The notes under the pieces were generated by a model. That model saw nothing but the letters and a program-made list of their open reading frames with translations, was not told the DNA's origin and did no database searches. A program made the position numbers and the translations under genes. This document shows, in pieces, positions 1-64,000 of a stretch of DNA of 64,000 nt. The stretch comes from Microbispora sp. ZYX-F-249 (GTDB lineage: Bacteria; Actinomycetota; Actinomycetes; Streptosporangiales; Streptosporangiaceae), in contig NZ_JBDJAW010000005.1 in NCBI RefSeq assembly GCF_039649665.1, positions 1 to 64,000 on the forward strand. Direction: 5' to 3'. Numbering within the stretch: position 1 is the stretch's first letter; every line of letters starts with the position of its first letter.

Positions 1-212
1 GGTGCGCGGAAGAACAGAAGTGATGCATGAGATACACGCGCCATTGGATATGGACGTTGTCACGTTAAACATCACGTATATGCATCTCCGCTATCAGTAA
101 GCACGGATGGTCAAAAACTCCCTTCTATGGGGAGTCAGCCTTGGGTGGCGCATCTGTCCGGTGAGTGGTTCCGGGACAATTGAGACGTACGGCGTACGCC
201 AGAATCGACGGC
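1..212. other. AT-richer upstream stretch without a gene
   Basis: The first ~130 bases are clearly less GC-rich than the rest of the window. They contain short AT runs (for example near 63-80) and no open frame with actinobacterial codon bias. This is probably the upstream regulatory region of the exporter starting near 213, or the edge of something outside the window. No convincing promoter can be assigned. Confidence 0.4.
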
Positions 213-1664
213 ATGGCCGACAACCCCCCGGAACCCGGCTCTGCCGAGCATGCGAACGCCCTCCGGTACGCGTGGATGGTCTGCTCCGTCACCGGGCTCG
301 GTCTCGTGCTCATCGGGCTCAGTTCCAGCACGCTGAACGTCGCTCTCCCCTCGGTCGTCCGGCACTTCGAGGCCGGGCCGCCGGCGTCGAGCTGGATCCT
401 GCTCGCGCACCTGCTGATCAGCACCGCGACGCTGGTGTTCTTCGGCCGCGTCGCGGACCTGCTCGGCAGGCGGAAGGTCTACCTCGTCGGCTTCGCCCTC
501 TTCACCGGCGCGTCGCTGCTCGCCGGGGTCGCACCCGACGTCGGCGTCCTCATCGCCTTGCGGGCGGTCCAGGGACTCGGCGCGGCCATGATCCTGGCCA
601 ACGGCACGGTGATCGTCACCGCCGCCTTCCCGCCCGACAGGCTCAGCCAGGGGATGGGCGTCTACATGGCCACGCTCTCGGTGGCCCAGCTCGCCGGGCC
701 GACCCTCGGCGGCCTGATCGCGGACACGCTCGGCTGGCGGTGGATCTTCTGGATCAACGTCCCTGCGGGGGTGGTCGCGCTCGCCTGGGGCGCGGCGGTG
801 CTGCGGAAGGTCCCGGCCGGTCCCCGGCAGTCCGTGGACGTGCTGGGCAACCTGATCGTGTTCGCCGCCCTGTCGGCCGTACTGGTCGCGATCAGTCAGG
901 GCGAGCCGTTGCCCGGCGTGGCCGCCGCCGCGCTCGTCCCCGCGCTGTTCGCGGTGGAGCGCAGGGCCCGCAACCCGGTGCTCAACCTCACGTTGTTCGG
1001 CGGGCGCATGCTGCTGTTCGCCAATTTGGCGTCGTTCGCGAACGCGCTGGCGCGCTCGTCGCTGATCCTGCTCGCCGGGCTCTACTTCCAGGCCGCGCGC
1101 GGCGCCGACGCGCTGGCCGCCGGTGTGGGCGTGCTGCCGGTCCCCGTGGGCATGACCCTCGCCTCTCCCCTGGCGGGGGCGCTGGGCCGCCGGGTGAGCC
1201 CGTACGCGTTGTCGGTGGGAGGATGCGCGCTCTCGGCGTCGGGACTGCTCGTCCTCACGCTCGCGGCCGGCCCGGCCACGCCGTACTGGGTGATCGGCGC
1301 CGGGCTCTTCCTTTGCGGGTGCGGCAGCGGCGCCTTCCTCACCGGCAACACGACGCAGGTCATGGGCGCGCTGCCCGAGGAGAGCCGGGGGGTGGTGAAC
1401 GGCTTCCGGCTGATGGTCATGAACGTCGGCGTCGTGCTCAGCGTGGCGACGACGCTGAGCGTGCTGACCGCATCCGTCGCGCCGGCGCTGCGCGCCCAGG
1501 TCTACGCCGGGACGCTGTCACGGGTGTCCCCCGACGCGCTGCGACAGCTCATGGGCGGGTTCCGCACCACCTATCTCGTGCTGTTCTGCGTCGCGCTGCT
1601 CGGCGTCCTCTTCGCGGCCACCGCCTCGACCCCGGACATCAGGAGATCCAGGCCGAACGCGTAG
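213..1664 (+). CDS. MFS multidrug exporter, DHA2 (EmrB/QacA) type
   Basis: Predicted inner-membrane proton-coupled drug exporter of about 483 residues with 14 hydrophobic segments, the usual DHA2 size. The first helix carries the 'LNVALPSV' signature, followed by a loop with 'RVADLLGRRKVY' (MFS motif A) and 'GWRWIFWINVPAG' between helices 5 and 6. ATG 213 is preferred because it lies just before the first helix; an in-frame GTG at 165 would add 16 basic residues. No strong ribosome-binding site is seen for either start. The 3' end overlaps the convergent tetR by 94 bp. Substrate unknown. Confidence 0.85.
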   Translation: MADNPPEPGSAEHANALRYAWMVCSVTGLGLVLIGLSSSTLNVALPSVVRHFEAGPPASSWILLAHLLISTATLVFFGRVADLLGRRKVYLVGFALFTGASLLAGVAPDVGVLIALRAVQGLGAAMILANGTVIVTAAFPPDRLSQGMGVYMATLSVAQLAGPTLGGLIADTLGWRWIFWINVPAGVVALAWGAAVLRKVPAGPRQSVDVLGNLIVFAALSAVLVAISQGEPLPGVAAAALVPALFAVERRARNPVLNLTLFGGRMLLFANLASFANALARSSLILLAGLYFQAARGADALAAGVGVLPVPVGMTLASPLAGALGRRVSPYALSVGGCALSASGLLVLTLAAGPATPYWVIGAGLFLCGCGSGAFLTGNTTQVMGALPEESRGVVNGFRLMVMNVGVVLSVATTLSVLTASVAPALRAQVYAGTLSRVSPDALRQLMGGFRTTYLVLFCVALLGVLFAATASTPDIRRSRPNA

Positions 1665-2266
1665 TAGGCGTCGAGGTCGGGCTCCTCCTCCATCGCCTTG
1701 GCGTATTCGACGATCCGGGGGAACTCGCCGGCGGGGAGCCGCTCCAGGGTCAGCCGCCTCTGCCGGCGCGACTCGGCCGCCTCCGCCGCGCTGGACGCGC
1801 CGGGGCAGCCGGGCTCGTTCTCGACCAGGGCCATGGCGCCGTGCAGCAGGTAGGTGGAGACGGCGTAGCCCTCACGCAACGTGAAACCCGCCTGGGAGAG
1901 CAGCTCGAGCGCGGTGTCGGTCGCGCGGTTGAAGCTCGCCAGCTCCTGCTTCTCGACCCTCGCGAACAGCCCCGGCATGTACCGGTGCCGCCGCATCACC
2001 CCGATCAGCGCCTCGACCATCACCCGCAGCCGCACGTTCCACGGCGCCGCCGGGTCGAACTCGGGAGTGACCTGGGCGAGCAGATGGTCGGCGAGACAGA
2101 CGAACAACTGGTCCTTGTTCTTGACGTGCCAGTAGAGAGCCATCGGCGTCACCCCGAGCTCCTGGGCGAGCCGCCGCACGGTGACCGACTCCAGGCTCTC
2201 GGCGTCGGCCAGCTCCACGGCCTTCTCGACCAGACTCAGGCGGCTCAGCCGCTCCGCGTTCGCCAT
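1571..2266 (-). CDS. TetR-family repressor (TetR/TetR_C type)
   Basis: Transcriptional repressor of about 231 residues with an N-terminal helix-turn-helix ('VTVRRLAQELGVTPMALYWHVKNKDQL', given in two parts: VTVRRLAQELGVTPMA and LYWHVKNKDQL) and a C-terminal ligand domain like that of tetracycline-type TetR_C proteins. The ATG at 2266 is chosen over an upstream TTG at 2302 because a GGGAGG sequence lies about 8 nt before it, and the TTG falls beside the predicted -10 box. It is divergent from the exporter at 2376 across an operator-like region and convergent with the exporter at 213, so it probably controls one or both pumps. Confidence 0.88.
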   Translation of the reverse strand: MANAERLSRLSLVEKAVELADAESLESVTVRRLAQELGVTPMALYWHVKNKDQLFVCLADHLLAQVTPEFDPAAPWNVRLRVMVEALIGVMRRHRYMPGLFARVEKQELASFNRATDTALELLSQAGFTLREGYAVSTYLLHGAMALVENEPGCPGASSAAEAAESRRQRRLTLERLPAGEFPRIVEYAKAMEEEPDLDAYYAFGLDLLMSGVEAVAAKRTPSSATQNSTR

Positions 2267-2301
2267 GGCCCGCAGCCTCCCTACCTCCTCGGCACTTGAC
2301 A

Positions 2302-2307
2302 ACTATA
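2302..2307 (-). promoter_or_regulatory. Predicted -10 box of tetR
   Basis: Read on the minus strand this is TATAGT, about 36 nt upstream of the tetR ATG at 2266. No good -35 match is seen. It lies beside GTAC-containing sequence shared with the operator. Confidence 0.4.
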
Positions 2308-2332
2308 CGCCGTACAAGGTCTCCTATGCACC

Positions 2333-2355
2333 GTACATGTACGCGGTACATGTAC
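2333..2355. promoter_or_regulatory. Twin palindromic operator, probably for the TetR repressor
   Basis: Two identical perfect 10-bp palindromes, GTACATGTAC, lie at 2333-2342 and 2346-2355, centre to centre 13 bp. Further GTAC half-sites are at 2312-2315 and 2359-2362. They fill the interval between tetR and the divergent exporter and lie just upstream of the exporter's ribosome-binding site, which fits repression of both genes. Confidence 0.65.
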
Positions 2356-2375
2356 CTAGTACAAGAGGAGGACGC

Positions 2376-3800
2376 ATGTCCGGACGGTGGTGGGCGCTGG
2401 TCGCGGTGTCGCTCGCGACTTTCATGACCTACCTGGACAACAACGTGGTCAACGTGGCCCTGCCGACGATCCAGCGGAACCTGGCGCTGACGATCTCCGG
2501 GCTGGAGTGGATCGTGAGCGCGTACATCCTGGTGTTCGCGGGCCTGCTGCTCGCGGGCGGGCGCCTGGCGGACGTCTTCGGCCCCCGGACCGCGTTCTTC
2601 ACGGGCCTGACGGTCTTCACGCTCGCGTCGGTGGCGGCGGGCCTCGCCGGCAGCCAGGAGACGCTGATCGCCGCGCGGGCGGTGCAGGGGCTCGGCGCCG
2701 CGCTGGTGACGCCGTCGACACTGGCGTTGCTGCCGCGGATCTTCCCCGACCCGCGCGAGCGGGCGACGGCCGTCGGCGTCTGGAGCGCGGTCGGCGCTCT
2801 GGCTCTCGCGATCGGCCCGCTCACCGGCGGGTTCCTCAGCGAGAACGCCGACTGGGGCTGGATCTTCCTGATCAACCTGCCGATCGGCGTGGTCGCGGCC
2901 GTGATCGGCCTGCGTTCGATCAGGGTCGAGCGGGCGACGTCCGGGCGGATGTCCCTCGACCTGCCCGGCCTGGGCACCTCCGCCGTGGCGCTGTTCGCCC
3001 TCACCTACGCGCTCATCGAGGGCGAGTCGCGTGGGTGGACCTCGGCGCCGATCCTCGGGGCGTTCGCGGCCTTCGCGGTGGCCGCCGTCGCGTTCCTGAT
3101 CGTCGAGTCCCGCACCGCGCAGCCGATGATCGACCTCAGCCTGTTCCGTGAGCGGGTCTTCAGCGGCGGCCTGCTGTCGATGGGCCTGTGGTCGTTCGGC
3201 GTCTTCGGCATCTACTTCTTCACCGCCCTCTACCTGCAGAGCGCGCTCGGGTTCTCCCCGACCGAGGCGGGCGCGGGGTTCGTGCCGATGGCCCTGCTCA
3301 TGGCGGTGATCGCGAGCGTCTCTCCGCGGATCGCCGAGCGCTTCGGCAGCGCGGGCACGGTCGCCGTCGGCCTCGGCCTGATGGCGGTGGCCATCGGCGG
3401 GCTGTCGAGCGCGGGCGAGGGCTCCCACTACGGCGACCTGCTCCCCTGGTTCCTGCTGTACGGCGCGGGCGCCGGTCTGCTCGTCCCCCTGACGAACGTG
3501 GTGCTGGGCGCGATGCCCCCCGCGCGGGCCGGTGTGGCCTCGGGCGTGCTCAACGTCTCCCGCGAGGTCTTCGGCCTGCTCGGCATCACGATCCTGGGGG
3601 CGATCCTGAGCGCCAGGCAGAGCGCGGTCGGCGGGGCTCCGCTGCACGCCTTCCTGGAGGCCTACCGGTTCACGCTGCTGATCGCGGCGGCGATCGTGCT
3701 GGTCGGCGTCCCGGTCAGCGTGTACTCCCTGCGCCGCGGCCGGGCCGCGGCCGACGTCACCGAGCCCGCCGAGCCGGCCGTGGCCGAGCCGGTCGCCTGA
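2376..3800 (+). CDS. MFS multidrug exporter, DHA2 type, divergent from tetR
   Basis: Predicted 14-helix drug exporter of about 474 residues. Visible marks are 'NNVVNVALPTIQ' in helix 1, 'GGRLADVFGPR' (motif A), 'WGWIFLINLPIG' and a long central helix series. ATG 2376 is preceded by AGAGGAGG at 2365-2372, a strong ribosome-binding site. It is divergent from tetR with the twin GTACATGTAC operator between them, so it is the likely main target of that repressor. A loopless 14-bp palindrome (GTCGTCCGGACGAC, 3801-3814) follows the stop directly. Substrate not predictable. Confidence 0.9.
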   Translation: MSGRWWALVAVSLATFMTYLDNNVVNVALPTIQRNLALTISGLEWIVSAYILVFAGLLLAGGRLADVFGPRTAFFTGLTVFTLASVAAGLAGSQETLIAARAVQGLGAALVTPSTLALLPRIFPDPRERATAVGVWSAVGALALAIGPLTGGFLSENADWGWIFLINLPIGVVAAVIGLRSIRVERATSGRMSLDLPGLGTSAVALFALTYALIEGESRGWTSAPILGAFAAFAVAAVAFLIVESRTAQPMIDLSLFRERVFSGGLLSMGLWSFGVFGIYFFTALYLQSALGFSPTEAGAGFVPMALLMAVIASVSPRIAERFGSAGTVAVGLGLMAVAIGGLSSAGEGSHYGDLLPWFLLYGAGAGLLVPLTNVVLGAMPPARAGVASGVLNVSREVFGLLGITILGAILSARQSAVGGAPLHAFLEAYRFTLLIAAAIVLVGVPVSVYSLRRGRAAADVTEPAEPAVAEPVA

Positions 3801-3847
3801 GTCGTCCGGACGACGTCGGCAGCAGACCGGCCGGCGGCGGCGACGGA

Positions 3848-3996
3848 TCAGGGGAGCAGGATGCCGGGGAGTGGGGTGCCGACCCGCTTGACCGTGCGGA
3901 TCACCGGGGCGGTCTCCACCTCGCGCACTCCGTCCAGCGGCGCCACCCGTTCCGTGAGGTAGAGGTAGAGGGCCGCGGTGTCGCGGCAGGTCACCC
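3848..3996 (-). pseudogene. C-terminal remnant of an Lrp/AsnC-family regulator
   Basis: About 49 codons encode the end of an AsnC ligand-binding domain: 'CRDTAALYLYLTERV' followed by 'GVREVETAPVIRTVKR', a typical family C-terminus. Everything upstream (HTH and first half of the sensing domain) is missing; beyond about 3996 the frame continues only into unrelated sequence. The break abuts a protease-propeptide fragment on the other strand. Confidence 0.65.
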
Positions 3997-4000
3997 CGTG

Positions 4001-4092
4001 TTCGCCGGGTGGCGCAGCCGGGCGGCGGCGCTCTCGGAGGAGCAGGTCGTGCGTCTGCGTCGGGATCCCGCTATCGAGCACGAGGTCGCCCT
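4001..4092 (+). pseudogene. Fragment resembling an inhibitor I9 propeptide of an S8 protease
   Basis: In one plus-strand frame about 31 residues read 'FAGWRSRAAALSEEQVVRL' then 'RRDPAIEHEV'. This matches the pattern of the subtilisin propeptide (F-x-G-F-A-A-x-L-S-x-x-Q-x-x-x-L-R-x-D-P-x-V-x-x-V-E). Neither a start nor any peptidase domain is present. It is bounded by other remnants on both sides. The fragment is short, so the assignment is tentative. Confidence 0.4.
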
Positions 4093-4554
4093 CAGGCCAA
4101 CGCCCTGTGGTGGAGCGAGCAGATCAAGGCCGGCGACGTCGTACGAGGCGCGTACGGGCACCTGAAGACGGCGCCGATCCACGAGGACGACATCGCGGCG
4201 GTGGCCGTGCACGCCCTGACCGAGGACGGGCACGCCGGGCGCCGGTACACGCTCACCGGGCCCGAGGTCCTCACCCTGGCGGAGCAGGTACGGGTCATCG
4301 GCGAGGCGATCGGGCGGCCCCTGCGCTGGCAGGAGCTGACCCGGGAGGAGGAACGCGCCAGGCTGCTGGCCGACCCCGGCTTCCCCGACGGCTTCGTGGA
4401 CGAACTGCTCGACGGATACGCCAGGATGGCCGCCGCCCCGGCGCCCGCCGTCACCGCCACCGTGCCCGGCATCACCGGCGCCGCGGCCACGCCGCTGTCA
4501 CGATGGGCGGCCGAGCACGCGGCCGGCTTCGGCGGCGGACCGCGACGAGAGTGA
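4093..4554 (+). pseudogene. C-terminal half of an NmrA/NAD(P)-binding family protein
   Basis: About 153 codons encode the substrate-side half of an NmrA-like atypical short-chain dehydrogenase: 'APIHEDDIAAVAVHALTED', 'GRRYTLTGPEVLTLAEQ' and 'EAIGRPLRWQELTREEER'. The N-terminal Rossmann fold with its GATG motif is absent, and the frame upstream is the protease fragment. Either a pseudogene, or at best a truncated protein started from GTG 4009. Confidence 0.65.
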
Positions 4555-4641
4555 TCGTCATCGCCCTGGTCCTTGGTCAGGGCCCGCTCCCACGCTGAGT
4601 CCCCGTACGGCTCCGCACTCCGCGGAGCCGTACGGGAGGGT

Positions 4642-5631
4642 CTACTCCTTGATGACGTTGTCGCGCGAATCGTCGCCGTAGACCGGGTTCCAGCCGAGGT
4701 GCTCCTCGGTGACGAGCAGGCGGATCAGTCCGGACTTCCGGGTGGACTCCTCCGCCTCCCAGACGGTCCAGTCCTTCCCGACGGAAATGTCCTGTTTATG
4801 CGGATCAATGGCGTAGCCACCGAGATTTCGCGGGTTGGGCTCGATGACCGCATAGGTGACCTTCAGCCCGCGCTTCTCGATCTCCGGCACGACCTCGCCC
4901 ACCGTCTTCCCGTCCACCCGATATCCGGCGAGTGAGCGGCCCTTCATGGTCGCCGGACGATAGGCGAGGATCTCCGGCGGCGCGCTCCTCATCTGGACGC
5001 TGTCGTCGGGCACGAGCACGCACGGCTTCACCGGGTCCTCCATGAGGATCGTGCTGGTGCTGCTTCCCCCGTCGGGCAGGGCCGTGAGGGTCCAGACGAA
5101 GGTCTGGCCGGGCTTGAACAGCCGGGTGTCGATCCGCATCTGCCAGCTGTCCTTCTCCCCCGGGATGTTCGTCGGCGGGTCGTAGAGTCCCTGGGGGATG
5201 TCCTCCACGTAGGTGGCGCGCGGCTCCCGGCACTTCTTCCCCGCAGGCGCGTAGTCGACGATGGCGGGGACGCCCAGGTCGCGCAGCTGCTTCGTCAGCC
5301 CCGCGACGTCGCGGAAGTCGCGGACCCTGACCCACACGACCCCGTCGGAGTCCTTGGTGACGGCGTAGGAGCGTGTGACGAGGGCTCCGTCGTCGAGCAG
5401 GCTCGGGCCGACGACGATGCCCGCGGCGGCCACGGCGGCGGCCGCCAGGCCCAGAGCCAGCCGGCGCGGGCCGCGACGCCTGACACGCGCCGGCGCGGAC
5501 CCACCGCCGCCGGGCGGCCCGGCCGTGATCGAGGCCAGCAACGCCCGCGCCCCCGCGCCGGACGGGCGGCCGCCCGGCGCGCCGGGCTCGACCCGGGCCA
5601 GCGGCCCGATCATCTCTTCGATGTCCTTCAC
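4642..5631 (-). CDS. Single-pass membrane protein coupled to an ECF sigma factor
   Basis: Predicted product of 329 residues: a short N-terminal cytoplasmic part, one transmembrane segment (around residues 58-75, 'LALGLAAAAVAAAGIVV') and a long extracytoplasmic domain with no motif I recognise. The layout is that of the membrane partners encoded beside ECF sigma factors. The GTG start at 5631 overlaps the sigma factor stop as GTGA, so the two are translationally coupled. It may sense an envelope signal or hold the sigma factor inactive, but no clear anti-sigma zinc motif (HxxxCxxC) is present. Confidence 0.8.
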   Translation of the reverse strand: MKDIEEMIGPLARVEPGAPGGRPSGAGARALLASITAGPPGGGGSAPARVRRRGPRRLALGLAAAAVAAAGIVVGPSLLDDGALVTRSYAVTKDSDGVVWVRVRDFRDVAGLTKQLRDLGVPAIVDYAPAGKKCREPRATYVEDIPQGLYDPPTNIPGEKDSWQMRIDTRLFKPGQTFVWTLTALPDGGSSTSTILMEDPVKPCVLVPDDSVQMRSAPPEILAYRPATMKGRSLAGYRVDGKTVGEVVPEIEKRGLKVTYAVIEPNPRNLGGYAIDPHKQDISVGKDWTVWEAEESTRKSGLIRLLVTEEHLGWNPVYGDDSRDNVIKE

Positions 5632-6176
5632 AGCGGCCTCCCCGCCGGCGTCAGCCGGCTGCGTGACGTGAGATGGACGCCCGCCTCGGCGAGCGCCCGG
5701 GAAAAGCGCCGTCGGGCGCGGTAGAGCCGGATGCGTACGGCGTTGCGCGACAGGCCGAGCGCGGTGGCGATCTCGTCGCGGCCCAGCCCCTCCCACGCCA
5801 CCAGCGACAGCAGCTCGCGGTCGTCGTCGGACAGGCTCCGGAACGCCTCGCCGATCGCGGCCAGCTCGACCCCGCTCTCGGGGGAGTCTCCGTACAGGTC
5901 GGCCATCTCGGCGTCCAGCTCCGCGCTGCGGGCCTGGCGGCGTATCTCACCCCTGCGGTGGTTGGCCACCACGTTGCGGGCCACGCCGTACAACCACAGG
6001 ACGGCCTCGTCCCCCTCGGGTAAGTCGTTCACGCGCCGCCAGGCGACGGTGTAGACCTCGGCCACCACGTCGGCCGCGTCCTGCGGCGAGTCGCAGCGGC
6101 GGACCGCGTACGCCGTGAGCCGGCCGTACGTCTCCCGGTAAACGGCCTCGAACCTTGCCGACGGTTCGTCATCCAC
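5628..6176 (-). CDS. ECF-type RNA polymerase sigma factor
   Basis: About 182 residues with region 2 ('FEAVYRETYGRLTAYAVRR', 'DAADVVAEVYTVAWRR', 'WLYGVARNVVANHRR') and region 4 ('LSDDDRELLSLVAWEGL' and 'EIATALGLSRNAVRIRLYRA'). The GTG at 6176 is the likely start because it begins just before region 2 and a GGGGA sequence lies upstream; in-frame ATGs at 6251/6248 would add about 25 unconserved residues. It forms a coupled pair with the membrane protein at 4642-5631. Confidence 0.88.
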   Translation of the reverse strand: MDDEPSARFEAVYRETYGRLTAYAVRRCDSPQDAADVVAEVYTVAWRRVNDLPEGDEAVLWLYGVARNVVANHRRGEIRRQARSAELDAEMADLYGDSPESGVELAAIGEAFRSLSDDDRELLSLVAWEGLGRDEIATALGLSRNAVRIRLYRARRRFSRALAEAGVHLTSRSRLTPAGRPL

Positions 6177-6295
6177 GGGCGATCCCCATGACTGTTCCCT
6201 AACTCGGTGCGACTGCGGACATCCCTCCCATGTACGGAGCCCGCTCATCATTTCCCGCGAAATCGAGCGGGGGCGGAATCCGGGACAATGGGCCG

Positions 6296-6736
6296 GTGCC
6301 GGTACGCAGACTCGACCCGGGGAAGATCAGAGAGGCGCTCGACGCGCAGCTCGCCGATCTCGGACGGCCGCCGTTCGACGGCCCCGAGAGCGCGGCGGGC
6401 AACGCGTGCGTGCTGGCCGTGCTCGACGCCTACGAGAACGGGCGCACGCCGGTCAGGACCGCCGCCCGCGCCGCCGTACGGCACCTGCTGGACGAGCTGG
6501 CCGCGCGGGCGCCGGGCCGCTCGGTCGAGGTGCGGGTCCCGCCGTACGCCGCGGTGCAGTGCGTCGAAGGGCCCCGGCACACCCGGGGCACCCCGCCCAA
6601 CGTCATCGAGACCGACCCCCGCACCTGGCTCGAACTGGCCACGGGCCGGCTGTCCTGGGCCGGCGCCACCGACGCCGGGAAGATCTCGGCCAGCGGATCC
6701 CGGGCCGATCTGTCCGCGCTGCTGCCGCTCTGGTGA
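6296..6736 (+). CDS. SCP2-like sterol-carrier family protein
   Basis: A 146-residue protein matching the short 'sterol carrier family' proteins found near purF in actinomycetes: an N-terminal helical part ('[16 protein letters not shown]') and an SCP2-like lipid-pocket part with '[16 protein letters not shown]' and '[19 protein letters not shown]'. GTG 6296 is chosen because homologues start with this V-P-V-R-R-L-D-P segment. It is divergent from the sigma factor operon. The ligand is unknown. Confidence 0.75.
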
Positions 6737-6749
6737 CCTCGGCCCCGGG

Positions 6750-7241
6750 CTACCGCGGCCCGGTGAGCCTGTCCTCCACGCAGCGCTGCGCGTCCTCCTG
6801 CGTGGGATAGAGCCTGCGGTCGAAGCACTCACCGACATGCCTGGTCTGGAACCAGGTGTAGAGGATCACACCGATGAGCAGGGCGAGCAGCAAGGTCAGC
6901 ACGCTCAGCACCAGCCCGCCGACCGCCCTGCGCCTGTTGGAGTTCCGCGCGATCGCCACGATGCCGAGGACGAGCCCGACGACCGCCACGAGCGTGCCGA
7001 CGCCGCAGACCAGCAGCAGGACGAGCGAGCAGATCCCGAGCACCAGCGCGGCGGTGCCGAGCCCGCCGCCCGGCTGGGCCCCCCAGGGCCCTCCGGGAGG
7101 TCCGCCCGGCGCCGGAGGCGGCGGCAGCGGCCCCCCGTACGGCGGCTGCCCGTAGGGCGGTTGTCCGTGAGGCGGTTGTCCGGGGGGAGGTCCCGAGCCG
7201 TACGGCTCCCGCGGCTGCCCGGGGTCGTGGGGTGTCGCCAC
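6750..7241 (-). CDS. DUF4190-type small membrane protein with Pro/Gly-rich tail
   Basis: About 163 residues: a cytoplasmic N-terminus rich in Pro, Gly and Tyr with repeated 'PPYGQ/PPYGG' units, then two transmembrane segments ('AALVLGICSLVLLLVCGVG' and 'GLVLSVLTLLLALLIGVIL') and a short C-terminus with two Cys. GTG 7241 is preceded by GGGAGGG at about 7 nt. The arrangement is that of DUF4190 proteins; function unknown. It is divergent from purF. Confidence 0.75.
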   Translation of the reverse strand: MATPHDPGQPREPYGSGPPPGQPPHGQPPYGQPPYGGPLPPPPAPGGPPGGPWGAQPGGGLGTAALVLGICSLVLLLVCGVGTLVAVVGLVLGIVAIARNSNRRRAVGGLVLSVLTLLLALLIGVILYTWFQTRHVGECFDRRLYPTQEDAQRCVEDRLTGPR

Positions 7242-7369
7242 GATGATCCCTCCCGTACCGATTCTGGGGCCTGCCCGAAAGCTCAGGCTCCCCCGAAATC
7301 CGCGTGTGAGCAGGGACGACACGGCAAAGAGCGGGTGATGCTTCCGGCGCCTCACAGGCATGCCCCGGT

Positions 7370-7397
7370 TTGAGCAGCGCCAATGCCCAAATAGACT
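7370..7397 (+). promoter_or_regulatory. purF promoter giving a leaderless transcript
   Basis: TTGAGC (7370-7375), a 16-nt spacer, then TAGACT (7392-7397). Exactly 7 nt separate the -10 box from GTG 7405, so transcription should begin at or next to the start codon. Confidence 0.6.
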
Positions 7398-7404
7398 CAA
7401 GTAC

Positions 7405-8841
7405 GTGTTGAAGGGCGACGGCCGGCTGGGCCATGACCTCGACCCCCAGGACCGCGCTCCGAAGGACGCCTGTGGCGTCTTCGGCGTATGGGCGCCCGGG
7501 GAGGACGTCTCCAAACTCACCTACTACGGCCTCTACGCGTTGCAGCACCGTGGACAGGAGTCCGCGGGCATCGCGGTCAGCGAGGGCAGCCGCATCCTCG
7601 TCTACAAGGACATGGGCCTGGTGGCCCAGGTCTTCGACGAGTCGATCCTCGGCACCCTGCGCGGGCACCTGTCCATCGGGCACTGCCGTTACTCCACGAC
7701 CGGATCGAGTGTCTGGGAGAACGCGCAGCCCACGCTGAGCTCGACCGACGGCGGCGGGCTCGCGCTCGCCCACAACGGCAACCTGATCAATACCGCTCAG
7801 CTCTCCGAACGGCTCGCGCCGGGCTCCACGCGCGCGACGACCGACACCGAGGTGCTCACCGCGCTGCTGGCGCAGGACTCCTCGCGTCCGGTCGAGGACG
7901 TGGCGGCCGAGTTGCTTCCCGAGATCAAGGGCGCATACTCGCTCGTCTGGATGAACGAGACGACGCTGTTCGCCGCCCGCGACCCGCAGGGCATCCGCCC
8001 GCTCGTGCTGGGGCGGCTGGAGCGCGGCTGGGTGGTCGCCTCCGAGACCGCGGCCCTCGACATCGTCGGTGCGTCGTTCATCCGTGAGATCGAGCCCGGC
8101 GAACTGCTCACCATCGACGAGCGCGGCGTCCGTTCGCGCCGCTTCGCACCGGCCGAGCCCAAGGGCTGCCTGTTCGAGTACGTCTACCTCGCCCGGCCCG
8201 ACACCACGATCGCCGGGCGCGGCGTGCAGTCCACCCGGGTCGAGGTCGGCCGCGTGCTGGCCCGGGAGTACCCGGTGGAAGCCGACCTCGTCATCCCCAC
8301 GCCCGAGTCCGGCACCCCCGCCGCCATCGGCTACGCCGAGCAGAGCGGCATCCCGTACGGCCAGGGCCTGGTGAAGAACTCCTACGTCGGCCGGACGTTC
8401 ATCCAGCCGTCGCAGACGATCCGGCAGCTCGGCATCCGCCTCAAGCTCAACCCGTTGCGCGAGGTCATCGAGGGCAAGCGCCTGGTGGTCGTGGACGACT
8501 CGATCGTGCGCGGCAACACCCAGCGGGCCATCGTGAAGATGCTGCGCGAGGCCGGGGCGACCGAGGTCCACGTCCGGATCTCCTCGCCCCCGGTCGCCTG
8601 GCCGTGCTTCTACGGCATCGACTTCGCCACCCGCGCGGAGCTGATCGCCGGGTCGCTTTCGGTCGAGGAGATCCGCGCCTCGCTCGGCGCCGACTCGCTC
8701 GGGTACATCTCCCTCGACGGGCTCACCCGGGCGACGACGCTGCCGGCCGACCGGCTCTGCCGCGCCTGCTTCACCGGTGAGTACCCCATTCCCATCGAGG
8801 ACGACAGGGTGGGCAAGTTCGTGCTGGAGGCCCAGCGATGA
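7405..8841 (+). CDS. purF: Amidophosphoribosyltransferase
   Basis: Commits PRPP to purine synthesis: glutamine plus PRPP gives 5-phosphoribosylamine. The N-terminal nucleophile hydrolase domain starts at the Cys of 'DACGVFGVW' after a short propeptide. The PRPP-binding loop is 'LVVVDDSIVRGNT'. Cysteines in 'PKGCLFEYVYLARP', 'VAWPCFYGIDF' and 'DRLCRACFTGEYP' match the Fe-S-cluster form of Bacillus-type PurF. Length about 478. GTG 7405 is chosen on the -10 box 7 nt upstream and the absence of a ribosome-binding site. The stop overlaps purM as ATGA. Confidence 0.97.
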   Translation: MLKGDGRLGHDLDPQDRAPKDACGVFGVWAPGEDVSKLTYYGLYALQHRGQESAGIAVSEGSRILVYKDMGLVAQVFDESILGTLRGHLSIGHCRYSTTGSSVWENAQPTLSSTDGGGLALAHNGNLINTAQLSERLAPGSTRATTDTEVLTALLAQDSSRPVEDVAAELLPEIKGAYSLVWMNETTLFAARDPQGIRPLVLGRLERGWVVASETAALDIVGASFIREIEPGELLTIDERGVRSRRFAPAEPKGCLFEYVYLARPDTTIAGRGVQSTRVEVGRVLAREYPVEADLVIPTPESGTPAAIGYAEQSGIPYGQGLVKNSYVGRTFIQPSQTIRQLGIRLKLNPLREVIEGKRLVVVDDSIVRGNTQRAIVKMLREAGATEVHVRISSPPVAWPCFYGIDFATRAELIAGSLSVEEIRASLGADSLGYISLDGLTRATTLPADRLCRACFTGEYPIPIEDDRVGKFVLEAQR

Positions 8842-9866
8842 CCAGCTACGCCGACGCCGGCGTCGACATCGAGGCGGGCGACCGCGCCGTCGAGCTGATG
8901 AAGTCGCGCGTGGCGCGGTCCCGGCGCCCGGAGGTCGTGGACGACGTCAGCGGCTTCGCCGGGCTCTTCGACGCCTCGGCGTTCCTGCGCTACCGCAGGC
9001 CGTTGCTGGCCACGTCCACCGACGGCGTGGGCACCAAGGTCATGCTGGCCCAGCAGCTCGGCAAGCACGACACGATCGGCATCGACCTCGTCGGCATGGT
9101 CGTCGACGACCTCGTGGTCTGCGGGGCCGAGCCGCTGTTCATGACCGACTACATCGCGTGCGGCAAGGTCGTGCCCGAGCGGATCGCCGACATCGTGGGC
9201 GGCGTGGCCGAGGGCTGCCGGCTCGCCGGATGCGCGCTCGTCGGCGGGGAGACCGCCGAGCACCCCGGGGCGATGGGCCCCGACGAGTACGACCTCGCGG
9301 GCGCGGGCACCGGGGTCGTCGAGGCCGACGAGCTGCTCGGTCCCGACCGGGTCGCGCCGGGGGACGTGGTGCTCGGGCTCGCCTCGAGCGGCGTCCACTC
9401 CAACGGATACTCGCTGGTCAGGCACGTGATCAAGACCGCCGGGCTGGGCCTGGAGCAGGAGCTGCCCGAGCTGGGCCGTACGCTCGGCGAGGAACTGCTC
9501 GAGCCCACCCGCATCTACTCGCTCGACTGCCTGGCGCTCATCCGAGAGACCGAGGTGCACGCCCTGGCCCACATCACCGGCGGCGGGCTGGCGGCCAACC
9601 TCGCCAGGTCACTGCCCGGCACGGTGGACGCCCTTCTCGACCGTGACTCCTGGACGCCGCCCGCGATCTTCGAGGTGCTGGCCGGGCGCGGCGGCGTGCC
9701 CCAGGAGGAGATGGACAAGACGTTCAACCTCGGCGTTGGCATGTGTGCGATCGTCCCGGCGGCGGAGGCCGACAGGGCACTCGCGCTGCTCACCGGGCGC
9801 GGCCTGCCCGCCTGGGTGCTGGGCGAGATCGTCCCCGGGGAGGGGCGAGCCCGTTTCCGCCGGTGA
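8838..9866 (+). CDS. purM: Phosphoribosylformylglycinamidine cyclo-ligase (AIR synthetase)
   Basis: Fifth step of purine synthesis: ATP-dependent ring closure of FGAM to aminoimidazole ribotide. 342 residues, usual length, with 'STDGVGTKV' (nucleotide-binding loop), 'DLVGMVVDDLVVCGAEPLF', 'GCALVGGETAEHPG' and 'GLASSGVHSNGYSLVR'. The ATG overlaps the purF stop by 4 bp (ATGA), so the two are translationally coupled. Confidence 0.97.
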   Translation: MTSYADAGVDIEAGDRAVELMKSRVARSRRPEVVDDVSGFAGLFDASAFLRYRRPLLATSTDGVGTKVMLAQQLGKHDTIGIDLVGMVVDDLVVCGAEPLFMTDYIACGKVVPERIADIVGGVAEGCRLAGCALVGGETAEHPGAMGPDEYDLAGAGTGVVEADELLGPDRVAPGDVVLGLASSGVHSNGYSLVRHVIKTAGLGLEQELPELGRTLGEELLEPTRIYSLDCLALIRETEVHALAHITGGGLAANLARSLPGTVDALLDRDSWTPPAIFEVLAGRGGVPQEEMDKTFNLGVGMCAIVPAAEADRALALLTGRGLPAWVLGEIVPGEGRARFRR

Positions 9867-9869
9867 GGT

Positions 9870-9884
9870 GGCGGGTTCCCCGCC
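9870..9884 (+). terminator. Short hairpin after purM
   Basis: GGCGGG (9870-9875) and CCCGCC (9879-9884) form a 6-bp stem with a 3-nt loop 4 bases after the purM stop. No T-run follows, as is common for actinobacterial terminators. Weak evidence. Confidence 0.35.
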
Positions 9885-10335
9885 CTCATTCGGCTCCCGG
9901 CGCGTGACGGTCGTCGCCTGTCTCCCGGCGGCGGCCGTCGAGCACCGGCCTCACTGGGAGGCCGGCTCTCTGAAAACCACGCGGGCAGTGCCTTCGCCGG
10001 CTGGACGTCACACGGCCGTGACAAAGCGGAGCGCGACGGCGGCAGGCACCGAGAGCGGCAGCCCGCGAACCGAGCCGTGCCGGCCCGGCTCGCCCGTGCG
10101 ATTCGGGCACGCCGGACTCGCCGGAGGCTCACGCCCGGTTCATGGACCCGTGGGGACGCGAACGCATGGACGGGCCGCCCCTGGGAACGCGGAAACACGC
10201 CGACGGCATGACGACCGCGACCCCATCGCCACAAGGCATGGCCGACGGCGACCGTGGCACCGTACGAAAACTCTCACGCGAGCGGTGAGGCTCGAGGGAG
10301 CACGACTCGCCGGATATGCCGGACATGAGAGAGCA
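9885..10335. other. Gene-free interval between purM and DUF3073
   Basis: About 450 bases in which several frames are open on both strands. None has a ribosome-binding site, a recognisable domain or the codon bias of neighbours. I see nothing functional here. Confidence 0.4.
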
Positions 10336-10361
10336 ACCCGGCGGGAACGTCCCCGCCGGGT
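10336..10361 (-). terminator. Terminator hairpin after the DUF3073 gene
   Basis: ACCCGGCGGG (10336-10345) and CCCGCCGGGT (10352-10361) make a perfect 10-bp stem with a 6-nt loop, 25 bases past the stop of the minus-strand DUF3073 gene. It could also stop transcripts coming from purM. Confidence 0.65.
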
Positions 10362-10386
10362 CACTCACCTGGCGATCAGAACCGGG

Positions 10387-10617
10387 TCAACGCCGCCCAC
10401 GGCGGTCGTCCTCGCCGTCATCGTCGTCGACGACCCCGTAATCGGCGTAGCGATCAGCCAACTCTTCGTAAGGGTCATGCTCGTCACTGTGGCCGGAATC
10501 GTCGGCGTCCACGACTCCGAGCTCCGCGCGCAGGCGCTCAAGATCCGTCCCGCCGCTGTTGTACTTCAGCTGACGGGCGACCTTGACCTGCTTGGCCTTG
10601 GCTCGGCCGCGCCCCAT
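10387..10617 (-). CDS. DUF3073 family small protein
   Basis: 76 residues: a basic start 'MGRGRAKAKQVKVARQLKY' followed by an acidic Asp/Glu/Tyr-rich C-terminal half. This is the conserved DUF3073 pattern, seen in actinobacteria beside purM (SCO4088 in Streptomyces as I recall). Function unknown; the basic head and acidic tail suggest binding to a macromolecule. ATG 10617 has a GAGGGGG sequence upstream that lies inside a hairpin. Confidence 0.9.
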   Translation of the reverse strand: MGRGRAKAKQVKVARQLKYNSGGTDLERLRAELGVVDADDSGHSDEHDPYEELADRYADYGVVDDDDGEDDRRGRR

Positions 10618-10622
10618 TGGCT

Positions 10623-10643
10623 CGACCCCCTCATGCGGGGTCG
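10623..10643 (-). promoter_or_regulatory. Hairpin covering the ribosome-binding site of the DUF3073 gene
   Basis: CGACCCC and GGGGTCG (10623-10629 and 10637-10643) form a 7-bp stem with a 7-nt loop. On the minus strand the distal arm contains most of the GAGGGGG ribosome-binding sequence, so pairing would hide it. No known regulator of such a switch. Confidence 0.4.
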
Positions 10644-10768
10644 TGCCCGACCCCTCGTCACTAACGCACCGCGCACCGACGCCACCTGACTTCAGGCGTC
10701 AGTCTCTCGTTCGCCTATTACCGTACCTGGTTTGTGCGCCGCTCGGTACGTCGTACGACCGGCGGCGG

Positions 10769-11887
10769 TCAGCGCCGGAGCCAAATACCCCTTAGCCGAC
10801 CGATTTCTGACATTCTCCGCTCTGCCAGCCTATCCGCTGCGACCGCGGGAGGGACGCCTTCCTCCTCGGCGGAGCGGAAGATCTTCAAGGTCGTGTCGAA
10901 GATCCTCGCGGCCCGCGCGCGGGCCCGATCCATGTCGAAGCCCTCGATCTCGTCGGCCACCTGGATGACCCCGCCCGAGTTCACGACGTAGTCCGGCGCG
11001 TACAGGATGCCCCGCTCGGCGAGCTGCTTCTCGACGCCGGGGTGGGCGAGCTGATTGTTGGCGCCGCCGCAGACGATCCTCGCCGTGAGCCGGGGGACGG
11101 TCTCGTCGTCCAGCGCGCCGCCGAGGGCGCAGGGCGCGTACACGTCGATGTCGGACGCCGCGAGCGTGGCGGCGTCGGGCACGACCTCGACCGCGGGGTG
11201 GCGCTGCCGCACCCGCTCGACGGCCCGCTCGTCGACGTCGCAGATCACGACCTCGGCCCCGTCCTCGACCAGGTGGTCGACCAGGCGGTGGCCGACCTTG
11301 CCGACCCCCTCGACCCCGACCCGCCTGCCGCTCAGGGAGGAGGCGCCGTACACATGGTCGGCGGCGGCCCGCATGCCCTGGAACACGCCGAACGCGGTGA
11401 GGATGGAGGAGTCGCCGGCGCCGCCGTGGGCCTGGGTGCGGCCGGTGACGTAGGAGCACTCGCGCGCCACCACGTCCATGTCCTCGCTGTAGGTGCCCAC
11501 GTCGCAGGCGGTGTAGTAGCGCCCGCCCAGCGACTGGACGAACCTGCCGTAGGCCCGCAGCAGGGCCTCGCTCTTGTCGGTGGCGGGGTCGCCGATGATG
11601 ACGGCCTTGGCGCCCCCGTGGTCGAGGCCGGCCAGCGCGTTCTTGTAGGCCATGGCCCGCGAGAGGTTGAGCACGTCGGCGAGCGCGGCCTGCTCGCTCT
11701 CGTAGGGATAGAACCGGGTGCCGCCGAGCCCCGGTCCGAGGGCGGTGCTGTAGATCGCGATGATGGCGTAGAGGCCGCTTCGCTCGTCGGAGCAGAAGAC
11801 GACCTGCTCGTGTCGCACCGGCTGGACGGGGTTCGCGTCGTCGCCCGAGCCGGAGTCCTTGTGGGACAGCCCGAAAACGTCGGTCAC
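10769..11887 (-). CDS. vdh: Valine (Glu/Leu/Phe/Val family) dehydrogenase
   Basis: NAD-dependent oxidative deamination of branched-chain amino acids, feeding acyl-CoA precursors for fatty acid and polyketide synthesis. 372 residues with '[13 protein letters not shown]', the substrate and catalytic lysine region '[18 protein letters not shown]', and the Rossmann loop '[17 protein letters not shown]'. GTG 11887 has AGGAG at a good distance. Position next to DUF3073 and near bldC matches vdh (SCO4089) of Streptomyces. Leucine dehydrogenase activity is possible. Confidence 0.9.
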
Positions 11888-12021
11888 GGTGGTGACTCCT
11901 GATCGTGTACGCCGCCTCGTTGCGGCGATCGGACTTCAGCTTATCCGATACACCCGCGAAACGATCATGAAAAGCCGGAGCGGTGCTGCACATGCGTCCG
12001 CCGACGTGGCACGATTCTGGT

Positions 12022-12888
12022 GTGCTCCCCTACGCCGCCTATCTCCGTGTGTACGAGCCGCTGACCGCTTTCGCCCCTCAGGATCAAGCTCGGTGGGCCC
12101 GGTACGCCGAATCACGCGACCGGCCGCGCCGTGCGGGGGCGCTCGAGGTCGAGCACGGCGAGGCGGTCCGCCGCCTGCTGTCGGTCCCGCCGTTGCCGGC
12201 GCCCGAGCGGGAGAGCCCCAACGCGTACCTGCGCCGGGTCGAGGAGACGCTGTACGTCTGCCCCTGGCAGAGCAGGCTGCGGTCGTGGCTCGCGTTCGCG
12301 TCGTTCCGCGGGAGCGTGCCGGTGAAGCTGGCCTCCCGGTTCGTCCCCCAGGCCATCGCGGAGCAGACCGCCGACGACTTCGACCGGTTCAAGCGCGGGG
12401 AACAGTCCCTGCGCACCCACATCCGCACGGGCGCCTGGCATGTGCCGATCTCGTGGTTCGTGCCGTTCGACTCGGCCGAGCGGTGGCTCGTGCTGGGCTC
12501 GGAGCAGCCGGCCGAGCCGGGCGCGCAGACCACCGCCGCCCCGCCCAGGAACATGCTGTACGTCACCTCGATGGCACAGGCCCGCCGCCGGGTGGCCCGG
12601 GCGCTGGTGGTGATCCGCAGGCACGTCGGTCAGGTGGCGGCCCTCACCGAGGTCGAGGAGGTGGGCCGCTGGCTGGAGGAGTTCCACCCCCACTCGCTGG
12701 TGGAGCTCGACTACGGCGGCCTCGTCCACCTGATGGACGACAGGACCCTGCAGGGCGACCAGTCCGTGGCCGAGGTGGCGACGGCCCTCGCGGGTTTGGA
12801 CAACGGTCAGGAAGAGCTTGCCTTCGCGATGTATCAGCGGGTGATTCTCCGCTGGAGGTCGATCCGGGCTCTCGAATCGGCAAACTGA
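12022..12888 (+). CDS. Conserved actinobacterial protein of unknown function
   Basis: About 288 residues with no recognised domain. Near the N-terminus is 'VLPYAAYLRVYEPLTAFAP'; the central part contains 'FVPQAIAEQTADDFDRF' and 'WHVPISWFVPFDSAERWLV'. It resembles the protein encoded between vdh and bldC in Streptomyces (SCO4090 as I recall), so the gene order supports it being real. GTG 12022 is chosen on the conserved start. Soluble and cytoplasmic by composition; divergent from vdh. Confidence 0.8.
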   Translation: MLPYAAYLRVYEPLTAFAPQDQARWARYAESRDRPRRAGALEVEHGEAVRRLLSVPPLPAPERESPNAYLRRVEETLYVCPWQSRLRSWLAFASFRGSVPVKLASRFVPQAIAEQTADDFDRFKRGEQSLRTHIRTGAWHVPISWFVPFDSAERWLVLGSEQPAEPGAQTTAAPPRNMLYVTSMAQARRRVARALVVIRRHVGQVAALTEVEEVGRWLEEFHPHSLVELDYGGLVHLMDDRTLQGDQSVAEVATALAGLDNGQEELAFAMYQRVILRWRSIRALESAN

Positions 12889-13188
12889 CGGTCATGAAGG
12901 CGGCCCGACCTGCCGATTCTGGTCATGACATCGTCGATCTCACATCTACGAACTGAGTAGTTTGCCGTTTTCACTGCGATACCACGAAACGTGTCGCTAG
13001 AATCACCCAGCGTGACATCAACCCGTGGTCGAGACGTTGTGCCCTAAGGGCTCGCCAATCGCGCTACGTGGCTGTATGGTCACATCGGGTGATGCCGTAA
13101 ATGGTCCTAGAAACCGCACGTTTTGGATCATTGAAGGACATCCGTGACAGTGCCACGACCGACAAGATCTACCCGATCGGAGCGGTCC
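12889..13188 (+). other. Non-coding region upstream of bldC
   Basis: Lower-GC, non-coding sequence for about 300 bases. A TAGAAT box lies at 12998-13003 and a second possible -10 (TATGGT) at 13075-13080. The interval probably holds the bldC promoters and the first part of a long 5' leader. Confidence 0.5.
12998..13003 (+). promoter_or_regulatory. Predicted -10 box upstream of bldC
   Basis: TAGAAT, with a tiny ORF (GTG at 13012, 11 sense codons, MTSTRGRDVVP) starting 8 nt further on, as in leaderless genes. No clear -35 is visible. Transcripts from here would carry a leader of about 360 nt before bldC. Confidence 0.4.
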
Positions 13189-13272
13189 AGAGAGGTGCAC
13201 CGGCACGGCGGCGCAGGAGGAGCCCGTAGCGGAGAGCTACGAGCCCGCCTCACCGCCGTCGGCCACCTCTCT
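13189..13272 (+). ncRNA. Folded RNA element in the bldC 5' leader
   Basis: Three nested helices: AGAGAGGTG/CACCTCTCT (13189-13197 with 13264-13272), ACGGCGG/CCGCCGT (13205-13211 with 13253-13259) and CGTAGC/GCTACG closed by a 5-nt loop GGAGA (13225-13230 with 13236-13241). The element ends about 96 nt before the bldC start, on the same strand. I recall that comparative studies named a 'bldC RNA motif' in Actinobacteria; this is probably that element, a presumed cis-regulator. I could not check the match. Confidence 0.6.
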
Positions 13273-13368
13273 GCGCGACGCGACGGGCAGAGATTGCGGC
13301 TGGGGCACTTGCGCCAGACAAGTCGCAGGATCGCTGCCGGCGGTCCACACGGAGGAGAGGCCGCACAA

Positions 13369-13572
13369 ATGTCAGCTCGTACACCCGAGGCCGAGCCACT
13401 GCTCACCCCGGCGGAGGTCGCCACGATGTTCCGCGTCGACCCCAAGACCGTGACGCGGTGGGCGAAGGCGGGCAAGTTGACGTCCATCCGCACCCTCGGC
13501 GGTCACCGGCGCTACCGGGAGACCGAGGTCCGGGCGCTGCTCGCGGGGATTCCGCAGCAGCGGTCCGAGTAG
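13369..13572 (+). CDS. bldC: Developmental regulator BldC (MerR-like)
   Basis: 67 residues, nearly identical to the Streptomyces protein: 'LLTPAEVATMFRVDPKTVTR' with the winged helix 'TLGGHRRYRETEVRALL'. BldC is a small MerR-like DNA-binding protein without effector domain. It binds direct repeats head to tail and delays the onset of sporulation in Streptomyces. ATG 13369 follows GGAGGAGAGG at 13351-13360. The frame stays open upstream to GTG 13144, but the Arg-rich extension overlaps the folded leader and is not credible as protein. Confidence 0.97.
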   Translation: MSARTPEAEPLLTPAEVATMFRVDPKTVTRWAKAGKLTSIRTLGGHRRYRETEVRALLAGIPQQRSE

Positions 13573-13732
13573 GACGTGGCCGTCACACCAGGGGGGAACA
13601 ACGGCGCGCTCGCGTCGGGGATGTGAGCGCGTCCACCATCGGACACAGCGAGGGGACCGCCGGCCGCAACCGGCACGCACTGTCCGCACCCGCCCCGCAA
13701 GGGCGTGGGTCGGAGCCTGGTCGTCCTCGCCT
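13573..13732. other. Gene-free start of the bldC-tetR interval
   Basis: The 400-bp interval between bldC and the convergent tetR holds no credible gene. This first part shows no feature; the second part (13733-13820) is a run of hairpins. Confidence 0.4.
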
Positions 13733-13820
13733 GCTTCCGGCTGCCTCAGCCGGAGGCGGCAAGCCGTCCCTCGGGGACGGAGGTGTCACCCTCCCATGAC
13801 CGCTACCCCGTCATGGGAGG
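13733..13820. terminator. Run of three hairpins between bldC and a convergent tetR
   Basis: Three consecutive stems: 13733-13757 (TCCGGCT/AGCCGGA core), 13764-13780 (CCGTCCC/GGGACGG) and 13790-13820 (CCTCCCATGAC and GTCATGGGAGG, a perfect 11-bp stem with a 9-nt loop). The last is the best terminator candidate and could serve both convergent genes. Confidence 0.6.
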
Positions 13821-13972
13821 AATCTGGGGTCGGCGCCGCCCGCCCGGCGCCTCCCCGCGTGAACGCCCGGTCCTTCCGCCGCTCCCGGCGGTTCCCCCCT
13901 TTCCCCATGCGTACGTCCTGACCGCCGTACCTTGGGGCGCTCTCCGGACGTCCCGGGGGCTTTCCTGACCGA

Positions 13973-14653
13973 TCAGGGAACCGCCTCACGGTTCGTGGCG
14001 GGCAGCAGGGTCTCCAGCAGCACCCGCACCCCGGGATCGTGCCCGCTCGCCGTCCGCAGGAGCGCGACCATCTGGTCCACCAGCAGGCGCTCCAGCTCGG
14101 CCCGCCTCATGTCACGGTGCTCCAGCCAGTCGAGGCCGGCCGTCTCCACCGAGGCGACCCACGACCTCAGCGTGACGCGCAACGCCGGACCGGGCGCGTC
14201 GACCCCCATCTGATGCACGATCATGCGCAGCATACGCTGGCGCACCCCGTCGACGATCTCGCCGATCTCCCCGGCGCGATTGGCCGGGCCGCCCCTGAGC
14301 AACGCGGCGAAGCCGGCCGCGTGCTCCTCGACGAAGTCGAAGTATCGCGTCAGCCCCGAGCTGAGCTGCTCCAGCGGCCCGCCCTCGCCCTGCGGCTGTA
14401 ACCGTGCCTGCAGCTCGGCCGCCGCGCTGCGCAGGGCCGCCACGTAGAGCTCCTGCTTGCCGCCGAAGTAGTGGTAGACGAGCGCCCGCGACGCGCCCGC
14501 GGAAGCCGCCACGTCGTCGATCGAGACGTCCTCGGCGTCGTGCCTGCTGAACAGCTCGAGCGCGGCGGCGATGAGCTCCTCCCGCCGCCGGTCGACGCTG
14601 AGCCTGCGGCGCGCCGGCCGTGCACCGTCTTCCGCTTGGCGTGTGGCACCCAC
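13973..14653 (-). CDS. TetR-family transcriptional regulator
   Basis: About 226 residues. The N-terminal HTH is clear: 'DRRREELIAAALELFSRHD', 'VSIDDVAASAGASRALVYH' and 'YFGGKQELYVAAL'. The C-terminal domain resembles general TetR regulators of lipid or drug genes; ligand unknown. The GTG at 14653 is preferred: on the minus strand a TAGGGT box lies 7 nt before it, which suggests a leaderless message. An alternative in-frame GTG lies 3 codons upstream, and the frame stays open to 14704. Confidence 0.87.
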   Translation of the reverse strand: MGATRQAEDGARPARRRLSVDRRREELIAAALELFSRHDAEDVSIDDVAASAGASRALVYHYFGGKQELYVAALRSAAAELQARLQPQGEGGPLEQLSSGLTRYFDFVEEHAAGFAALLRGGPANRAGEIGEIVDGVRQRMLRMIVHQMGVDAPGPALRVTLRSWVASVETAGLDWLEHRDMRRAELERLLVDQMVALLRTASGHDPGVRVLLETLLPATNREAVP

Positions 14654-14875
14654 ACTCCGCACCCTAGCGAATCGTCCCTCAATGAGGGGGACCGGCCGGA
14701 TCAAGGGTTTCCCCGCGAACCCCCTCCCGGTTCCGCCGCCCTACCCACGGTCCGGCTAACCTTCCCAACGCCCGATTAGAGGAAGGATCGTGTCTTAGCG
14801 CGATCAACCCGTACCCTCTGGGCAACTCGATCGTTTGGTGTGTCAGGTGCACGTCCACGCATCGTGGGGAGAACC

Positions 14876-15979
14876 ATGTCAGGACCGTCCATGCAGACCA
14901 CTGCCCGGAAAGACGTCGGGGTCGATATCCCTGCCGGCGGACTGTCCGATGGGTTCAGCCCACGGCCCCGCCCAACCATTCGCAACGTGGCCGAGCGCGC
15001 AGGAGTTTCCAAGTCGCTCGTGTCTCTCGTGCTGCGGGGCTCCCCGCACGTGAGCGAGCACCGCAGGGAGGCCGTACTCCAGGCCGCCCGGGAGCTCGGC
15101 TACCGCCCCAACGCGGTCGCCCGCAGCCTGGTCGAGGGGCGGACCCACCTCGTGGGCGCGCTCGTGGCCGACCTGCACAACCCCTTCTACGCGGAGTTCC
15201 TCGACGGCCTGCAGGAGAGCCTGCACGGCGACGGGCTGCGGCTGCTCATCGGCAGCGGCCGCTGGGACCCGGCGTTCGAGGACGAGGCCGTCGAGGCCTT
15301 CCTGGAACTACGGGTGGACGGACTGGTCCTGCTCGGGGTCGCGCCGTCCAGCGACACGCTTGCCGAGGCGTCCGCCTACACGCCGACCGTGGTGGTGGGC
15401 GAACGCGACGTCGAACTCGAGGGCGTGGACATCGTCGTCGACGACGACCAGCTCGGCGCCCGCTTCGCCGTCGACCACCTCGTGGAGCTGGGGCACCGGC
15501 GCATCGCCCACATCGAGGGCGCGCCGTCGTCGGCCGCCCGGTGCCGCTGCGAGGGCTACCTGGTGGCCATGCGCCGCCACGCGCTCGCGCCGTACATCAT
15601 GGTGGAGCACGGCGACTTCAGCGAGGAGGGCGGCCGGCGCGCGGCGCTGGCGCTGCTGAAGCGCGAGCCCCGGCCGACGGCGATCTTCGCGGCGAACGAC
15701 ATCGTCGCCATGGGCGTGCTGACCGCGGCGAGCGAGCTGGGACTGCGGGTGCCCGAGGACCTGTCGGTCGTCGGGTACGACAACACGCACCTCGCCTCCG
15801 TCACCCACATCTCGCTGACCAGCGTGGACCAGCCCCGGCGGGCCATGGGCCGCTCGGCGGCGGCGTTGCTGAGCGACCGCATCACCGAGCCGGGCAAGAC
15901 CGCCCGTCTGCGGCAGGTGAGCCCGCAGCTCGTCGTACGGCGCAGCACCGGGCCGGCCCCAAGCGGTGGCCAAAGCTAG
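14876..15979 (+). CDS. LacI-family transcriptional regulator
   Basis: About 367 residues: LacI HTH 'TIRNVAERAGVSKSLVSLVL' with hinge 'RPNAVARSLVEGRTHLVGAL', then a periplasmic-binding-protein-like sensor ('AIFAANDIVAMGVLTAASE', 'DLSVVGYDNTHLA'). ATG 14876 has GGGGAG 8 nt upstream. The about 40-residue N-terminal tail before the HTH is longer than usual. No sugar operon is adjacent, so the regulon is unknown. The GAGAGCGCTCTC-type site at 50984 belongs to this regulator family, but a link to this gene is speculative. Confidence 0.9.
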   Translation: MSGPSMQTTARKDVGVDIPAGGLSDGFSPRPRPTIRNVAERAGVSKSLVSLVLRGSPHVSEHRREAVLQAARELGYRPNAVARSLVEGRTHLVGALVADLHNPFYAEFLDGLQESLHGDGLRLLIGSGRWDPAFEDEAVEAFLELRVDGLVLLGVAPSSDTLAEASAYTPTVVVGERDVELEGVDIVVDDDQLGARFAVDHLVELGHRRIAHIEGAPSSAARCRCEGYLVAMRRHALAPYIMVEHGDFSEEGGRRAALALLKREPRPTAIFAANDIVAMGVLTAASELGLRVPEDLSVVGYDNTHLASVTHISLTSVDQPRRAMGRSAAALLSDRITEPGKTARLRQVSPQLVVRRSTGPAPSGGQS

Positions 15980-16094
15980 GTCAATCACCGACGTGTCCCC
16001 TCGCGGCGGGTGTTGACTTCAGCCGTGGCGCCGGCCCCCCGGCGGGTCGCGGAAGGGCTGCCCGCGGGCCGGCGACCGGAAATCGGGGGGATAC

Positions 16095-16361
16095 ATGCGT
16101 GATCCTGAGTTGGTCTCGTGCGCGCAGCGGGCCGCCGGTGAGCTGGAGCGGGCCTGGGCCTACTGGAGGGAGAGCCGGGGGCTCGGCAACGAGGACGTCG
16201 CCGAGTCGGTGGCGAGCTACGTCGCCCACTCGATCGACCACCCCTGGGGACGGCCCCGCGTGGTGCTGGGCCTCGACGCCGAGGACGCCCGTGAGCTGGC
16301 CGCTCTCCTGCACCGGCAGGAGGTCCCCGAGCCGGCGTGGGCGGGCAGGTTTCCGGCATAA
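16095..16361 (+). CDS. Small acidic hypothetical protein
   Basis: 88 residues, soluble, helical by composition ('ELERAWAYWRESRGLGNED', 'AEDARELAALLHRQEVPEP'). No domain recognised. ATG 16095 follows GGGGGG at about 5 nt, and codon bias matches the neighbours. It lies between the lacI-type gene and an amidase on the same strand. Confidence 0.65.
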   Translation: MRDPELVSCAQRAAGELERAWAYWRESRGLGNEDVAESVASYVAHSIDHPWGRPRVVLGLDAEDARELAALLHRQEVPEPAWAGRFPA

Positions 16362-16427
16362 CGGTCTGATCACGACTCTGTTCCGGTTAGGTTGGAAAGA
16401 CTGCACCTCCGGGAAGGGATTTCGACC

Positions 16428-17366
16428 GTGATCAGACGACCACTCGCCGCCGCAGCACTGGCCCTGTGCGGGGTCGGAGCCGTCGCCTGCGGCGGCGGTG
16501 AGGTCTCCGGCACGGGGGCCTCCGCCCCCGCCGCCGTCACGCCCCAGGTCGGGCAGCCGGCCGCGACGCAGAACCGGGCGGCCGACACGGCGGGGCAGGG
16601 AGCGTCCCGGCCCGCCGGCTCCGAGACGGACATCACGACCGTCCCCGACACCCGTACGGCCGCCGCCACCGAGACCGCCAGCACCGAGACCGCCGCCAAG
16701 CCGCTGGCCGGAAAGCGCGTCGTGATCGATCCCGGCCACAACGGCGGGAACTACCGCCATGCCCGGGAGATCAACAAGCTCGTCGACATCTCCAACCAGA
16801 AGAAGGCCTGCGACACGACCGGCACGTCGACCAACGACGGCTACACCGAGGCGGCCTTCACCTGGGACGTGTCCACCAAGCTCGCGAAGCTCCTGAAGGC
16901 CCGGGGAGCCACGGTCACGCTCACCCGGTCGAGCAAGACCCCATGGGGTCCCTGCATCGACAAGCGGGCCGCAATCGGGAACGAGAACGACGCGGACGCG
17001 GCGATCTCCATCCACGGCGACGGCGCGGCGGCGAACCTGCACGGGTTCCACATCATCATGCCGAAGAAGATCGGCGGGCCGGTCGACGCGGTCGTGGAGG
17101 ACTCGGCGCGGCTCGGACAGGACGTGCGGGACGCCTTCCATGAGCGCACCGGCCTGCCGTACTCGAACTACATCGGCAAGCAGGCGCTGAACTACCGCAG
17201 CGACCTCGGCGGGCTCAACCTGTCGAGGGTGCCGAAGATCTTCATCGAGTGCGGCAACATGCGGAACGCGACCGACGCCGCCAAGTTCAAGAACCGGGAC
17301 TTCCGCAAGCGGATGGCCGAGGCACTGGCGCAGGGCCTGGAGAAGTACCTCACCTCCGCCCGCTGA
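16428..17366 (+). CDS. N-acetylmuramoyl-L-alanine amidase (Amidase_3) lipoprotein
   Basis: Zn-dependent peptidoglycan amidase that cuts the bond between MurNAc and L-Ala. About 312 residues: lipoprotein signal peptide with lipobox 'VGAVAC', a Thr/Ala/Pro-rich linker (residues ~25-100), then Amidase_3 with zinc ligands in 'VVIDPGHNGGNY' and 'NDGYTEAAFTWDV', 'AAISIHGDGAA' and the C-terminal 'IFIECGNMRN' (catalytic Glu). GTG 16428 follows GGGAAGGG. Likely cell-envelope remodelling. Confidence 0.9.
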   Translation: MIRRPLAAAALALCGVGAVACGGGEVSGTGASAPAAVTPQVGQPAATQNRAADTAGQGASRPAGSETDITTVPDTRTAAATETASTETAAKPLAGKRVVIDPGHNGGNYRHAREINKLVDISNQKKACDTTGTSTNDGYTEAAFTWDVSTKLAKLLKARGATVTLTRSSKTPWGPCIDKRAAIGNENDADAAISIHGDGAAANLHGFHIIMPKKIGGPVDAVVEDSARLGQDVRDAFHERTGLPYSNYIGKQALNYRSDLGGLNLSRVPKIFIECGNMRNATDAAKFKNRDFRKRMAEALAQGLEKYLTSAR

Positions 17367-17479
17367 CCACCGGACCCTCGCCGCGGCGCGTCGGCGGCTT
17401 CTGGACGGCTCAGGGGGCCTCCAGGAGGGCTGTGGACGGGGTGACAGGGCTGTCGGTGCGGTTTGACATCATCGGCGGC

Positions 17480-19120
17480 ATGGACCACCTGCTTCCCCGG
17501 CCGAGGCTGACCGAGACCGGCTCCGGGTCTGCCGAGATCGCCCCCGGTTCCGCCGTGTCGGGCCCGGCCCCGCTCGCCGACGCCGTACGGCTCGCGCTCC
17601 CCGTCCTCGGCCTGGGGCCCGGCGACGCCGCCACGGCGGCCGTGCGGGTGGCCGAGGATCCCCGGCTCGGGCCGGAGGCGTACGCGATGACGATCGCGGG
17701 CGACGGCGTCCGCATCACGGCCAGGGACCGCGCGGGGGCCTTCTACGCCGGGCAGACGCTGCGGCAGCTCCTGCCGGCCGAGGCGTTCCGGTCGGCCCTC
17801 GTGCCCGGGACGTCCTGGACGGTCCCCTGCGGGCGGGTGGAGGACGCGCCGGGGTTCTCCTGGCGCGGCGCCCACCTCGACGTGGCGCGCAGCTTCCTGC
17901 CCAAGCGGGAGGTGCTGCGCATGATCGACCTGATGGCGCTGCACAAGCTCAACCGGCTGCACCTCCACCTGGCCGACGACCAGGGCTGGCGGGTGGAGAG
18001 CCGGGCGTTCCCGCTGCTGCACGAGGTGGGCTCGCACCGTCCGCGGACGATCACCAGCCACAGAGGGGAGGAACTCGCCTTCGACGGCGTCCCCCACGGC
18101 GGCCACTACACGCTGGCCGACCTCGCGGAGATCGCGGCGTACGCCCGGGCGCGGGCGGTCACCGTCGTGCCGGAGATCGACGTGCCGGGGCACGCCTCCG
18201 CCGTGCTGGCCGCCTACCCCGCGCTGGCCGCCCGGCCGCAGGAGCGCTACGAGGTGCTGGACCGGTGGGGCATCTCGTCGGCGATCCTGTCCCCGCTTCC
18301 GGCGACCGTCGACTTCCTGACCACCGTCTTCGCCGAGATCGCCGGCGCGCTGGGCGACGTGCCGTACTTCCACATCGGCGGGGACGAGTGCGTGCTGGAC
18401 GACTGGGCGGCGTCGGCGGAGATCTCGGCCTACCAGGCGTCGCTCGGCCTGGAGAGCGTGGGCGGCCTGCACGCGTGGTTCCTGCGGCGGCTCGCCGACG
18501 CACTGGCCGAGCGCGGCAGCCGCACGGTGGTGTGGGACGAGGCGTTCGTCAGCGGCAGGCTGCGGCCGGACACGATCGTCATGCCGTGGCGTGGCGAGCA
18601 TGTCGGGCGCCGGGCCGCGGCGGCGGGGCACGACGTGGTGGCGACGCCGGTCTTCCCGATGTACTTCGACTACGCCGAGGCCGCCTCGCCCGAGGAACCG
18701 GCCGGGCTGGGCGACGCGATCACCGTGGCCGACGTGGCGGCCTTCGCCCCGGCGCCGTCGGCATGGCCGGAGGAGGACCGGGCCCGGGTGATCGGCGTCC
18801 AGTTCCAGCTGTGGAGCGAGCGCATCCCGGACGGGCGGACGCTCGACTACCGCGCCTGGCCCCGGGGGTGCGCGGCGGCGGAGATCGCCTGGACCGGCGG
18901 CCCGGCCGGGACCGAGGACTTCTTCCGCCGCCTCGACGCCCACCTCGCGCGGCTTGACGCGTTCGGCGTGGAATACCGCCCGCTCTCCGGCCCGAGGCCC
19001 TGGCAGCGGGGCGGCACCGGGTGGCGCCGCCACCGCCCGGGCGCCGTCGCGGTGCACGACGTGATGCGCCACCTGCACGAGCTCAGCCTGTCGGCCGACT
19101 CCACCCGGCCCAGCATGTGA
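17480..19120 (+). CDS. Beta-N-acetylhexosaminidase, GH20
   Basis: Hydrolyses terminal N-acetylhexosamine from chitin or peptidoglycan fragments by substrate-assisted catalysis. About 546 residues: N-terminal GH20b domain (to ~120), then the GH20 barrel with 'RGAHLDVARSFLP', 'LHLHLADDQGWRVES', 'VVPEIDVPGHA' and the catalytic pair Asp302-Glu303 in 'HIGGDECVLDDW'. There is no signal peptide, so it is probably cytoplasmic and handles imported sugars. ATG 17480 has no ribosome-binding site. It follows the amidase, which suits cell-wall recycling. Confidence 0.92.
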   Translation: MDHLLPRPRLTETGSGSAEIAPGSAVSGPAPLADAVRLALPVLGLGPGDAATAAVRVAEDPRLGPEAYAMTIAGDGVRITARDRAGAFYAGQTLRQLLPAEAFRSALVPGTSWTVPCGRVEDAPGFSWRGAHLDVARSFLPKREVLRMIDLMALHKLNRLHLHLADDQGWRVESRAFPLLHEVGSHRPRTITSHRGEELAFDGVPHGGHYTLADLAEIAAYARARAVTVVPEIDVPGHASAVLAAYPALAARPQERYEVLDRWGISSAILSPLPATVDFLTTVFAEIAGALGDVPYFHIGGDECVLDDWAASAEISAYQASLGLESVGGLHAWFLRRLADALAERGSRTVVWDEAFVSGRLRPDTIVMPWRGEHVGRRAAAAGHDVVATPVFPMYFDYAEAASPEEPAGLGDAITVADVAAFAPAPSAWPEEDRARVIGVQFQLWSERIPDGRTLDYRAWPRGCAAAEIAWTGGPAGTEDFFRRLDAHLARLDAFGVEYRPLSGPRPWQRGGTGWRRHRPGAVAVHDVMRHLHELSLSADSTRPSM

Positions 19121-19169
19121 CGCCGCACGCCGCCTCCGACTCCACACCGCCTTCCACCACCGCGCCGCA

Positions 19170-19254
19170 GTCAACGCCGCACCGCCGTCAACGCCGCACC
19201 GCCGTCAACGCCGCACCGCCGTCAACGCCGCGCCGCCGTCAATGCCGCGCCGCC
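19170..19254. repeat. 17-bp tandem repeat, five copies
   Basis: Unit GTCAACGCCGCACCGCC at 19170, 19187 and 19204 (identical), then 19221 and 19238 with one and two substitutions. The array overlaps the last codons and stop of the minus-strand DUF4037 gene. The 17-bp period is not a multiple of three, so copy-number changes would alter the reading frame. Confidence 0.85.
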
Positions 19255-20336
19255 TGGGCGACCCGCCGCACACGTGGCCGGTCGCACAGCACGTCGGTGC
19301 TGTCGACGTACTGGTCCACCGCGCCCGTGAGAGGCAACCGCCGCACCTCCGGGTCGGCGATGGTCTCCAGCAGCGCCTCGGTGAAGCGCTCGGCGCGCAG
19401 CACCCGGTAGGGCCGGTCGTGGTAGGGCCTGGTGCGCGGATCGACGGGTGCGGTGAGGCCGAGGGCGTTGTGCAGGGCCGCGAGTGCCTCGTAGGCGGCG
19501 GCGAGGTGGCGCTCGCGCTCCCGCCGGTGGGTGGCCGACACGGCCGCCCTGAGCACCGGCGCCAGCGCGGGGCCGCACGGCAGGGCGGCGAACGCGCTGC
19601 CCAGCCACTTGCCGTACGGCGGGTAGCGGCGGTGCATGAGCAGGGCGAGCCGGATGAGATCCCGCACCAGACGGGCGCAGATGACGGCGGAGCCCAGTTC
19701 GTCGCCGGCCTCGCCGGCACGGCCCACGAACGCCTCCTCCTGGGCGATCCGCCGCCACTGGCAGGCCAGGACGTAGCGCCAGACGTCGCCGGGATACCAG
19801 GCGAGGCGCCGCCGGACCGGCAGGAGCAGGCCCAGGCCGTCGTGGAAGACCTCTCCCGTCGTGATCTCCGCGAGCGTCTGGGTTGGTGTCGCCAGCCAGT
19901 CGCACAGGCCGACACCCGCGATCGGATCGTACCCGAGGTGCCCGGTGAGCCACGCGGTCAGATCGGCCACCACCACTCCGTGCCGGAGCGGTCCGTCCGT
20001 CGTCTCCATCCGGCGGGTGCCGTCGGCCCCAACCGGGCCGAAGTTCGTGGGGTAGCCGAGGAATCGCGGCGGTAGGTTCTCGGCGAGCGCGGCGTCCACG
20101 GCCTCGCCGTGGGCGGCGGCGTCCGCACCGCTCAGGAACAGCTGCAGCCGAGGGCCCCAGTCGTGGTCGGTGGACCGATCGCTGTCATACCCGAGCACCT
20201 CGGAGCCCGGGCCGAGGAGGGCCGCCGTGTGGATGAGGCCGCCGAAGCGCCGCGCCAGCAGCGGCGCCACCGCCTCCAGGTAGAACCGCCGCGACAGCTC
20301 CAGTCCGCGCACGTGCCCGTCTCCCACAGCCGACAT
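19239..20336 (-). CDS. DUF4037 domain protein (nucleotidyltransferase-like fold)
   Basis: About 365 residues. The N-terminal half has 'LLGPGSEVLGYDSDRSTDH' followed by 'DWGPRLQLFL', a G-S-x(n)-D-x-D pattern like MNT/ANT-type nucleotidyltransferases. The C-terminal half matches DUF4037 ('YPGDVWRYVLACQWRRIAQ', 'LVRDLIRLALLMHRRYPPY'). It may transfer a nucleotide to a small molecule, but no substrate is known. ATG 20336 is chosen as the first Met of the conserved part. The stop codon lies inside the 17-bp repeat array. Confidence 0.8.
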   Translation of the reverse strand: MSAVGDGHVRGLELSRRFYLEAVAPLLARRFGGLIHTAALLGPGSEVLGYDSDRSTDHDWGPRLQLFLSGADAAAHGEAVDAALAENLPPRFLGYPTNFGPVGADGTRRMETTDGPLRHGVVVADLTAWLTGHLGYDPIAGVGLCDWLATPTQTLAEITTGEVFHDGLGLLLPVRRRLAWYPGDVWRYVLACQWRRIAQEEAFVGRAGEAGDELGSAVICARLVRDLIRLALLMHRRYPPYGKWLGSAFAALPCGPALAPVLRAAVSATHRRERERHLAAAYEALAALHNALGLTAPVDPRTRPYHDRPYRVLRAERFTEALLETIADPEVRRLPLTGAVDQYVDSTDVLCDRPRVRRVAQAARH

Positions 20337-20446
20337 CGTCCGCAGGACGCGTCCCAGGGCGCAACCGGCTTTCCCCGGTGTGACCCCCTGCTCGGCGCCG
20401 CGGCCGCGCGCACTCCGGCACGCCGGGGATGCGGCGGGGAGGGATG

Positions 20447-20917
20447 TCACGTCCCGTCGAGGACCTCGGCGACGATGGCGGCGGCGATCTTCTCGGCGTC
20501 CAGGCCCTGGTGGGCGTCGATGACCTCGCGAATCCTCGTCGTCAGGAGTTGGTCGGCGTGGGCGGCGTCGCCGATGTGGCGGGCGGCCACCGCGACCGCG
20601 GCCGCGAGCTCGTAGGCCTCGTCCGGGCCGAGACCTTGGGGATCGGCCTCCACGAGAACGCGTGCGCCGTTCTTGGGGGAGACGCGGACCTTCCACCGTC
20701 CGGAGGTGCCGGAGACCGACAGGGTGTCCTTCCGCAGGGCGGGCGGGAACAGGACGACGGCCATCCGGCCCGCCGCGGCGAGGATGCGCTCGGCGAGCCG
20801 CCGGGCGTCCTTCTTGGCGACGACGATCCTCGCGGAGCGGTTGACGATGCTCACCGAGTCACCGCTGTCCGCCACGGCGATCCGCTCGCCGTCGGCCTGG
20901 TCGTAGATGGCGCTCAT
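20447..20917 (-). CDS. Hypothetical protein, 156 residues
   Basis: No family recognised. The sequence shows a beta-rich first half ('GERIAVADSGDSVSIVNRS') and a helical second half ('AYELAAAVAVAARHIGDAA', 'AEKIAAAIVAEVLDG'). ATG 20917 is taken, though no clear ribosome-binding site is present; an upstream in-frame Met about 19 codons earlier is possible. It lies upstream of and codirectional with the DUF4037 gene, so the two may form an operon. Confidence 0.65.
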   Translation of the reverse strand: MSAIYDQADGERIAVADSGDSVSIVNRSARIVVAKKDARRLAERILAAAGRMAVVLFPPALRKDTLSVSGTSGRWKVRVSPKNGARVLVEADPQGLGPDEAYELAAAVAVAARHIGDAAHADQLLTTRIREVIDAHQGLDAEKIAAAIVAEVLDGT

Positions 20918-21046
20918 GCGTGGGGGCCGCTCGCTTGGCAGTTTGTCGGGGCGGGCTGTGATACTCCCGCCCATGCATGATCTCGTACTTTCCGAGGACA
21001 TGATCGCGGCCTGTCCTCCGGGTACGGGCCGTCACGGGCGGCGGAC

Positions 21047-21907
21047 ATGAGGAGGTCCGGCCGGTTCGGCCTCCGCCCGAGCGCGGAGGAGTGGCGGCGG
21101 GATTGGATCGCCCGCGGCGAGCTGCGCGACCGGCGGTTCGAGCTGCCGGCCGGAGTGTCGAGCGTGACCTTCGACGGCGCACGGCTGATCGACGTGGACT
21201 TCTCCGGTCTCCGGTTCGCCGACTTCGGCTCTCATGCCGCCGAGTTCGACGGATGCGACTTCTCCGGCACCACCTTCGAGGAGCTGTCGATGGGCATCGG
21301 CCTCCGGCGGACCTGGCGGGGCGAACGGTGGCCGCAGTCGGTCTTCCGCGACTGCGTGTTCCGGCGTACGCGCTTCGCGCCGCTCACCTTCTTCGGCAAC
21401 GTCCGGTTCGAGCGGTGCGTGTTCGACCGGTCCCGGTTGAGGCAGCAGACGTCCACGACGGAGGCGGAGTTCGTCGACTGCGTGTTCTCCGGCCGGCTCC
21501 GCGAGATCAACTTCTGGGGCCGTCCCACTCGTAACCTGGCCGCGCTGGGCAGGGCGCGCAACGCGTTCTCCGGCAACGACTTCACCACCGCCGAGCTGGA
21601 CTACGTCGCCTTCAAGCACATCGACCTGCACGCGCAGCGCTGGCCCGGCCCGCCCGGCTACGCGCTCCTCGACCGCGTGAGCGCGCGGGTGCGGGCGGTG
21701 CTGCCGCTCGTGGAGACCTGGCCGGACGACAGGCACCGGGAGGAGGCCCGCTTCAGCCTGGAGTTCCTCGCCGGCAGCGCCGTGGAGCACAACGACGACC
21801 ACGCGGTGGTGAGCCCGCTCGACATGGGCCGCAGGCTGCCGCCCGCCCTGCGCGAGGAGCTGTTCGAGGCGCTCAGGGGCACATCCAGCAATACATCTCC
21901 TGGTTGA
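21047..21907 (+). CDS. Pentapeptide-repeat-like protein
   Basis: 286 residues. The middle (about 35-190) shows degenerate A(D/N)FxG-type pentapeptides such as 'VTFDGARLIDVDFSGLRFA', 'AAEFDGCDFSGTTFEEL' and 'VFRDCVFRRTRFAPLTFF', predicting a right-handed quadrilateral beta-helix; the C-terminal ~90 residues are helical. Proteins of this fold sometimes mimic DNA, but no specific role can be assigned. The 3' end overlaps the convergent gene at 21873 by 35 bp. Confidence 0.75.
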   Translation: MRRSGRFGLRPSAEEWRRDWIARGELRDRRFELPAGVSSVTFDGARLIDVDFSGLRFADFGSHAAEFDGCDFSGTTFEELSMGIGLRRTWRGERWPQSVFRDCVFRRTRFAPLTFFGNVRFERCVFDRSRLRQQTSTTEAEFVDCVFSGRLREINFWGRPTRNLAALGRARNAFSGNDFTTAELDYVAFKHIDLHAQRWPGPPGYALLDRVSARVRAVLPLVETWPDDRHREEARFSLEFLAGSAVEHNDDHAVVSPLDMGRRLPPALREELFEALRGTSSNTSPG

Positions 21908-22268
21908 GCCGTACGGCGGTGCGGGCCAGGTCGCGCAGCTCCGTGACCCGCTCGATCTCGAACTCGTCGAGCAGCTCCTCGTCGGCGTACTCGCGCAGCC
22001 GCGCGTCGTCGACGGCGGCGAGCGCCTCGACGGTGCCGGACGCCATGCGCTCCAGGGCCGGCCCTTCTTCCTCGTCCACCACGACCGTCTCGGTGTCGCC
22101 GAACTCGCTGAGGTCGCGTCCGCTGAGCTCGGCGACCAGCGTGCCGAGCTCGTCGAGCCACCCCTTGCAGTCGACGTACGGCAGGCCGGCGGCCCCCGGC
22201 CCGCCCGAGAGGGCACGCCGGGCGGACTGCTCGGAATCGGCGATGAAGTAGTCGACCAGAACGCCCAT
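21873..22268 (-). CDS. Acidic hypothetical protein
   Basis: About 131 residues, soluble, acidic ('DTETVVVDEEEGPALERM', 'LREYADEELLDEFEIERV'). It starts with 'MGVLVDYFIADSEQSARRAL', an opening I associate with uncharacterised actinobacterial proteins. ATG 22268 has AAGGTG upstream; an earlier ATG exists at 22289. No domain recognised. It ends with two Cys close together ('YCWMCP'). Overlaps the pentapeptide gene tail to tail. Confidence 0.7.
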   Translation of the reverse strand: MGVLVDYFIADSEQSARRALSGGPGAAGLPYVDCKGWLDELGTLVAELSGRDLSEFGDTETVVVDEEEGPALERMASGTVEALAAVDDARLREYADEELLDEFEIERVTELRDLARTAVRLNQEMYCWMCP

Positions 22269-22309
22269 GCCGGACACCTTATCGATCACGGCACGGACCC
22301 GGCCGGGGC

Positions 22310-22507
22310 TCAGACGAGGGTGTAGCCGGCCTCCTCGACGGCCTTGCGCACCGCGTCGTCGGCGACGTCGCCGGAGACCTCGAGGCGGCCGCTGTCCAGG
22401 TCGACCTCGACGCCGGTGACCCCGGGGACCTCGCCGACCTCCTCCTTGACCGAGCTCACGCAGTGGCCGCAGGTCATGCCCTGCACGGTGTAGGTCTTCA
22501 CGCTCAT
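22310..22507 (-). CDS. copZ: HMA-domain copper chaperone (CopZ-like)
   Basis: 65 residues forming one heavy-metal-associated domain with the metal-binding motif 'GMTCGHC' near the N-terminus and the ferredoxin-like pattern ending 'AVRKAVEEAGYTLV'. It would bind Cu(I) in the cytoplasm and pass it to a P-type ATPase or a CsoR-type repressor, neither of which is nearby. ATG 22507 follows GGAG. It lies 29 bp behind pyrD on the same strand. Confidence 0.9.
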   Translation of the reverse strand: MSVKTYTVQGMTCGHCVSSVKEEVGEVPGVTGVEVDLDSGRLEVSGDVADDAVRKAVEEAGYTLV

Positions 22508-22536
22508 GACGATCTCCATATCCGGGATGGGGGAAC

Positions 22537-23589
22537 TCATGCGGTGCGGCCGACGATCTCGCGGACCGAGCCGTAACCGTGCCGCCGCAGCCTGCGGGCC
22601 AGCTGCCGGTTGATGCGGGACGGCCACAGGGGGCCCTCGTAGATCAGGCCGGTGTATCCCTGCACGAGGGTGGCGCCGGCCAGCAGCCGCTCCCAGACGT
22701 CGTCGACGTCCTCCACGCCGCCGACGGAGACCAGCGTGAGCCTGTCGCCGGCCTTCTGGCGCAGGCGGCGCAGCACCTCCAGGGAGCGGGCCTTGAGCGG
22801 CCGTCCGGACAGGCCGCCCGCCTCCGTGCTCGCGACGCCCTCGCGGCTGATCGTGGTGTTGGTCGCGATGACGCCCGCCAGCCCGAGCTCGGTGGCGAGC
22901 TCGGCCACGGCGTCCACGTCCTCGTCCGCCAGGTCCGGCGCGATCTTCACGAGCAGCGGGGTGCGTCCGGCCGCCTCCTTGACCGCCGCGAGCAGCGGCC
23001 GCAGGCGGTCCACGGCCTGCAGGTCGCGCAGGCCCGGTGTGTTGGGCGAGCTCACGTTGACCACGAGGTAGTCGGCGAGCGGCGCCAGCCTGCGGGCGCT
23101 GTCCACGTAGTCGCGGACGGCCTCGGACTCGGGCACGACCTTGGTCTTGCCGATGTTGACGCCGACCACGGCCGGGATGTGCCGCACCCTGCGCAGCCGC
23201 TTGGCCGCGGCCGCCGCCCCGGCGTTGTTGAAGCCCATCCGGTTGATGATCGCCCGGCTCTCCCGCAGGCGGAACAGCCGCGGCCGCGGGTTGCCGGGCT
23301 GGGCGTGCGCGGTGATCGTGCCGACCTCGACGTACCCGAAGCCGAGCGCCGAGAGCGGCTCGGCGCATCCGGCGTCCTTGTCGAAGCCGGCGGCGAGCCC
23401 GAACGGCGAGGCGAAGTGGACGCCGAACGCCTGCACGCGCAGCGACTCCGCCCTCGGCGCGAGCAGCCGGTGCAGCAGCCGCACGAGAGGCGGGAACATC
23501 CCGAGCAGGCGGAGCAGCCTGATCGTGGCGTGGTGGACGGCCTCGGCGTCGAGGCGGCTCAGGACCTGCGTGAACACGAGTCGATACAT
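22537..23589 (-). CDS. pyrD: Dihydroorotate dehydrogenase (quinone), class 2
   Basis: Oxidises dihydroorotate to orotate in pyrimidine synthesis, with FMN and membrane quinone. About 350 residues; the N-terminal amphipathic helices ('[18 protein letters not shown]') are the class 2 membrane-binding extension. Further marks are '[13 protein letters not shown]', '[11 protein letters not shown]', the catalytic Ser loop '[12 protein letters not shown]' and the FMN phosphate loop 'SVGGVED'. ATG 23589 or GTG 23592 could start it; a TAGTCT box 7 nt before the ATG suggests a leaderless message. Confidence 0.96.
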
Positions 23590-23654
23590 CACGGCAAGAC
23601 TATCGCCCGGTCACGGCGCACCTCGGCGCGCCGGGCCTGTGGCCGTGCGCCCGG

Positions 23655-24020
23655 TCAGTTGGGCCGGGGCCGGGCCTCGGCCGTGGGCTGGGGCAGCGGC
23701 CGGTGTGACGCCGTACGGATGGAGAGCATCGCGTCGAAGCCCAGCAGTCGCAGCAGCCGCAGCACGAGCCGGGTGGGGCGGACGAAGGTCACTCCGCCGC
23801 CCCACTCCCGCACGCACGCGTCGGCCCACAGGAGGCTCCGCGCGCCCGCGCAGTCGAGGAAGCCGACCCCGGCCAGGTCGACCTCGACGGGCCCGGGCCG
23901 GTACGTCCCCAGCGTCTGCCGCAGGCAGGCACGGAACTCCGGCACCCCCGACACGTCGAGGTCGCCGCTCACGGACACATGGATGCCGGTTTCAGACGAC
24001 GTGGTCTGGATTCGCAACAT
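23655..24020 (-). CDS. STAS-domain protein (anti-anti-sigma type)
   Basis: 121 residues with a STAS fold: 'VSVSGDLDVSGVPEFRACL', then 'VEVDLAGVGFLDCAGARSLL', where SpoIIAA-like proteins carry the phosphorylatable Ser in D-S-x-G-A. Here that stretch reads D-C-A-G-A, with Cys in place of Ser, so control by a serine kinase is doubtful. The start overlaps the end of the GAF-ANTAR gene by 29 bp. Confidence 0.85.
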   Translation of the reverse strand: MLRIQTTSSETGIHVSVSGDLDVSGVPEFRACLRQTLGTYRPGPVEVDLAGVGFLDCAGARSLLWADACVREWGGGVTFVRPTRLVLRLLRLLGFDAMLSIRTASHRPLPQPTAEARPRPN

Positions 24021-24720
24021 TCCTCGGGTTCTGCTCGCCCAGCAGCTCCGCCGCGAGCTCGGATACCTTCCGTCTGCTGTCCCTGGCCTGCTTGCGCAGC
24101 CCGGTGAACGCCTGCGAGGCCGTCAGGTCGTGCTTGCCCATGAGATAGCCGATGGCACGCTCGATCACGACGCGGTAGTCCAGCGCGTACTGGAGCTGGT
24201 CGGCGAGCACGGCCTTCTCGTCCGCCTCCATCGACGCCACGAGGACCTGCTCGATCACGTGGGCGTACGCGTGGAGGGCCTGGGTGTCGCTCTCCTGCCA
24301 CTCGTGCGGCGCGTCCTGGTAGACGTTCAGGGTGCCCACGGGCACCCCGCCGAGCCGGATCGGCACTCCCGCCACCCCGCGCACCTCGGGGTGCAGCAGC
24401 TCACGCAGGGCCGGCCATCGCCGGTCGGCCCGCACGTCGACGGTCGTCACCGCGGTGTCGCCCACGTACGCCGCCACGCACGGGCCCTGGGCCGTCACCG
24501 CCTGAGCGCGCTCGAGGCTGCGGCCACGCTCGTCGGTGGCGAAGAGATAGCGGAGTGTGCGGTCCTCCTCGGCGAACATCAGCCCGGCCCCGGAGTATCC
24601 GAAAAGCCGGTCGACCACTTGGACGATGCGCTCAAGGTGGTGCACGATCCCGGTCGCCGCCCTGTCCTTCTGCAGACGTCTCAGGCTGGCGACTAGAGCC
24701 TCAGGATCGATATGGGTCAT
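23992..24720 (-). CDS. GAF-ANTAR regulator (RNA-binding antiterminator)
   Basis: About 242 residues: a GAF sensor (roughly 30-165, 'LFGYSGAGLMFAEEDRTLRY', 'VAGVPIRLGGVPVGTLNVY') followed by an ANTAR domain ('LQYALDYRVVIERAIGYLM', 'SQAFTGLRKQARDS'). ANTAR proteins bind paired hexaloop RNA hairpins to prevent termination. ATG 24720 follows GAGAGGA. It forms an operon with the overlapping STAS gene and probably the GAF gene at 24787. Confidence 0.9.
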   Translation of the reverse strand: MTHIDPEALVASLRRLQKDRAATGIVHHLERIVQVVDRLFGYSGAGLMFAEEDRTLRYLFATDERGRSLERAQAVTAQGPCVAAYVGDTAVTTVDVRADRRWPALRELLHPEVRGVAGVPIRLGGVPVGTLNVYQDAPHEWQESDTQALHAYAHVIEQVLVASMEADEKAVLADQLQYALDYRVVIERAIGYLMGKHDLTASQAFTGLRKQARDSRRKVSELAAELLGEQNPRNVANPDHVV

Positions 24721-24786
24721 TCCGTATCCTCTCGTGAACCTCACCTCGCACCGCCGTGGCCTGTGGGAGAGGTGCCGATTCGGCCA

Positions 24787-25299
24787 TCACAACTGCCCGG
24801 AGGGGGCTCGATCAGTCCTGATCTCTGCCAGGACCTGGAGAACGATGACCATCAGCTCGCCGAGACGGGAACCGGCCTGCGCCTCCGCGCGGTCCCAGAC
24901 CCGCCCGTCACGGGCGTAGAAGTCCAGGACGCCGATGAGTTCGCGATCCTCGATGAGCGGTACGGAGAGGACGGCCCGGACCGGCGGGGCGTGGACGGCC
25001 ACGTGCGGGAACCCCATGGGGCTCGCGGCGTGCAGATCGTGGATCGCGACGAGGCCGCCACTGGCGGCGCTCTCGATGGCGGGACCGTCGCCCACGGACT
25101 CTTGGGCGGACTCCAGCAGTACGCCGTCGTCGTCGGTCGCCCCGACCGCGCGGAGGCGGCCTCGACCGTCGAGCAGCATCAACGCGGCGCCGTCGACCCC
25201 GAACAGGCCGGCCATGCCGGTGAGGACGTTCTCGAGAACGGACGACGCGTCCAATGCCATCGCGAGCCCACTTTCAAATGATGAAGCGGCCGCGGACAC
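24787..25299 (-). CDS. GAF-domain sensor protein
   Basis: About 170 residues, almost entirely one GAF domain ('LFGVDGAALMLLDGRGRLRA', 'AVLSVPLIEDRELIGVLDFY'). No output domain, so it may act on partners such as the neighbouring ANTAR or STAS proteins. The start is uncertain: GTG 25299 gives the full domain, ATG 25260 would remove 13 residues. It lies 66 bp upstream of the GAF-ANTAR gene on the same strand. Confidence 0.8.
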   Translation of the reverse strand: MSAAASSFESGLAMALDASSVLENVLTGMAGLFGVDGAALMLLDGRGRLRAVGATDDDGVLLESAQESVGDGPAIESAASGGLVAIHDLHAASPMGFPHVAVHAPPVRAVLSVPLIEDRELIGVLDFYARDGRVWDRAEAQAGSRLGELMVIVLQVLAEIRTDRAPSGQL

Positions 25300-25371
25300 A
25301 GGGCGGAGTGGTGCTAAGCCTAGTGGGCTCCGGACGGTTTTGACGCGCTCCTCGATCCGAAGAGCAGACGA

Positions 25372-25418
25372 ATCCGCCCTCCCGTACGGCGGGTGGGGAG
25401 CCGTACGGGAGGGCGGAT
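25372..25418 (-). terminator. Strong terminator hairpin
   Basis: Perfect 18-bp inverted repeat, ATCCGCCCTCCCGTACGG at 25372-25389 and its complement at 25401-25418, with an 11-nt loop. It lies 95 bases beyond the stop of the minus-strand lipoprotein gene and before the GAF gene. Confidence 0.75.
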
Positions 25419-25513
25419 CGGTTCGAGAGGAGGTGGAGGTGAGGTCATTCGCCCCGGAAGGCGCCGGCCTCGTACTGGTCGCGGCGCGGCCGCGGTCCGG
25501 GACGCCCGAGGCG

Positions 25514-26083
25514 TCAGCGCTTGGCCTTCTTGCCCTCGGGCGTGACGGCGTACCACTCGCCGCCGAAGTCGTGCAGGTCCTGGCCGAGCACGTCCCCGGC
25601 CTTCTGGTCCTTCGCGTAGTAGTACAGCGGGTGCTTGTTGTAGGTCACCTGCGTGCTGCCGTCCTCCCGCCGGATCGTGCCGAGCAGGTTGGCGCGCGCG
25701 CCCGTGCCGGCCTGGGGCGCGCCCGCGGTGAGCACGGGCGGCCACGCGGCGGCGCAGGCCTGGGTGCAGGTGGTGGAGCCGCCCTTGTCCTTGGTGAACA
25801 GGTACACCGTGCGGCCGTCCACGCCGACCAGCACGCTGCCGAGCGACGTGGGCGCCGCGTCGATGCGCGCCGGCCCCGTGGGGGACGCCTGGACGGGGGA
25901 GGTCGGCGACGCCGGAACGCCGGCGGACGGCGTCGTCCCCGAGGCGTTCTCGGAGGGCTCGGGCGTCTGCGACTCGTTGAGCTGGTCGTTGGCGACGTGG
26001 CTGGCGCCCTCGTCGCCGGCACCGCCGCATCCGGCGGCCAGCAGGCTGATCGCGACCGCGCCGGCATACAGCAGTTTCCTCAT
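25514..26083 (-). CDS. Lipoprotein with Yx(FWY)xxD repeats (COG4315 type)
   Basis: 189 residues: signal peptide with lipobox 'LLAAGC', a Ser/Pro/Thr-rich linker to about residue 70, then two copies of the repeat seen in COG4315 proteins ('GRTVYLFTKDKG' and 'HPLYYYAKDQKAGD') with conserved 'CTQACAAAWPPV' between. Extracytoplasmic, membrane-anchored; function not known, possibly redox- or heme-linked. ATG 26083 has AGGAGG upstream, placed inside a hairpin. Confidence 0.88.
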   Translation of the reverse strand: MRKLLYAGAVAISLLAAGCGGAGDEGASHVANDQLNESQTPEPSENASGTTPSAGVPASPTSPVQASPTGPARIDAAPTSLGSVLVGVDGRTVYLFTKDKGGSTTCTQACAAAWPPVLTAGAPQAGTGARANLLGTIRREDGSTQVTYNKHPLYYYAKDQKAGDVLGQDLHDFGGEWYAVTPEGKKAKR

Positions 26084-26088
26084 GTTCG

Positions 26089-26123
26089 GCCTCCTGGGAA
26101 GTGAGCAATGCGGCTCCCAGGAG
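26089..26123 (-). promoter_or_regulatory. Hairpin sequestering the lipoprotein ribosome-binding site
   Basis: CTCCTGGGA (26091-26099) and TCCCAGGAG (26115-26123) form a perfect 9-bp stem with a 15-nt loop. On the minus strand the arm nearest the gene contains the AGGAGG ribosome-binding site (26089-26094 region), so folding would block translation. Confidence 0.5.
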
Positions 26124-26471
26124 ACACGCGGTGAGGCCGGCCCCGCCGCCGGACGCGAAGATCCGGGACAGGGCTTTGCCGTTTCGTGGGTTCCACCTCA
26201 CCGGCCCCGCGACTCCCTCGGGGCGCATGTGCGAATTTCGCGGATGAACCGCCGGACTCGGGGAAATCGGAGTAACCGTACGGCTGCGTCGGCGCGTGCC
26301 GACACGTGGACCGATCGCGAGGGAGGTGCCGAGGTCCCCGGCGCGTGCGATGCGATGCTGAGGCTGCGACGCCCGCCGGCGAAGCCGTCCGGCCCCTGGG
26401 GCGTTCCCGGCGAGCCGCCCCCGCCCGATCTCACGACAACCCGATGTCACGACAGACAAGGAGCCGTCCGG
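26124..26471. other. Divergent intergenic region
   Basis: About 350 bases between the minus-strand lipoprotein and the plus-strand LLM oxidoreductase. It should hold both promoters; no consensus boxes are convincing. AAGGAG at 26458-26463 is the ribosome-binding site of the oxidoreductase. Confidence 0.4.
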
Positions 26472-27395
26472 ATGACCGAGCGCACGCAACCGCCCATCGT
26501 CGACGTGGCCGAGCTGAGGCGCCGCCTCGGCCGTACGGGAGTGTGGCTGTCCTCTCTGGCGGTGACCCCGGCGGCCCGGGTCAGGAAGGCCGCCGCGGAG
26601 ATCGAGGAGCTCGGATACGGAACCCTGTGGGTCGGCGAGACTCCCGTCGGCCGGGAGGCGTTCACGCACGCCGCGCTGTTGCTGTCGGCGACCGGGCGGC
26701 TGCGGGTCGCCACGGGCATCGCCAACATCTACGGCCGCGACGCCGTCGCCGCCGCCAACGGCGCCGCGACCCTGGCGGAGGCGTGGGACCGGCGGTTCGT
26801 GCTCGGCCTGGGCGTCAGTCACAAGCCCCTGGTGGCCGGTCGCGGGCACGACTACTCGGCGCCGCTGTCGTACATGCGGGACTACCTCGACGCGATGGAC
26901 CGGACGTCCTTCGGCGCGCCGCTCGCCGAGACGCCGCCCCGGCTGCTGGCGGCGCTGCGGCGCGGGATGCTCGAACTGGCGGCCGAGCGCGCGCAGGGGG
27001 CGCACCCCTACTTCGTGCCGCCCGAGCACACCGCGAAGGCCCGCGAGATCCTCGGGCCGGACCCGGTCCTCGCCCCCGAGCAGGCCGTGGTGGTCGAGAC
27101 GGACGCGGACCGCGCACGGGAGATCGCCCGCGAGTACACCGCCATGTACCTCTCCCTGCCCAACTACACCAACAACCTCCGCGAGCTGGGCTTCTCCGAC
27201 GACGACTTCGCGGGCGGGGGCAGCGATCGGCTCGTCGACGCCATCGTGGTGCGGGGCGAGCCGGAGACGATCGCCGAGCGGGTACGCGCCCACCACGACG
27301 CGGGGGCGGACCACGTGTGCGTCCAGCCGCTCGCGGACTCGGTCGACGTCCAGGTCGAGCATCTGCGGCTGCTGGCCCCCGCCCTCCTGGGATGA
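26472..27395 (+). CDS. LLM-class F420-dependent oxidoreductase
   Basis: About 307 residues of luciferase-like monooxygenase fold: 'KAAAEIEELGYGTLWVGE', 'ATGIANIYGRDAVAAANGA' and 'RRFVLGLGVSHKPLV'. The family (TIGR03620 group) usually uses coenzyme F420, common in this type of actinomycete. Substrate unknown. ATG 26472 follows AAGGAG. The next small ORF begins 4 bp after its stop. Confidence 0.85.
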   Translation: MTERTQPPIVDVAELRRRLGRTGVWLSSLAVTPAARVRKAAAEIEELGYGTLWVGETPVGREAFTHAALLLSATGRLRVATGIANIYGRDAVAAANGAATLAEAWDRRFVLGLGVSHKPLVAGRGHDYSAPLSYMRDYLDAMDRTSFGAPLAETPPRLLAALRRGMLELAAERAQGAHPYFVPPEHTAKAREILGPDPVLAPEQAVVVETDADRAREIAREYTAMYLSLPNYTNNLRELGFSDDDFAGGGSDRLVDAIVVRGEPETIAERVRAHHDAGADHVCVQPLADSVDVQVEHLRLLAPALLG

Positions 27396-27399
27396 CGGC

Positions 27400-27615
27400 G
27401 TGACCGCGGCGGCTCCCGGTCGGGGGCACGGGAAGCACGGCCCGCAGGACCCTCTCACGCCGCCGGACCCGACGGGCCTGGAGACGTGGATACGCCAGGT
27501 GCTGGGCCTGGCCGGCGCCCGGGCCTCGGCGTTCGCCCCGCCCCCGGCCCCGGCCACCGGGCGGGGACCCGATGAGGAGGCCGACGGCCCGGGCACCGCC
27601 GGGCAGGCCCGGTAG
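27400..27615 (+). CDS. Possible small Pro/Gly-rich protein
   Basis: 71 codons from GTG 27400, 4 bp after the LLM gene. The product is Pro-, Gly- and Ala-rich with one helical patch ('[19 protein letters not shown]'). No family recognised and no good ribosome-binding site; it may be chance, but the tight spacing allows translational coupling. Confidence 0.3.
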
Positions 27616-27628
27616 CCGGTGGGCGGCC

Positions 27629-27678
27629 GGGCCGCCGGGCAGAGCGGACCGCCGGGCCGCCGGGCAGAGCGGACCGCC
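27629..27678. repeat. 25-bp tandem duplication
   Basis: Two perfect copies of a 25-bp unit starting GGGCCGCCGGGCAGAGCGGA (27629-27653 and 27654-27678), followed by a partial third. Located in the short interval between two convergent genes; the unit is self-complementary in parts and may act as a terminator. Confidence 0.7.
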
Positions 27679-27684
27679 GGGCGG

Positions 27685-28083
27685 TCAGGCCGCCCGGGTC
27701 ACCTGCCGGGCCAGCCGTTCGAGGCTCTCGTCCAGCGCGTGCTCCACCGCCTCGGCCGGGGGCGTGTGCCCCTCGTCGAAGAAGGACAGGTGGACCGTCA
27801 CGTCGCTGCTGCCGTCGTCGATGCCGGCCACCTGCAGCCATCCGGCGTACCGGTCCACGTCACGCGTGCCCCACTCCATCCGCAGCTGCTCCCGCTCGGC
27901 CCGCAGCAGCGCGCGTTCGTCCTGTCCCGTCTCGTCCTCGTGGACGGTGACCGCGGGCGGCTCCTCCGCGTGTACGTGCAGGTCGCGAGGCATCCAGAGA
28001 TCGAGTTTGCCGACGTCGGACGCCTGGCTGAACACCTGGTCGGCCGGCGCGGGCATCCTGCGCGAACGCTCGAACTCGCTCAT
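27685..28083 (-). CDS. SRPBCC-family protein
   Basis: 132 residues. The opening '[19 protein letters not shown]' and '[20 protein letters not shown]' followed by a C-terminal helix ('[18 protein letters not shown]') match the START/polyketide-cyclase-like SRPBCC fold, a hydrophobic ligand pocket. Ligand unknown. ATG 28083 has GGGAGGAG upstream. Divergent from the dehydrogenase at 28208. Confidence 0.75.
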
Positions 28084-28194
28084 GGTCCGTCACTCCTCCC
28101 TCTGGTCGACGTACGTCGCCCCTACCCGCGACGGGCGGGTCCATCCGGCGCCGGGGAGGACGGACCCCGCGCGGGCCGGGCGATCGCGGCGGCG

Positions 28195-28200
28195 TAGGGT
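28195..28200 (+). promoter_or_regulatory. -10 box of a leaderless gene
   Basis: TAGGGT, followed by exactly 7 nt and ATG 28208. No ribosome-binding site is present, so the dehydrogenase message is probably leaderless. No clear -35. Confidence 0.5.
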
Positions 28201-28207
28201 CCGGTGC

Positions 28208-29608
28208 ATGACCGATCATTACGATGTCGTGGTCCTCGGCGCCGGGCCCGGCGGATACACCGCGGCGGTCCGCTCGGCCCAGCTCGGGCTCAGCACGGCG
28301 GTCGTCGAGGAGCGCTACTGGGGCGGCGTCTGCCTCAACGTGGGCTGCATCCCCTCCAAGGCGCTGCTGCGCAACGCCGAGCTCGCCCACATCCTGACGA
28401 ACGAGACCAAGACGTTCGGCATCCAGGCGGACGGCCCGATCACGCTCGACTACGGCGCGGCCTTCCGCCGCAGCCGGCAGGTCGCGGACGGGCGGGTCAA
28501 GGGCGTCCACTACCTGATGAAGAAGAACGGCATCACCGAGTACGACGGCCGGGGCACTTTCACCGGCCCGGACACCATGGAGGTCCGCGGTGCGGACGGC
28601 TCGGTGCGCACGGTGACGTTCGACCACTGCATCATCGCGGCCGGGGCGACGACCCGCCTGCTGCCGGGCACGTCCCTGTCCGAGCGCGTGGTGACGTACG
28701 AGGAGCAGATCCTCAGCGAGGCCCTGCCGGACAGCGTGATCATCGCGGGCGCCGGGGCCATCGGCGTCGAGTTCGCGTACGTGCTGCACAACTACGGCGT
28801 GAAGGTCACGATCGTCGAGTTCCTCGACCGGATGGTTCCGCTGGAGGACCAGGAGGTGTCGGCGGAGCTGGCGCGGCGCTACCGGCGGCTCGGCATCGAG
28901 GTGCTGACCTCCACCCGGGTCGAGTCGATCGACGACAGCGGCGACAGGGTGCGGGTCACGGTCTCCAGGAACGGCGAGACCTCCGTACTGGAGGCCGGCA
29001 AGGTGCTGCAGGCCATCGGCTTCCAGCCGCGCGTCGAGGGATACGGCCTGGAGAACACCGGCGTACGGCTGACCGAGCGGGGCGCCATCGCCGTGGACGG
29101 CCGCTGCCGCACCAACGTGCCGCACATCTTCGCCATCGGGGACGTCACCGCGAAGCTCATGCTGGCCCACGCCGCCGAGTCGATGGGCGTCGTCGCCGCC
29201 GAGACGATCGCGGGCGCGGAGACGATGGAGCTCGACTACGTGATGATCCCCCGGGCGACCTACTGCCAGCCGCAGATCGCGAGCTTCGGCTACACGGAGG
29301 CACAGGCGCGCGAGCAGGGCTTCGACGTGAAGGTGGTCAAGTTCCCGTTCACGGCCAACGGCAAGGCCCACGGTCTGGGCGACCCGAGCGGGTTCGTCAA
29401 GGTCCTCAGCGACGCGAAGTACGGCGAGATCCTCGGCGCCCACCTCATCGGGCCCGAGGTGACCGAGCTGCTGCCCGAGCTGACCCTGGCCCAGCAGTGG
29501 GACCTCACCGTGCACGAGGTGGCGCGCAACGTCCACGCCCACCCGACGCTGGGCGAGGCGGTCAAGGAGGCGATCCACGGCCTGGCCGGGCACATGATCA
29601 ACATGTGA
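28208..29608 (+). CDS. lpdA: Dihydrolipoyl dehydrogenase (E3)
   Basis: Flavoprotein that reoxidises dihydrolipoamide in 2-oxoacid dehydrogenase complexes with NAD. 466 residues with FAD loop '[19 protein letters not shown]', redox disulfide '[16 protein letters not shown]', NAD loop '[17 protein letters not shown]', '[17 protein letters not shown]' and the dimer-interface His-Glu pair in '[16 protein letters not shown]'. No E1/E2 genes are adjacent. Mycothione reductase and other relatives are less likely given the full Lpd motif set. Confidence 0.92.
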
Positions 29609-29776
29609 CGTCCGCCGTGCGCCGATGGCGTGCCCACGGGCCGCCCGCACCGGTGGGGGCCGGTCAGCGCCCGGTGGGCGGGGGTAGGCGAGCGGTAGGC
29701 GGACGGTCAGCGCCGGGGCCGACGCTCCTCCCGTGGGCCGCGGCACACCGCGGCCTCCCGATCCAGAGGAGCGCAC

Positions 29777-30958
29777 ATGAAGACCCCGTCCGTCCTGATC
29801 TCCGGCGCGAGCATCGCCGGGCCGGCCGTCGCCTACTGGCTGCGCCGGCACGGCTTCTCCCCCACAGTCGTCGAGCGGGCTCCGGCCCTGCGCGAGGGCG
29901 GCCAGGCGGTCGACTTCCGGGGAGCGGTGCACATGAACGTGCTGCGGCGGATGGGCGTCCTGGACGAGATCCGCCGCCTGCGCACCGATCCCGGCCCGCT
30001 GCGGGTGGTCGACTGGCGCGGCGACCAGGTCGTCGCGCTGCCCGCCGAGTTCACCGGCGGCGAGGTGGAGATCCCGCGCGGCGACCTCGCCCGGGTGCTG
30101 TACGACCGGACCAGGGACGACGTGGAGTACGTCTTCGGCGACTCCGTCGAATCCATGACCGAGACCCCGGACGGGGTCGAGGTGACCTTCGAGCGCGGGG
30201 CGTCCCGGACGTTCGACCTCGTGATCGGCGCGGACGGCCTGCACTCGAACGTGCGGCGGCTGGCCTTCGGGCCCGAGTCGCGGTTCGTACGGCCGTCCGG
30301 CTACCACGTCGCGATCTTCAGCGCGCCGGACCACCTCGGTCTCGTCCGCGAGGCGGTGCTCTACAACGAGCCCGGCCGGGGCATATCGGCCGCGAGCACC
30401 CGTGACGCCGGCACGGCCGGGGTGATGTGCGTCTTCCGCGCCCACGGGCTGGAGTTCGACCACCGGGACGTGGCGCAGCAGAAGAAGATCCTCGTGGACG
30501 CGTTCGCGGGAGCGGGCTGGGAGAGCCACCGCCTGCTCCAAGCCGTGCCCGGCGCGTCCGACTTCTACTTCGACTCGATCAGCCTCGTCCATATGGACCA
30601 CTACACCCGCGGGCGCGTCGCGCTCCTCGGCGACGCCGGCTACGGCGCCACCTGCGGCGGCATGGGGGCGGGCATGGCCGTCGTGGCCGCGTACGTGCTG
30701 GCGGGCGAGCTCGCCGCCGCCCGCGGCGACCACCGTGCCGCGTTCTCCGAGTACGAGCGGCTGATCAGAGGGTTCGCCAAGGCGTGCCAGCGGGTCGCGG
30801 GCAACGCCGGCCCCTTCCTCGCCCCGCCGACACGCGGCGCGATCCGGCGGCGCAATCTGTCCTACCGGATGCTCACCGCCGGGCCGCTGGCGCGGGTGCT
30901 CGACAAGATGAGCACCAAGGCGGCCACCTCGATAACGCTCCGGGATTATGCGGCCTGA
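29777..30958 (+). CDS. FAD-dependent monooxygenase (PHBH/TetX type)
   Basis: 393 residues of class A flavin hydroxylase: FAD loop 'VLISGASIAGPAVAYWLRRH', the 'DLVIGADGLHSNVRRLAFG' motif (DG fingerprint) and 'GRVALLGDAGYGATCGGMG' (GD motif). The set resembles TetX-like and other small-molecule hydroxylases; substrate unknown, antibiotic inactivation or a metabolic step are both possible. ATG 29777 has AGAGGAG upstream. Single gene with no regulator adjacent. Confidence 0.88.
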   Translation: MKTPSVLISGASIAGPAVAYWLRRHGFSPTVVERAPALREGGQAVDFRGAVHMNVLRRMGVLDEIRRLRTDPGPLRVVDWRGDQVVALPAEFTGGEVEIPRGDLARVLYDRTRDDVEYVFGDSVESMTETPDGVEVTFERGASRTFDLVIGADGLHSNVRRLAFGPESRFVRPSGYHVAIFSAPDHLGLVREAVLYNEPGRGISAASTRDAGTAGVMCVFRAHGLEFDHRDVAQQKKILVDAFAGAGWESHRLLQAVPGASDFYFDSISLVHMDHYTRGRVALLGDAGYGATCGGMGAGMAVVAAYVLAGELAAARGDHRAAFSEYERLIRGFAKACQRVAGNAGPFLAPPTRGAIRRRNLSYRMLTAGPLARVLDKMSTKAATSITLRDYAA

Positions 30959-31116
30959 AATGCGGAAATGCCGATTACCGAACACGCATTCGGCTTTCCG
31001 TGACTATTCACTGGGGAATACTTCCCGCTGCGCCGATGAATGCTCGGCTACGCTGACGAGAAGGCCGTGCGCGAAACGCCGTGGCCGCGTACGGGCGAAC
31101 AATGCGAGGCGGCCCG

Positions 31117-31962
31117 ATGGCGAGGGACGACGCGGAGAACACCGGCTCCCGGGTCGGCGCGAGCACGTTGATGGCGCTCATGCGCGAACTGGTCTTCCCG
31201 CCGTGCGTGATCGAACGCTCCTCGGTCGTGCCGCAGGACGTCACCCGGCGCGAGAACGACGCGGAGCACTCCTTCGCCCTCGGCCTGGCCGCGGTCTGCC
31301 TCGCGCCGCTGATCGACGAGACCCTGGACCCGGGACGGATCGCCAGGTACGCGCTGGTCCACGACCTGCCGGAGGTCCACGCGGGAGACGTCTCCGTCTA
31401 CGCGGGCCCGGCGGAACGGGAGAAGAAGGCCGTACGCGAGGAGGAGGCACGGGAGATCATCACCCGCGACTTCGGCCGGACGTTCCCCTGGCTCGTCGAG
31501 GACCTGTACGGCTACAAGGCGCAGCGCGACCCGGAGAGCAGGTTCGTCTACGCGCTGGACAAGCTGCTCCCCCACGTCAACGTGCTGCTGGCCGACCATC
31601 ACCCGCTGCGCCCGACCTGGGCCGCGTACAAGCGCACCGAGATCACGGCCAGGCGGAAGATACGCATGAGCTGCCCGGCACTGCTGCCGTTGTTCGACGA
31701 GCTGTGCCGGGAGTTCGCGCGGCGCCCGCACCTGTTCTCCGGTGGGGTGTCACCTGCCGTGGGAGATGACGATGTTCGCGACGGCGAGCAGGGCCGCTCC
31801 GCAGACGGCGTACAGCACCCTCCAGGGCAGCTCGGCGCCCGGCCCGAGTATGGCGGGCAGGGCGACGAGGAAGGCCCCGGAGGCGCTGGCCGACACCCGC
31901 GTGAGGAGGCGCGACCGCGAGCGGCGCACGACCACCGGAAACCCGGCGCTCGTCGTCAGTGA
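31117..31962 (+). CDS. HD-domain phosphohydrolase (YfbR-like) with unusual tail
   Basis: HD-type metal hydrolase: ligands in 'RRENDAEHSFALGL', 'YALVHDLPEVHAGDV' and 'FVYALDKLLPHV', the pattern of YfbR-type 5'-deoxynucleotidases. The conserved domain ends near residue 210; the last ~70 residues are Gly/Asp/Arg-rich low-complexity sequence lying antisense to the gene at 31750. The original stop may have been lost. ATG 31117 follows GAGG; ATG 31102 is an alternative. Likely acts on a nucleotide. Confidence 0.78.
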   Translation: MARDDAENTGSRVGASTLMALMRELVFPPCVIERSSVVPQDVTRRENDAEHSFALGLAAVCLAPLIDETLDPGRIARYALVHDLPEVHAGDVSVYAGPAEREKKAVREEEAREIITRDFGRTFPWLVEDLYGYKAQRDPESRFVYALDKLLPHVNVLLADHHPLRPTWAAYKRTEITARRKIRMSCPALLPLFDELCREFARRPHLFSGGVSPAVGDDDVRDGEQGRSADGVQHPPGQLGARPEYGGQGDEEGPGGAGRHPREEARPRAAHDHRKPGARRQ

Positions 31963-32859
31963 GTCGCCCGCCGGAGCCGGGCCCGCCCGGGTGTCGACGG
32001 CCAGCCTGATCCCGACCCGCGCGAGCGCGTCGAAGCCCAGCATCTCGGGCCGCAGCCAGAACTCCACCGTGTCGTAGCGCGAGGCCACGTCGTAGGAGTC
32101 GTCGGACGCGATCTTCAGGAAGGTGCCGTCGGTCGCGCAGACGAGCCGCTTCGCGGCCGGCGTGTAGCCCTCGGAGTAGAAGCTGACCCGCATCTTCACC
32201 GAGTCGCCGTCGCTCAGGTGCAGCCGGCCCTCGGCGTCGAGCGCGCCCGTCCTGTCCCCCCTGCCCAGCAGCGGTTCCTCCGTACGGACGAAGTAGGAGG
32301 ACCGGAAGGTGGGATGCCGCGCGAGCCGCCTGGCCACCCCGAGCCACGCGACGGGGTCGCCGCCCGGCCGCTCGTGCAGGTGGAGGTCGGGGAACCGGGT
32401 GGTGGCCGGATACCAGCGCCCGCCGTTGGCCTCCGCGAGCCTGTCCACGAACCAGCCGCCCTTGGCCCTGATCTCCGCCTCGGCCAGCGGGAACTCCTCC
32501 AGGTTCGCGTAGTCGTCCACTTTGAGCCGGAACACGGCCATGTCGGCGACGCAGGCGGTCGTCACGACCGTGGCGAAGCGCACGGGCACGACGAAGGGCT
32601 CCGCCTCGGGCGACTCCCGGTCCGCCAGGAAGGCCACGAGGCAGCGCCGCCCGACGGCCGATCCGTCCGCGATCGCCTGTTGCAGCACGCCCGCCACGTA
32701 GTCGGTCTCGTACCGGAACTGGATGATCGCCCCTCTGGGCAGGGCCAGCGCCGTCAGGACGTCCTCCGCGTACCTCCTCCTGCTGTCGGACGACAGCAGC
32801 AGCACCGAGGGCCTGACCCCGGTCATGGCGGGCGCACTCTCCGCGACCCGGGCCCTCAT
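31750..32859 (-). CDS. Uncharacterised membrane-anchored protein (second gene of a two-gene operon)
   Basis: 369 residues, no family recognised. An N-terminal alpha/beta start ('PSVLLLSSDSRRRYAEDVL', 'ALALPRGAIIQFRYETDYV') resembles a small Rossmann or toxin-like sensing domain; a long beta-rich middle follows ('GDSVKMRVSFYSEGYTPAA'), and the C-terminus has two hydrophobic segments (about 328-366, 'GAFLVALPAILGPGAELPW', 'VLYAVCGAALLAVANIVI'). ATG 32859 follows GGGAGG and overlaps the upstream gene's stop as ATGA, so the two are coupled. The 3' end overlaps the HD gene by 213 bp. Confidence 0.8.
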   Translation of the reverse strand: MRARVAESAPAMTGVRPSVLLLSSDSRRRYAEDVLTALALPRGAIIQFRYETDYVAGVLQQAIADGSAVGRRCLVAFLADRESPEAEPFVVPVRFATVVTTACVADMAVFRLKVDDYANLEEFPLAEAEIRAKGGWFVDRLAEANGGRWYPATTRFPDLHLHERPGGDPVAWLGVARRLARHPTFRSSYFVRTEEPLLGRGDRTGALDAEGRLHLSDGDSVKMRVSFYSEGYTPAAKRLVCATDGTFLKIASDDSYDVASRYDTVEFWLRPEMLGFDALARVGIRLAVDTRAGPAPAGDSLTTSAGFPVVVRRSRSRLLTRVSASASGAFLVALPAILGPGAELPWRVLYAVCGAALLAVANIVISHGR

Positions 32860-34346
32860 CGCGGCACCTCCCGCAGGCGGTCCTCCATCGCGAGGAAACG
32901 CGGCCACACCCGGTCCTTCGGCAGCTCGTCGAGGCGCAGGCGCGCCGCGGTCTCGTACCGCAGCCCCCGGTCCGCGAGCGCCCGGTGCTCACCCAGGATG
33001 ATCGGCTCGCGTACGCCCTCCGACTGGTCGCCGGTGAGGTCGATGACGAACCGCCGCGGGTCGTGGGACGGCCCGATCTCGACCCAGCAGTGGTGGCTCA
33101 CGTCCTCGGCGTCGTCGCGGCCGACCCGCAGGCGCCCGTAGCAGTACACCGGTTCGAGCAGCAGGTCGGCGCGGAGCCTGCGGGCGAGCCAGACGGAGGT
33201 GACGCCGCACTGCCCCCGGGGATCGCCCGCCGCGCCCGGCGGCTCCTGATACCGCGGGTGGGCGGTGCGCTCCGACCAGCAGGGCTCCAGCATGCGGCGG
33301 TATCCGAGCAGGCGGGCCGTCCACTCCGGCGCGGTGAAGTCCGCCTCGACGGGCCTCACGTGGTCGCCGCCCGAGTGGGTCCGGTGCGACACCCTGATCA
33401 GGTCCCCGATCCCGGCGACGCACCGCTTCGCCGCCGTGGTGACGCCGAGGACCATGAGCACGTTGTCCGGGGTGTCCAGGAGTTGCGGCACCGAATCACC
33501 GGATATCCGGCGCGTCTGGAAAAGGCCTTTGTCGTCGTAGCGATAGGCCACGGGCGACAAAGCGATGGGCGTGAATCCCGACGCGAGGAACGCGGTGCCG
33601 TCGAATCCGAGCATGGGGTTGTAGGCGGTGATGACATAATCCCCAGCGTTTTCCGCTCTGATCCGCCGGACCGCGTGGGCGATCGTCAGGCTCATGAGGT
33701 TCGCCGGAATTCCCGCCAGCCCGTGCATTCGCGTCAGCACCGTTATGCGATCCGGACTCACGTCCAGTCCGTGCCCGGTGAGCGCGTCCAGGACGTACTG
33801 GCGGTCGCAGCGCGAGAAGGCGACGTACGTGAGCGGCATCGTCGCGCCCGGCAGGAAGAGCCCGAACTGCGCGACGGTGTCGGCCCTCTCGCTGTGCAGG
33901 TAGTGCAGCCTCGACTGCACGAGGTGGCCCACGCTGGGCCTGACCTCGGTGAAGCGCAGGCAGGTGCGGTAGCCGTCGGTGAACGACAGGCTCAGGTCCC
34001 GGTGCGCCTTGTGCACGTTGAGGAGGACGGAGGCATGGGCCTGGTACGCCGCGTCCTCCGCGGACTGGCGCACCTGGGCCGCCCGGACGACGGCCTGCAG
34101 CCGTATCTCCTCGTACACCTTGTCCGGAGACCAGCCGGCGATGGCCGGCCTGCTCAACCGGGGCAGGTGCAGTCTTACCTGGATCTCCAGGGTCCGGAGG
34201 TCGACTCCGACCATCTCGGCGTCCGCGCGGATGCGCGTCCCCATCACGCCGACGAAGGTCTCGACATCCGGATCACGAAGCCCGTCCACTCGCGCGCCCT
34301 CGCTTCGCGCTTTCTCCCTTCGCGGCGTACGCGTGGTTCTGGGCAC
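32856..34346 (-). CDS. Uncharacterised protein: GNAT/Mom-like part plus Cys-His-Asp domain
   Basis: About 496 residues. The middle (about 170-280) has 'ITVLTRMHGLAGIPANLMS' and 'YVITAYNPMLGFDGTAFLAS' before 'GFTPIALSP', a layout like GNAT folds of the Mom-like group. The C-terminal ~120 residues carry a possible Cys-His-Asp triad: Cys380 in 'RGQCGVTSVWLARRL', His418/419 in 'SHHCWVEIG', Asp436 in 'RFVIDLTGDQ', resembling YunG/transglutaminase-like proteins. GTG 34346 with GGGAG 5 nt upstream is the likeliest start; the frame opens at 34391 but overlaps the promoter. Function unknown. Confidence 0.75.
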   Translation of the reverse strand: MPRTTRTPRREKARSEGARVDGLRDPDVETFVGVMGTRIRADAEMVGVDLRTLEIQVRLHLPRLSRPAIAGWSPDKVYEEIRLQAVVRAAQVRQSAEDAAYQAHASVLLNVHKAHRDLSLSFTDGYRTCLRFTEVRPSVGHLVQSRLHYLHSERADTVAQFGLFLPGATMPLTYVAFSRCDRQYVLDALTGHGLDVSPDRITVLTRMHGLAGIPANLMSLTIAHAVRRIRAENAGDYVITAYNPMLGFDGTAFLASGFTPIALSPVAYRYDDKGLFQTRRISGDSVPQLLDTPDNVLMVLGVTTAAKRCVAGIGDLIRVSHRTHSGGDHVRPVEADFTAPEWTARLLGYRRMLEPCWSERTAHPRYQEPPGAAGDPRGQCGVTSVWLARRLRADLLLEPVYCYGRLRVGRDDAEDVSHHCWVEIGPSHDPRRFVIDLTGDQSEGVREPIILGEHRALADRGLRYETAARLRLDELPKDRVWPRFLAMEDRLREVPR

Positions 34347-34390
34347 TTTTTCTCCCGCAATCCGCGAGAAGTCTGTCAGTGACGCCGTCA

Positions 34391-34419
34391 AGGATAGAAC
34401 TCGAACCCACCCCTGTCAG
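34391..34419 (-). promoter_or_regulatory. Promoter of the two-gene unknown operon
   Basis: On the minus strand CTGACA (34414-34419), a 17-nt spacer and TATCCT (34391-34396). Close to the housekeeping sigma consensus and about 45 bases upstream of the preferred GTG start. Confidence 0.6.
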
Positions 34420-34484
34420 GGCGCTCGCCCAGTTGGTATCAGCTTTTATCAGGGCCCGCCTTGAATTAAGGCCGCTTTTCACCC

Positions 34485-35471
34485 TCAAAGCCGCGAAGGC
34501 GGCAGATAGAGGCCCGCGAGAGCGTGCGCGGTCGCCGTCATCTCGCGCCGCAGCTCGGCCGGTTCCAGGACCTCCACCTCGGCTCCGAGCTTGAGGAACT
34601 CCGTCCGCGCGTGCGTCACCGACTCGATGGGCACGGTGGCGGTGATCCAGCCCCGCTCGTCCGGCGGGCCCGCCGTCCTGGCCACGGCGCCGGCGACGGC
34701 CGAGCTCATGACCTCCCCGAGCCGTTCCCTGCCCCGCGCGGACAGCCGGATCACCGCGTGCCCGCGGACCAGCCGCGACCGGAAGCCCGCCAGGTGCTCG
34801 CGCCAGTGTCCCGCCAGGTCGAAGCCCTCCGGGCGCTCGAACGTCTCGCCGGTCACCGTGAGCGCGAGGATCTGGCCGACCCGGTAGGTGCGCAACGCGC
34901 CGTCGCACCGCGCCACGAGATACCACTTCCCCGCCTTCAGGACCAGCCCGTACGGCTCCAGCCGCCGCTCGACCTCGCAGGGCTCCGTCCAGCGGCGGTA
35001 GCGGACGCGGACGACCCGGGCGTTCCAGACGGCCCCGGCGACCTCCGGCAGATGGGACGGCCGGTCGCCGTCGTAGTACCAGCCGGGCGCGTCGAGGTGG
35101 AAGTGCTCCCGCACGCGCCGCGCCTCCTCCCGCAGACCGCCCGGAAGCGCGGCCTCGATCTTCAGCTCGGCCGCGGCCAGCAGAGCGCCGAGGCCGAGGT
35201 CCGCGGCCGGTCCCCGGAGCCCGGCCAGGAACAGCGCGCCCGCCTCCCCCTCGGTCAGGCCGGTGAGCCGGGTGCGGAAACCGTCCATCAGGCGATAGCC
35301 GCCCTCGTGCCCGGCCTCGCCGTAGAGAGGGATGCCGGCGACGTGCAGCGACTCGACGTCCCGGTAGATCGTGCGGACGCTGACCTCCAGCTCGGCGGCG
35401 AGCTGCCGGGCCGTCATCCGGCCGCGCGACTGCAGCAACAGGAGGATCGACAACAACCGGGACGCGCGCAC
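34485..35471 (-). CDS. WYL-domain transcriptional regulator (YafY type)
   Basis: 328 residues: N-terminal DeoR-like HTH ('[20 protein letters not shown]', '[19 protein letters not shown]'), then a WYL ligand domain ('[19 protein letters not shown]') and a WCX-like C-terminus. GTG 35471 is at the edge of an inverted repeat that fits the operator of this family. Probably represses the divergent gene at 35527 (now truncated) and itself. Confidence 0.88.
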
Positions 35472-35484
35472 GGCGCCACGATTC

Positions 35485-35505
35485 CACTGACGGAAGGTGT
35501 CAGTG
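35485..35505. promoter_or_regulatory. Operator between the WYL regulator and its divergent neighbour
   Basis: Perfect inverted repeat CACTGAC (35485-35491), 7-nt spacer, GTCAGTG (35499-35505). Written on the other strand it reads CACTGACACCTTCCGTCAGTG, the type of site I associate with YafY/WYL regulators of actinobacteria. Confidence 0.65.
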
Positions 35506-35526
35506 AAGCGGTCCTACCGTCCCGTC

Positions 35527-35703
35527 ATGGCTTTCGCGGAGAAACTGCTGTTCGTGCCGCCCCCGATTCAGGTGAGCGGCCACCACGTCAAGCGCTACCA
35601 CGTCACCGCCGACCCGGCCGGCGTCGACCCCGAGATCGAGGACGGGAGACCGCCGATGAAAGAACCACGCGCGCTGATCAGGGGTGACGCACCGCGCCCT
35701 TGA
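35527..35703 (+). pseudogene. Truncated gene downstream of the WYL operator
   Basis: 58 codons from ATG 35527. The first ~38 residues ('MAFAEKLLFVPPPIQVSGHH' then 'VKRYHVTADPAGVDPEIE') look like the N-terminus of a longer conserved actinobacterial protein I cannot name; then the sequence turns into unrelated residues and stops at 35703. The rest of the gene is missing, probably by an internal deletion. It is the natural target of the divergent WYL regulator. Confidence 0.5.
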
Positions 35704-35776
35704 CCGGGAGATCACCACGGGTGATCGTCGGGGCCTGACTTCACGGAACCGGTCCCCCTCGACCCCGGAGTGATCG

Positions 35777-37825
35777 ATGCGAAGAGCCCTGGCCGTCCCG
35801 CTCGCCGCGGTCCTGGCCGCCTCCCTGCTCGCGGCGGCGGACCCCGCCAAGAGTCCGCCGCCCCCACAGGGTGACGCCGTCGAGGTCTCGGTCGACGCGC
35901 ACGCCGGGCTCGGCACCGTCCACGAGGCGGCGTACGGCGCCAACGCCGCCATCTGGGACTCCCACATGAACGACCCGGAGGTGGCGCGGCTCTACAAGCG
36001 AGCCCGCATCGCCGCCGTGCGCTATCCCGGCGGGTCGTACGGCGACCTCTACCACTGGGAGAGCCACACGGCGCCGGGCGGGACCGTGGCGCCGGACACG
36101 GGGTTCGACGCGTTCATGGGCACGGTCAGGAAGGCCGGCGCGCAGGCCGTCGTGATCGCCAACTATGGCACCGGCACCCCGGAGGAGGCGGCCGGATGGG
36201 TCCGGTACGCCAACGTGACCAAGAAGTACGGCGTGAAGTACTGGGAGATCGGCAACGAGCTCTACGGCAACGGCCACTACGGCGCCACCTGGGAGGCCGA
36301 CGACCACGCGGACAAGAGCCCCGCGGCGTACGCCCGCAACACCCTGGAGTTCGTCCGCGCGATGAAGGCCGTCGATCCCACGATCAAGATCGGGGCGGTG
36401 CTCACGATCCCCGGGAGCTGGCCGGACGGCGTGGTCGCCGCCGGCGACTCGGCGAACTGGAACCACACGGTCATCCCGGTGGTGGCACCCGAGATCGACT
36501 TCTTCACCGTCCACTGGTATCCGGGCACGAGCATCCCGGACACCACCGGCGACGTCGCCGGGCTGCTGGCCTCTCCGCCCGGGCTCGCCGAGATGCTGGC
36601 CCAGGTGCGGGCCGACGTCGCCGCCCTGGGCGGGCGCGACGTCCCGCTCGCGCTGACCGAGGTCGCCTCCAACATCGGGCGCAACACCCACGCGGCCGGG
36701 CTGTTCGCCGCCGACACCTACCTGACCGCGCTGGAGAACGGCGTCTTCACCGTGGACTGGTTCGACACCCACAACGCGCTGGAGAAGGTCGGCACGATCG
36801 ACGGCGAGACCGACTACCAGGACATCGGCTTCCTGTCGCTCGGCCAGTGCGCCGACGGCGTCTGCGAGCCGCCGCTCAACACGCCGTTCCCCGCCTACCA
36901 CGGCATCGAGATCCTCCAGACGGCCGCCGGGCCGGGCGACAGCCTGGTCAGGGCCGGCTCCAGCCAGGCCAAGGTTGCCGTGCACGCCGTACGGCAGGCC
37001 GACGGCGACCTGGCCGTCGTGATGATCAACAAGGATCCGGGCACCGCCTATCCCGTACGGCTGCGCTACACCGGGTTCACCCCCTCCGGCCGGAGCCCGG
37101 TGACGTACACCTTCACCCGGGGGGCCACCGCGCTCGTCCGGGCCGAGCACGGCGACGCGTACACCCGGACGCTCCCGCCGTACTCGATCACGACGATGAC
37201 GGTGCGGGCGGCGAAGGGCCCGAAGCCCGCGCCCGCCCCGGGCACACCGACGGCGCGCGCCGTTCCCGGCGGCGTCACGGTGAGCTGGCCTCCGGCCGGT
37301 CCCACAGCGGACAGGTACGAGGTGTACCGGCAGACGGGCACGGACACCGTCCCGCTGGGCACGACCCGGGGCACCTCGCTCACGCTGCGCGGTCTGGAGC
37401 CCGGCGCGTCCTACACGGTCAACGTGCTGGCCGGGGACCGGGCCGGACGGCTGTCGCGGCCGTCCGCGCCGGTGACCTTCACCGCGCCCACGCCGCAGGA
37501 CAGCACCTGCGCGGTCCGCTACCGGGTGACGCAGGGCTGGGGGCGGGGCTTCACCGCCACGGTCACCGTCGCCAACCGGGGCGCGGACGAGGTGTCCGAC
37601 TGGACGCTGGCGTTCCGCTTCCCGGTCGCCGGAGAGCGGGTCAGCAGCGGGTCGGGCGGCACGTGGACGTCGGAAGGGCAGGACGTGCGGGTCGTGCCCA
37701 ACGAGCAGACCAGGACGATCCCGGCGGGCGGATCCGTCACCCTGGGGTTCGTCGGCGCCAACGAGGGGGCCTACCCCTCCCCCACGGTCTTCCGCCTGAA
37801 CGGCACGGTCTGCTCGACGCTGTAG
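35777..37825 (+). CDS. Secreted glycoside hydrolase with Fn3 and CBM2 domains
   Basis: 682 residues: signal peptide (to about 21), a clan GH-A-type barrel (about 35-400, GH51/GH39-like, arabinofuranosidase-type), a fibronectin III domain (about 480-572) and a C-terminal cellulose-binding CBM2 (about 580-682, 'CAVRYRVTQGWGRGFTATV'). The acid/base is Glu161 in 'YWEIGNELYG' and the nucleophile probably Glu295 in 'PLALTEVASNIG'. Extracellular plant cell-wall degradation is likely; family assignment is from motifs only. ATG 35777 has GGAG upstream. Confidence 0.85.
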   Translation: MRRALAVPLAAVLAASLLAAADPAKSPPPPQGDAVEVSVDAHAGLGTVHEAAYGANAAIWDSHMNDPEVARLYKRARIAAVRYPGGSYGDLYHWESHTAPGGTVAPDTGFDAFMGTVRKAGAQAVVIANYGTGTPEEAAGWVRYANVTKKYGVKYWEIGNELYGNGHYGATWEADDHADKSPAAYARNTLEFVRAMKAVDPTIKIGAVLTIPGSWPDGVVAAGDSANWNHTVIPVVAPEIDFFTVHWYPGTSIPDTTGDVAGLLASPPGLAEMLAQVRADVAALGGRDVPLALTEVASNIGRNTHAAGLFAADTYLTALENGVFTVDWFDTHNALEKVGTIDGETDYQDIGFLSLGQCADGVCEPPLNTPFPAYHGIEILQTAAGPGDSLVRAGSSQAKVAVHAVRQADGDLAVVMINKDPGTAYPVRLRYTGFTPSGRSPVTYTFTRGATALVRAEHGDAYTRTLPPYSITTMTVRAAKGPKPAPAPGTPTARAVPGGVTVSWPPAGPTADRYEVYRQTGTDTVPLGTTRGTSLTLRGLEPGASYTVNVLAGDRAGRLSRPSAPVTFTAPTPQDSTCAVRYRVTQGWGRGFTATVTVANRGADEVSDWTLAFRFPVAGERVSSGSGGTWTSEGQDVRVVPNEQTRTIPAGGSVTLGFVGANEGAYPSPTVFRLNGTVCSTL

Positions 37826-37835
37826 TCCGCCGGTC

Positions 37836-38612
37836 TCAGCGCGTGACGCGGAGTTTGGACTGCTTGTGCCGGGTCCGCTCCCAGTCGTCCATGAACCTCG
37901 CCGTGAGGCCGTACCGCTCGGCGAGGTTCACGAGCGTCTCCGTCCGGTAGTAGAAGTCCTCGCGCAGCACGTGGTGCTCGGCCTTCTCCGTACGGTCGAA
38001 GGTGAAGTCGAAGAACCCGTCCGGGTGGAGGATGCGGCCGACGTGCCGGAGGCACTCGTCGATCACCTCGATCGGGCTGTGGGAGAACACGCTGTGCGCG
38101 TGGATCACGGTGAAGTGCTCGTCGGGGAGGAAGGCGAAGGTGAGGTCGTCCACCACGGTCAGGTGCGGCAGCCGTGACTGCAGCCCGCGCCGGGCGACCG
38201 TGTCCGCGGCGGCGAGCAGGATCTCGGGCGAGATGTCGACGCCGTAGTAGTGGCCCGGTTCCAGATACTCGATAAGCCGCCAGCCGAGGCGCAGGTTGCC
38301 GCAGCCGATGTCGAGGACGCGGTCGCGCGGCGTGAGGCCGTGTGCGCGCAGGTAGTCGAACTGCATCTTGCCGATCCGCAGCCAGCTCTCCCTGCCGTGG
38401 CTGCCGATCGCGGCGTCGGCGCTCAGATCCGCGATGTCGGCGCGCATGACCTCGCGGTAGTAGGAGACGTGATCGGCGGTCGTCAGGCGCAGGCGCGCGT
38501 CGCGGCTCATCCGCCGCAGGTGCGGCCAGACCTTGCCGGGGTGACGCAGAGCGTAGGCCAGCTGGTAGGAGAGGCGTGACCGCCGCCGTTTCACGTAGGG
38601 CTGTCGCTGCAT
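37836..38612 (-). CDS. Class I SAM-dependent methyltransferase
   Basis: 258 residues. A basic N-terminal region (to about 45) precedes a Rossmann methyltransferase with motif I 'VLDIGCGNLRLGWRLI', 'YYGVDISPEILLAAADT' and 'IHAHSVFSHSPIEVIDEC'. Substrate unknown. It ends 10 bp from the CBM2-enzyme stop, convergent with it. ATG 38612 is the start with the best match to the basic N-terminus; no obvious ribosome-binding site. Confidence 0.85.
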   Translation of the reverse strand: MQRQPYVKRRRSRLSYQLAYALRHPGKVWPHLRRMSRDARLRLTTADHVSYYREVMRADIADLSADAAIGSHGRESWLRIGKMQFDYLRAHGLTPRDRVLDIGCGNLRLGWRLIEYLEPGHYYGVDISPEILLAAADTVARRGLQSRLPHLTVVDDLTFAFLPDEHFTVIHAHSVFSHSPIEVIDECLRHVGRILHPDGFFDFTFDRTEKAEHHVLREDFYYRTETLVNLAERYGLTARFMDDWERTRHKQSKLRVTR

Positions 38613-39124
38613 GGCCCCAACCGTAGGGCGGCGTTCGCGAGGTCATTCGCATTCACGCGGAGCCTCAAGAAGAATTTGCCTGAACGCGTTTCCACCCGGC
38701 GGTGGCGCATGCGGCCTTTTGCGTGATCGGGGCGGTTTGTTGCACCGGGCCGCATCGGCCGTTTGACCTGGATATGAGAGGCTTCATGGCAAGCGCCTGC
38801 CATGTCAGGCGCAAACCCCGCGGCTCATCGCCAGAAAAGCCGCCCGGTGTGGTTACGGCGAAAACCGCTCGAAGCCCGCCCTCCTCGTTCTTCAGGACGA
38901 GGAGGGCGGTGCCCTTTCCGGGGACCGATTCGTTCGGCGACTTTCCCCCTGTGCCACGAGTGGGCGGATGACCGACGAGCACCACCACACGCCGGACTTA
39001 TCATCAGATGCCGCTTTCCGGAGCCAACCGGACAGGGCGCGGCGGAGAGGTGGTTCCGGGTGGTCAGCGTGGACCGCGGCGAGTGCGCCGGGAGACGGGC
39101 GAGGACACGCGGCGGGTCCGGACG
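38613..39124. other. Divergent intergenic region with a hairpin
   Basis: About 510 bases between the minus-strand methyltransferase and the plus-strand MFS gene. The first 150 bases are less GC-rich and may hold promoters. A 13-bp hairpin at 38876-38909 is the only clear structure. No credible gene. Confidence 0.45.
38876..38909. terminator. Terminator-like hairpin in a divergent interval
   Basis: CCGCCCTCCTCGT (38876-38888) and ACGAGGAGGGCGG (38897-38909), a perfect 13-bp stem with an 8-nt loop followed by TGCCCTTTCC. No gene ends here, so it may be left from a deleted gene or act as an attenuator for the MFS gene. Confidence 0.5.
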
Positions 39125-40423
39125 ATGAGCCACGAGCACTCGGGCGGGCCGAAGCCCGGCCCGCGCGGCATCGGGATCCTCGTCACCGGCAACCTGCTCG
39201 GCGGGGTCGCGGTCGCCTCCGGCTTCGCGGTGGGCGGGCTGCTCGTGGAGCGGATCGGCGGCACGTCCGTCGCGGGGCTGGGCCAGGCCGCGGGCGTGCT
39301 CGGCGCGGCGGTCGCCGCGGTGCCGCTGGCCGGCGTCGCGGCCCGGCACGGGCGGCGGCGCTCGCTCACCCTGGGATACGCGATCGCCGTGCTCGGCGGC
39401 GCGCTGATCGTCACGGCCGCCGTCGTCTCCCAGCTCGTCGTGCTGCTGGCCGGGCTGGCCATGTTCGGCGTCGGCCAGGCGGTGAACCTGCAGTCCCGGT
39501 ACGCCGCCGCGGACGGCGCGGCCCCCGCCGCCCGGGCCAGGACGATGTCGATCGTCATCTGGGCCACCACGATCGGGTCCGTGGCCGGCCCCAACCTCAG
39601 CGAGATGGCCGACCGGTTCGGCAGGTGGCTCGGGCTGCCCGGCCTCGCCGGGCCCTACCTGGTCTCGGTCGTGTCCTTCGCCCTGGCGGGCGCGGTGGTC
39701 GCGGTGTTCCTCCGGCCCGCCGTACGGCCGTCCGGGCCGGCCGCCGGCAGCCCGCGCACGGCGGGGTCGGCGACGGCGCTGCGGTGGGCGGCGGCCCATC
39801 CCGTGGCGCGGTTCGCGGTCGTGCTCGTCGCGGTCGCGCACGCGACGATGGTCATGGTGATGGTGATGACGCCGCTCCACATGCAGCACCACGGCATGTC
39901 GCTGCGGCTGGTCGGCGTCGTGATCAGCCTGCACGTGCTCGGCATGTACGCCTTCAGCCCGGTCTTCGGCTGGCTGGCCGACCGGCTCGGCGCGGTCCGG
40001 ACCGCGTGCGCGGGAATGCTGATGCTCGTGGCGGCCGTCGTGCTCGGCTTCGTGGCCGCGTCGGCCCCCGAGGGCAGCGCGCTCACCGCGCTCGCGCTGA
40101 CCGTCCTCGGCATGGGCTGGTCGGCGTCGATGATCTCCGGGTCGGCGTTGCTCACCGGCGCCGCGCCGGACCACGTACGGGTGCCGTTGCAGGGGGCCAC
40201 CGACGCCGGCATGAACTACGCGGGCGCGGCGGCGGCCGCGCTGGCCGGGCCGATCCTCGCCGCCGGCGGCTTCCGCGCGGTCAACGTCGCGGCGGCGGTC
40301 ATCCTGGTGCCCGCCGTCGCCGCGGCGGCCGCCCTCCGCCGGGGCCGGGCGACCGCGGACGGATCCGAGGGGCGGCAGGAGCAGGCCGTGGAGCGCGGCC
40401 ACGCCGACACCGGCTCCGGCTGA
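39125..40423 (+). CDS. MFS transporter
   Basis: About 432 residues with 12 hydrophobic segments. Motif A-like loop 'GVAARHGRRRSLTLGY' between helices 2 and 3, a long cytoplasmic loop, and a His/Met-rich segment in the second half ('MTPLHMQHHGMSLRLVG'). Similar to the MFS group annotated as general exporters in actinomycetes; substrate unknown. ATG 39125 is taken although the ribosome-binding site is weak. Confidence 0.85.
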   Translation: MSHEHSGGPKPGPRGIGILVTGNLLGGVAVASGFAVGGLLVERIGGTSVAGLGQAAGVLGAAVAAVPLAGVAARHGRRRSLTLGYAIAVLGGALIVTAAVVSQLVVLLAGLAMFGVGQAVNLQSRYAAADGAAPAARARTMSIVIWATTIGSVAGPNLSEMADRFGRWLGLPGLAGPYLVSVVSFALAGAVVAVFLRPAVRPSGPAAGSPRTAGSATALRWAAAHPVARFAVVLVAVAHATMVMVMVMTPLHMQHHGMSLRLVGVVISLHVLGMYAFSPVFGWLADRLGAVRTACAGMLMLVAAVVLGFVAASAPEGSALTALALTVLGMGWSASMISGSALLTGAAPDHVRVPLQGATDAGMNYAGAAAAALAGPILAAGGFRAVNVAAAVILVPAVAAAAALRRGRATADGSEGRQEQAVERGHADTGSG

Positions 40424-40687
40424 ACGACAAGTCCGGCCAGATCACATCGAACAAGCGGCGCCAAACACGTGCCCTCGTTTTTTGCACTTTTCTTGACGCA
40501 GGCGCATCTCAACTGGCGCGGGCAACGCGGCGGGCCGTTGCTATGTTCCGGATACATGGTCGCCAAGAAATTCGGCGCGGCCCGACGTGCGCGGAAATCC
40601 GCTTTTCGTCGCGCGTATTTCCACCCGCATCAGCACGCTCGTGCGAATGAACGCACCCGAGAACATCCGGGCCAGTCAGGAGAACAT

Positions 40688-42091
40688 GTGACATTCCGTC
40701 CCTTGCGCGCGCTGACGGCGGTATCGGTCGCCGCCGTGCTCACGGCGGCGTTGGTGGCGAGCCAGGGCGCGGCGGCCGGTGTGCCGCAGGCCCACGACCC
40801 GTCGAACAGTCCGACGCCGATGGCGAAGCTCAGCGCGAACACCAACACCCTCTACTCGCTGCGCTGGGACGAGATCGGCCCGGACAAGAGGCCGTACCCG
40901 CAGCTCGTCACCCAACTGCGCACTGCCCTGGGCCTGCCGAAGTCGTACCGGTACACGAACCTTTCCCAGCTGCTCGGCCAGTCCGACCACATCGCGACGA
41001 GCGGTCCCGTCGGCTGTCCCGAGGCGAAGCGTGCGCACGGCGCGCTGGGCGGCGCGTACCCGGTCCGCAGCGATTACTGGATCTGCCTCAATCCCACGGA
41101 TTCCACCACGAACAGGTGGTATCCGCAGGGAGTCAGCGGCACCTGGGACGCGACCGCGAACGGAGTCGTCGACGGGGAGCGTGCCTTCGCTTTCGGCTGG
41201 TACCGCCGGGCGAGCACGACCGACAGGACGCCCATCGCCTCCAGGGTGACGTTCCTCGACGAGCAGGCGCCGATGGGGTCCTTCGCGCACCGGTACCAGC
41301 ACGTGCTGCTGACGCTGCCGCGATACGGGAAGAACGGGGTCACCTTCACCTCGGTGCCGACCCACGCGGGCGGCTTCGTCTGGTATCACCAGTACCTTCT
41401 GGTCGCGGACGACGGTCCGAGGCATGAGTTCAACGGGATACTCGTCTTCGACCTGCACAACCTGATCGACCTGGCGCTCAGCCCACGCGCCGATCTGACG
41501 TCGGCACAGGCCGCCACCCGCCCCTTCGGCCTGCACAACGGCCGGTTCTATTCCAAGGGCTACCGCTTCATCCTGCCGCTGCGCGGCATCTGGCGGCCGT
41601 CGGTCGGCCCCCTGACCACGCCGCAGAAGTGCCAGGCGGGTGACCTCCACTACCCACCGTGCTACACGTACGCGGGTCTCGACAGGAGCACCTCCCCGCC
41701 GAGCTTCCTCACCGGTGAGTGGTGCACGAGCTCCGCCTGCGGCAAGGGGCGCGTGGCGCGCTTCCCGCTGTCGCCGGACAAGACCCCCTGCACCAAGGGC
41801 TGCCTGCGGACCTCCGGCGGCACGGCGAGGCCGACCTCGGTGTACACCCAGCCGGTCCGCTACGCGCAGGGCGGCGTGTCCTGGAAGGGGACGTACCAGT
41901 TCACGACGAGTCACGGAGGCGCCGCCGGGCGCTTCGTGACCCGGCCGGGCGCGACGGCGGTGACTCGTCACTACGCCGGTGCGGGCGTCCAGGACCTCTA
42001 CTGGAACCGTGCCACGAGCACGCCGATGCTCTGGTCCGTCACCGAGTTTCCGGGAGTGGGCAGGCGCATTCTGTACGGCGTCCGCCCCTGA
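40688..42091 (+). CDS. Secreted protein of unknown function
   Basis: About 467 residues: a clear signal peptide ('VSVAAVLTAALVASQGAAA', cleavage near residue 32), then a mature domain rich in Tyr, Trp and Thr with six or more Cys (for example in 'VGCPEAKR' and 'WCTSSACGKG'), probably disulfide-bonded and beta-rich. No family recognised. GTG 40688 follows AGGAGA. The message ends in a strong terminator shared with the convergent gene. Confidence 0.75.
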   Translation: MTFRPLRALTAVSVAAVLTAALVASQGAAAGVPQAHDPSNSPTPMAKLSANTNTLYSLRWDEIGPDKRPYPQLVTQLRTALGLPKSYRYTNLSQLLGQSDHIATSGPVGCPEAKRAHGALGGAYPVRSDYWICLNPTDSTTNRWYPQGVSGTWDATANGVVDGERAFAFGWYRRASTTDRTPIASRVTFLDEQAPMGSFAHRYQHVLLTLPRYGKNGVTFTSVPTHAGGFVWYHQYLLVADDGPRHEFNGILVFDLHNLIDLALSPRADLTSAQAATRPFGLHNGRFYSKGYRFILPLRGIWRPSVGPLTTPQKCQAGDLHYPPCYTYAGLDRSTSPPSFLTGEWCTSSACGKGRVARFPLSPDKTPCTKGCLRTSGGTARPTSVYTQPVRYAQGGVSWKGTYQFTTSHGGAAGRFVTRPGATAVTRHYAGAGVQDLYWNRATSTPMLWSVTEFPGVGRRILYGVRP

Positions 42092-42101
42092 TCAGCACGC
42101 G

Positions 42102-42139
42102 GGAAGGCCCCTCTCGTCGCGTGACGAGAGGGGCCTTCC
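42102..42139. terminator. Bidirectional terminator
   Basis: Perfect 16-bp stem, GGAAGGCCCCTCTCGT (42102-42117) with its complement at 42124-42139 and a 6-nt loop, lying between two convergent stops at 42091 and 42152. Confidence 0.85.
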
Positions 42140-42151
42140 GCCGTCCCGGCC

Positions 42152-42841
42152 TCAGGCGAGGGCCGCCTGCGCCGGTTCGGCGTCGCTCACGGCCTCGCTC
42201 ACGGCCTCGGGGCCCGCGAGGAGCCCGGCGGCCAGCGGCACCGTGCCCGCCAGCTGCACAAGCACGCCCAGCACCGTGACGGCGGGAGGGAACTCCCCGC
42301 TGGACAGGACGAAGCCCGCCACCAGGGCGGCGGCCGTCCAGCGCGGCAGGACGCCGGTGCGCAGGATCGCGGCGGCCAGCACGATCAGGCCGATCACGGC
42401 CGAGGCGAGCATGGGCAGCATGACGCCGTCGAACCACACGGAGTCCTGATACCGCTGATAGGCCGCGACGGCCTCGGGGGCCGCTCCGCTCTCCGGCGCC
42501 AGGGCCAGGACGACCGGCCGCATGCCCGACACGACCAGGCCGAGCGCTCCGGCCAGCGTGTACAACAGGCCGGAGACCGTGCCGGCCAGCGGCGCCCGGT
42601 CCCGCAGGACCCGCATCACGGCCAGACCGGTGGGGATGGAACAGCCGACGAAGATCATGTAAAGCAGGGTGCTGAGAGCGTAGCTCCCCCGGTTGGCGGC
42701 CACCTGCGCGAGGTAGTCCGTCGCGTCGATCCTGGGGAGGCCGACCTTGTCGACCATGTGCCAGACCACTCCGGCGAGCGGACTGGCGACGACCGCCGCG
42801 GCGACCAGGTAGGGCTTTCGGGAGAGGGGGGACGTATTCAT
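42152..42841 (-). CDS. Membrane protein with six predicted helices
   Basis: 229 residues with about six hydrophobic segments and a short acidic C-terminus; no conserved domain recognised. The pattern suggests a DUF4386-like or general integral membrane protein. ATG 42841 follows GAGGAG. It is divergent from the histidine kinase and so may belong to its regulon. Confidence 0.75.
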   Translation of the reverse strand: MNTSPLSRKPYLVAAAVVASPLAGVVWHMVDKVGLPRIDATDYLAQVAANRGSYALSTLLYMIFVGCSIPTGLAVMRVLRDRAPLAGTVSGLLYTLAGALGLVVSGMRPVVLALAPESGAAPEAVAAYQRYQDSVWFDGVMLPMLASAVIGLIVLAAAILRTGVLPRWTAAALVAGFVLSSGEFPPAVTVLGVLVQLAGTVPLAAGLLAGPEAVSEAVSDAEPAQAALA

Positions 42842-42953
42842 GGGTGCTGCTCCTCGGTGAATCGCGGCCCTGTCGCCGCCGTGCCCGAAACATTGGCGCG
42901 GGCCTGTCCCGGGCCGCCTGAGCCCTCCGCCCCCTCCTCAACCAAGGACGATT

Positions 42954-42973
42954 TGTCCCATGCGGACGGGACA
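42954..42973. promoter_or_regulatory. Inverted repeat upstream of the histidine kinase
   Basis: TGTCCC (42954-42959) and GGGACA (42968-42973) around an 8-bp spacer, 23 bases before the kinase ATG. GCGGAC also occurs twice here (42962 and 42981). Possible response-regulator site. Confidence 0.35.
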
Positions 42974-42996
42974 TCACATAGCGGACAATCCTCCTC

Positions 42997-44979
42997 ATGC
43001 ATTCACGTTCGGTAGTGATCGGCGAGCTGGCCGCGGGAGGCGCCGCCGCCGCGACCCTGACCGCGTTCGGGCTCCGCATGGGGTCCTCGGCCGCGTTCTC
43101 CGACGACTACTGGCTGTGGATCTCGGTGACGGCGCTCGTGTACGGCGCTCCCGGCGCGTTCCTCATCCGGCGCGGGCGGACGGTCCTGGGCGGGCTCTTC
43201 GTCGTCGTGAGCGCCAGCGCCGCGACCAGCGTCCTGGCGGGCGAGTACGCCACTGCCATGACGGACCGGCCGGGGCACGTGGTCGCGCTCTGGCTGTCGG
43301 TGTGGACCTGGGTGCCCGCATACGCGATCGTGGCGGCCGTCGTTCCCTACTGGCTGCCCTCCGGCGAGCGCCCGGCGGCGGCGTTCCGCCCCTTCATGTA
43401 CGCCGGGTGCGTGACGGTGGTCGCCGCGTCGGCCGCCTGGGCGTTGCTGCCGTACGAGCTCAGCGACGACGCGGCGCTGGCGGGCAGCGGGCTGGTCAAC
43501 CCCGTGGGCGTCGCGGGCGCGCAGGCGTTGCTCCCCGTCTGCCTGGTCATGCTCGCGGTCGCGGCGCTGGGCGGGCTCGCGTCCATGGCCGTTCGCATGC
43601 GCCGGGCCGGCGGCGACGAGCGCGGCCAGCTGGCCTGGGTGGCCGCCGGAGTGGCGGGCACCCTGCTCCTGCTGGCCGCCGCCCAGACCCGGGAGGCGGG
43701 GGCCGCGGGAGTTCTGCTGGCCGCCTCGGCCGTGCCGTTGCCGGTCTCCGTGGTCCTGGCCGTTCAGCGATACCGGCTCTGGGACGTGGAGACCGTGCTG
43801 CGGCGCGGGCTGGTCTGGGCGCTGATGTCGGCCGAGATCGCCCTCTGCTACGCGGTGGTCGTCGCACTGCTCGGCGATCTCCTGGGCCGCACTGTCGGCG
43901 CTCCTCTCGTCGCGGCCGCGGTGGTGGCCATCGGCGTGGCCCCCGCGCACCGGTTCCTGCAGAGGGGCGTGCGCCGGCTGCTGTACGGCGACGCCGCGGA
44001 CCCGTACGAGGCGCTGGGGCGGCTGGGCGCCACCCTGGAGACGGCGGCGGCCCCCGCGGAGGCGCTGGAGCGGCTGGCCGCGGAGGTCGCCAGGCTCCTG
44101 CGGGTGCCGGCCGTGTGGGTACTGGTGCTCGACGGACCGGAGTCCCGCCATGGAGACGACGTCGGCCCGGACCCGGTGCGCATGCCACTCGTCCACGCCG
44201 GGGAGGCGGTGGGCGAGCTTGTGCTGACCCGGCCGCGCGCGGGGCGGTTCCGGCCGGCCGAGGCCAGGCTGTTGGGCGTCCTGGCCCGGCAGGCGGGCGC
44301 GGCCGCGCACGCCGCCCGGCTCGCCGCCGATCTGGACCGGTCACGGCGGGCGCTGGTCGCCGCGCGGGCCGAGGAACGCCGCCGGCTGCGCCGGGATCTG
44401 CACGATCACCTCGGGCCCAGCCTGTCGGCCGTGCATCTGCAGCTGGAGACCGTCCGCGACCTGGTGAGCACCGACCCGGCGGGGGCGGAGGCTCTCGCCG
44501 ACCGGTGCGCGGGCTGGCTGGCCGGCGCCGTGAGCGACGTCCGCCGCATCGTGGACGGGCTCGGCCCGTCCACCCTCGACGACCTCGGCCTGGCCGAGGC
44601 GCTCCGCGCGCAGGCCGCGGCGTTCGACCACCCCGGCCTCGCGGTCCGGCTGAGCCTGCCCGAGCAGGGCCTGCCCCCGCTTCCGGCCGCCACCGAGGCG
44701 GCGGCTCTGCGCATCGTGGGCGAGGCGCTGGCCAACACCGCCCGGCACGCGCGTGCCGGAGGCTGCGACATCGAGGTCACCCTGTCCGCCGACACGCTGC
44801 ACCTCACCGTGCGGGACGACGGCGTCGGCATGGCCGGGCCGGCCCGGCGTCGGCGGGCGGGGGTGGGCCTGGAGTCCATGACCGAGGCCGCCGCCCAGCT
44901 CGACGGGGTGTGCGAGATTCTGTCCCCTGCGGGCGGCGGCACGGAGATCCGCGTGCGGCTGCCGAGAGTCGAGGTGTGA
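42997..44979 (+). CDS. Membrane histidine kinase, NarL/LuxR-partner (HisKA_3) type
   Basis: 660 residues: about ten hydrophobic segments in the first 320 residues, a GAF-like region (about 335-445), then a HisKA_3 dimerisation domain with phosphoacceptor His469 in 'RRDLHDHLGPSLSAV' and an HATPase_c domain ('ALRIVGEALANTARHARAGG', 'VRDDGVGMAG'). It would phosphorylate the response regulator at 44981, whose ATG lies 1 nt after its stop. ATG 42997 has a GACAAT box 7 nt upstream, so the message may be leaderless. Signal unknown. Confidence 0.9.
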   Translation: MHSRSVVIGELAAGGAAAATLTAFGLRMGSSAAFSDDYWLWISVTALVYGAPGAFLIRRGRTVLGGLFVVVSASAATSVLAGEYATAMTDRPGHVVALWLSVWTWVPAYAIVAAVVPYWLPSGERPAAAFRPFMYAGCVTVVAASAAWALLPYELSDDAALAGSGLVNPVGVAGAQALLPVCLVMLAVAALGGLASMAVRMRRAGGDERGQLAWVAAGVAGTLLLLAAAQTREAGAAGVLLAASAVPLPVSVVLAVQRYRLWDVETVLRRGLVWALMSAEIALCYAVVVALLGDLLGRTVGAPLVAAAVVAIGVAPAHRFLQRGVRRLLYGDAADPYEALGRLGATLETAAAPAEALERLAAEVARLLRVPAVWVLVLDGPESRHGDDVGPDPVRMPLVHAGEAVGELVLTRPRAGRFRPAEARLLGVLARQAGAAAHAARLAADLDRSRRALVAARAEERRRLRRDLHDHLGPSLSAVHLQLETVRDLVSTDPAGAEALADRCAGWLAGAVSDVRRIVDGLGPSTLDDLGLAEALRAQAAAFDHPGLAVRLSLPEQGLPPLPAATEAAALRIVGEALANTARHARAGGCDIEVTLSADTLHLTVRDDGVGMAGPARRRRAGVGLESMTEAAAQLDGVCEILSPAGGGTEIRVRLPRVEV

Positions 44980-44980
44980 G

Positions 44981-45640
44981 ATGCGTGTGCTGATCGTCGA
45001 CGACCACCCCATGTACCGCGAGGGGCTGATCGCGGCGCTGACCGGCCGGCCCGGCGTCACCGTCGTGGGCGAGGCGGGCGACGGCGCGGCCGCCGTCGAG
45101 ATGGTGGCCCGGCTCACGCCCGACGTCGTCCTGATGGACCTGCACATGCCGGTCATGAACGGCGTCGAGGCCACGGGGCGGTTGCGGGCGGAGCATCCGG
45201 ACGTGGCCGTCGTGGTGCTGACGATGCTGGAGTCCGACGAGTCGCTGGCGGCTGCCGTACGGGCGGGCGCGCGCGGCTACCTCCTCAAGGGTGCGGGCCG
45301 GGCCGAGATCCTGCGGGCGCTCGAGGCCTGCCGGGACGGCGGCGCCTACTTCGGCCCGAACGCCGCCCGGGCGCTCGCCGGGCTCGTCGGCGCCGAGGCC
45401 CGGCGGCCCGTGGCCAATCCGATCCTGCCCGAGCTCACCGAGCGCGAGGTGGAGATCCTCGACCTCATGGCGCGGGGGCTGTCCAACGCCGCCATCGCCT
45501 CCCGGCTGTACGTCTCGGACAAGACGGTCCGCAACTACGTGAGCGCGGTGTACGGCAAGCTCGGCGTCGGCGACCGCGCCGCCGCGGTCGCCCGGGCCAG
45601 GGACGCCGGGCTCGGCACCGGCCTGCCCGGCGTCCGCTGA
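44981..45640 (+). CDS. NarL/LuxR-family response regulator
   Basis: 219 residues: receiver domain with acidic pair 'VDDHPMYREG', phosphoacceptor Asp53 in 'PDVVLMDLHMPVMNG' and Lys in 'ARGYLLKGAG', followed by a LuxR-type HTH ('LTEREVEILDLMARGLSNAA', 'LYVSDKTVRNYVSAVYGKL'). Cytoplasmic DNA-binding partner of the histidine kinase immediately upstream; cotranscribed. Confidence 0.93.
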   Translation: MRVLIVDDHPMYREGLIAALTGRPGVTVVGEAGDGAAAVEMVARLTPDVVLMDLHMPVMNGVEATGRLRAEHPDVAVVVLTMLESDESLAAAVRAGARGYLLKGAGRAEILRALEACRDGGAYFGPNAARALAGLVGAEARRPVANPILPELTEREVEILDLMARGLSNAAIASRLYVSDKTVRNYVSAVYGKLGVGDRAAAVARARDAGLGTGLPGVR

Positions 45641-45685
45641 GCCGGCGTTCGGCCGACCCAGCGCTCTGCGGAGGGAGCGGGGTGG

Positions 45686-45850
45686 TCAGGCCCCGCGCTT
45701 CGGGATGATCCGCTTGACCGCCACGGCGGCCGACACCAGCGTGAACAGGCCCAGGGCGATCCAGAGCGCGTTCCAGCCCATGAACGGGGCGGTCAGCGCC
45801 GCACCGCCGAAGCCCGCCGCGACGCCCCCGATGGGTGGGTTGTTGTACAT
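45686..45850 (-). CDS. Small membrane peptide behind the glycosyltransferase
   Basis: 54 residues: Gly/Pro-rich start ('MYNNPPIGGVAAGFGGAA'), hydrophobic core ('GWNALWIALGLFTLVSAAVA') and basic end ('VKRIIPKRGA'). It looks like the anchoring part of a surface protein without an LPxTG motif. ATG 45850 follows AAAGGA at a normal distance; ATG 45859 would add three residues but sits too close to it. Starts within a few bases of the glycosyltransferase stop, so coupled to it. Function unknown. Confidence 0.6.
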   Translation of the reverse strand: MYNNPPIGGVAAGFGGAALTAPFMGWNALWIALGLFTLVSAAVAVKRIIPKRGA

Positions 45851-45852
45851 GT

Positions 45853-47106
45853 TCACCATTTCCTTTCCCGACGCCACGCGGCGTCCCAGAAGGCTTTCGC
45901 CTGTGCTGACTGCAGGAAGACATCGAAGATCATTTCTACGAACAGCAGGGCGGCGACCGCCATCTGCCTGCCGCCCCTGCTGCGGACGGTCACGATCCGC
46001 TCGACCATGAAGACGCCCGTGACCGCCAGCCAGAGCGGATGGAAGTTGAGCGTGCCCGTGACCGCGATCGACCAGGCCGTGGCGCCCAGGTACGCGAAGA
46101 TCACAATGATCCCGACCAGCGACAGGAGCTGCCGGCCCCAGTAGGGCAACGTGACCCGCGTCCAGCCGTAGTCGGTGAGGTTCTCCAGCGCCCCCCGTTT
46201 CCACCGCAGCCGCTGCTTGAACAGGTCCTTCCAGGTCTCCATGACCTCGGTGGTGAGCGTGCATTCCGCGGGACACAGGATGCGGAACCTCAGGTGCAGC
46301 AGCGCCAGGGTGAGCTCGTTGTCCTCGGTCAGGACACGTACGTCGTAGACCTGGTCGCGGCCGGGGAGACGACCGCCGCGGCGGGCCCTGACGACCTCCT
46401 TGAGCGCGAGCGCGCGGAAAAGCGTCGCCGTCCCGGTGAGCACCAGCGCCTTCCCGTGCAGCCGCCGCACGTCCCTGGCGTAGCGCGCGTACTCGTTGCG
46501 CTGGAACATGCCCACCAGCCCGCCGCCCGGCTTGCCGGTGAAGGTGCCTCCCACCGCGGCCAGTTCGCCGGTCGCCAACCGGAGGACGGCATGGTGGATG
46601 AAACCGGGATCGAGCGCCGAGTCCGCGTCCATGACCAGTACGGCGTGCCGGGACCCCAGCTGGGGCAGCAGGACTTCGAGCACCTGGTTGAGGGCGCCCG
46701 CCTTCTTGTGGCGGTTGCCGATCGTCCTGATCACCTCGGCGCCGTGCGCGCGGGCGATCTCCTCGGTCCTGTCGGTGCAGTTGTCCGCGATCACGATGAC
46801 GCGGTTGGGCCTGCGCCGCTGCGCGTGAAGCGACGTCATCGTCTCGGCGATCTGGGCCTCTTCATTGTGTGCCGGGACCAGCACGGTGACGTGCATGCGC
46901 GCGGGATCGACCTCCGGGAGGTCCCGCTTGCCGGCGGCGCCCTTCCCGGCCCGGTGCCGGCCCGTACGGGGCTCCGCGAGGCCCGGATGAGCCGGAGTGG
47001 CGGACGGTCCTGGGCGTCCCGCGTCGAAGGCGTGGCCGCGCCCGGTCTCCGGCGGCCTGGGCAGAGTTTCCGACTGAACCACTTGAAACCGTCCAGCTCC
47101 CCGCAA
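45853..47106 (-). CDS. Family 2 glycosyltransferase (processive, membrane)
   Basis: About 417 residues: a variable Arg/Pro-rich N-terminus (to about 70), then a GT2 catalytic domain with 'VTVLVPAHNEEAQIAETM', 'VIADNCTDRTEEIA', DxD 'VLVMDADSAL', 'TEDNELTLALL' and the processive motif 'QRLRWKRGALENL', followed by three to four transmembrane helices. This resembles BcsA/hyaluronan-synthase-like enzymes, so it may make a surface polysaccharide. The start is uncertain: the frame opens at TTG 47106; Met at about 46899 is another option. Divergent from the sortase gene. Confidence 0.85.
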   Translation of the reverse strand: MRGAGRFQVVQSETLPRPPETGRGHAFDAGRPGPSATPAHPGLAEPRTGRHRAGKGAAGKRDLPEVDPARMHVTVLVPAHNEEAQIAETMTSLHAQRRRPNRVIVIADNCTDRTEEIARAHGAEVIRTIGNRHKKAGALNQVLEVLLPQLGSRHAVLVMDADSALDPGFIHHAVLRLATGELAAVGGTFTGKPGGGLVGMFQRNEYARYARDVRRLHGKALVLTGTATLFRALALKEVVRARRGGRLPGRDQVYDVRVLTEDNELTLALLHLRFRILCPAECTLTTEVMETWKDLFKQRLRWKRGALENLTDYGWTRVTLPYWGRQLLSLVGIIVIFAYLGATAWSIAVTGTLNFHPLWLAVTGVFMVERIVTVRSRGGRQMAVAALLFVEMIFDVFLQSAQAKAFWDAAWRRERKW

Positions 47107-47221
47107 ACCGCCGCATCATGGTGACTACTTCCGAGAGGTTACACGCGTGACGGAAGCGACAGGTTTACATCAATGCGACGTACGATGGTTTTCGATTTTG
47201 GGACGCAGGAACGGTGATTAA

Positions 47222-47893
47222 GTGGGCAGGGTTGCGGTCGCCATCCTTCTGAGCCTGTCCGCGGCCGCCGTCGCCGTCGCCGTCACGGTCGCGGCCGGGC
47301 GCTCCGGCGAGGGTCAGGCGGCGCCTCCCGCGCCTCCCGTGAGCGTGTCGACCCCGCGGGCGCAGCCGAAGCCCACGGCGCGGGCACTGCCGTCGTCACC
47401 GCCGGTCATGCTGGAGATCCCGAAGATCGGCGTGCGGACCACGCTGATGACGCTGGGCAAGAACCCGGACGGGACACTGGAGGTCCCGCCTCTCGACAGG
47501 GTCGACGAGGCCGGCTGGTACCGGCTCGGCCCGTCGCCGGGTACCCCCGGTCCCGCGGTCATCGCCGGGCACGTCGACTCGAAAGAGGGGCCCGGTGTCT
47601 TCTTCCGCCTCGGCGACCTGCGTCCGGGCGACACGGTGAGGATCTCCAGAAAGGACCGCACCCAGGTGGTCTTCGAGGTGGACTCCCTCGAGCGCGTGCC
47701 GAAGGACCGCTTCCCCACTCGCAAGGTCTACGGGATGGTCGAGTTCCCCGGACTGCGCCTGATCACATGTGGCGGGAACTTCGACACCGCCAGTGGGCAC
47801 TACCGCGACAACGTCATCGTCTACGCCCATCTCGTCGCCGGGCACCGCCCGGAGGACGGCGCCCCCTCCCGTCGCCCGACCGCGAAGGGATGA
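47222..47893 (+). CDS. Class F-type sortase
   Basis: 223 residues: one N-terminal membrane anchor, a Pro-rich linker, and a sortase barrel with catalytic His117 ('VIAGHVDSKEG'), Cys183 ('LRLITCGGNF') and Arg195 ('HYRDNVIVYAHL'). Short size and the 'ITCGG' motif fit class F sortases of actinobacteria. It would attach surface proteins to cell wall; no LPxTG substrate is encoded in the window. GTG 47222 has AGGAAC upstream. Divergent from the glycosyltransferase. Confidence 0.9.
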   Translation: MGRVAVAILLSLSAAAVAVAVTVAAGRSGEGQAAPPAPPVSVSTPRAQPKPTARALPSSPPVMLEIPKIGVRTTLMTLGKNPDGTLEVPPLDRVDEAGWYRLGPSPGTPGPAVIAGHVDSKEGPGVFFRLGDLRPGDTVRISRKDRTQVVFEVDSLERVPKDRFPTRKVYGMVEFPGLRLITCGGNFDTASGHYRDNVIVYAHLVAGHRPEDGAPSRRPTAKG

Positions 47894-47972
47894 CGTGGCA
47901 CGCCGCGGTGACGAAATCGTGGCAACCCCTACTCTCGCCGGTCACGAGCGGCACGAGGGCCGAAGCGAGCAA

Positions 47973-48005
47973 GGGGTGCCGCGGCCCTACCGGCCGCGGC
48001 ACCCC
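47973..48005. terminator. Bidirectional terminator
   Basis: GGGGTGCCGCGGCC (47973-47986) pairs perfectly with 47992-48005 around a 5-nt loop, between the convergent sortase and Cys-rich peptide genes. Confidence 0.8.
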
Positions 48006-48061
48006 CGATCGTCCCCTTCAGCGGGTCCGGGTGACCGGTCAGGCCCGGATCACCCGAGGAC

Positions 48062-48298
48062 CTAGCAGTTCGGCAGGAAGGGCGGGCAGACGGGCTTCGG
48101 GCAGGGACCCGTGGTGGGGGGGCCGTACGTGCCCGGCCCGTAGGGACCGTTGCCGGAGGTGCAGGTGTTCGTCTGCGGGTAGTGGCAGGGATCGGTCCTG
48201 ATCAGGGTGTACTTGCCGTCGCAGACCTTCCACAGCTGCCCGCCTGTCTGGTAGCTGGGGCAGTTGTAGATCGGTGTCCAGCGTTCGGTGCATGCCAT
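48062..48298 (-). CDS. Cysteine-rich miniprotein
   Basis: 78 residues with eight Cys (3, 13, 26, 38, 46, 66, 71, 78), a mixed first half ('WTPIYNCPSYQTGGQLWKVC') and a Pro/Gly/Tyr-rich tail ('GPYGPGTYGPPTTGPCPKP'). No signal peptide is visible and no family is recognised. ATG 48298 follows AAGGAAGG, so translation is well supported. The regular Cys content suggests a disulfide-bonded or metal-binding peptide, or a modified peptide precursor; the next gene encodes an SRPBCC protein, not a known modifying enzyme. Confidence 0.65.
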   Translation of the reverse strand: MACTERWTPIYNCPSYQTGGQLWKVCDGKYTLIRTDPCHYPQTNTCTSGNGPYGPGTYGPPTTGPCPKPVCPPFLPNC

Positions 48299-48553
48299 TG
48301 GTTCGGCCTTCCTTCTCGTGACGGCTCCCCTTGGTGGGGGGAGCAGACGGTTCGACACGGCCAAACCTAGGAACGCCGCACATGGAAACGGCATGACCGT
48401 GACATGGCCCGGCGGCAGGGGCCGCCCCGATCCCGTTGCGGGGCGGCACACCTGTGCGGTTACGTGTCGCCATGCCGATCGACCGCGGCGCCCGCGTCGA
48501 CGACCGCGCCGCGCGGGACGCGTCCCCCGGCGGGCGAAGGAAGGACAGCTGAC

Positions 48554-48982
48554 ATGCGGTTCGAGACGGGCGTCGACATCGACGCCCCCGCGGAGCGGGT
48601 ATGGCGGGTCATGACGGACGTCGTCCGATGGCCCGAGTTCACGCCCACCATGACCTCGCTGGAGCACCTCGGCGACGGCCCGCTGCGCCTCGGCGGGCGC
48701 GTGCGGATCAAGCAGCCGGGGCTACCCCCGATGGTCTGGCAGGTGACGGAGTTCAGCGAAGGCCGGTCCTTCGCCTGGCAGGCGGCCGGCGGGGGCGTGA
48801 CCACGCTCGGGACGCACGTGCTCACGCCCCGGGACGGCGGGGTGTCGGTCCTGCTCGGGATCGTCCAGTCCGGACCGCTGGCGCCGCTGATGGCCCTGCT
48901 GGCCGGCGGCCGCACCCGCAGGTACGTGCGCACGGAGGCGGAGAGCCTCAAACGGCGCTGCGAGTCCGGCGACGAGCGGTGA
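48554..48982 (+). CDS. SRPBCC-family protein (polyketide cyclase-like)
   Basis: 142 residues of START-like fold: 'IDAPAERVWRVMTDVVRWPE', 'LGGRVRIKQPGLPPMVWQV', 'GEFVL'-type strands and a C-terminal helix. Such proteins bind hydrophobic ligands; some act as cyclases. ATG 48554 follows AAGGAAGGA. Divergent from the Cys-rich miniprotein; functional link unknown. Confidence 0.8.
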   Translation: MRFETGVDIDAPAERVWRVMTDVVRWPEFTPTMTSLEHLGDGPLRLGGRVRIKQPGLPPMVWQVTEFSEGRSFAWQAAGGGVTTLGTHVLTPRDGGVSVLLGIVQSGPLAPLMALLAGGRTRRYVRTEAESLKRRCESGDER

Positions 48983-49021
48983 AAGGGATGGGCCGGAGTC
49001 GCGGGGACTCCGGCCCACCGG

Positions 49022-50953
49022 TTACTCGGCGGGGTAGTCCGCGATGTACTGCGGCACGCCGACCTTGGTCGTGTCGGCCGCGTCGCCGACGCCGTTGACG
49101 ACGTGGTCGATCGTCCCGGCGTTGAGGTTGACCGTCATGATGTGGTGCAGCCGCACGCCCGGCGTCCGCGGGACCTCGAAGCCGTTCTCGGTGTGGATTT
49201 GCGGGTTGTTCTGGTTGAAGACGTAGACGCCCGCGCCGTAGAGGTTGTGCCTCTTCACCCGGTCGCCGACCTTGTAGCCGGCGTAGCCCTCGACCGTGCC
49301 GTTCATCCAGTCGGCCTGGGTGGGCGGGTCGTACGGCAGCTCGTTCTGGTAGAGGATCGTCGTGCCGTCCTCGCCGTTCCAGACCGTGTTGTAGCGCTGG
49401 AAGTGCTCGACGAACAGGCCGGTCGCCGTCACGCGATCGCCGTTGATGACGGCGCCGTACCGGCCGATGTTGGTGTTCCAGCGCTGCGTGTCGGTGAAGC
49501 CCTCGACGCCGTGGTCGGCGCGCCACACCCAGGTGTGGTCGATGAGCACGTCGTCGCTGTTGACCTCGAGAGCGGTCTCGGTCTTGCCGACGTGCGGGCC
49601 GCCGACCCGGAAGTACACGTCGGACAGGGTCGTCGGGTCGTCCGCCGACGCCCGGTGGCCGCCGTGACCGCCGTGCTCCTTGCCCACCCGCAGCAGGACC
49701 GGCGACTTCTGCGTGCCCGCGTCGACGGTGACCCCGGCGACGACCACGCCGGGGACGTCGGCGACGTCGATCGGGACCGCGCCGCGTACGGCGGTGAGCG
49801 TGGCGTGCCCGATGCCGAGGACCACCGTGCCGGGCCGCTTGACCTCGATGCTCCGCGCGATGTCGTACACGCCCGGCGTGAGCAGCAGGTTCTTGCCGCG
49901 CGCGAGCTGGCTGTTGATGGCCTGCACCGAGTCGGACGGCTTCGCGACGAAGAAGTCGGACAGCGGCACCGTACGGCCCGGCGTCATGCCGTCGGCCCAG
50001 GAGACGCCGCGGGTGTTCCTCCTGGCGGCCGGCACGCGGACGCCGAGCGCGCCCTGCGCGTCGGTGAACAGGTAGGGCTTCTCCCGGCTGACGGGGGTGT
50101 TCTCGATCGTGGTGTAGGGCGGGTCCGGGAAGCCGGACTCGTCCGGCGCGCCGACGACGCCCGAGAAGACCTGGTTCCACACGCCGTTGGACCACCCGGC
50201 GACCTCGGTGTTGCGGGTCAGCCACTGCTGCTGGGAGCCGTTCGTGACGGACGGCAGCCGGGAGTCGGCGATGAAGCCGCCGCTGGCGTACTGCGGGCCG
50301 GCGGTGCAGTAGTCCATCAGCGAGAGGCTGCCGCCGGTGACGTTGAGGCGGCGCATGGAGACCGCCTGGGAGACGGCCCAGAAGTTGGCCGACTGGCGGC
50401 AGCCGTCCTGGCCCGCCGCGTTGACGTTGATCGACAGGTTCGACAGCGTGCGCCAGAAGTTGACGAGCGCGAGGCAGTTGCCGGTGCCGTTGTTCTCCAG
50501 GCAGCGGTTGTAGACCTCGACCTTGCCGTTGATGACGACGTCGGTGGGCGAGGCGCCCAGACCGGCGATCTCCGTGTAGTAGCCGACCTTGATCTGGAGC
50601 GGGCGCTCGGCGGTGCCGTACGTGCCGGGCTTGAAGAGGTAGGCGTGGCGCTCGGTGCCCATCTCGTTGTCGACCTGGGCGGTGTGCGCCGCGTCCAGGG
50701 TCGCCTGGATCTGGTCGACGGGCATGCTCGGGTCGAAGACGGTGACGTTCGGCCCGAGGTCGGCGGGCCCCGGGTTGCCGTGGTTTCCGTGGTTGCCGTG
50801 GTCTCCATGGGCCGGGGCGGCGGTGGCGGCCGTCGCTCCCGCCGTCATGACGGCGGTCGTCAGCACGAGACCGGCCGTGAACGCCCGGCCGATCAGCCGG
50901 CGGCCGGGGCGCCGTCCGGTGGGACTCCCGGTTCCAGGAGTCTGGGTCGTCAT
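49022..50953 (-). CDS. Secreted double beta-helix protein (GH55-like)
   Basis: 643 residues: twin-arginine-like signal ('GRRPGRRLIGRAFTAGLV', cleavage near residue 47), a His/Gly linker, then two beta-helix halves, each opening with a pectate-lyase-superfamily segment ('VDQIQATLDAAHTAQ' and 'SVQAINSQLARGKNLLLTPG'). This double layout recalls GH55 beta-1,3-glucanases; relatives are often misnamed adenylyl cyclase. Catalytic residues are not identified. A LacI-type palindrome upstream supports carbohydrate control. Confidence 0.75.
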   Translation of the reverse strand: MTTQTPGTGSPTGRRPGRRLIGRAFTAGLVLTTAVMTAGATAATAAPAHGDHGNHGNHGNPGPADLGPNVTVFDPSMPVDQIQATLDAAHTAQVDNEMGTERHAYLFKPGTYGTAERPLQIKVGYYTEIAGLGASPTDVVINGKVEVYNRCLENNGTGNCLALVNFWRTLSNLSINVNAAGQDGCRQSANFWAVSQAVSMRRLNVTGGSLSLMDYCTAGPQYASGGFIADSRLPSVTNGSQQQWLTRNTEVAGWSNGVWNQVFSGVVGAPDESGFPDPPYTTIENTPVSREKPYLFTDAQGALGVRVPAARRNTRGVSWADGMTPGRTVPLSDFFVAKPSDSVQAINSQLARGKNLLLTPGVYDIARSIEVKRPGTVVLGIGHATLTAVRGAVPIDVADVPGVVVAGVTVDAGTQKSPVLLRVGKEHGGHGGHRASADDPTTLSDVYFRVGGPHVGKTETALEVNSDDVLIDHTWVWRADHGVEGFTDTQRWNTNIGRYGAVINGDRVTATGLFVEHFQRYNTVWNGEDGTTILYQNELPYDPPTQADWMNGTVEGYAGYKVGDRVKRHNLYGAGVYVFNQNNPQIHTENGFEVPRTPGVRLHHIMTVNLNAGTIDHVVNGVGDAADTTKVGVPQYIADYPAE

Positions 50954-50983
50954 ACGGGTCGTCCTTTCCGCTGCGTACGCAGC

Positions 50984-50999
50984 GAGAGAGCGCTCTCTC
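50984..50999. promoter_or_regulatory. LacI-family operator
   Basis: Perfect 16-bp palindrome GAGAGAGCGCTCTCTC, 31 bases upstream of the minus-strand beta-helix gene ATG (50953). The CG-centred GAGCGCTC core is typical of LacI/CebR-type sugar repressors in actinomycetes. A TTGATG sequence (-35-like) lies upstream on the minus strand, so the palindrome would cover the -10 region. Confidence 0.7.
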
Positions 51000-51116
51000 C
51001 GTGGGTCCGACTTACATCAAGCCCTGAAAAAATGTGTGGGAACGTTTCTATCGCGCGAACCGGCTCCGGCGCTATGCCCCGGACGCCATTGATTTCCGGT
51101 CCGCCCGGCACGGCGA

Positions 51117-51150
51117 ACCGCCCCGGAGCCATTCGGGGCTCCGGGGCGGT
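51117..51150 (-). terminator. Terminator of the psuG end of the operon
   Basis: Perfect 14-bp stem, ACCGCCCCGGAGCC (51117-51130) and 51137-51150, loop of 6 nt, 11 bases after the psuG stop. Confidence 0.8.
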
Positions 51151-51160
51151 GCGCAGCGGA

Positions 51161-52102
51161 TCAGGCGGTCTCCCGCAGATGTCGCGCGTGGGCCGCGGCC
51201 AGCCGGCCGCCGACCTCGGCCGTGCTGACGAGCACGGACATGTTCGCTTTGGACGACCGGCCCTCGGTGGCCGCGTCCACGGCGCGCATGAGGTACTTCG
51301 TGATCGCGTTGCCGCGGACGCCGTCGCGCTCGGCCGCGGCCATCGCGCCGGTGATGGCGGCGTCCACCTCGGACGCGTCGATCGCGTCCTCCTCCCGCAC
51401 CGGTGTGGTGATCAGGAAGGAGCTGCGGTTGCCCAGCGCCCAGTGGTTCTCCACCGCCCGCGCGATCACCCCCTCGTCGTCGAGCCGCTGCGGGCTGCGC
51501 AGGCCGCTGGACACGCAGTAGAAGGCGGGGAAGTCGTCCGACCGGTACGACACCACCGGCACGCAGTGGGTCTCCAGGAACTCCAAGGTCAGGCCCAGGT
51601 CGAGGATGCTCTTGGCCCCGGCGCAGACGACCGCCACCTTCGACCGGGTGAACTGGATCAGGTCGGAGGAGACGTCCATCGTCTTCTCCGCGCCCCGGTG
51701 AACGCCGCCGATGCCGGCCGACGAGAAGAACGGGATGCCGGCCAGCTCGGCCGCCACCACCGAGCTGGCCACCGTCAGCGCGCCGAGCCCGCCCTGGGCG
51801 AGGATCACCGGCAGGTCCCGGCTGCTGACCTTGGGGATGCCGGGGGTCGAGGCGAACCGCTCGACGTCCTCGTCCGTCATGCCGACCCTGAACCGGCCGC
51901 CCTCGACGCAGATCGTGGCCGGGACCGCACCCCCGGCGCGGACCGCGTCCTCGACCTTCCGCGCGGTGGCGGCGTTGTCCGGATAGGGCAGGCCGTGGGT
52001 GATGACGTTCGACTCCAGCGCCACCACCGGCCGGCCCTCGGCCAGTGCGTCCGCGACCTCCTCGCTGTACACCAGCGGGACGCGCCCGTGCTCCCAAGTC
52101 AT
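51161..52102 (-). CDS. psuG: Pseudouridine-5'-phosphate glycosidase (PsuG/IndA type)
   Basis: 313 residues. PsuG makes or breaks the C-C glycosidic bond: uracil plus ribose 5-phosphate and pseudouridine 5'-phosphate. Family marks are '[16 protein letters not shown]' (Glu30), '[13 protein letters not shown]' and the ring-opening Lys164 in '[13 protein letters not shown]'. ATG 52102 is 9 bp after the NRPS-tautomerase stop, so it is cotranscribed. Beside an indigoidine synthetase this gene is called indA, or minB in minimycin clusters, where it joins the base to ribose 5-phosphate. Confidence 0.92.
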
Positions 52103-52111
52103 CGTCGCCCC

Positions 52112-52351
52112 TCAGTTCGCGGCCGGGCCGTAGTTCGGCAGCTTGTTCAGTTTGTGCTTCTGGTTGAGGATCTCCGGGATGTAGACCTTCTCGTCCCACT
52201 GCTCCTGCGCGACCGGCTCCAGGATGATCGACACCGAGCCCTCCTCGCAGCCGAAGGCGCTCGTCATCGCCTTGGTCACGGCCGAAACCAGGTCGGAGTG
52301 CTGCTGCTCGGTGAGGGGGACGGGGAAGTGCTTGATGCTGACGTGCGGCAT
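52112..52351 (-). CDS. Tautomerase (4-OT family), possible internally started gene
   Basis: 79 residues beginning 'MPHVSIKHFPVPLTEQQHSD', with Pro right after Met, as needed for the N-terminal proline base of tautomerases. Its ATG 52351 has a perfect AAGGAG 6 nt upstream (CTCCTT at 52358-52363 on the plus strand), though the frame is continuous with the NRPS. Free tautomerase can therefore be made by internal initiation, while read-through gives a fused domain whose proline is not N-terminal. Confidence 0.7.
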   Translation of the reverse strand: MPHVSIKHFPVPLTEQQHSDLVSAVTKAMTSAFGCEEGSVSIILEPVAQEQWDEKVYIPEILNQKHKLNKLPNYGPAAN

Positions 52352-55300
52352 GTTGATCTCCTTACGGTCGGTCCCGAGACGATCCCCGATGGCTCCGGCC
52401 AGCTCGTCGATGTCCGGCTCCCTGAGCAGGCCGTAGTGATCGGCTTCCAGGTCGACGACGACCGGGGGCGTCGCCGAGTAGCCGCTGCTGTTCTCCAGGA
52501 ACGAGTAGTCGTCGCCCCTGGCCTTGAAGATGGTGATCGGCGCGTCGATCCGGCGCCGGGCCAGCTCGCGGAAGGTGTAATCGAACTCGAAGGTCTCGCC
52601 CACCACGCGCATGATCCGGCGCACCAGGTCGATGTCCAGGTCGGGGAAGTTGCGGTGGACGAAGGCCGCGAAGCTCTCCTCGTCCACGGCCTCGGCCAGG
52701 CACCGCTCCAGCAGCGGCCCGGTGATCGTGCCCGCGAAGACCGAGAACAGGATCGTCACGTACGCCTCGTTGCCGAAGCCGGCCTCGCGCTCGTGCCCGG
52801 GCGCGGCCGCGGAGCGGACCTTCGGCGATCCCGGCGCGATCAGGAACAGGTGCTCCACCCGCTCGCCGGCCTGCTCCAGCTGGTAGGCGGCCTCGAACGC
52901 GACGCGCGCGCCGAAGGAGTATCCCCACAGCGTGTACGGCCCGGACGGCTGCACCCGCCGGATGGCCTTGACGTCCTCGGCCGCCATCTCGCCGATGGTC
53001 GCGTACGGGACCTCCTCGGGGTTGATCCCGTACGCCTGGACGCCGTAGAAGGGCCGGGCAGCGCCCATCCTGGCGGCCAGCGTGCGCAGGTTCATCGTGT
53101 AGCCGCCGAGGCCGGGCCAGCAGTAGACGGGCCGGCCCGCGCCCTCCCGCTGCAGCGGCACCAGCCGGGAGCACGCCTCGGCGTCGCGTCCGTCGACCCG
53201 CCTGGCGAGCTTCTCGATCGTGGGGCACTCGAACAGCACCTGGAGGGGCAGCGAGCCGCAGAACTCCCGGTTGATCTTGTTGATCAGCCCGACGGCGATG
53301 AGCGAGTTCCCGCCGGAGGCGAAGAAGTCGTCCTCCACCGAGACGGTCTCCCGCTTCATCGCCTTCTTCCACAGGTCGGCGATCCGGCGTTCCGTCATGG
53401 TCCGCGGCGCGACGTACGGCCGGTCGTCGTTGTCCGCGTTCGTCGCCTCGGACCCGGCCAGCGCCTTGACGTCGATCTTGCCGTTCGCCGTGAACGGGAG
53501 CCGGTCCAGCACGACGACCTTGTTCGGGATCATGTAGTCCGGCAGGAAATTGATCAGGTCGTCCCTGATCATCTCCGCCGGTCCCTTCATGTGGACCAGG
53601 TCCTCCTTCATCCCCTCGCTCAACCGCTGCTCGTCGCTCACGCGGCCGCCGATGAAGAAGTAGGACGGGCCGGTGGGCCGGCCGGCCGAGCGCAGGATGC
53701 CGTCGATCCGGCGCGCCGAGGGCAGGTCGTCGCCGGACTTCGAGCTGTATCCGGACGACATGAACCCGATGTTGACGTCGTTCATCGACAGGTGCTGCAG
53801 CGTGCGGCCCAGGTCGATGTAGCGCAGCCAGTCCTCGTCGTTCCTGCTGACCGCCGAGACGCCGATGGAGGCCCGGTCGTAGACCTGCTGGTTGATCGCG
53901 ATGACCTGCTTCTTGAGGATGAGCTCGTCGGAGATCAGGCGGAGCCGCCCGTTCTCGTAGGCGTACTGGCCCGCCCGCAGGTCGGGGACCCGGCCGGGAT
54001 GCGCCTGGACGTAGAGGTCGACCTCGTCCGGGCGCGGCCCCGCGTACGGGACCAGCTCGAACGTGCCGAGGTAGTGGTCCTCGTCGGCGCAGTCCAGGTG
54101 GTCCTTCGTGGCCGGCGCGTACTCCAGGGCCCTGATGTCGAGGCCGTGCCCGGGCAGCACCTCCTCGAACAGGCCGACCATGTGGCCGGTCTCGATCTCC
54201 AGGACCTCGCGGATGTTGTTCTTGTAGACCGGTTCTATCGCCCGCTTCTTGCCGACGAAGTGCACCTTCACCCGGGGCTCCGGCCCCGCGGCGGCCGGCC
54301 CGATCAGGACGAGCCGGTGGTGCACCGGATGGTGGTAGTAGTAGCCCGGCCGCAGGCCGTCCATCCCGGTGATCTCGAGGTAGAGCTGGGTCGCGTACAA
54401 CGCCCCGGGCGAGGCGTACGCGTACTTCGGCAGCAGGCGCTCCTCGCTGATGTGCTGGCCGAAGTGCCGCAGGATCTCGCCGAGCTCCGCCAGGCCGAGG
54501 GTGTCCAGGCCGCGGGGGTCCGCGCCCTCGGCCCGCCTGGACAGCAGCTTCAGGATGTCGCCCCGGCCGACCTCCCCGCCCTCGTAGAACCGGTAGGTCT
54601 TGCGGGCGAAGGCCAGCGCGCGCTGCCGCGCGGTCGCCTGCCCGCCCGGCAGGTCGACGACCGGCCTGCCGTCGAGCTCCGCGGCGTCCCTGACTCCGGG
54701 GTTGGACAGCTGCGCCCTGACCTGGAGCCTGCTCGCCTTGGACTGGTGGTGGGCGCCGTGGTTGCCCTGGTCCATCAGCGCCGCTTCCTTGGGATTAAGC
54801 TCGACGCAGGCGATCAGGTTCTGGAATCCGGTGCGCGGGTCGTCCTTGACGATGACCGCGGCGTGCTTGACCCAGTCGTGGGTCTCGATCGCCAGCTTGA
54901 TCTCGTCCAGCTCGACCCGGAACCCCCGCAGCTTGATCTGGTTGTCCGCGCGGCCGACGAACTGGACGGTGCCGTCGGCGTTCCAGTACGCGAGGTCGCC
55001 GGTCCTGAACAACCTGCCCTCGCCGAACGGGTTGTGCACGAACCGCTCCGCGGTCAGCTCGGGCCGGTGCAGGTAGCCGCGGGCGACCTGGACGCCGCCG
55101 ATGAACAGCTCGCCGATCTCGCCGACGGCCACCGGCGACCCGCCCAGGTCGAGGATGTGATAGTCGGTGTGGTCGACCGGCGCGCCGATAGAGATCGCGT
55201 GCGGGCCCTCGCCGACGGCCGCCCGGTCCACCGTGTACGCCGAGGAGTTGATCGTGCATTCGGTGGGGCCGTACAGGTTGACCAGCTCGCACCCGGGCAG

Positions 55301-56197
55301 GGTGTCGAAAAAGCCGGTCGCCAGCGTCTTGGACAGGACCTCGCCGCCGGTGAAGACCTGCGTCAGCGACGTGCAGCCGTGCAGTTCCTCGGTGTCCACG
55401 AGCGCCGTCAGCAGCGTCGGGACGCATTGCAGCGTGGTGACCTCGTGCGTCCTGATGACGTCGATCAGCCGCTCGGCGTCCCGGTAGACGCCCGGCGGGC
55501 CCACGACGACCACCGCGCCGCAGACCGGCGCGAGGATCTCCCACTGCGCCGCGTCGAAGCTCATCGGCGTCTTCTGCAGAACCGTCCTGCCGTGGCCGAT
55601 CCCGTAGCCCGCCCGCAGCCACCGCATCTGGCTGACGATGCTGCGGTGCTCGATCATCACCCCTTTCGGCTTGCCGGTGCTGCCGGAGGTGTAGATGACG
55701 TACGCGAGGTTGCCCGGCCGCAGGCCCGGGTGACGGTCGCCTCCGGGCGAGCCCGCGGCCCCCGCCGCGTCCTTCAGAGTGACGATTCTCGTCCCGGCGG
55801 GCGCCAGCTCGGTCAGCCTCGCCACGAGCTCGTCCTGAGTGACGACGACCCGCACGCCGGCGTCCTCGATCATGTAGCGGAGGCGCTCTTCCGGATATTC
55901 GGGGGACAGCGGGAGGTAGGCGCCGCCGGCCCGCAGGATGCCCCACACCCCGACCATCAGGTCGATCGACGGCTCGACGAACAGCCCCACGCATTCGTCG
56001 AGGTCCACGCCGAGCTCCCGCAGGTGCCCGCCGAGATCCGCGCCGCCCTCCGCGAGCTCGCGGAAGGTGAGCCGCCGGTCGCCGCAGACGACCGCTGTGT
56101 CGTCCGGGCGCGTCCGGGCCTGTGCGTCGAGCAGATCGGGAAGACAGACGTCCTCGGGTGATTCCCGCCTCGCCTCAGTGACTGGAGTGGTGGTCAT
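52112..56197 (-). CDS. Indigoidine-type NRPS (A-Ox-T-TE) with C-terminal tautomerase domain
   Basis: 1361 residues. The first 1282 match BpsA/IndC in order and length: A domain (A3 'YTSGSTGKPKGV' 169-180; A8 about 425-433), an FMN oxidase domain inserted at about 480-870 ('KTYRFYEGGEVGRGDILKLL'), the end of A ('LPFTANGKIDVKAL', A10), T domain with Ser965 ('FASGGNSLIAVG') and TE with Ser1094 ('GYSFGARVAF') and His1254. These enzymes cyclise and oxidise two L-Gln to indigoidine. Residues 1283-1361 are a 4-oxalocrotonate-tautomerase-like domain in frame with no stop between. ATG 56197 follows GGGGGAGG. Confidence 0.9.
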   Translation of the reverse strand: MTTTPVTEARRESPEDVCLPDLLDAQARTRPDDTAVVCGDRRLTFRELAEGGADLGGHLRELGVDLDECVGLFVEPSIDLMVGVWGILRAGGAYLPLSPEYPEERLRYMIEDAGVRVVVTQDELVARLTELAPAGTRIVTLKDAAGAAGSPGGDRHPGLRPGNLAYVIYTSGSTGKPKGVMIEHRSIVSQMRWLRAGYGIGHGRTVLQKTPMSFDAAQWEILAPVCGAVVVVGPPGVYRDAERLIDVIRTHEVTTLQCVPTLLTALVDTEELHGCTSLTQVFTGGEVLSKTLATGFFDTLPGCELVNLYGPTECTINSSAYTVDRAAVGEGPHAISIGAPVDHTDYHILDLGGSPVAVGEIGELFIGGVQVARGYLHRPELTAERFVHNPFGEGRLFRTGDLAYWNADGTVQFVGRADNQIKLRGFRVELDEIKLAIETHDWVKHAAVIVKDDPRTGFQNLIACVELNPKEAALMDQGNHGAHHQSKASRLQVRAQLSNPGVRDAAELDGRPVVDLPGGQATARQRALAFARKTYRFYEGGEVGRGDILKLLSRRAEGADPRGLDTLGLAELGEILRHFGQHISEERLLPKYAYASPGALYATQLYLEITGMDGLRPGYYYHHPVHHRLVLIGPAAAGPEPRVKVHFVGKKRAIEPVYKNNIREVLEIETGHMVGLFEEVLPGHGLDIRALEYAPATKDHLDCADEDHYLGTFELVPYAGPRPDEVDLYVQAHPGRVPDLRAGQYAYENGRLRLISDELILKKQVIAINQQVYDRASIGVSAVSRNDEDWLRYIDLGRTLQHLSMNDVNIGFMSSGYSSKSGDDLPSARRIDGILRSAGRPTGPSYFFIGGRVSDEQRLSEGMKEDLVHMKGPAEMIRDDLINFLPDYMIPNKVVVLDRLPFTANGKIDVKALAGSEATNADNDDRPYVAPRTMTERRIADLWKKAMKRETVSVEDDFFASGGNSLIAVGLINKINREFCGSLPLQVLFECPTIEKLARRVDGRDAEACSRLVPLQREGAGRPVYCWPGLGGYTMNLRTLAARMGAARPFYGVQAYGINPEEVPYATIGEMAAEDVKAIRRVQPSGPYTLWGYSFGARVAFEAAYQLEQAGERVEHLFLIAPGSPKVRSAAAPGHEREAGFGNEAYVTILFSVFAGTITGPLLERCLAEAVDEESFAAFVHRNFPDLDIDLVRRIMRVVGETFEFDYTFRELARRRIDAPITIFKARGDDYSFLENSSGYSATPPVVVDLEADHYGLLREPDIDELAGAIGDRLGTDRKEINMPHVSIKHFPVPLTEQQHSDLVSAVTKAMTSAFGCEEGSVSIILEPVAQEQWDEKVYIPEILNQKHKLNKLPNYGPAAN

Positions 56198-56400
56198 TTC
56201 CTCCCCCTGCGATGAGCGGACAAGAGTTGGTGGGAAGCCGCGGCCCTCGGCGCCGTCGCGGCCCCGGCCGCGCCCGGCGCGGCCGGGGGCCGGACGACCG
56301 GCGCGATGATGGGCCGGATGAGCGGCGCGGCGGTGGGCCGGACGACCGGCGCGGCGGTGGGCCGGACGACCGGCAGCGCGACGCCGGCCGCGCCGATCAC
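56194..56400 (-). CDS. Short Pro/Ala-rich ORF between upp and the NRPS gene
   Basis: 68 codons from GTG 56400, its TGA overlapping the NRPS ATG as ATGA. The product contains repeated 'VVRPTAAP' octapeptides from the 24-bp DNA repeat. It could be a small coupled gene, a leader that tunes NRPS translation, or chance coding in a repeat. No family recognised and no ribosome-binding site certain. Confidence 0.35.
   Translation of the reverse strand: MIGAAGVALPVVRPTAAPVVRPTAAPLIRPIIAPVVRPPAAPGAAGAATAPRAAASHQLLSAHRRGRK
56291..56378. repeat. 24-bp imperfect tandem repeat
   Basis: Units at 56291, 56315 and 56339 (CGGACGACCGGCGCGGCGGT plus GGGC and variants) and a partial fourth at 56363. The period of 24 keeps the reading frame, giving the repeated octapeptide of the short ORF. 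Confidence 0.8.
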
Positions 56401-56413
56401 GCGGCGCCGGCGT

Positions 56414-57121
56414 TCATCGTGTGACGTCGGTGCCGAAGTACCGGTCGCCGAAGTCGCCGATGCCGGGAATCATGTAGGCGTTCTCGTTCAGCCGTTCCTC
56501 GATGGCCGACGTCACGATCCGCAGGTTCGGGTGGCGCGCGTGGACCGCGTCGATGCCCTCCGGCGCGGACAGCAGGGTGACGAAGACGATGTCGTCCACC
56601 GCGACCCCGTGGCCGAGCAGCACCTCGACGGCGGCCAGCGCGGTCCCGCCGGTGGCCAGCATCGGGTCCAGCAGCAGCACGCTCCGCCGGTCGATGTCCG
56701 CGGGCAGCGCGGAGTAGTACAGCCGCGGCAGTTTCGTCACCTTGTCCCGCTGGATCAGGATCTTGCCGATCCGCACTCCCGGCGACATCACCCGCAGCTC
56801 GTGCTCCATGCTCTCGCCGGCGCGCAGGACGGACACCCCGCAGATCCCCGTGGCCGGCCGCAGGCCGTGGTAGGTGCGCCCCACCGGGGTCTGCACGTCG
56901 AACGGCTCGTACGGCAGGAGGTCCAGGGCCGTCTCGATGAGCCGGCGGATGATCCGGCCCGACGTGGTGACGAAGCGCTCCGGGTCGGCGTGCCGGTCCC
57001 GGATGATCGTGTGCAGCGCCCGGAGCTGCCTGGTCTGCGGCAGCAGATGCACGGTGTCGAGCGCCGGCCCGGTCTTGGTCGCTGTCGTGGTCACTGTCGT
57101 GATCGCTGTCGTGATCGTCAC
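56414..57121 (-). CDS. upp: Uracil phosphoribosyltransferase
   Basis: Converts uracil and PRPP to UMP. 235 residues: a Thr-rich N-terminal tail ('TITTAITTVTTTATKT'), then a type I PRTase with the PRPP loop 'LLLDPMLATGGTALAAVEVL', 'GVSVLRAGESMEHELR' and the C-terminal 'IPGIGDFGDRYFGT'. GTG 57121 overlaps the stop of the TrpF-like gene (GTGA). Within a pathway that makes C-nucleosides it could recycle the base or act as a protection step; a second housekeeping upp is not visible here. Confidence 0.93.
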   Translation of the reverse strand: MTITTAITTVTTTATKTGPALDTVHLLPQTRQLRALHTIIRDRHADPERFVTTSGRIIRRLIETALDLLPYEPFDVQTPVGRTYHGLRPATGICGVSVLRAGESMEHELRVMSPGVRIGKILIQRDKVTKLPRLYYSALPADIDRRSVLLLDPMLATGGTALAAVEVLLGHGVAVDDIVFVTLLSAPEGIDAVHARHPNLRIVTSAIEERLNENAYMIPGIGDFGDRYFGTDVTR

Positions 57122-57810
57122 GCCTTCTCACCCGCCTGCAGCTCGGCGAAGGCCCTGCGGGCCTCGTCGACGAACTTGCGCACCTTCAGCCGGTCCTTCC
57201 GGCGGGTGACCGGGTCCTCCAGGCCGGTGTGCGCGTCGACGGCGGCCGGGCGGACCTCGGCGATCGCGGCCGCGACGTTGTCCGGGTTGAGCCCGCCGGC
57301 GAGCATCAGCGGCTTGGGCGAGATCCGGACCAGCTCCGCGCTGATCGACCAGTCGTGCAGCAGACCGGTGGCGCCCTTGGCACCGGTGGCCGGGTTGAAG
57401 GTGTCGGTGATGAACATGTCGACCCACTCGGCCGCCTCGTCCACGATCGTGGCCAGCTCGTCGAGGTTGTCCTGCTTGACCACGAGGCTCTTGAGCACGT
57501 ACAGGTCGGGGGCGATGCGCCGCAGCTTCCGCAGTTCCTCGCCCGTCACGTCGCCGTGCAGCTGGATCGCGGTGACGCCGAGCTCCGCGCAGAAGGTCTT
57601 GATCTCCTCGGCGTCGGTCAGGTAGGTGATCACGACACCCCTGTGCTCCGGCTGGATCTCCTTGACGATCGCCGCGGCGTCCGCTTCGGACAGGTCCTCG
57701 TTCTTCGCCGGCAGCCGCAGGGCGAAGCCGAGCCAGTCCGCGCCCTCCTCGCGGATCAGGTCCGCCTCGGCCTGGTCGATGACACCGGCCACCTGAATAA
57801 GTCCCTGCAT
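57118..57810 (-). CDS. TrpF-like TIM-barrel protein (phosphoribosylanthranilate isomerase family)
   Basis: 230 residues resembling TrpF: 'ADWLGFALRL', 'GVTAIQLHGDVTGEELRKL', 'MFITDTFNPATGAKGATG' (general-acid Asp position) and 'LMLAGGLNPDNVAAAI' (phosphate loop). The catalytic Cys of the N-terminal 'KxCG' motif is absent: the sequence reads 'IQVAGVID', so the ordinary Amadori rearrangement is unlikely. A pathway role on a ribosyl intermediate is possible. ATG 57810 follows AAAGGCGGG; first gene of the coupled operon with upp. Confidence 0.75.
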   Translation of the reverse strand: MQGLIQVAGVIDQAEADLIREEGADWLGFALRLPAKNEDLSEADAAAIVKEIQPEHRGVVITYLTDAEEIKTFCAELGVTAIQLHGDVTGEELRKLRRIAPDLYVLKSLVVKQDNLDELATIVDEAAEWVDMFITDTFNPATGAKGATGLLHDWSISAELVRISPKPLMLAGGLNPDNVAAAIAEVRPAAVDAHTGLEDPVTRRKDRLKVRKFVDEARRAFAELQAGEKA

Positions 57811-58347
57811 GTTGACCCGCCTTTCGAACCGGCCTCAGCGGCCTCGGTCGGAAACGAATTGCAATCGGCCATGAAACGATGGCATTGAGCTGCCCGCGAC
57901 AGTTCGGCCTTTTCGCACCGGAATCAGCAGCGGCACGAATATTCTGGCCTGGCGAGGCATATTCAGAATTGGCCGCGGCGCGCTTTTCTCACAACCCCTA
58001 GCAGCCCCACATGCATGCCAGGACGATCCGGGACACCTGCGGACTTTTCGGGTGCCCCAGAGCCGGCCGGGAAAATACGGCGGGCAACCCCATTCGACCC
58101 CTATCGGTGGGCGGCTCGCCCCGAATCGTGCACGGCTCTCGTTGACCCGGCGGAAAACGCGGAACTAGCCTCCGTTTCGGAGTGCCTCGAGCACGCGCGA
58201 GAAACGGCGGTGGTGATAATGCGCCACGGACAATCGCTCTCCCCGGATCATCCGCCGGCGCGGCTCCCCGCCCTCCGGCGCGCGATCGCCGGATCGCGCG
58301 CCCGTCCACGCCGCCGGGGCGCCGTCACCGGCCCCTCTGGCCAATCG
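57811..58347. other. Divergent regulatory region of the nucleoside-pathway genes
   Basis: About 540 bases between the TrpF-like gene (minus) and the MFS exporter (plus). The left 200 bases are relatively AT-rich and probably carry the operon promoter. No credible gene. The right edge runs into two palindromes at 58348-58380. Confidence 0.5.
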
Positions 58348-58380
58348 CTTAGCGCTAAGATAAAGTCTCTTAGTGCTAAG
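58348..58380 (+). promoter_or_regulatory. Two palindromic operators before the exporter
   Basis: CTTAGCGCTAAG (58348-58359, perfect) and CTTAGTGCTAAG (58369-58380, one central mismatch pair), centre to centre 21 bp, i.e. two helical turns. A TAAGAT box (58356-58361) lies between them. They resemble operators of MarR- or TetR-type repressors; the MarR gene at 59642 is the nearest candidate. Confidence 0.65.
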
Positions 58381-58454
58381 CGAAGTTGCCCAGCCGACGC
58401 ACGAACGTCCGCTCTCCCCTGCCCGGACCGGGCCACGCGCACAGGAGGAACCAG

Positions 58455-59645
58455 ATGACCGTCATCGAGTCCGTCTCCACGGAAGCCGGCAGACCGGATC
58501 GCGTGCCCATCAAGAACTGGCTCGCGGTGATCGCCGTCGCGCTGGGGACCTTCCTGGTGGTGACCGTCGAGAACCTGCCGATGGGCCTGCTCACGGCCAT
58601 CGGCGGCGGGCTGAACGTCACCGACGGCGAAGTCGGTCTCATGGTGACCGTGTCCGGTCTGGTCGCCGCCGTCACCGCCCCGCTGCTGCCCGTGGCGATC
58701 CGGGGGCTGGACCGGCGGGTGGTCCTGCTCGGCCTGATCCTGCTGGCGCTGGTGGCCAACGTCGTGTCCGCGCTGACTCCCACGTACGCCGTGCTCATGG
58801 TGGCGCGGCTGTTCGTGGGCGTCAGCATCGGCGGGTTCTGGGCGCTCGCGGCGGGCCTCGGCGTCCGCCTGGTCCCCGGGGCGCACGTCGCCAGGGCCAC
58901 TTCGCTGATCTTCTTCGGCGCCATGGCCGCCAACGTCCTCGGCGTCCCCGCGGGCACGCTCGTCGGCGAGCTCACCGGCTGGCGCGTCGCGTTCGGCGCG
59001 GTCGCCGTGGTCGCGCTCCTGCTGATGATCGCGCTGGCCGTGCTGCTGCCGCGGATGCCGGCGACCGAGCCGGTCCGGCTGCGCACGCTGGGCGAGCAGC
59101 TGCGCACGCCCGCCGTCCGGATCGGCGTCATCGCCACGTTCCTGCTGGTGTCCGGGCACTACGGCGCCTTCACGTTCGTCAGCCCGATCCTGCAGGACGT
59201 CTCCGGAGTGGGCGCGGCGTTCGTCGGCCCGCTGCTGCTGGCGTACGGCGTGGCCGGGATGGCCGGCAACCTCATCGCCGGCTCCTGGGCGGGCCGCAAC
59301 GTCCGCGGCACGATCGTCGTGGTCAGCGTCGCGCTCGCGGTCATCCTGGCGGCGTTCCCGTTCCTCGGCGGCAACGCGGTCACCGGGTCGATCCTGTTGA
59401 TCGCGTGGGGTTTCGCGTTCGGCGGCCTGCCGGTGAGCGTGCAGACCTGGATCATCAAGGCGGCGCCGCAGGGCGTCGAGGCCGCCACCGGGCTCAACAC
59501 CTGCATGTTCAACCTGGCGATCGCGCTGGGAGCGCTCTTCGCCAGCCTCATCGTCGGGGCGGTCGCCGTGACCGGCGTGCTGTGGGTCGCCGCGGGGCTC
59601 GTGGTCCTGACGTCGCTCGTGGTGTCGGGCGCCAAGCGGGTCTAG
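58455..59645 (+). CDS. MFS exporter, NepI-like (nucleoside efflux)
   Basis: 396 residues with 12 helices. The segment 'VARLFVGVSIGGFWALAAGL' then 'GVRLVPGAHVARATSLIFFG' is strikingly like the Escherichia coli purine-nucleoside exporter NepI, so export of a nucleoside product is plausible. ATG 58455 follows AGGAGGAACC. Preceded by twin palindromes, divergent from the TrpF/upp/NRPS/psuG operon. Overlaps the convergent marR by 4 bp. Confidence 0.85.
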   Translation: MTVIESVSTEAGRPDRVPIKNWLAVIAVALGTFLVVTVENLPMGLLTAIGGGLNVTDGEVGLMVTVSGLVAAVTAPLLPVAIRGLDRRVVLLGLILLALVANVVSALTPTYAVLMVARLFVGVSIGGFWALAAGLGVRLVPGAHVARATSLIFFGAMAANVLGVPAGTLVGELTGWRVAFGAVAVVALLLMIALAVLLPRMPATEPVRLRTLGEQLRTPAVRIGVIATFLLVSGHYGAFTFVSPILQDVSGVGAAFVGPLLLAYGVAGMAGNLIAGSWAGRNVRGTIVVVSVALAVILAAFPFLGGNAVTGSILLIAWGFAFGGLPVSVQTWIIKAAPQGVEAATGLNTCMFNLAIALGALFASLIVGAVAVTGVLWVAAGLVVLTSLVVSGAKRV

Positions 59646-60121
59646 TCGCCCAGCGACACCAGCAGTTGCCTGAGGGTCTCGGCCAGGTTCTCCCGCTGGG
59701 CGGGGGTGAGCCCGGCGAGCAGGCGCCGTTCGGTGTCCACGTGGTCGGGCAGGGCGCGGTCGATGAGCTCGCGGCCCGCCTCGGTCAGATCGACGTGGAC
59801 ACCGCGGCCGTCGACGTCGCTGGGCGTCCGGGTCACCAGGCCCCGCGCCTCCAGCCGGTCGAGGCGCTGGGTGACCGCCCCGGAAGTGATCATCGCCGAG
59901 CGCATCAGCTCGGCCGGGGCCTGCCGGCCGCCACGGCGGAGGGTGGCCAGGACGTCGAACGACGAGGGGTCCAGGTCGTGCTCGGCGAACGTACGGCGCA
60001 GCTCGTTGTTGACGAGCTGGGTCAGCCGCGACAGCCGGCCGAAGACCGCCATCGGAGACACGTCCAGGTCGGGGCGGGCATGGGCCCACTGCTGCAGAAC
60101 GTGGTCCACATGATCGGGCAC
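59642..60121 (-). CDS. MarR-family transcriptional regulator
   Basis: 159 residues: winged helix 'DPSSFDVLATLRRGGRQAPA', recognition region 'RSAMITSGAVTQRLDRLEA' and wing 'RTPSDVDGRGVHVDLTEAG'. GTG 60121 has TAACCT 6 nt upstream on the minus strand, suggesting a leaderless message overlapped by an inverted repeat (60129-60147). Divergent from the NAD(P)-binding gene and convergent with the NepI-like exporter. Probably controls one or both neighbours. Confidence 0.9.
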   Translation of the reverse strand: MPDHVDHVLQQWAHARPDLDVSPMAVFGRLSRLTQLVNNELRRTFAEHDLDPSSFDVLATLRRGGRQAPAELMRSAMITSGAVTQRLDRLEARGLVTRTPSDVDGRGVHVDLTEAGRELIDRALPDHVDTERRLLAGLTPAQRENLAETLRQLLVSLGD

Positions 60122-60128
60122 ATCGCAA

Positions 60129-60147
60129 GGTTACCGCCACGGCAACC
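60129..60147. promoter_or_regulatory. Probable MarR operator
   Basis: GGTTACCG and CGGCAACC around a 3-bp centre (GGTTACCGCCACGGCAACC), one mismatch, between marR and the divergent gene at 60174 and over the marR -10 box. The sequence differs from the CTTAG palindromes at 58348. Confidence 0.5.
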
Positions 60148-60173
60148 ACCCGGATCGAGAGGGAGTGACAGGC

Positions 60174-60866
60174 ATGCGCATCACGGTGTTCGGGGCGACG
60201 GGAAACGTGGGCAGGCGCGTGGTCGCCGAGGCCGTGTCCCGCGGACACGAGGTGACCGCCGTGGCCAGGACCGCGGTACGGCTCGCCGGGCTGTCCGGCG
60301 GGACGGACGGCGGGATGGACAGCGGGATGGACAGCGGGATGGGCGACGGGGTGCAGAGCAGGGTGCGCGTGCGTGCCGGTGACGCGACCGACGTGGACGA
60401 CGTCGTCGCGTCGATCACCGGGCAGGATCTGGTGATCACGGCGACCTGTCCGGCCCCCGGCAGCGAGGGCGAGCTGGTCACGGTCGCCACCACGCTGCTC
60501 GCGGCGTGCGCCAAGACCGGCGTGCGCCTGCTGCTCGTCGGCGGCGCGGGCAGCCTGACCGTCGAGGGCGGCGGCCTGCTGATGGACCGGCCGGGCTATC
60601 CGTCCTTCCTACTCCCCATCGCGTCGGCGTGCGTCGCGCAACTGGCGGCCTGCCGGGCCGACACCACCGCCGACTGGGCCTACCTGAGCCCGGCCGACGT
60701 GCTCGTCCCCGGTGTCCGGACCGGCCGGTACCGCGTGGGCGCCGACGAACTCGTCGTCGACGCCGACGGCGAGTCGCGCATCTCGATGGAGGACCTCGCG
60801 GTGGCGCTGCTGGACGAGGCCGAACGGCCCCGCCACCACCGGACCCGTTTCACCGTGGCGTACTGA
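60174..60866 (+). CDS. NAD(P)-binding protein (NmrA/SDR-like, YwnB type)
   Basis: About 230 residues of atypical short-chain dehydrogenase fold with the N-terminal 'ITVFGATGNVGRRVVAEAV', 'LLLVGGAGSLTVEGG' and 'DWAYLSPADVL'. A Gly/Asp/Met-rich insertion after residue 42 comes from a 12-bp repeat (60312-60347). ATG 60174 follows GAGAGGGAG. Divergent from marR, a common arrangement for such sensor or reductase proteins. Confidence 0.83.
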   Translation: MRITVFGATGNVGRRVVAEAVSRGHEVTAVARTAVRLAGLSGGTDGGMDSGMDSGMGDGVQSRVRVRAGDATDVDDVVASITGQDLVITATCPAPGSEGELVTVATTLLAACAKTGVRLLLVGGAGSLTVEGGGLLMDRPGYPSFLLPIASACVAQLAACRADTTADWAYLSPADVLVPGVRTGRYRVGADELVVDADGESRISMEDLAVALLDEAERPRHHRTRFTVAY

Positions 60867-60924
60867 ACGTGGGAGAGCGGATCGGGCGAAACGGGCTTAT
60901 CGCGATCGGGAGGGCGTTGACTCC

Positions 60925-60961
60925 GCCCGCCGCCGGCGGCGCGTGTTCGCCGGCGGCGGGC
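60925..60961. terminator. Bidirectional terminator
   Basis: GCCCGCCGCCGGCG (60925-60938) pairs with 60948-60961 around a 9-nt loop, between two convergent genes. Confidence 0.75.
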
Positions 60962-60995
60962 AAGGCCCGGGCGGCCGACGGCCTGCGGCGCTCCC

Positions 60996-62270
60996 TCAGC
61001 CTCGCTCGTCGTTCCCGCGCCAGCGGAGCGCCCGCTCGGCGATCTCACCGGAGAGCCTGCCCGTCACCGATCTGGCCCGGTCGAGGGTCTCGTTGCCGAG
61101 CTGCCTGGCGGCGTCGACGCCCTCCGCCCCCGTCTCGAGCACCTTGTCCCGCACCTCCGCCCCCGTCTCGAGCACCTTGTCCCGCACCTCCGTGGCCGCG
61201 TCCACCCACCGTCTCGCTTCCAGCGACTGCCGGCCGCGCTCGATCCCGAGCCGCCCCTGGAAGTCGACGACGGCGACCGCGACATGCTCGCTCGAATGCA
61301 CCACGGCCCGGGACGCGGCCGGGTGCAGCAGCACCTTCGTGTTGGCCGTGCCGGCGGCCGCTTCCATGCGGATCATCAGGCGCTCTGTGCTCCGGGAGAT
61401 GAGATCCAGCCGGTTCCGCCGTGCGGCCCGAAGCCCGAGGCGATGCCGGTCCAGCTCCTCGGGAGAGGTGTCCAGCACCCGGTCGAGTTCGAGCACGGCG
61501 ATCGCGTCCTGCAGCTGGAAGCAGCGGGCCAGAACGGCGAGCCACTCCTGCACCTTGAGCTCGGCATCCTTTGACGTTTTGGCGAGATCGCCGATCTTGG
61601 TGTTGTGCTCCAGCTTCTCCGCGAGCGCGTCGAGCTGACGCAACGCGTACGCCTGGGTTCGTGCGATCGTCACCGACGTGGCCTGCACCTTCGACCACGT
61701 GACCTCGGAGACACGGCCCACCTGCTCCCGGATCGTCATGGACTCCTCGACCACGAGGTCCACTCCGATCATGTCCGCCAGCACGGCGTCCTTCTGGGCG
61801 CGAAGCACGTCGTCGACCTTCTCGTCGATCGCGGCGAGATAGTCGGTGATCTCGTCCATGGTCTGCCGCATCGCGAGCTGCGCCATGATCCCCGCGGCAC
61901 CGGCCAATACCGCCGGGTTGCCCAGAAACGATCGGGACCCCTTCGTGAATTCGACGAATCCCTTGATCTGGCCGCTGTTCCCCTTCAGCACGCCGGTGCT
62001 CAGACCCGACTTCGCGCTCTCCCTCAGCCCGTACTTCTCGACAAGCTGCGCGGAATCCTTGGTCAGCTTCACCCACCGGCCCGAGTCGGCGGCGATCTCG
62101 GAACCCGCCCGCGCGGCTCCGGCCCCGATGTTGAGAACGGGTCTGAGCCGTTGCAGTCCGAGGTCCTTCGACGGCAGTCCCTCGGAGACCAGGAAGCGTT
62201 CGACAGCGGTCGGATTCCCGATTACCGCCAGTCCGTCGCCGTCACTGATCAGCTGAATCTCGTCATCCAT
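60996..62270 (-). CDS. Uncharacterised protein with amphipathic helices
   Basis: 424 residues, no domain recognised. The N-terminus ('DDEIQLISDGDGLAVIGNP') is followed by a hydrophobic stretch ('NPAVLAGAAGIMAQLAMR') and long helices ('TDYLAAIDEKVDDVLRAQK'), as in some tail-fibre-like or pore-forming proteins. The C-terminal part has a duplicated 11-residue unit ('EVRDKVLETGA' twice) from a 33-bp DNA repeat. ATG 62270 follows GGGAG. No signal peptide. Confidence 0.7.
   Translation of the reverse strand: MDDEIQLISDGDGLAVIGNPTAVERFLVSEGLPSKDLGLQRLRPVLNIGAGAARAGSEIAADSGRWVKLTKDSAQLVEKYGLRESAKSGLSTGVLKGNSGQIKGFVEFTKGSRSFLGNPAVLAGAAGIMAQLAMRQTMDEITDYLAAIDEKVDDVLRAQKDAVLADMIGVDLVVEESMTIREQVGRVSEVTWSKVQATSVTIARTQAYALRQLDALAEKLEHNTKIGDLAKTSKDAELKVQEWLAVLARCFQLQDAIAVLELDRVLDTSPEELDRHRLGLRAARRNRLDLISRSTERLMIRMEAAAGTANTKVLLHPAASRAVVHSSEHVAVAVVDFQGRLGIERGRQSLEARRWVDAATEVRDKVLETGAEVRDKVLETGAEGVDAARQLGNETLDRARSVTGRLSGEIAERALRWRGNDERG
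61121..61186. repeat. 33-bp tandem duplication inside the unknown gene
   Basis: Two identical 33-bp units (61121-61153 and 61154-61186), followed by a 6-bp start of a third. It is in frame and gives two identical 11-residue helical segments. Confidence 0.9.
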
Positions 62271-62432
62271 CGTCGGCTCCCGAAGCGTGGGCAGGGAAAC
62301 TGCTCTCCGCACATTTCACCCGGCGCGGTGGGTGTGCAGCCCGGTGCGAATCGAAGCCCTGCCGATATCGAGATCGATTCGTGATTCGCAGCCGACAGAA
62401 TTTCCGAGCGTGCTTCCAGCCCAGGGAGAGAC

Positions 62433-63281
62433 ATGAAGCGTTTCGCGGTCGCCGGTGTCGTGCTCGGCATGCTCACGGCGCTGTTCTCCGGCGCCGGCGC
62501 CGCGCACGCCGATTCGCCCACTCAGCCGGTTGATGCGCTCGGGCAGCAGTTCACGGCCGGACGTGGGGTGCTGGTTTCCGAGACCTCCCGGGTGACTTCC
62601 CGTAGTTCCAAGCAGACCTACGTCACCCACACCACCGGCTCGATCGGATTCGGGAAATCCGGGGTAACCGGCTATGACGTCACCTCCAGGCTGGAAATAA
62701 CCCCCTCGCTCCGAGCCAGCACTCCTCGCGAGCAACTGGACGCCCTGCGCGACCCGCTCCGTGCGGTCAATGTGGGGCGCGACACCTACGTTCAGGGTTT
62801 CGGCTGGGGTCCGATGCCCGCGGGAAAGACCTGGACCAAATTCGACGGGGACATCGCGACCTGGGGATATTACGGACAGCGCGGGGACCAGATCGTCGAC
62901 GTCCTCAGCCCCGCGAGGCTCAGGTTCGTCATTTCGAAGGCGAATTTCCGGCGCCCGGGCGAGTATCGCGGCACCCTCAGGACGCAGGACCTGTACGCGG
63001 AGCTGGGTCCCATGAATCCGGACAGGCTCAAGGTCTCGTTCAGACTGTTCGTCGGCGCGAACGGATTGCCGGTTCGCCTGGTCACACGCTGGGAGAAGAA
63101 GGATTACGAGTTCTCCCGCGACGACGAGTGGGTCAACACCGTTAACACCAACGTCGTGGACACGCGGTATCACCATTGGGGCGCGAAGGTGAGGATCACG
63201 GCCCCTCGGGCATCCGACGTCGTCGTCTTCGATGGCCATCTCGAGAACGTGATGAATCGCAAAGTCGTCATCACTCCGTGA
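62433..63281 (+). CDS. Secreted protein of unknown function
   Basis: 282 residues with a signal peptide ('AVAGVVLGMLTALFSGAGA', cleavage after AHA near residue 26) and a beta-rich mature part ('TGYDVTSRLEITPSLRAST', 'GNGLPVRLVTRWEKKDYEF'-like strands, here 'ANGLPVRLVTRWEKKDYEF'). The fold resembles LppX/LprG-type lipid-carrier proteins of actinobacteria but there is no lipobox. ATG 62433 follows GGGAGAGAC. No neighbours of known function. Confidence 0.72.
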   Translation: MKRFAVAGVVLGMLTALFSGAGAAHADSPTQPVDALGQQFTAGRGVLVSETSRVTSRSSKQTYVTHTTGSIGFGKSGVTGYDVTSRLEITPSLRASTPREQLDALRDPLRAVNVGRDTYVQGFGWGPMPAGKTWTKFDGDIATWGYYGQRGDQIVDVLSPARLRFVISKANFRRPGEYRGTLRTQDLYAELGPMNPDRLKVSFRLFVGANGLPVRLVTRWEKKDYEFSRDDEWVNTVNTNVVDTRYHHWGAKVRITAPRASDVVVFDGHLENVMNRKVVITP

Positions 63282-63318
63282 AATCATCCGCGAGTCGCCC
63301 GTTGGGTAGGGTCGATTC

Positions 63319-63945
63319 ATGCGGCCCACCACGGACGCCGACGTACGGCGGGTGTTCGATCGGATGGCGGATCGGTACGACAGCCAGATGCTGGCCTGGG
63401 AGCGCCGTCTTCTCCCGGGCGGCCGGGAATGGGCGGTCGGGCAGGCGCGCGGTCACGTCGTGGAGATCGCGGTCGGCACCGGGCTCAACCTCCCGCTGTA
63501 CGACGCCGGCACCACGGTCGTCGGGATCGAGCTGTCCGAGCGCATGCTGGAACTCGCGCGGCGGCGGGCGGCGCGGGCCGGCCTCGGCGAGCGGGTGGAG
63601 CTGCGGCAGGGCGACGTGCAGCGCCTCGACCTGCCCGACGGCGTCGCCGACACCGTGGTGTCCACGTTCACGATGTGCACGATCCCGGATCCGGCGGCCG
63701 CGGCGCGCGAGGCCCACCGGGTGCTCCGGCCCGGCGGGCGGTTCGTGCTGGCCGAGCACGGGCCGTCGAGCAACCCGGTCATCCGGGCCGGGATGCGGCT
63801 GGCCGAACCGCTGTTCGTGCGGTCCGCGGCCGACTACCTCACCCGCGATCCCCGGCCGTTCCTGGAACAGGCCGGTTTCGAGCTCGAGTCGGTGACGCGG
63901 ACGACGCGCGGGATCGGCTTCCGGGTGCTGGCCGTCCGGCCCTGA
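63319..63945 (+). CDS. Class I SAM-dependent methyltransferase (UbiE-like)
   Basis: 208 residues: 'VFDRMADRYDSQMLAWERR', motif I 'VVEIAVGTGLNLPLYDAG', 'VVGIELSERMLELARRRA' and 'AAREAHRVLRPGGRFVLAEH'. This pattern fits small UbiE/phospholipid-type methyltransferases. TAGGGT (63307-63312) lies 6 nt before ATG 63319, so the message is probably leaderless. Substrate unknown. Confidence 0.88.
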   Translation: MRPTTDADVRRVFDRMADRYDSQMLAWERRLLPGGREWAVGQARGHVVEIAVGTGLNLPLYDAGTTVVGIELSERMLELARRRAARAGLGERVELRQGDVQRLDLPDGVADTVVSTFTMCTIPDPAAAAREAHRVLRPGGRFVLAEHGPSSNPVIRAGMRLAEPLFVRSAADYLTRDPRPFLEQAGFELESVTRTTRGIGFRVLAVRP

Positions 63946-63957
63946 CGCGAACGCGCC

Positions 63958-64000
63958 CTAATCGAGCAGGATGACGATGCCGGTCATGCCGGTGAGCACG
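63958..64000 (-). CDS. C-terminal end of a minus-strand gene running out of the window
   Basis: The last 43 bases read on the minus strand as 'VLTGMTGIVILLD' then TAG, a hydrophobic C-terminus that continues beyond position 64000. Too short to identify. Confidence 0.4.
   Translation of the reverse strand, partial: VLTGMTGIVILLD

Follow-up and report, generated by a model that had tools for sequence, protein, structure and literature searches.

The window, i.e., the whole 64,000-nucleotide stretch analyzed here, covers positions 1–64000 of its contig in the 8.78 Mb genome of a Microbispora, an actinobacterium from soil. Toward its end lies a minus-strand four-gene operon encoding a TrpF-like protein, a uracil phosphoribosyltransferase (UPRT), an IndC/MinA-type NRPS, and a PsuG/IndA protein, with an MFS exporter gene in divergent orientation and a gene for a MarR regulator alongside (Table 1). 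The UPRT and TrpF-like genes share a 4-base overlap. Family matches recovered every component named in the original prediction (IndC-type NRPS beside PsuG, TrpF-like protein, UPRT, tautomerase, divergent MFS gene), and neither a HAD phosphatase nor a PsuK-type kinase was found among the seven genes assigned in 51161–60866, as had also been stated. The operon and exporter stand as then delimited, but the unit runs on to the MarR gene and probably takes in the NAD(P)-binding gene as well. This gene content is firm at the level of sequence. The TrpF-like gene was present in 4 of the 6 genomes sampled from the window's own genus, and is therefore not universal there.

Table 1 Features of the locus, in coordinates of the window.
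Feature	Position	Strand	Match or remark
TrpF/PRAI-like (beta-alpha)8 enzyme, first gene of the operon	57118..57810	-	family match 4.5e-20
Uracil phosphoribosyltransferase (UPRT)	56414..57121	-	family match 4e-74
IndC/BpsA/MinA-type single-module NRPS: A (Gln-type motifs), SagB-type oxidase, T, TE, C-terminal tautomerase	52112..56197	-	
Tautomerase segment of the NRPS frame	52112..52351	-	opens ATG-CCG (Met-Pro) at 52351
AAGGAG Shine-Dalgarno-like site	52358..52363	-	6 bases ahead of the internal ATG of the tautomerase
PsuG/IndA/MinB-type C-glycosynthase	51161..52102	-	Pfam Indigoidine_A 2e-108
MFS exporter	58386..59645	+	start probably ATG 58455
MarR-family regulator	59642..60121	-	overlaps end of exporter gene; homologue in C. 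aurimucosum cluster
Palindrome CTTAGCGCTAAG	58348..58359		probable MarR operator (putative)
Second palindrome CTTAGTGCTAAG	58369..58380		near-perfect; 21 bases further on
NAD(P)-binding protein	60165..60866	+	probable cluster member; homologue in C. aurimucosum cluster

The NRPS carries glutamine adenylation motifs, as compared by eye with the S. albus code DAWQFGLINK, and is 57–68% identical over its whole length to other IndC-type NRPSs of the f18 genomes. Its oxidase segment matches no Pfam model, and NCBIfam offers only a SagB-type match under the curated cut-off (TIGR03605, 3.8e-11). A second IndC-type NRPS of the same genome (L038, G000:C15:90871-94689) is 64% identical; there, as also at L039 (G299:C30), the tautomerase is separate, no psuG match lies nearby, and genes identified by inspection as hexapeptide/ATP-grasp, MFS, methyltransferase, and cysK-like adjoin.

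The tautomerase, originally taken for a gene of its own, in fact belongs to the NRPS frame, of which it makes up the final 79 codons. According to PMC5818174, the tautomerase superfamily is said to rely on an N-terminal proline, although some members lack it, and a tautomerase motif is appended to indigoidine synthetase; fused and separate tautomerases in indigoidine clusters are discussed in PMC12766979. In the window, the proline comes after an ATG in the same frame, and AAGGAG lies six bases ahead of this start. We scanned for such internal starts at 33 loci, i.e., the window, 23 named loci, and 9 of the 22 genus-sample loci (see below), picked for a fused-looking or HAD-type tautomerase. 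An in-frame fused start-Pro-His occurred in 25 of the 33, and a Shine-Dalgarno match of at least 5 bases accompanied 24 of these 25 starts vs 80 of 1853 (4.3%) in-frame start codons inside NRPS genes; Microbispora near-copies make up 9 of the 25, the remainder varying in linker and exact motif. No in-frame start-Pro-His was seen in the other eight. The tautomerase is a separate gene in L068 and L072, the frame is not open from the start of the tautomerase match in L160, and the start in L169 lies beyond the scanned range, with an ATG-Pro and a 4-base Shine-Dalgarno match there. In L064 (Streptomyces) and L069, L070, and L071 (Micromonospora), the fused tautomerase lacks a start codon ahead of the proline, which speaks against an internal start as a general rule. 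In L161 and L178 the tautomerase comes after another gene, and the "fused" label is an artefact. Where the signals are present, we infer that internal initiation would release a free tautomerase. The tautomerase "domain" of MinA-type enzymes may act as a protein translated on its own, with its N-terminal proline free.

The PsuG protein conserves the regions of the Glu, Lys, and Asn that we take to be catalytic. The other PsuG of this genome (L020:9189-10987, G000:C2) is 42% identical and is followed by a kinase-like gene, as judged by inspection. The UPRT shows conserved, ordinary-looking motifs, scores above the cut-off for PRK00129 and below it for TIGR01091, and has its best solved-structure matches in 1upf/1bd3 (4e-67), presumably Toxoplasma UPRT, with 1i5e (6e-37) as the best entry of what we take to be the bacterial type; another UPRT is encoded elsewhere in the genome. 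The exporter had been called NepI-like; with a score of 169 bits against the NCBIfam cut-off of 584, it does not qualify as a NepI, and we rejected that identity. It scores higher with PRK03545 (224 bits), also below that model's cut-off of 401. Two palindromes following the pattern CTTAGCNCTAAG lie upstream of it at a spacing of 21 bases, which we regard as a probable MarR operator; the pattern was derived from this same site, and the chance expectation of 0.08 is indicative only. Of nine Microbispora loci, six carry the motif (L050–L054 and L056; not L055, L057, or L062), as does L058.

According to PMC8724604, the minimycin cluster comprises the NRPS MinA with a Tau domain, the C-glycosynthase MinB, MinC (HAD plus DUF4243), the self-protection UPRT MinD, and MinT. 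With this minA-minB-minC-minD-minT cluster of Streptomyces hygroscopicus, whose product is also called oxazinomycin, the window has in common an A-Ox-T-TE-Tau NRPS, a PsuG-like C-glycosynthase, a UPRT, presumably MinD-like in role, and a transporter. The UPRT and tautomerase had been read as extras pointing to a new product, a reading that does not hold, since both are standard in the minimycin cluster as given there (MinD and the Tau domain of MinA). What differs is that MinC is absent from the operon, which has the TrpF-like gene instead, and that a MarR gene adjoins. The TrpF-like gene was rightly singled out as unusual: it does not appear in the minimycin gene list of PMC8724604, and is a real difference between the two clusters.

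The TrpF-like protein, 100% identical to that of Microbispora sp. H13382, retains the family match and the predicted fold of PRAI. In the PRAI/TrpF of Thermotoga maritima (1nsj, 1lbm), we take Cys7 to be the catalytic and Arg36 the substrate-binding residue; relative to it, Cys7 is changed to Ala and Arg36 to Glu/Asp. Specifically, the window protein has Ala8 and Glu38 at these positions and keeps Asp136 (= Asp126), and all 39 cluster members, the window included, likewise display Ala at the catalytic Cys, Glu or Asp at the anthranilate-binding Arg, and the catalytic Asp. The Cys7 and Arg36 pair was thus found in 0 of 39, while in a remote set of 62 the Cys was present in 48 of 53 and the Arg in 52 of 61 proteins with a residue there. 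Position 194 is His in the cluster proteins and mostly Ser in remote homologues. These residue changes are firm; with the catalytic Cys gone, the protein might serve a role other than catalysis. Lone TrpF-like relatives occur in three genomes, some of them MAGs, none of which has a PsuG match (0/3), so the substrate of the TrpF-like protein need not be PsuG's product. Lone Cys-less paralogues (L073:9248-9970 and L074:9947-10660) were seen in MAGs of Holophagae and Desulfomonile, each alongside a canonical TrpF. In the stretches covered around the distant TrpF homologues L015–L019 (33–38%), nothing matched upp, the NRPS, or psuG.

Querying named genomes with the TrpF-like protein yielded 89 relatives, and the best 80 of the 89 loci were used. 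At ≥66% identity (23 loci from 11 actinobacterial genera), upp, NRPS, tautomerase, and psuG were all present in 23/23; these loci had been selected by the TrpF-like protein only, and the co-occurrence is therefore beyond chance. Of the remaining 57, several of them short, none matched psuG or upp at E 1e-10. In a sample of 392 genomes from one genus, taken as Streptomyces, the window PsuG gave 22 matches at E 1e-120: 12 lay in TrpF-class contexts, 5 in minimycin-like ones (HAD, DUF4243, and upp), 2 beside an NRPS and a HAD without DUF4243 (L169 and L047, the latter cut upstream), 2 next to a HAD without an NRPS, and 1 on a cut contig. L175, on a contig of only 5.7 kb, could be placed in neither class and was left out of the class counts. 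Plasmid records, with nine carrying TrpF-like matches at ≥52% and three of these examined (H2, H4, H7), added the TrpF-class loci of S. lavendulae pSA3239, C. aurimucosum pET44827, and Agrobacterium vitis pAvCG78a, plus one psuG and HAD locus. Two further HAD loci (L048, L049) came from a class-wide search; their order is IndA-HAD-UPRT-EamA-NRPS, they lack a tautomerase, and they sit between an EF-Tu gene (by inspection) and a run of genes of ribosomal-protein size.

Overall, 50 related loci were scored: 38 had a TrpF-like gene without a HAD match, 12 a HAD without a TrpF-like gene, and 0 had both. Among the 18 genus-sample NRPS loci visible on both sides, the TrpF-like gene was found in 12 and the HAD in 6 (Fisher 5e-5, a value that overstates independence because the loci are related). 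Including L047, which is one of the 12 HAD loci but outside the 18 because its contig begins inside the NRPS gene, 43 bases before the NRPS match, the split is 12 vs 7 of 19; L176, L177, and L181 (psuG and HAD, no NRPS) count within the 12 HAD loci and outside the NRPS loci. No HAD or DUF4243 match was found beside the 38 TrpF-class loci over the span visible, which extended at least 3.1 kb past psuG in 35 and <0.8 kb in three, nor in the congeners' loci. The HAD queries were three related HAD proteins, not all HAD families; as a profile run against all frames of ≥80 aa in the 23 named loci, they gave 0 matches at E 10, their own members serving as positive control. Within the spans visible, sequence evidence for the TrpF/HAD split is strong. 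In a PsuG tree, L169 and L047 fall in a set with TrpF loci, indicating that TrpF and HAD have been exchanged while PsuG was kept, the deep part of the tree being unsure from long branches. We found no account of the split or of the lost residues in the searchable literature, outside which subscription papers lie, and none of a C-nucleoside with a phosphoribosylanthranilate isomerase or with a ribose-phosphate pyrophosphokinase.

The TrpF-class gene set itself has been in print since 2010: genes for IndA, an NRPS, a phosphoribosyltransferase, a PRAI-like protein, and MarR lie together on a C. aurimucosum plasmid as proposed makers of its black pigment, with the suggestion that the two phosphoribosyl proteins perhaps help activate the NRPS (PMC2830990, BMC Genomics 2010). 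We consider such NRPS activators unlikely. Besides these five, orf17-orf21 of pET44827 and their surroundings share with the window an NAD(P)-binding gene, a transporter, and the same Cys-to-Ala change in the TrpF-like protein, but the tautomerase is a separate gene, EamA replaces MFS, and the NRPS is only 34% identical. The bpsA region of pSA3239 in S. lavendulae CCM 3239 (formerly S. aureofaciens) also holds trpF-like, upp, tautomerase, psuG, and NRPS genes together; it differs in the presence of EamA, an alkene reductase, and a PRPP synthetase, in its separate tautomerase, and in having the NRPS last. We take it to be the bpsA "indigoidine" cluster BGC0000727. Whether relatives of the operon make only indigoidine, a point on which the original prediction staked itself, is partly touched by these two plasmids, which carry the same gene set and which we link to indigoidine and to a black pigment, respectively; in the literature searched, no report was found of a search for a C-nucleotide in either system. 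The link between pSA3239 and BGC0000727 also draws on PMC12766979.

From this gene content, we infer every chemical step and the regulation that follow. Our leading, still tentative reading, to which we give somewhat less than an even chance, places the locus in the minimycin/indigoidine (MinA-MinB) cluster family as a variant of the TrpF class, in which the TrpF-like enzyme isomerises PsuG's C-nucleotide, in place of its dephosphorylation and oxidation to minimycin. The NRPS would convert L-glutamine to the reactive 3-amino-pyridine-2,6-dione, the tautomerase, freed by its internal translation start, would shift this to the form coupled by PsuG, and PsuG would join the tautomerised base to ribose 5-phosphate. 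In minimycin clusters, the resulting C-nucleotide would be dephosphorylated and oxidised by the HAD and DUF4243 enzymes, both absent here. Instead, the TrpF-like barrel would take it, gripping the phosphoribosyl part, with Asp136 as general acid opening or re-closing the ribose ring; lacking the base Cys, it would yield an isomerised C-nucleotide (an anomer or a rearranged sugar) rather than an Amadori ketose. The UPRT would maintain the UMP pool as protection, the MFS protein would export the product, and MarR would sense it. That the TrpF-like protein acts on PsuG's phosphorylated product appears the most economical reading of its swap with HAD, although a housekeeping phosphatase could replace the latter. 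A bolder version, which we consider rather unlikely, would make the barrel a C-nucleotide isomerase, an enzyme of a new kind that uses its Asp to open the ribose in PsuG's 5'-phosphorylated aminopyridinedione C-nucleotide while the Glu/Asp in the old anthranilate pocket holds the amino group of the base, and that defines a new class of C-linked phospho-sugar or C-nucleotide metabolites in at least 13 bacterial genera, including the Corynebacterium black-pigment plasmid.

The main and serious rival, somewhat improbable in our estimate, is a plain indigoidine-type pigment cluster, in which the NRPS would make a dimerising base and PsuG, UPRT, and the TrpF-like protein would scavenge, detoxify, or recycle phosphoribosyl adducts. 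Both the S. lavendulae CCM 3239 plasmid cluster, a member of the TrpF class, and the pigment proposal for the C. aurimucosum gene set point this way, as does the S. albus cluster (IndA, tautomerase, IndB, phosphoribosyltransferase), which made indigoidine once a strong promoter was inserted (PMC3992020). Yet according to the same source, indigoidine needs the NRPS alone, so that extra genes kept together in 13 genera call for another reason. S. lavendulae FRI-5 cuts both ways in PMC12093942: indigoidine was lost in its lbpA mutant, but minimycin and showdomycin are likewise among the reported products of the strain; its lbpA cluster need not be of the TrpF class.

Less probable still is an analogy with TrpD-TrpF, whereby a biosynthetic UPRT would transfer phosphoribosyl from PRPP to a nitrogen of the NRPS base, giving an N-nucleotide that the TrpF-like enzyme would rearrange. 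The two genes lie ≤250 bases apart in 37 of 38 loci (1.2 kb in L170) and form one 441-aa reading frame in an S. microflavus assembly (L064:10001-11326), and a PRPP synthetase match occurs in 18 of 38 TrpF-class loci. However, the other 20, the window's Microbispora kin included, lack one, and the presence of a PRPP synthetase is as compatible with self-protection through UMP supply as with a step that consumes PRPP; moreover, the UPRT has ordinary motifs and is also found in 8 of the 12 HAD loci without a TrpF-like gene, among them 5/5 minimycin-like ones, and the TrpF-like protein lacks the base needed for an Amadori step. It is quite improbable that this is a minimycin cluster with the MinC functions encoded elsewhere in the genome: counterparts of MinA, MinB, MinD, and the transporter are present, but the genome has no DUF4243 (PF14027) match while 3/3 control genomes were positive, on which ground we rejected this reading, and the visible spans of the 38 TrpF-class loci are equally devoid of HAD and DUF4243. 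We also rejected the notion, barely credible to us, of a tryptophan-pathway isomerase sitting here by chance; the TrpF-like gene is indeed the only PF00697 match in the genome, but all 39 cluster members have other residues in place of the catalytic Cys and the anthranilate Arg, 2 of the 3 genomes with a lone TrpF-like gene have a canonical second TrpF, and actinobacteria of this kind typically use PriA.

C-nucleosides are scarce and useful, and few known enzymes act on them after C-C bond formation. The conserved replacement of a phosphatase by a re-tooled TrpF barrel marks a branch point at which a known pathway may lead to a new product, and singles out the TrpF-like gene for testing. The TrpF-class operon is a widespread, little-noticed version of the indigoidine/minimycin operon and may yield a novel product, and a second metabolite may have gone unnoticed in strains classed as indigoidine producers. 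Across the class, loci variously hold an FMN reductase-like protein, DJ-1/PfpI, an alpha/beta hydrolase, an alkene reductase, or an EamA exporter; the eight loci with the window's arrangement (L050–L057) gave no match to any of these or to PRPP synthetase. Microbispora corallina carries two different TrpF-class clusters (L057 and L062).
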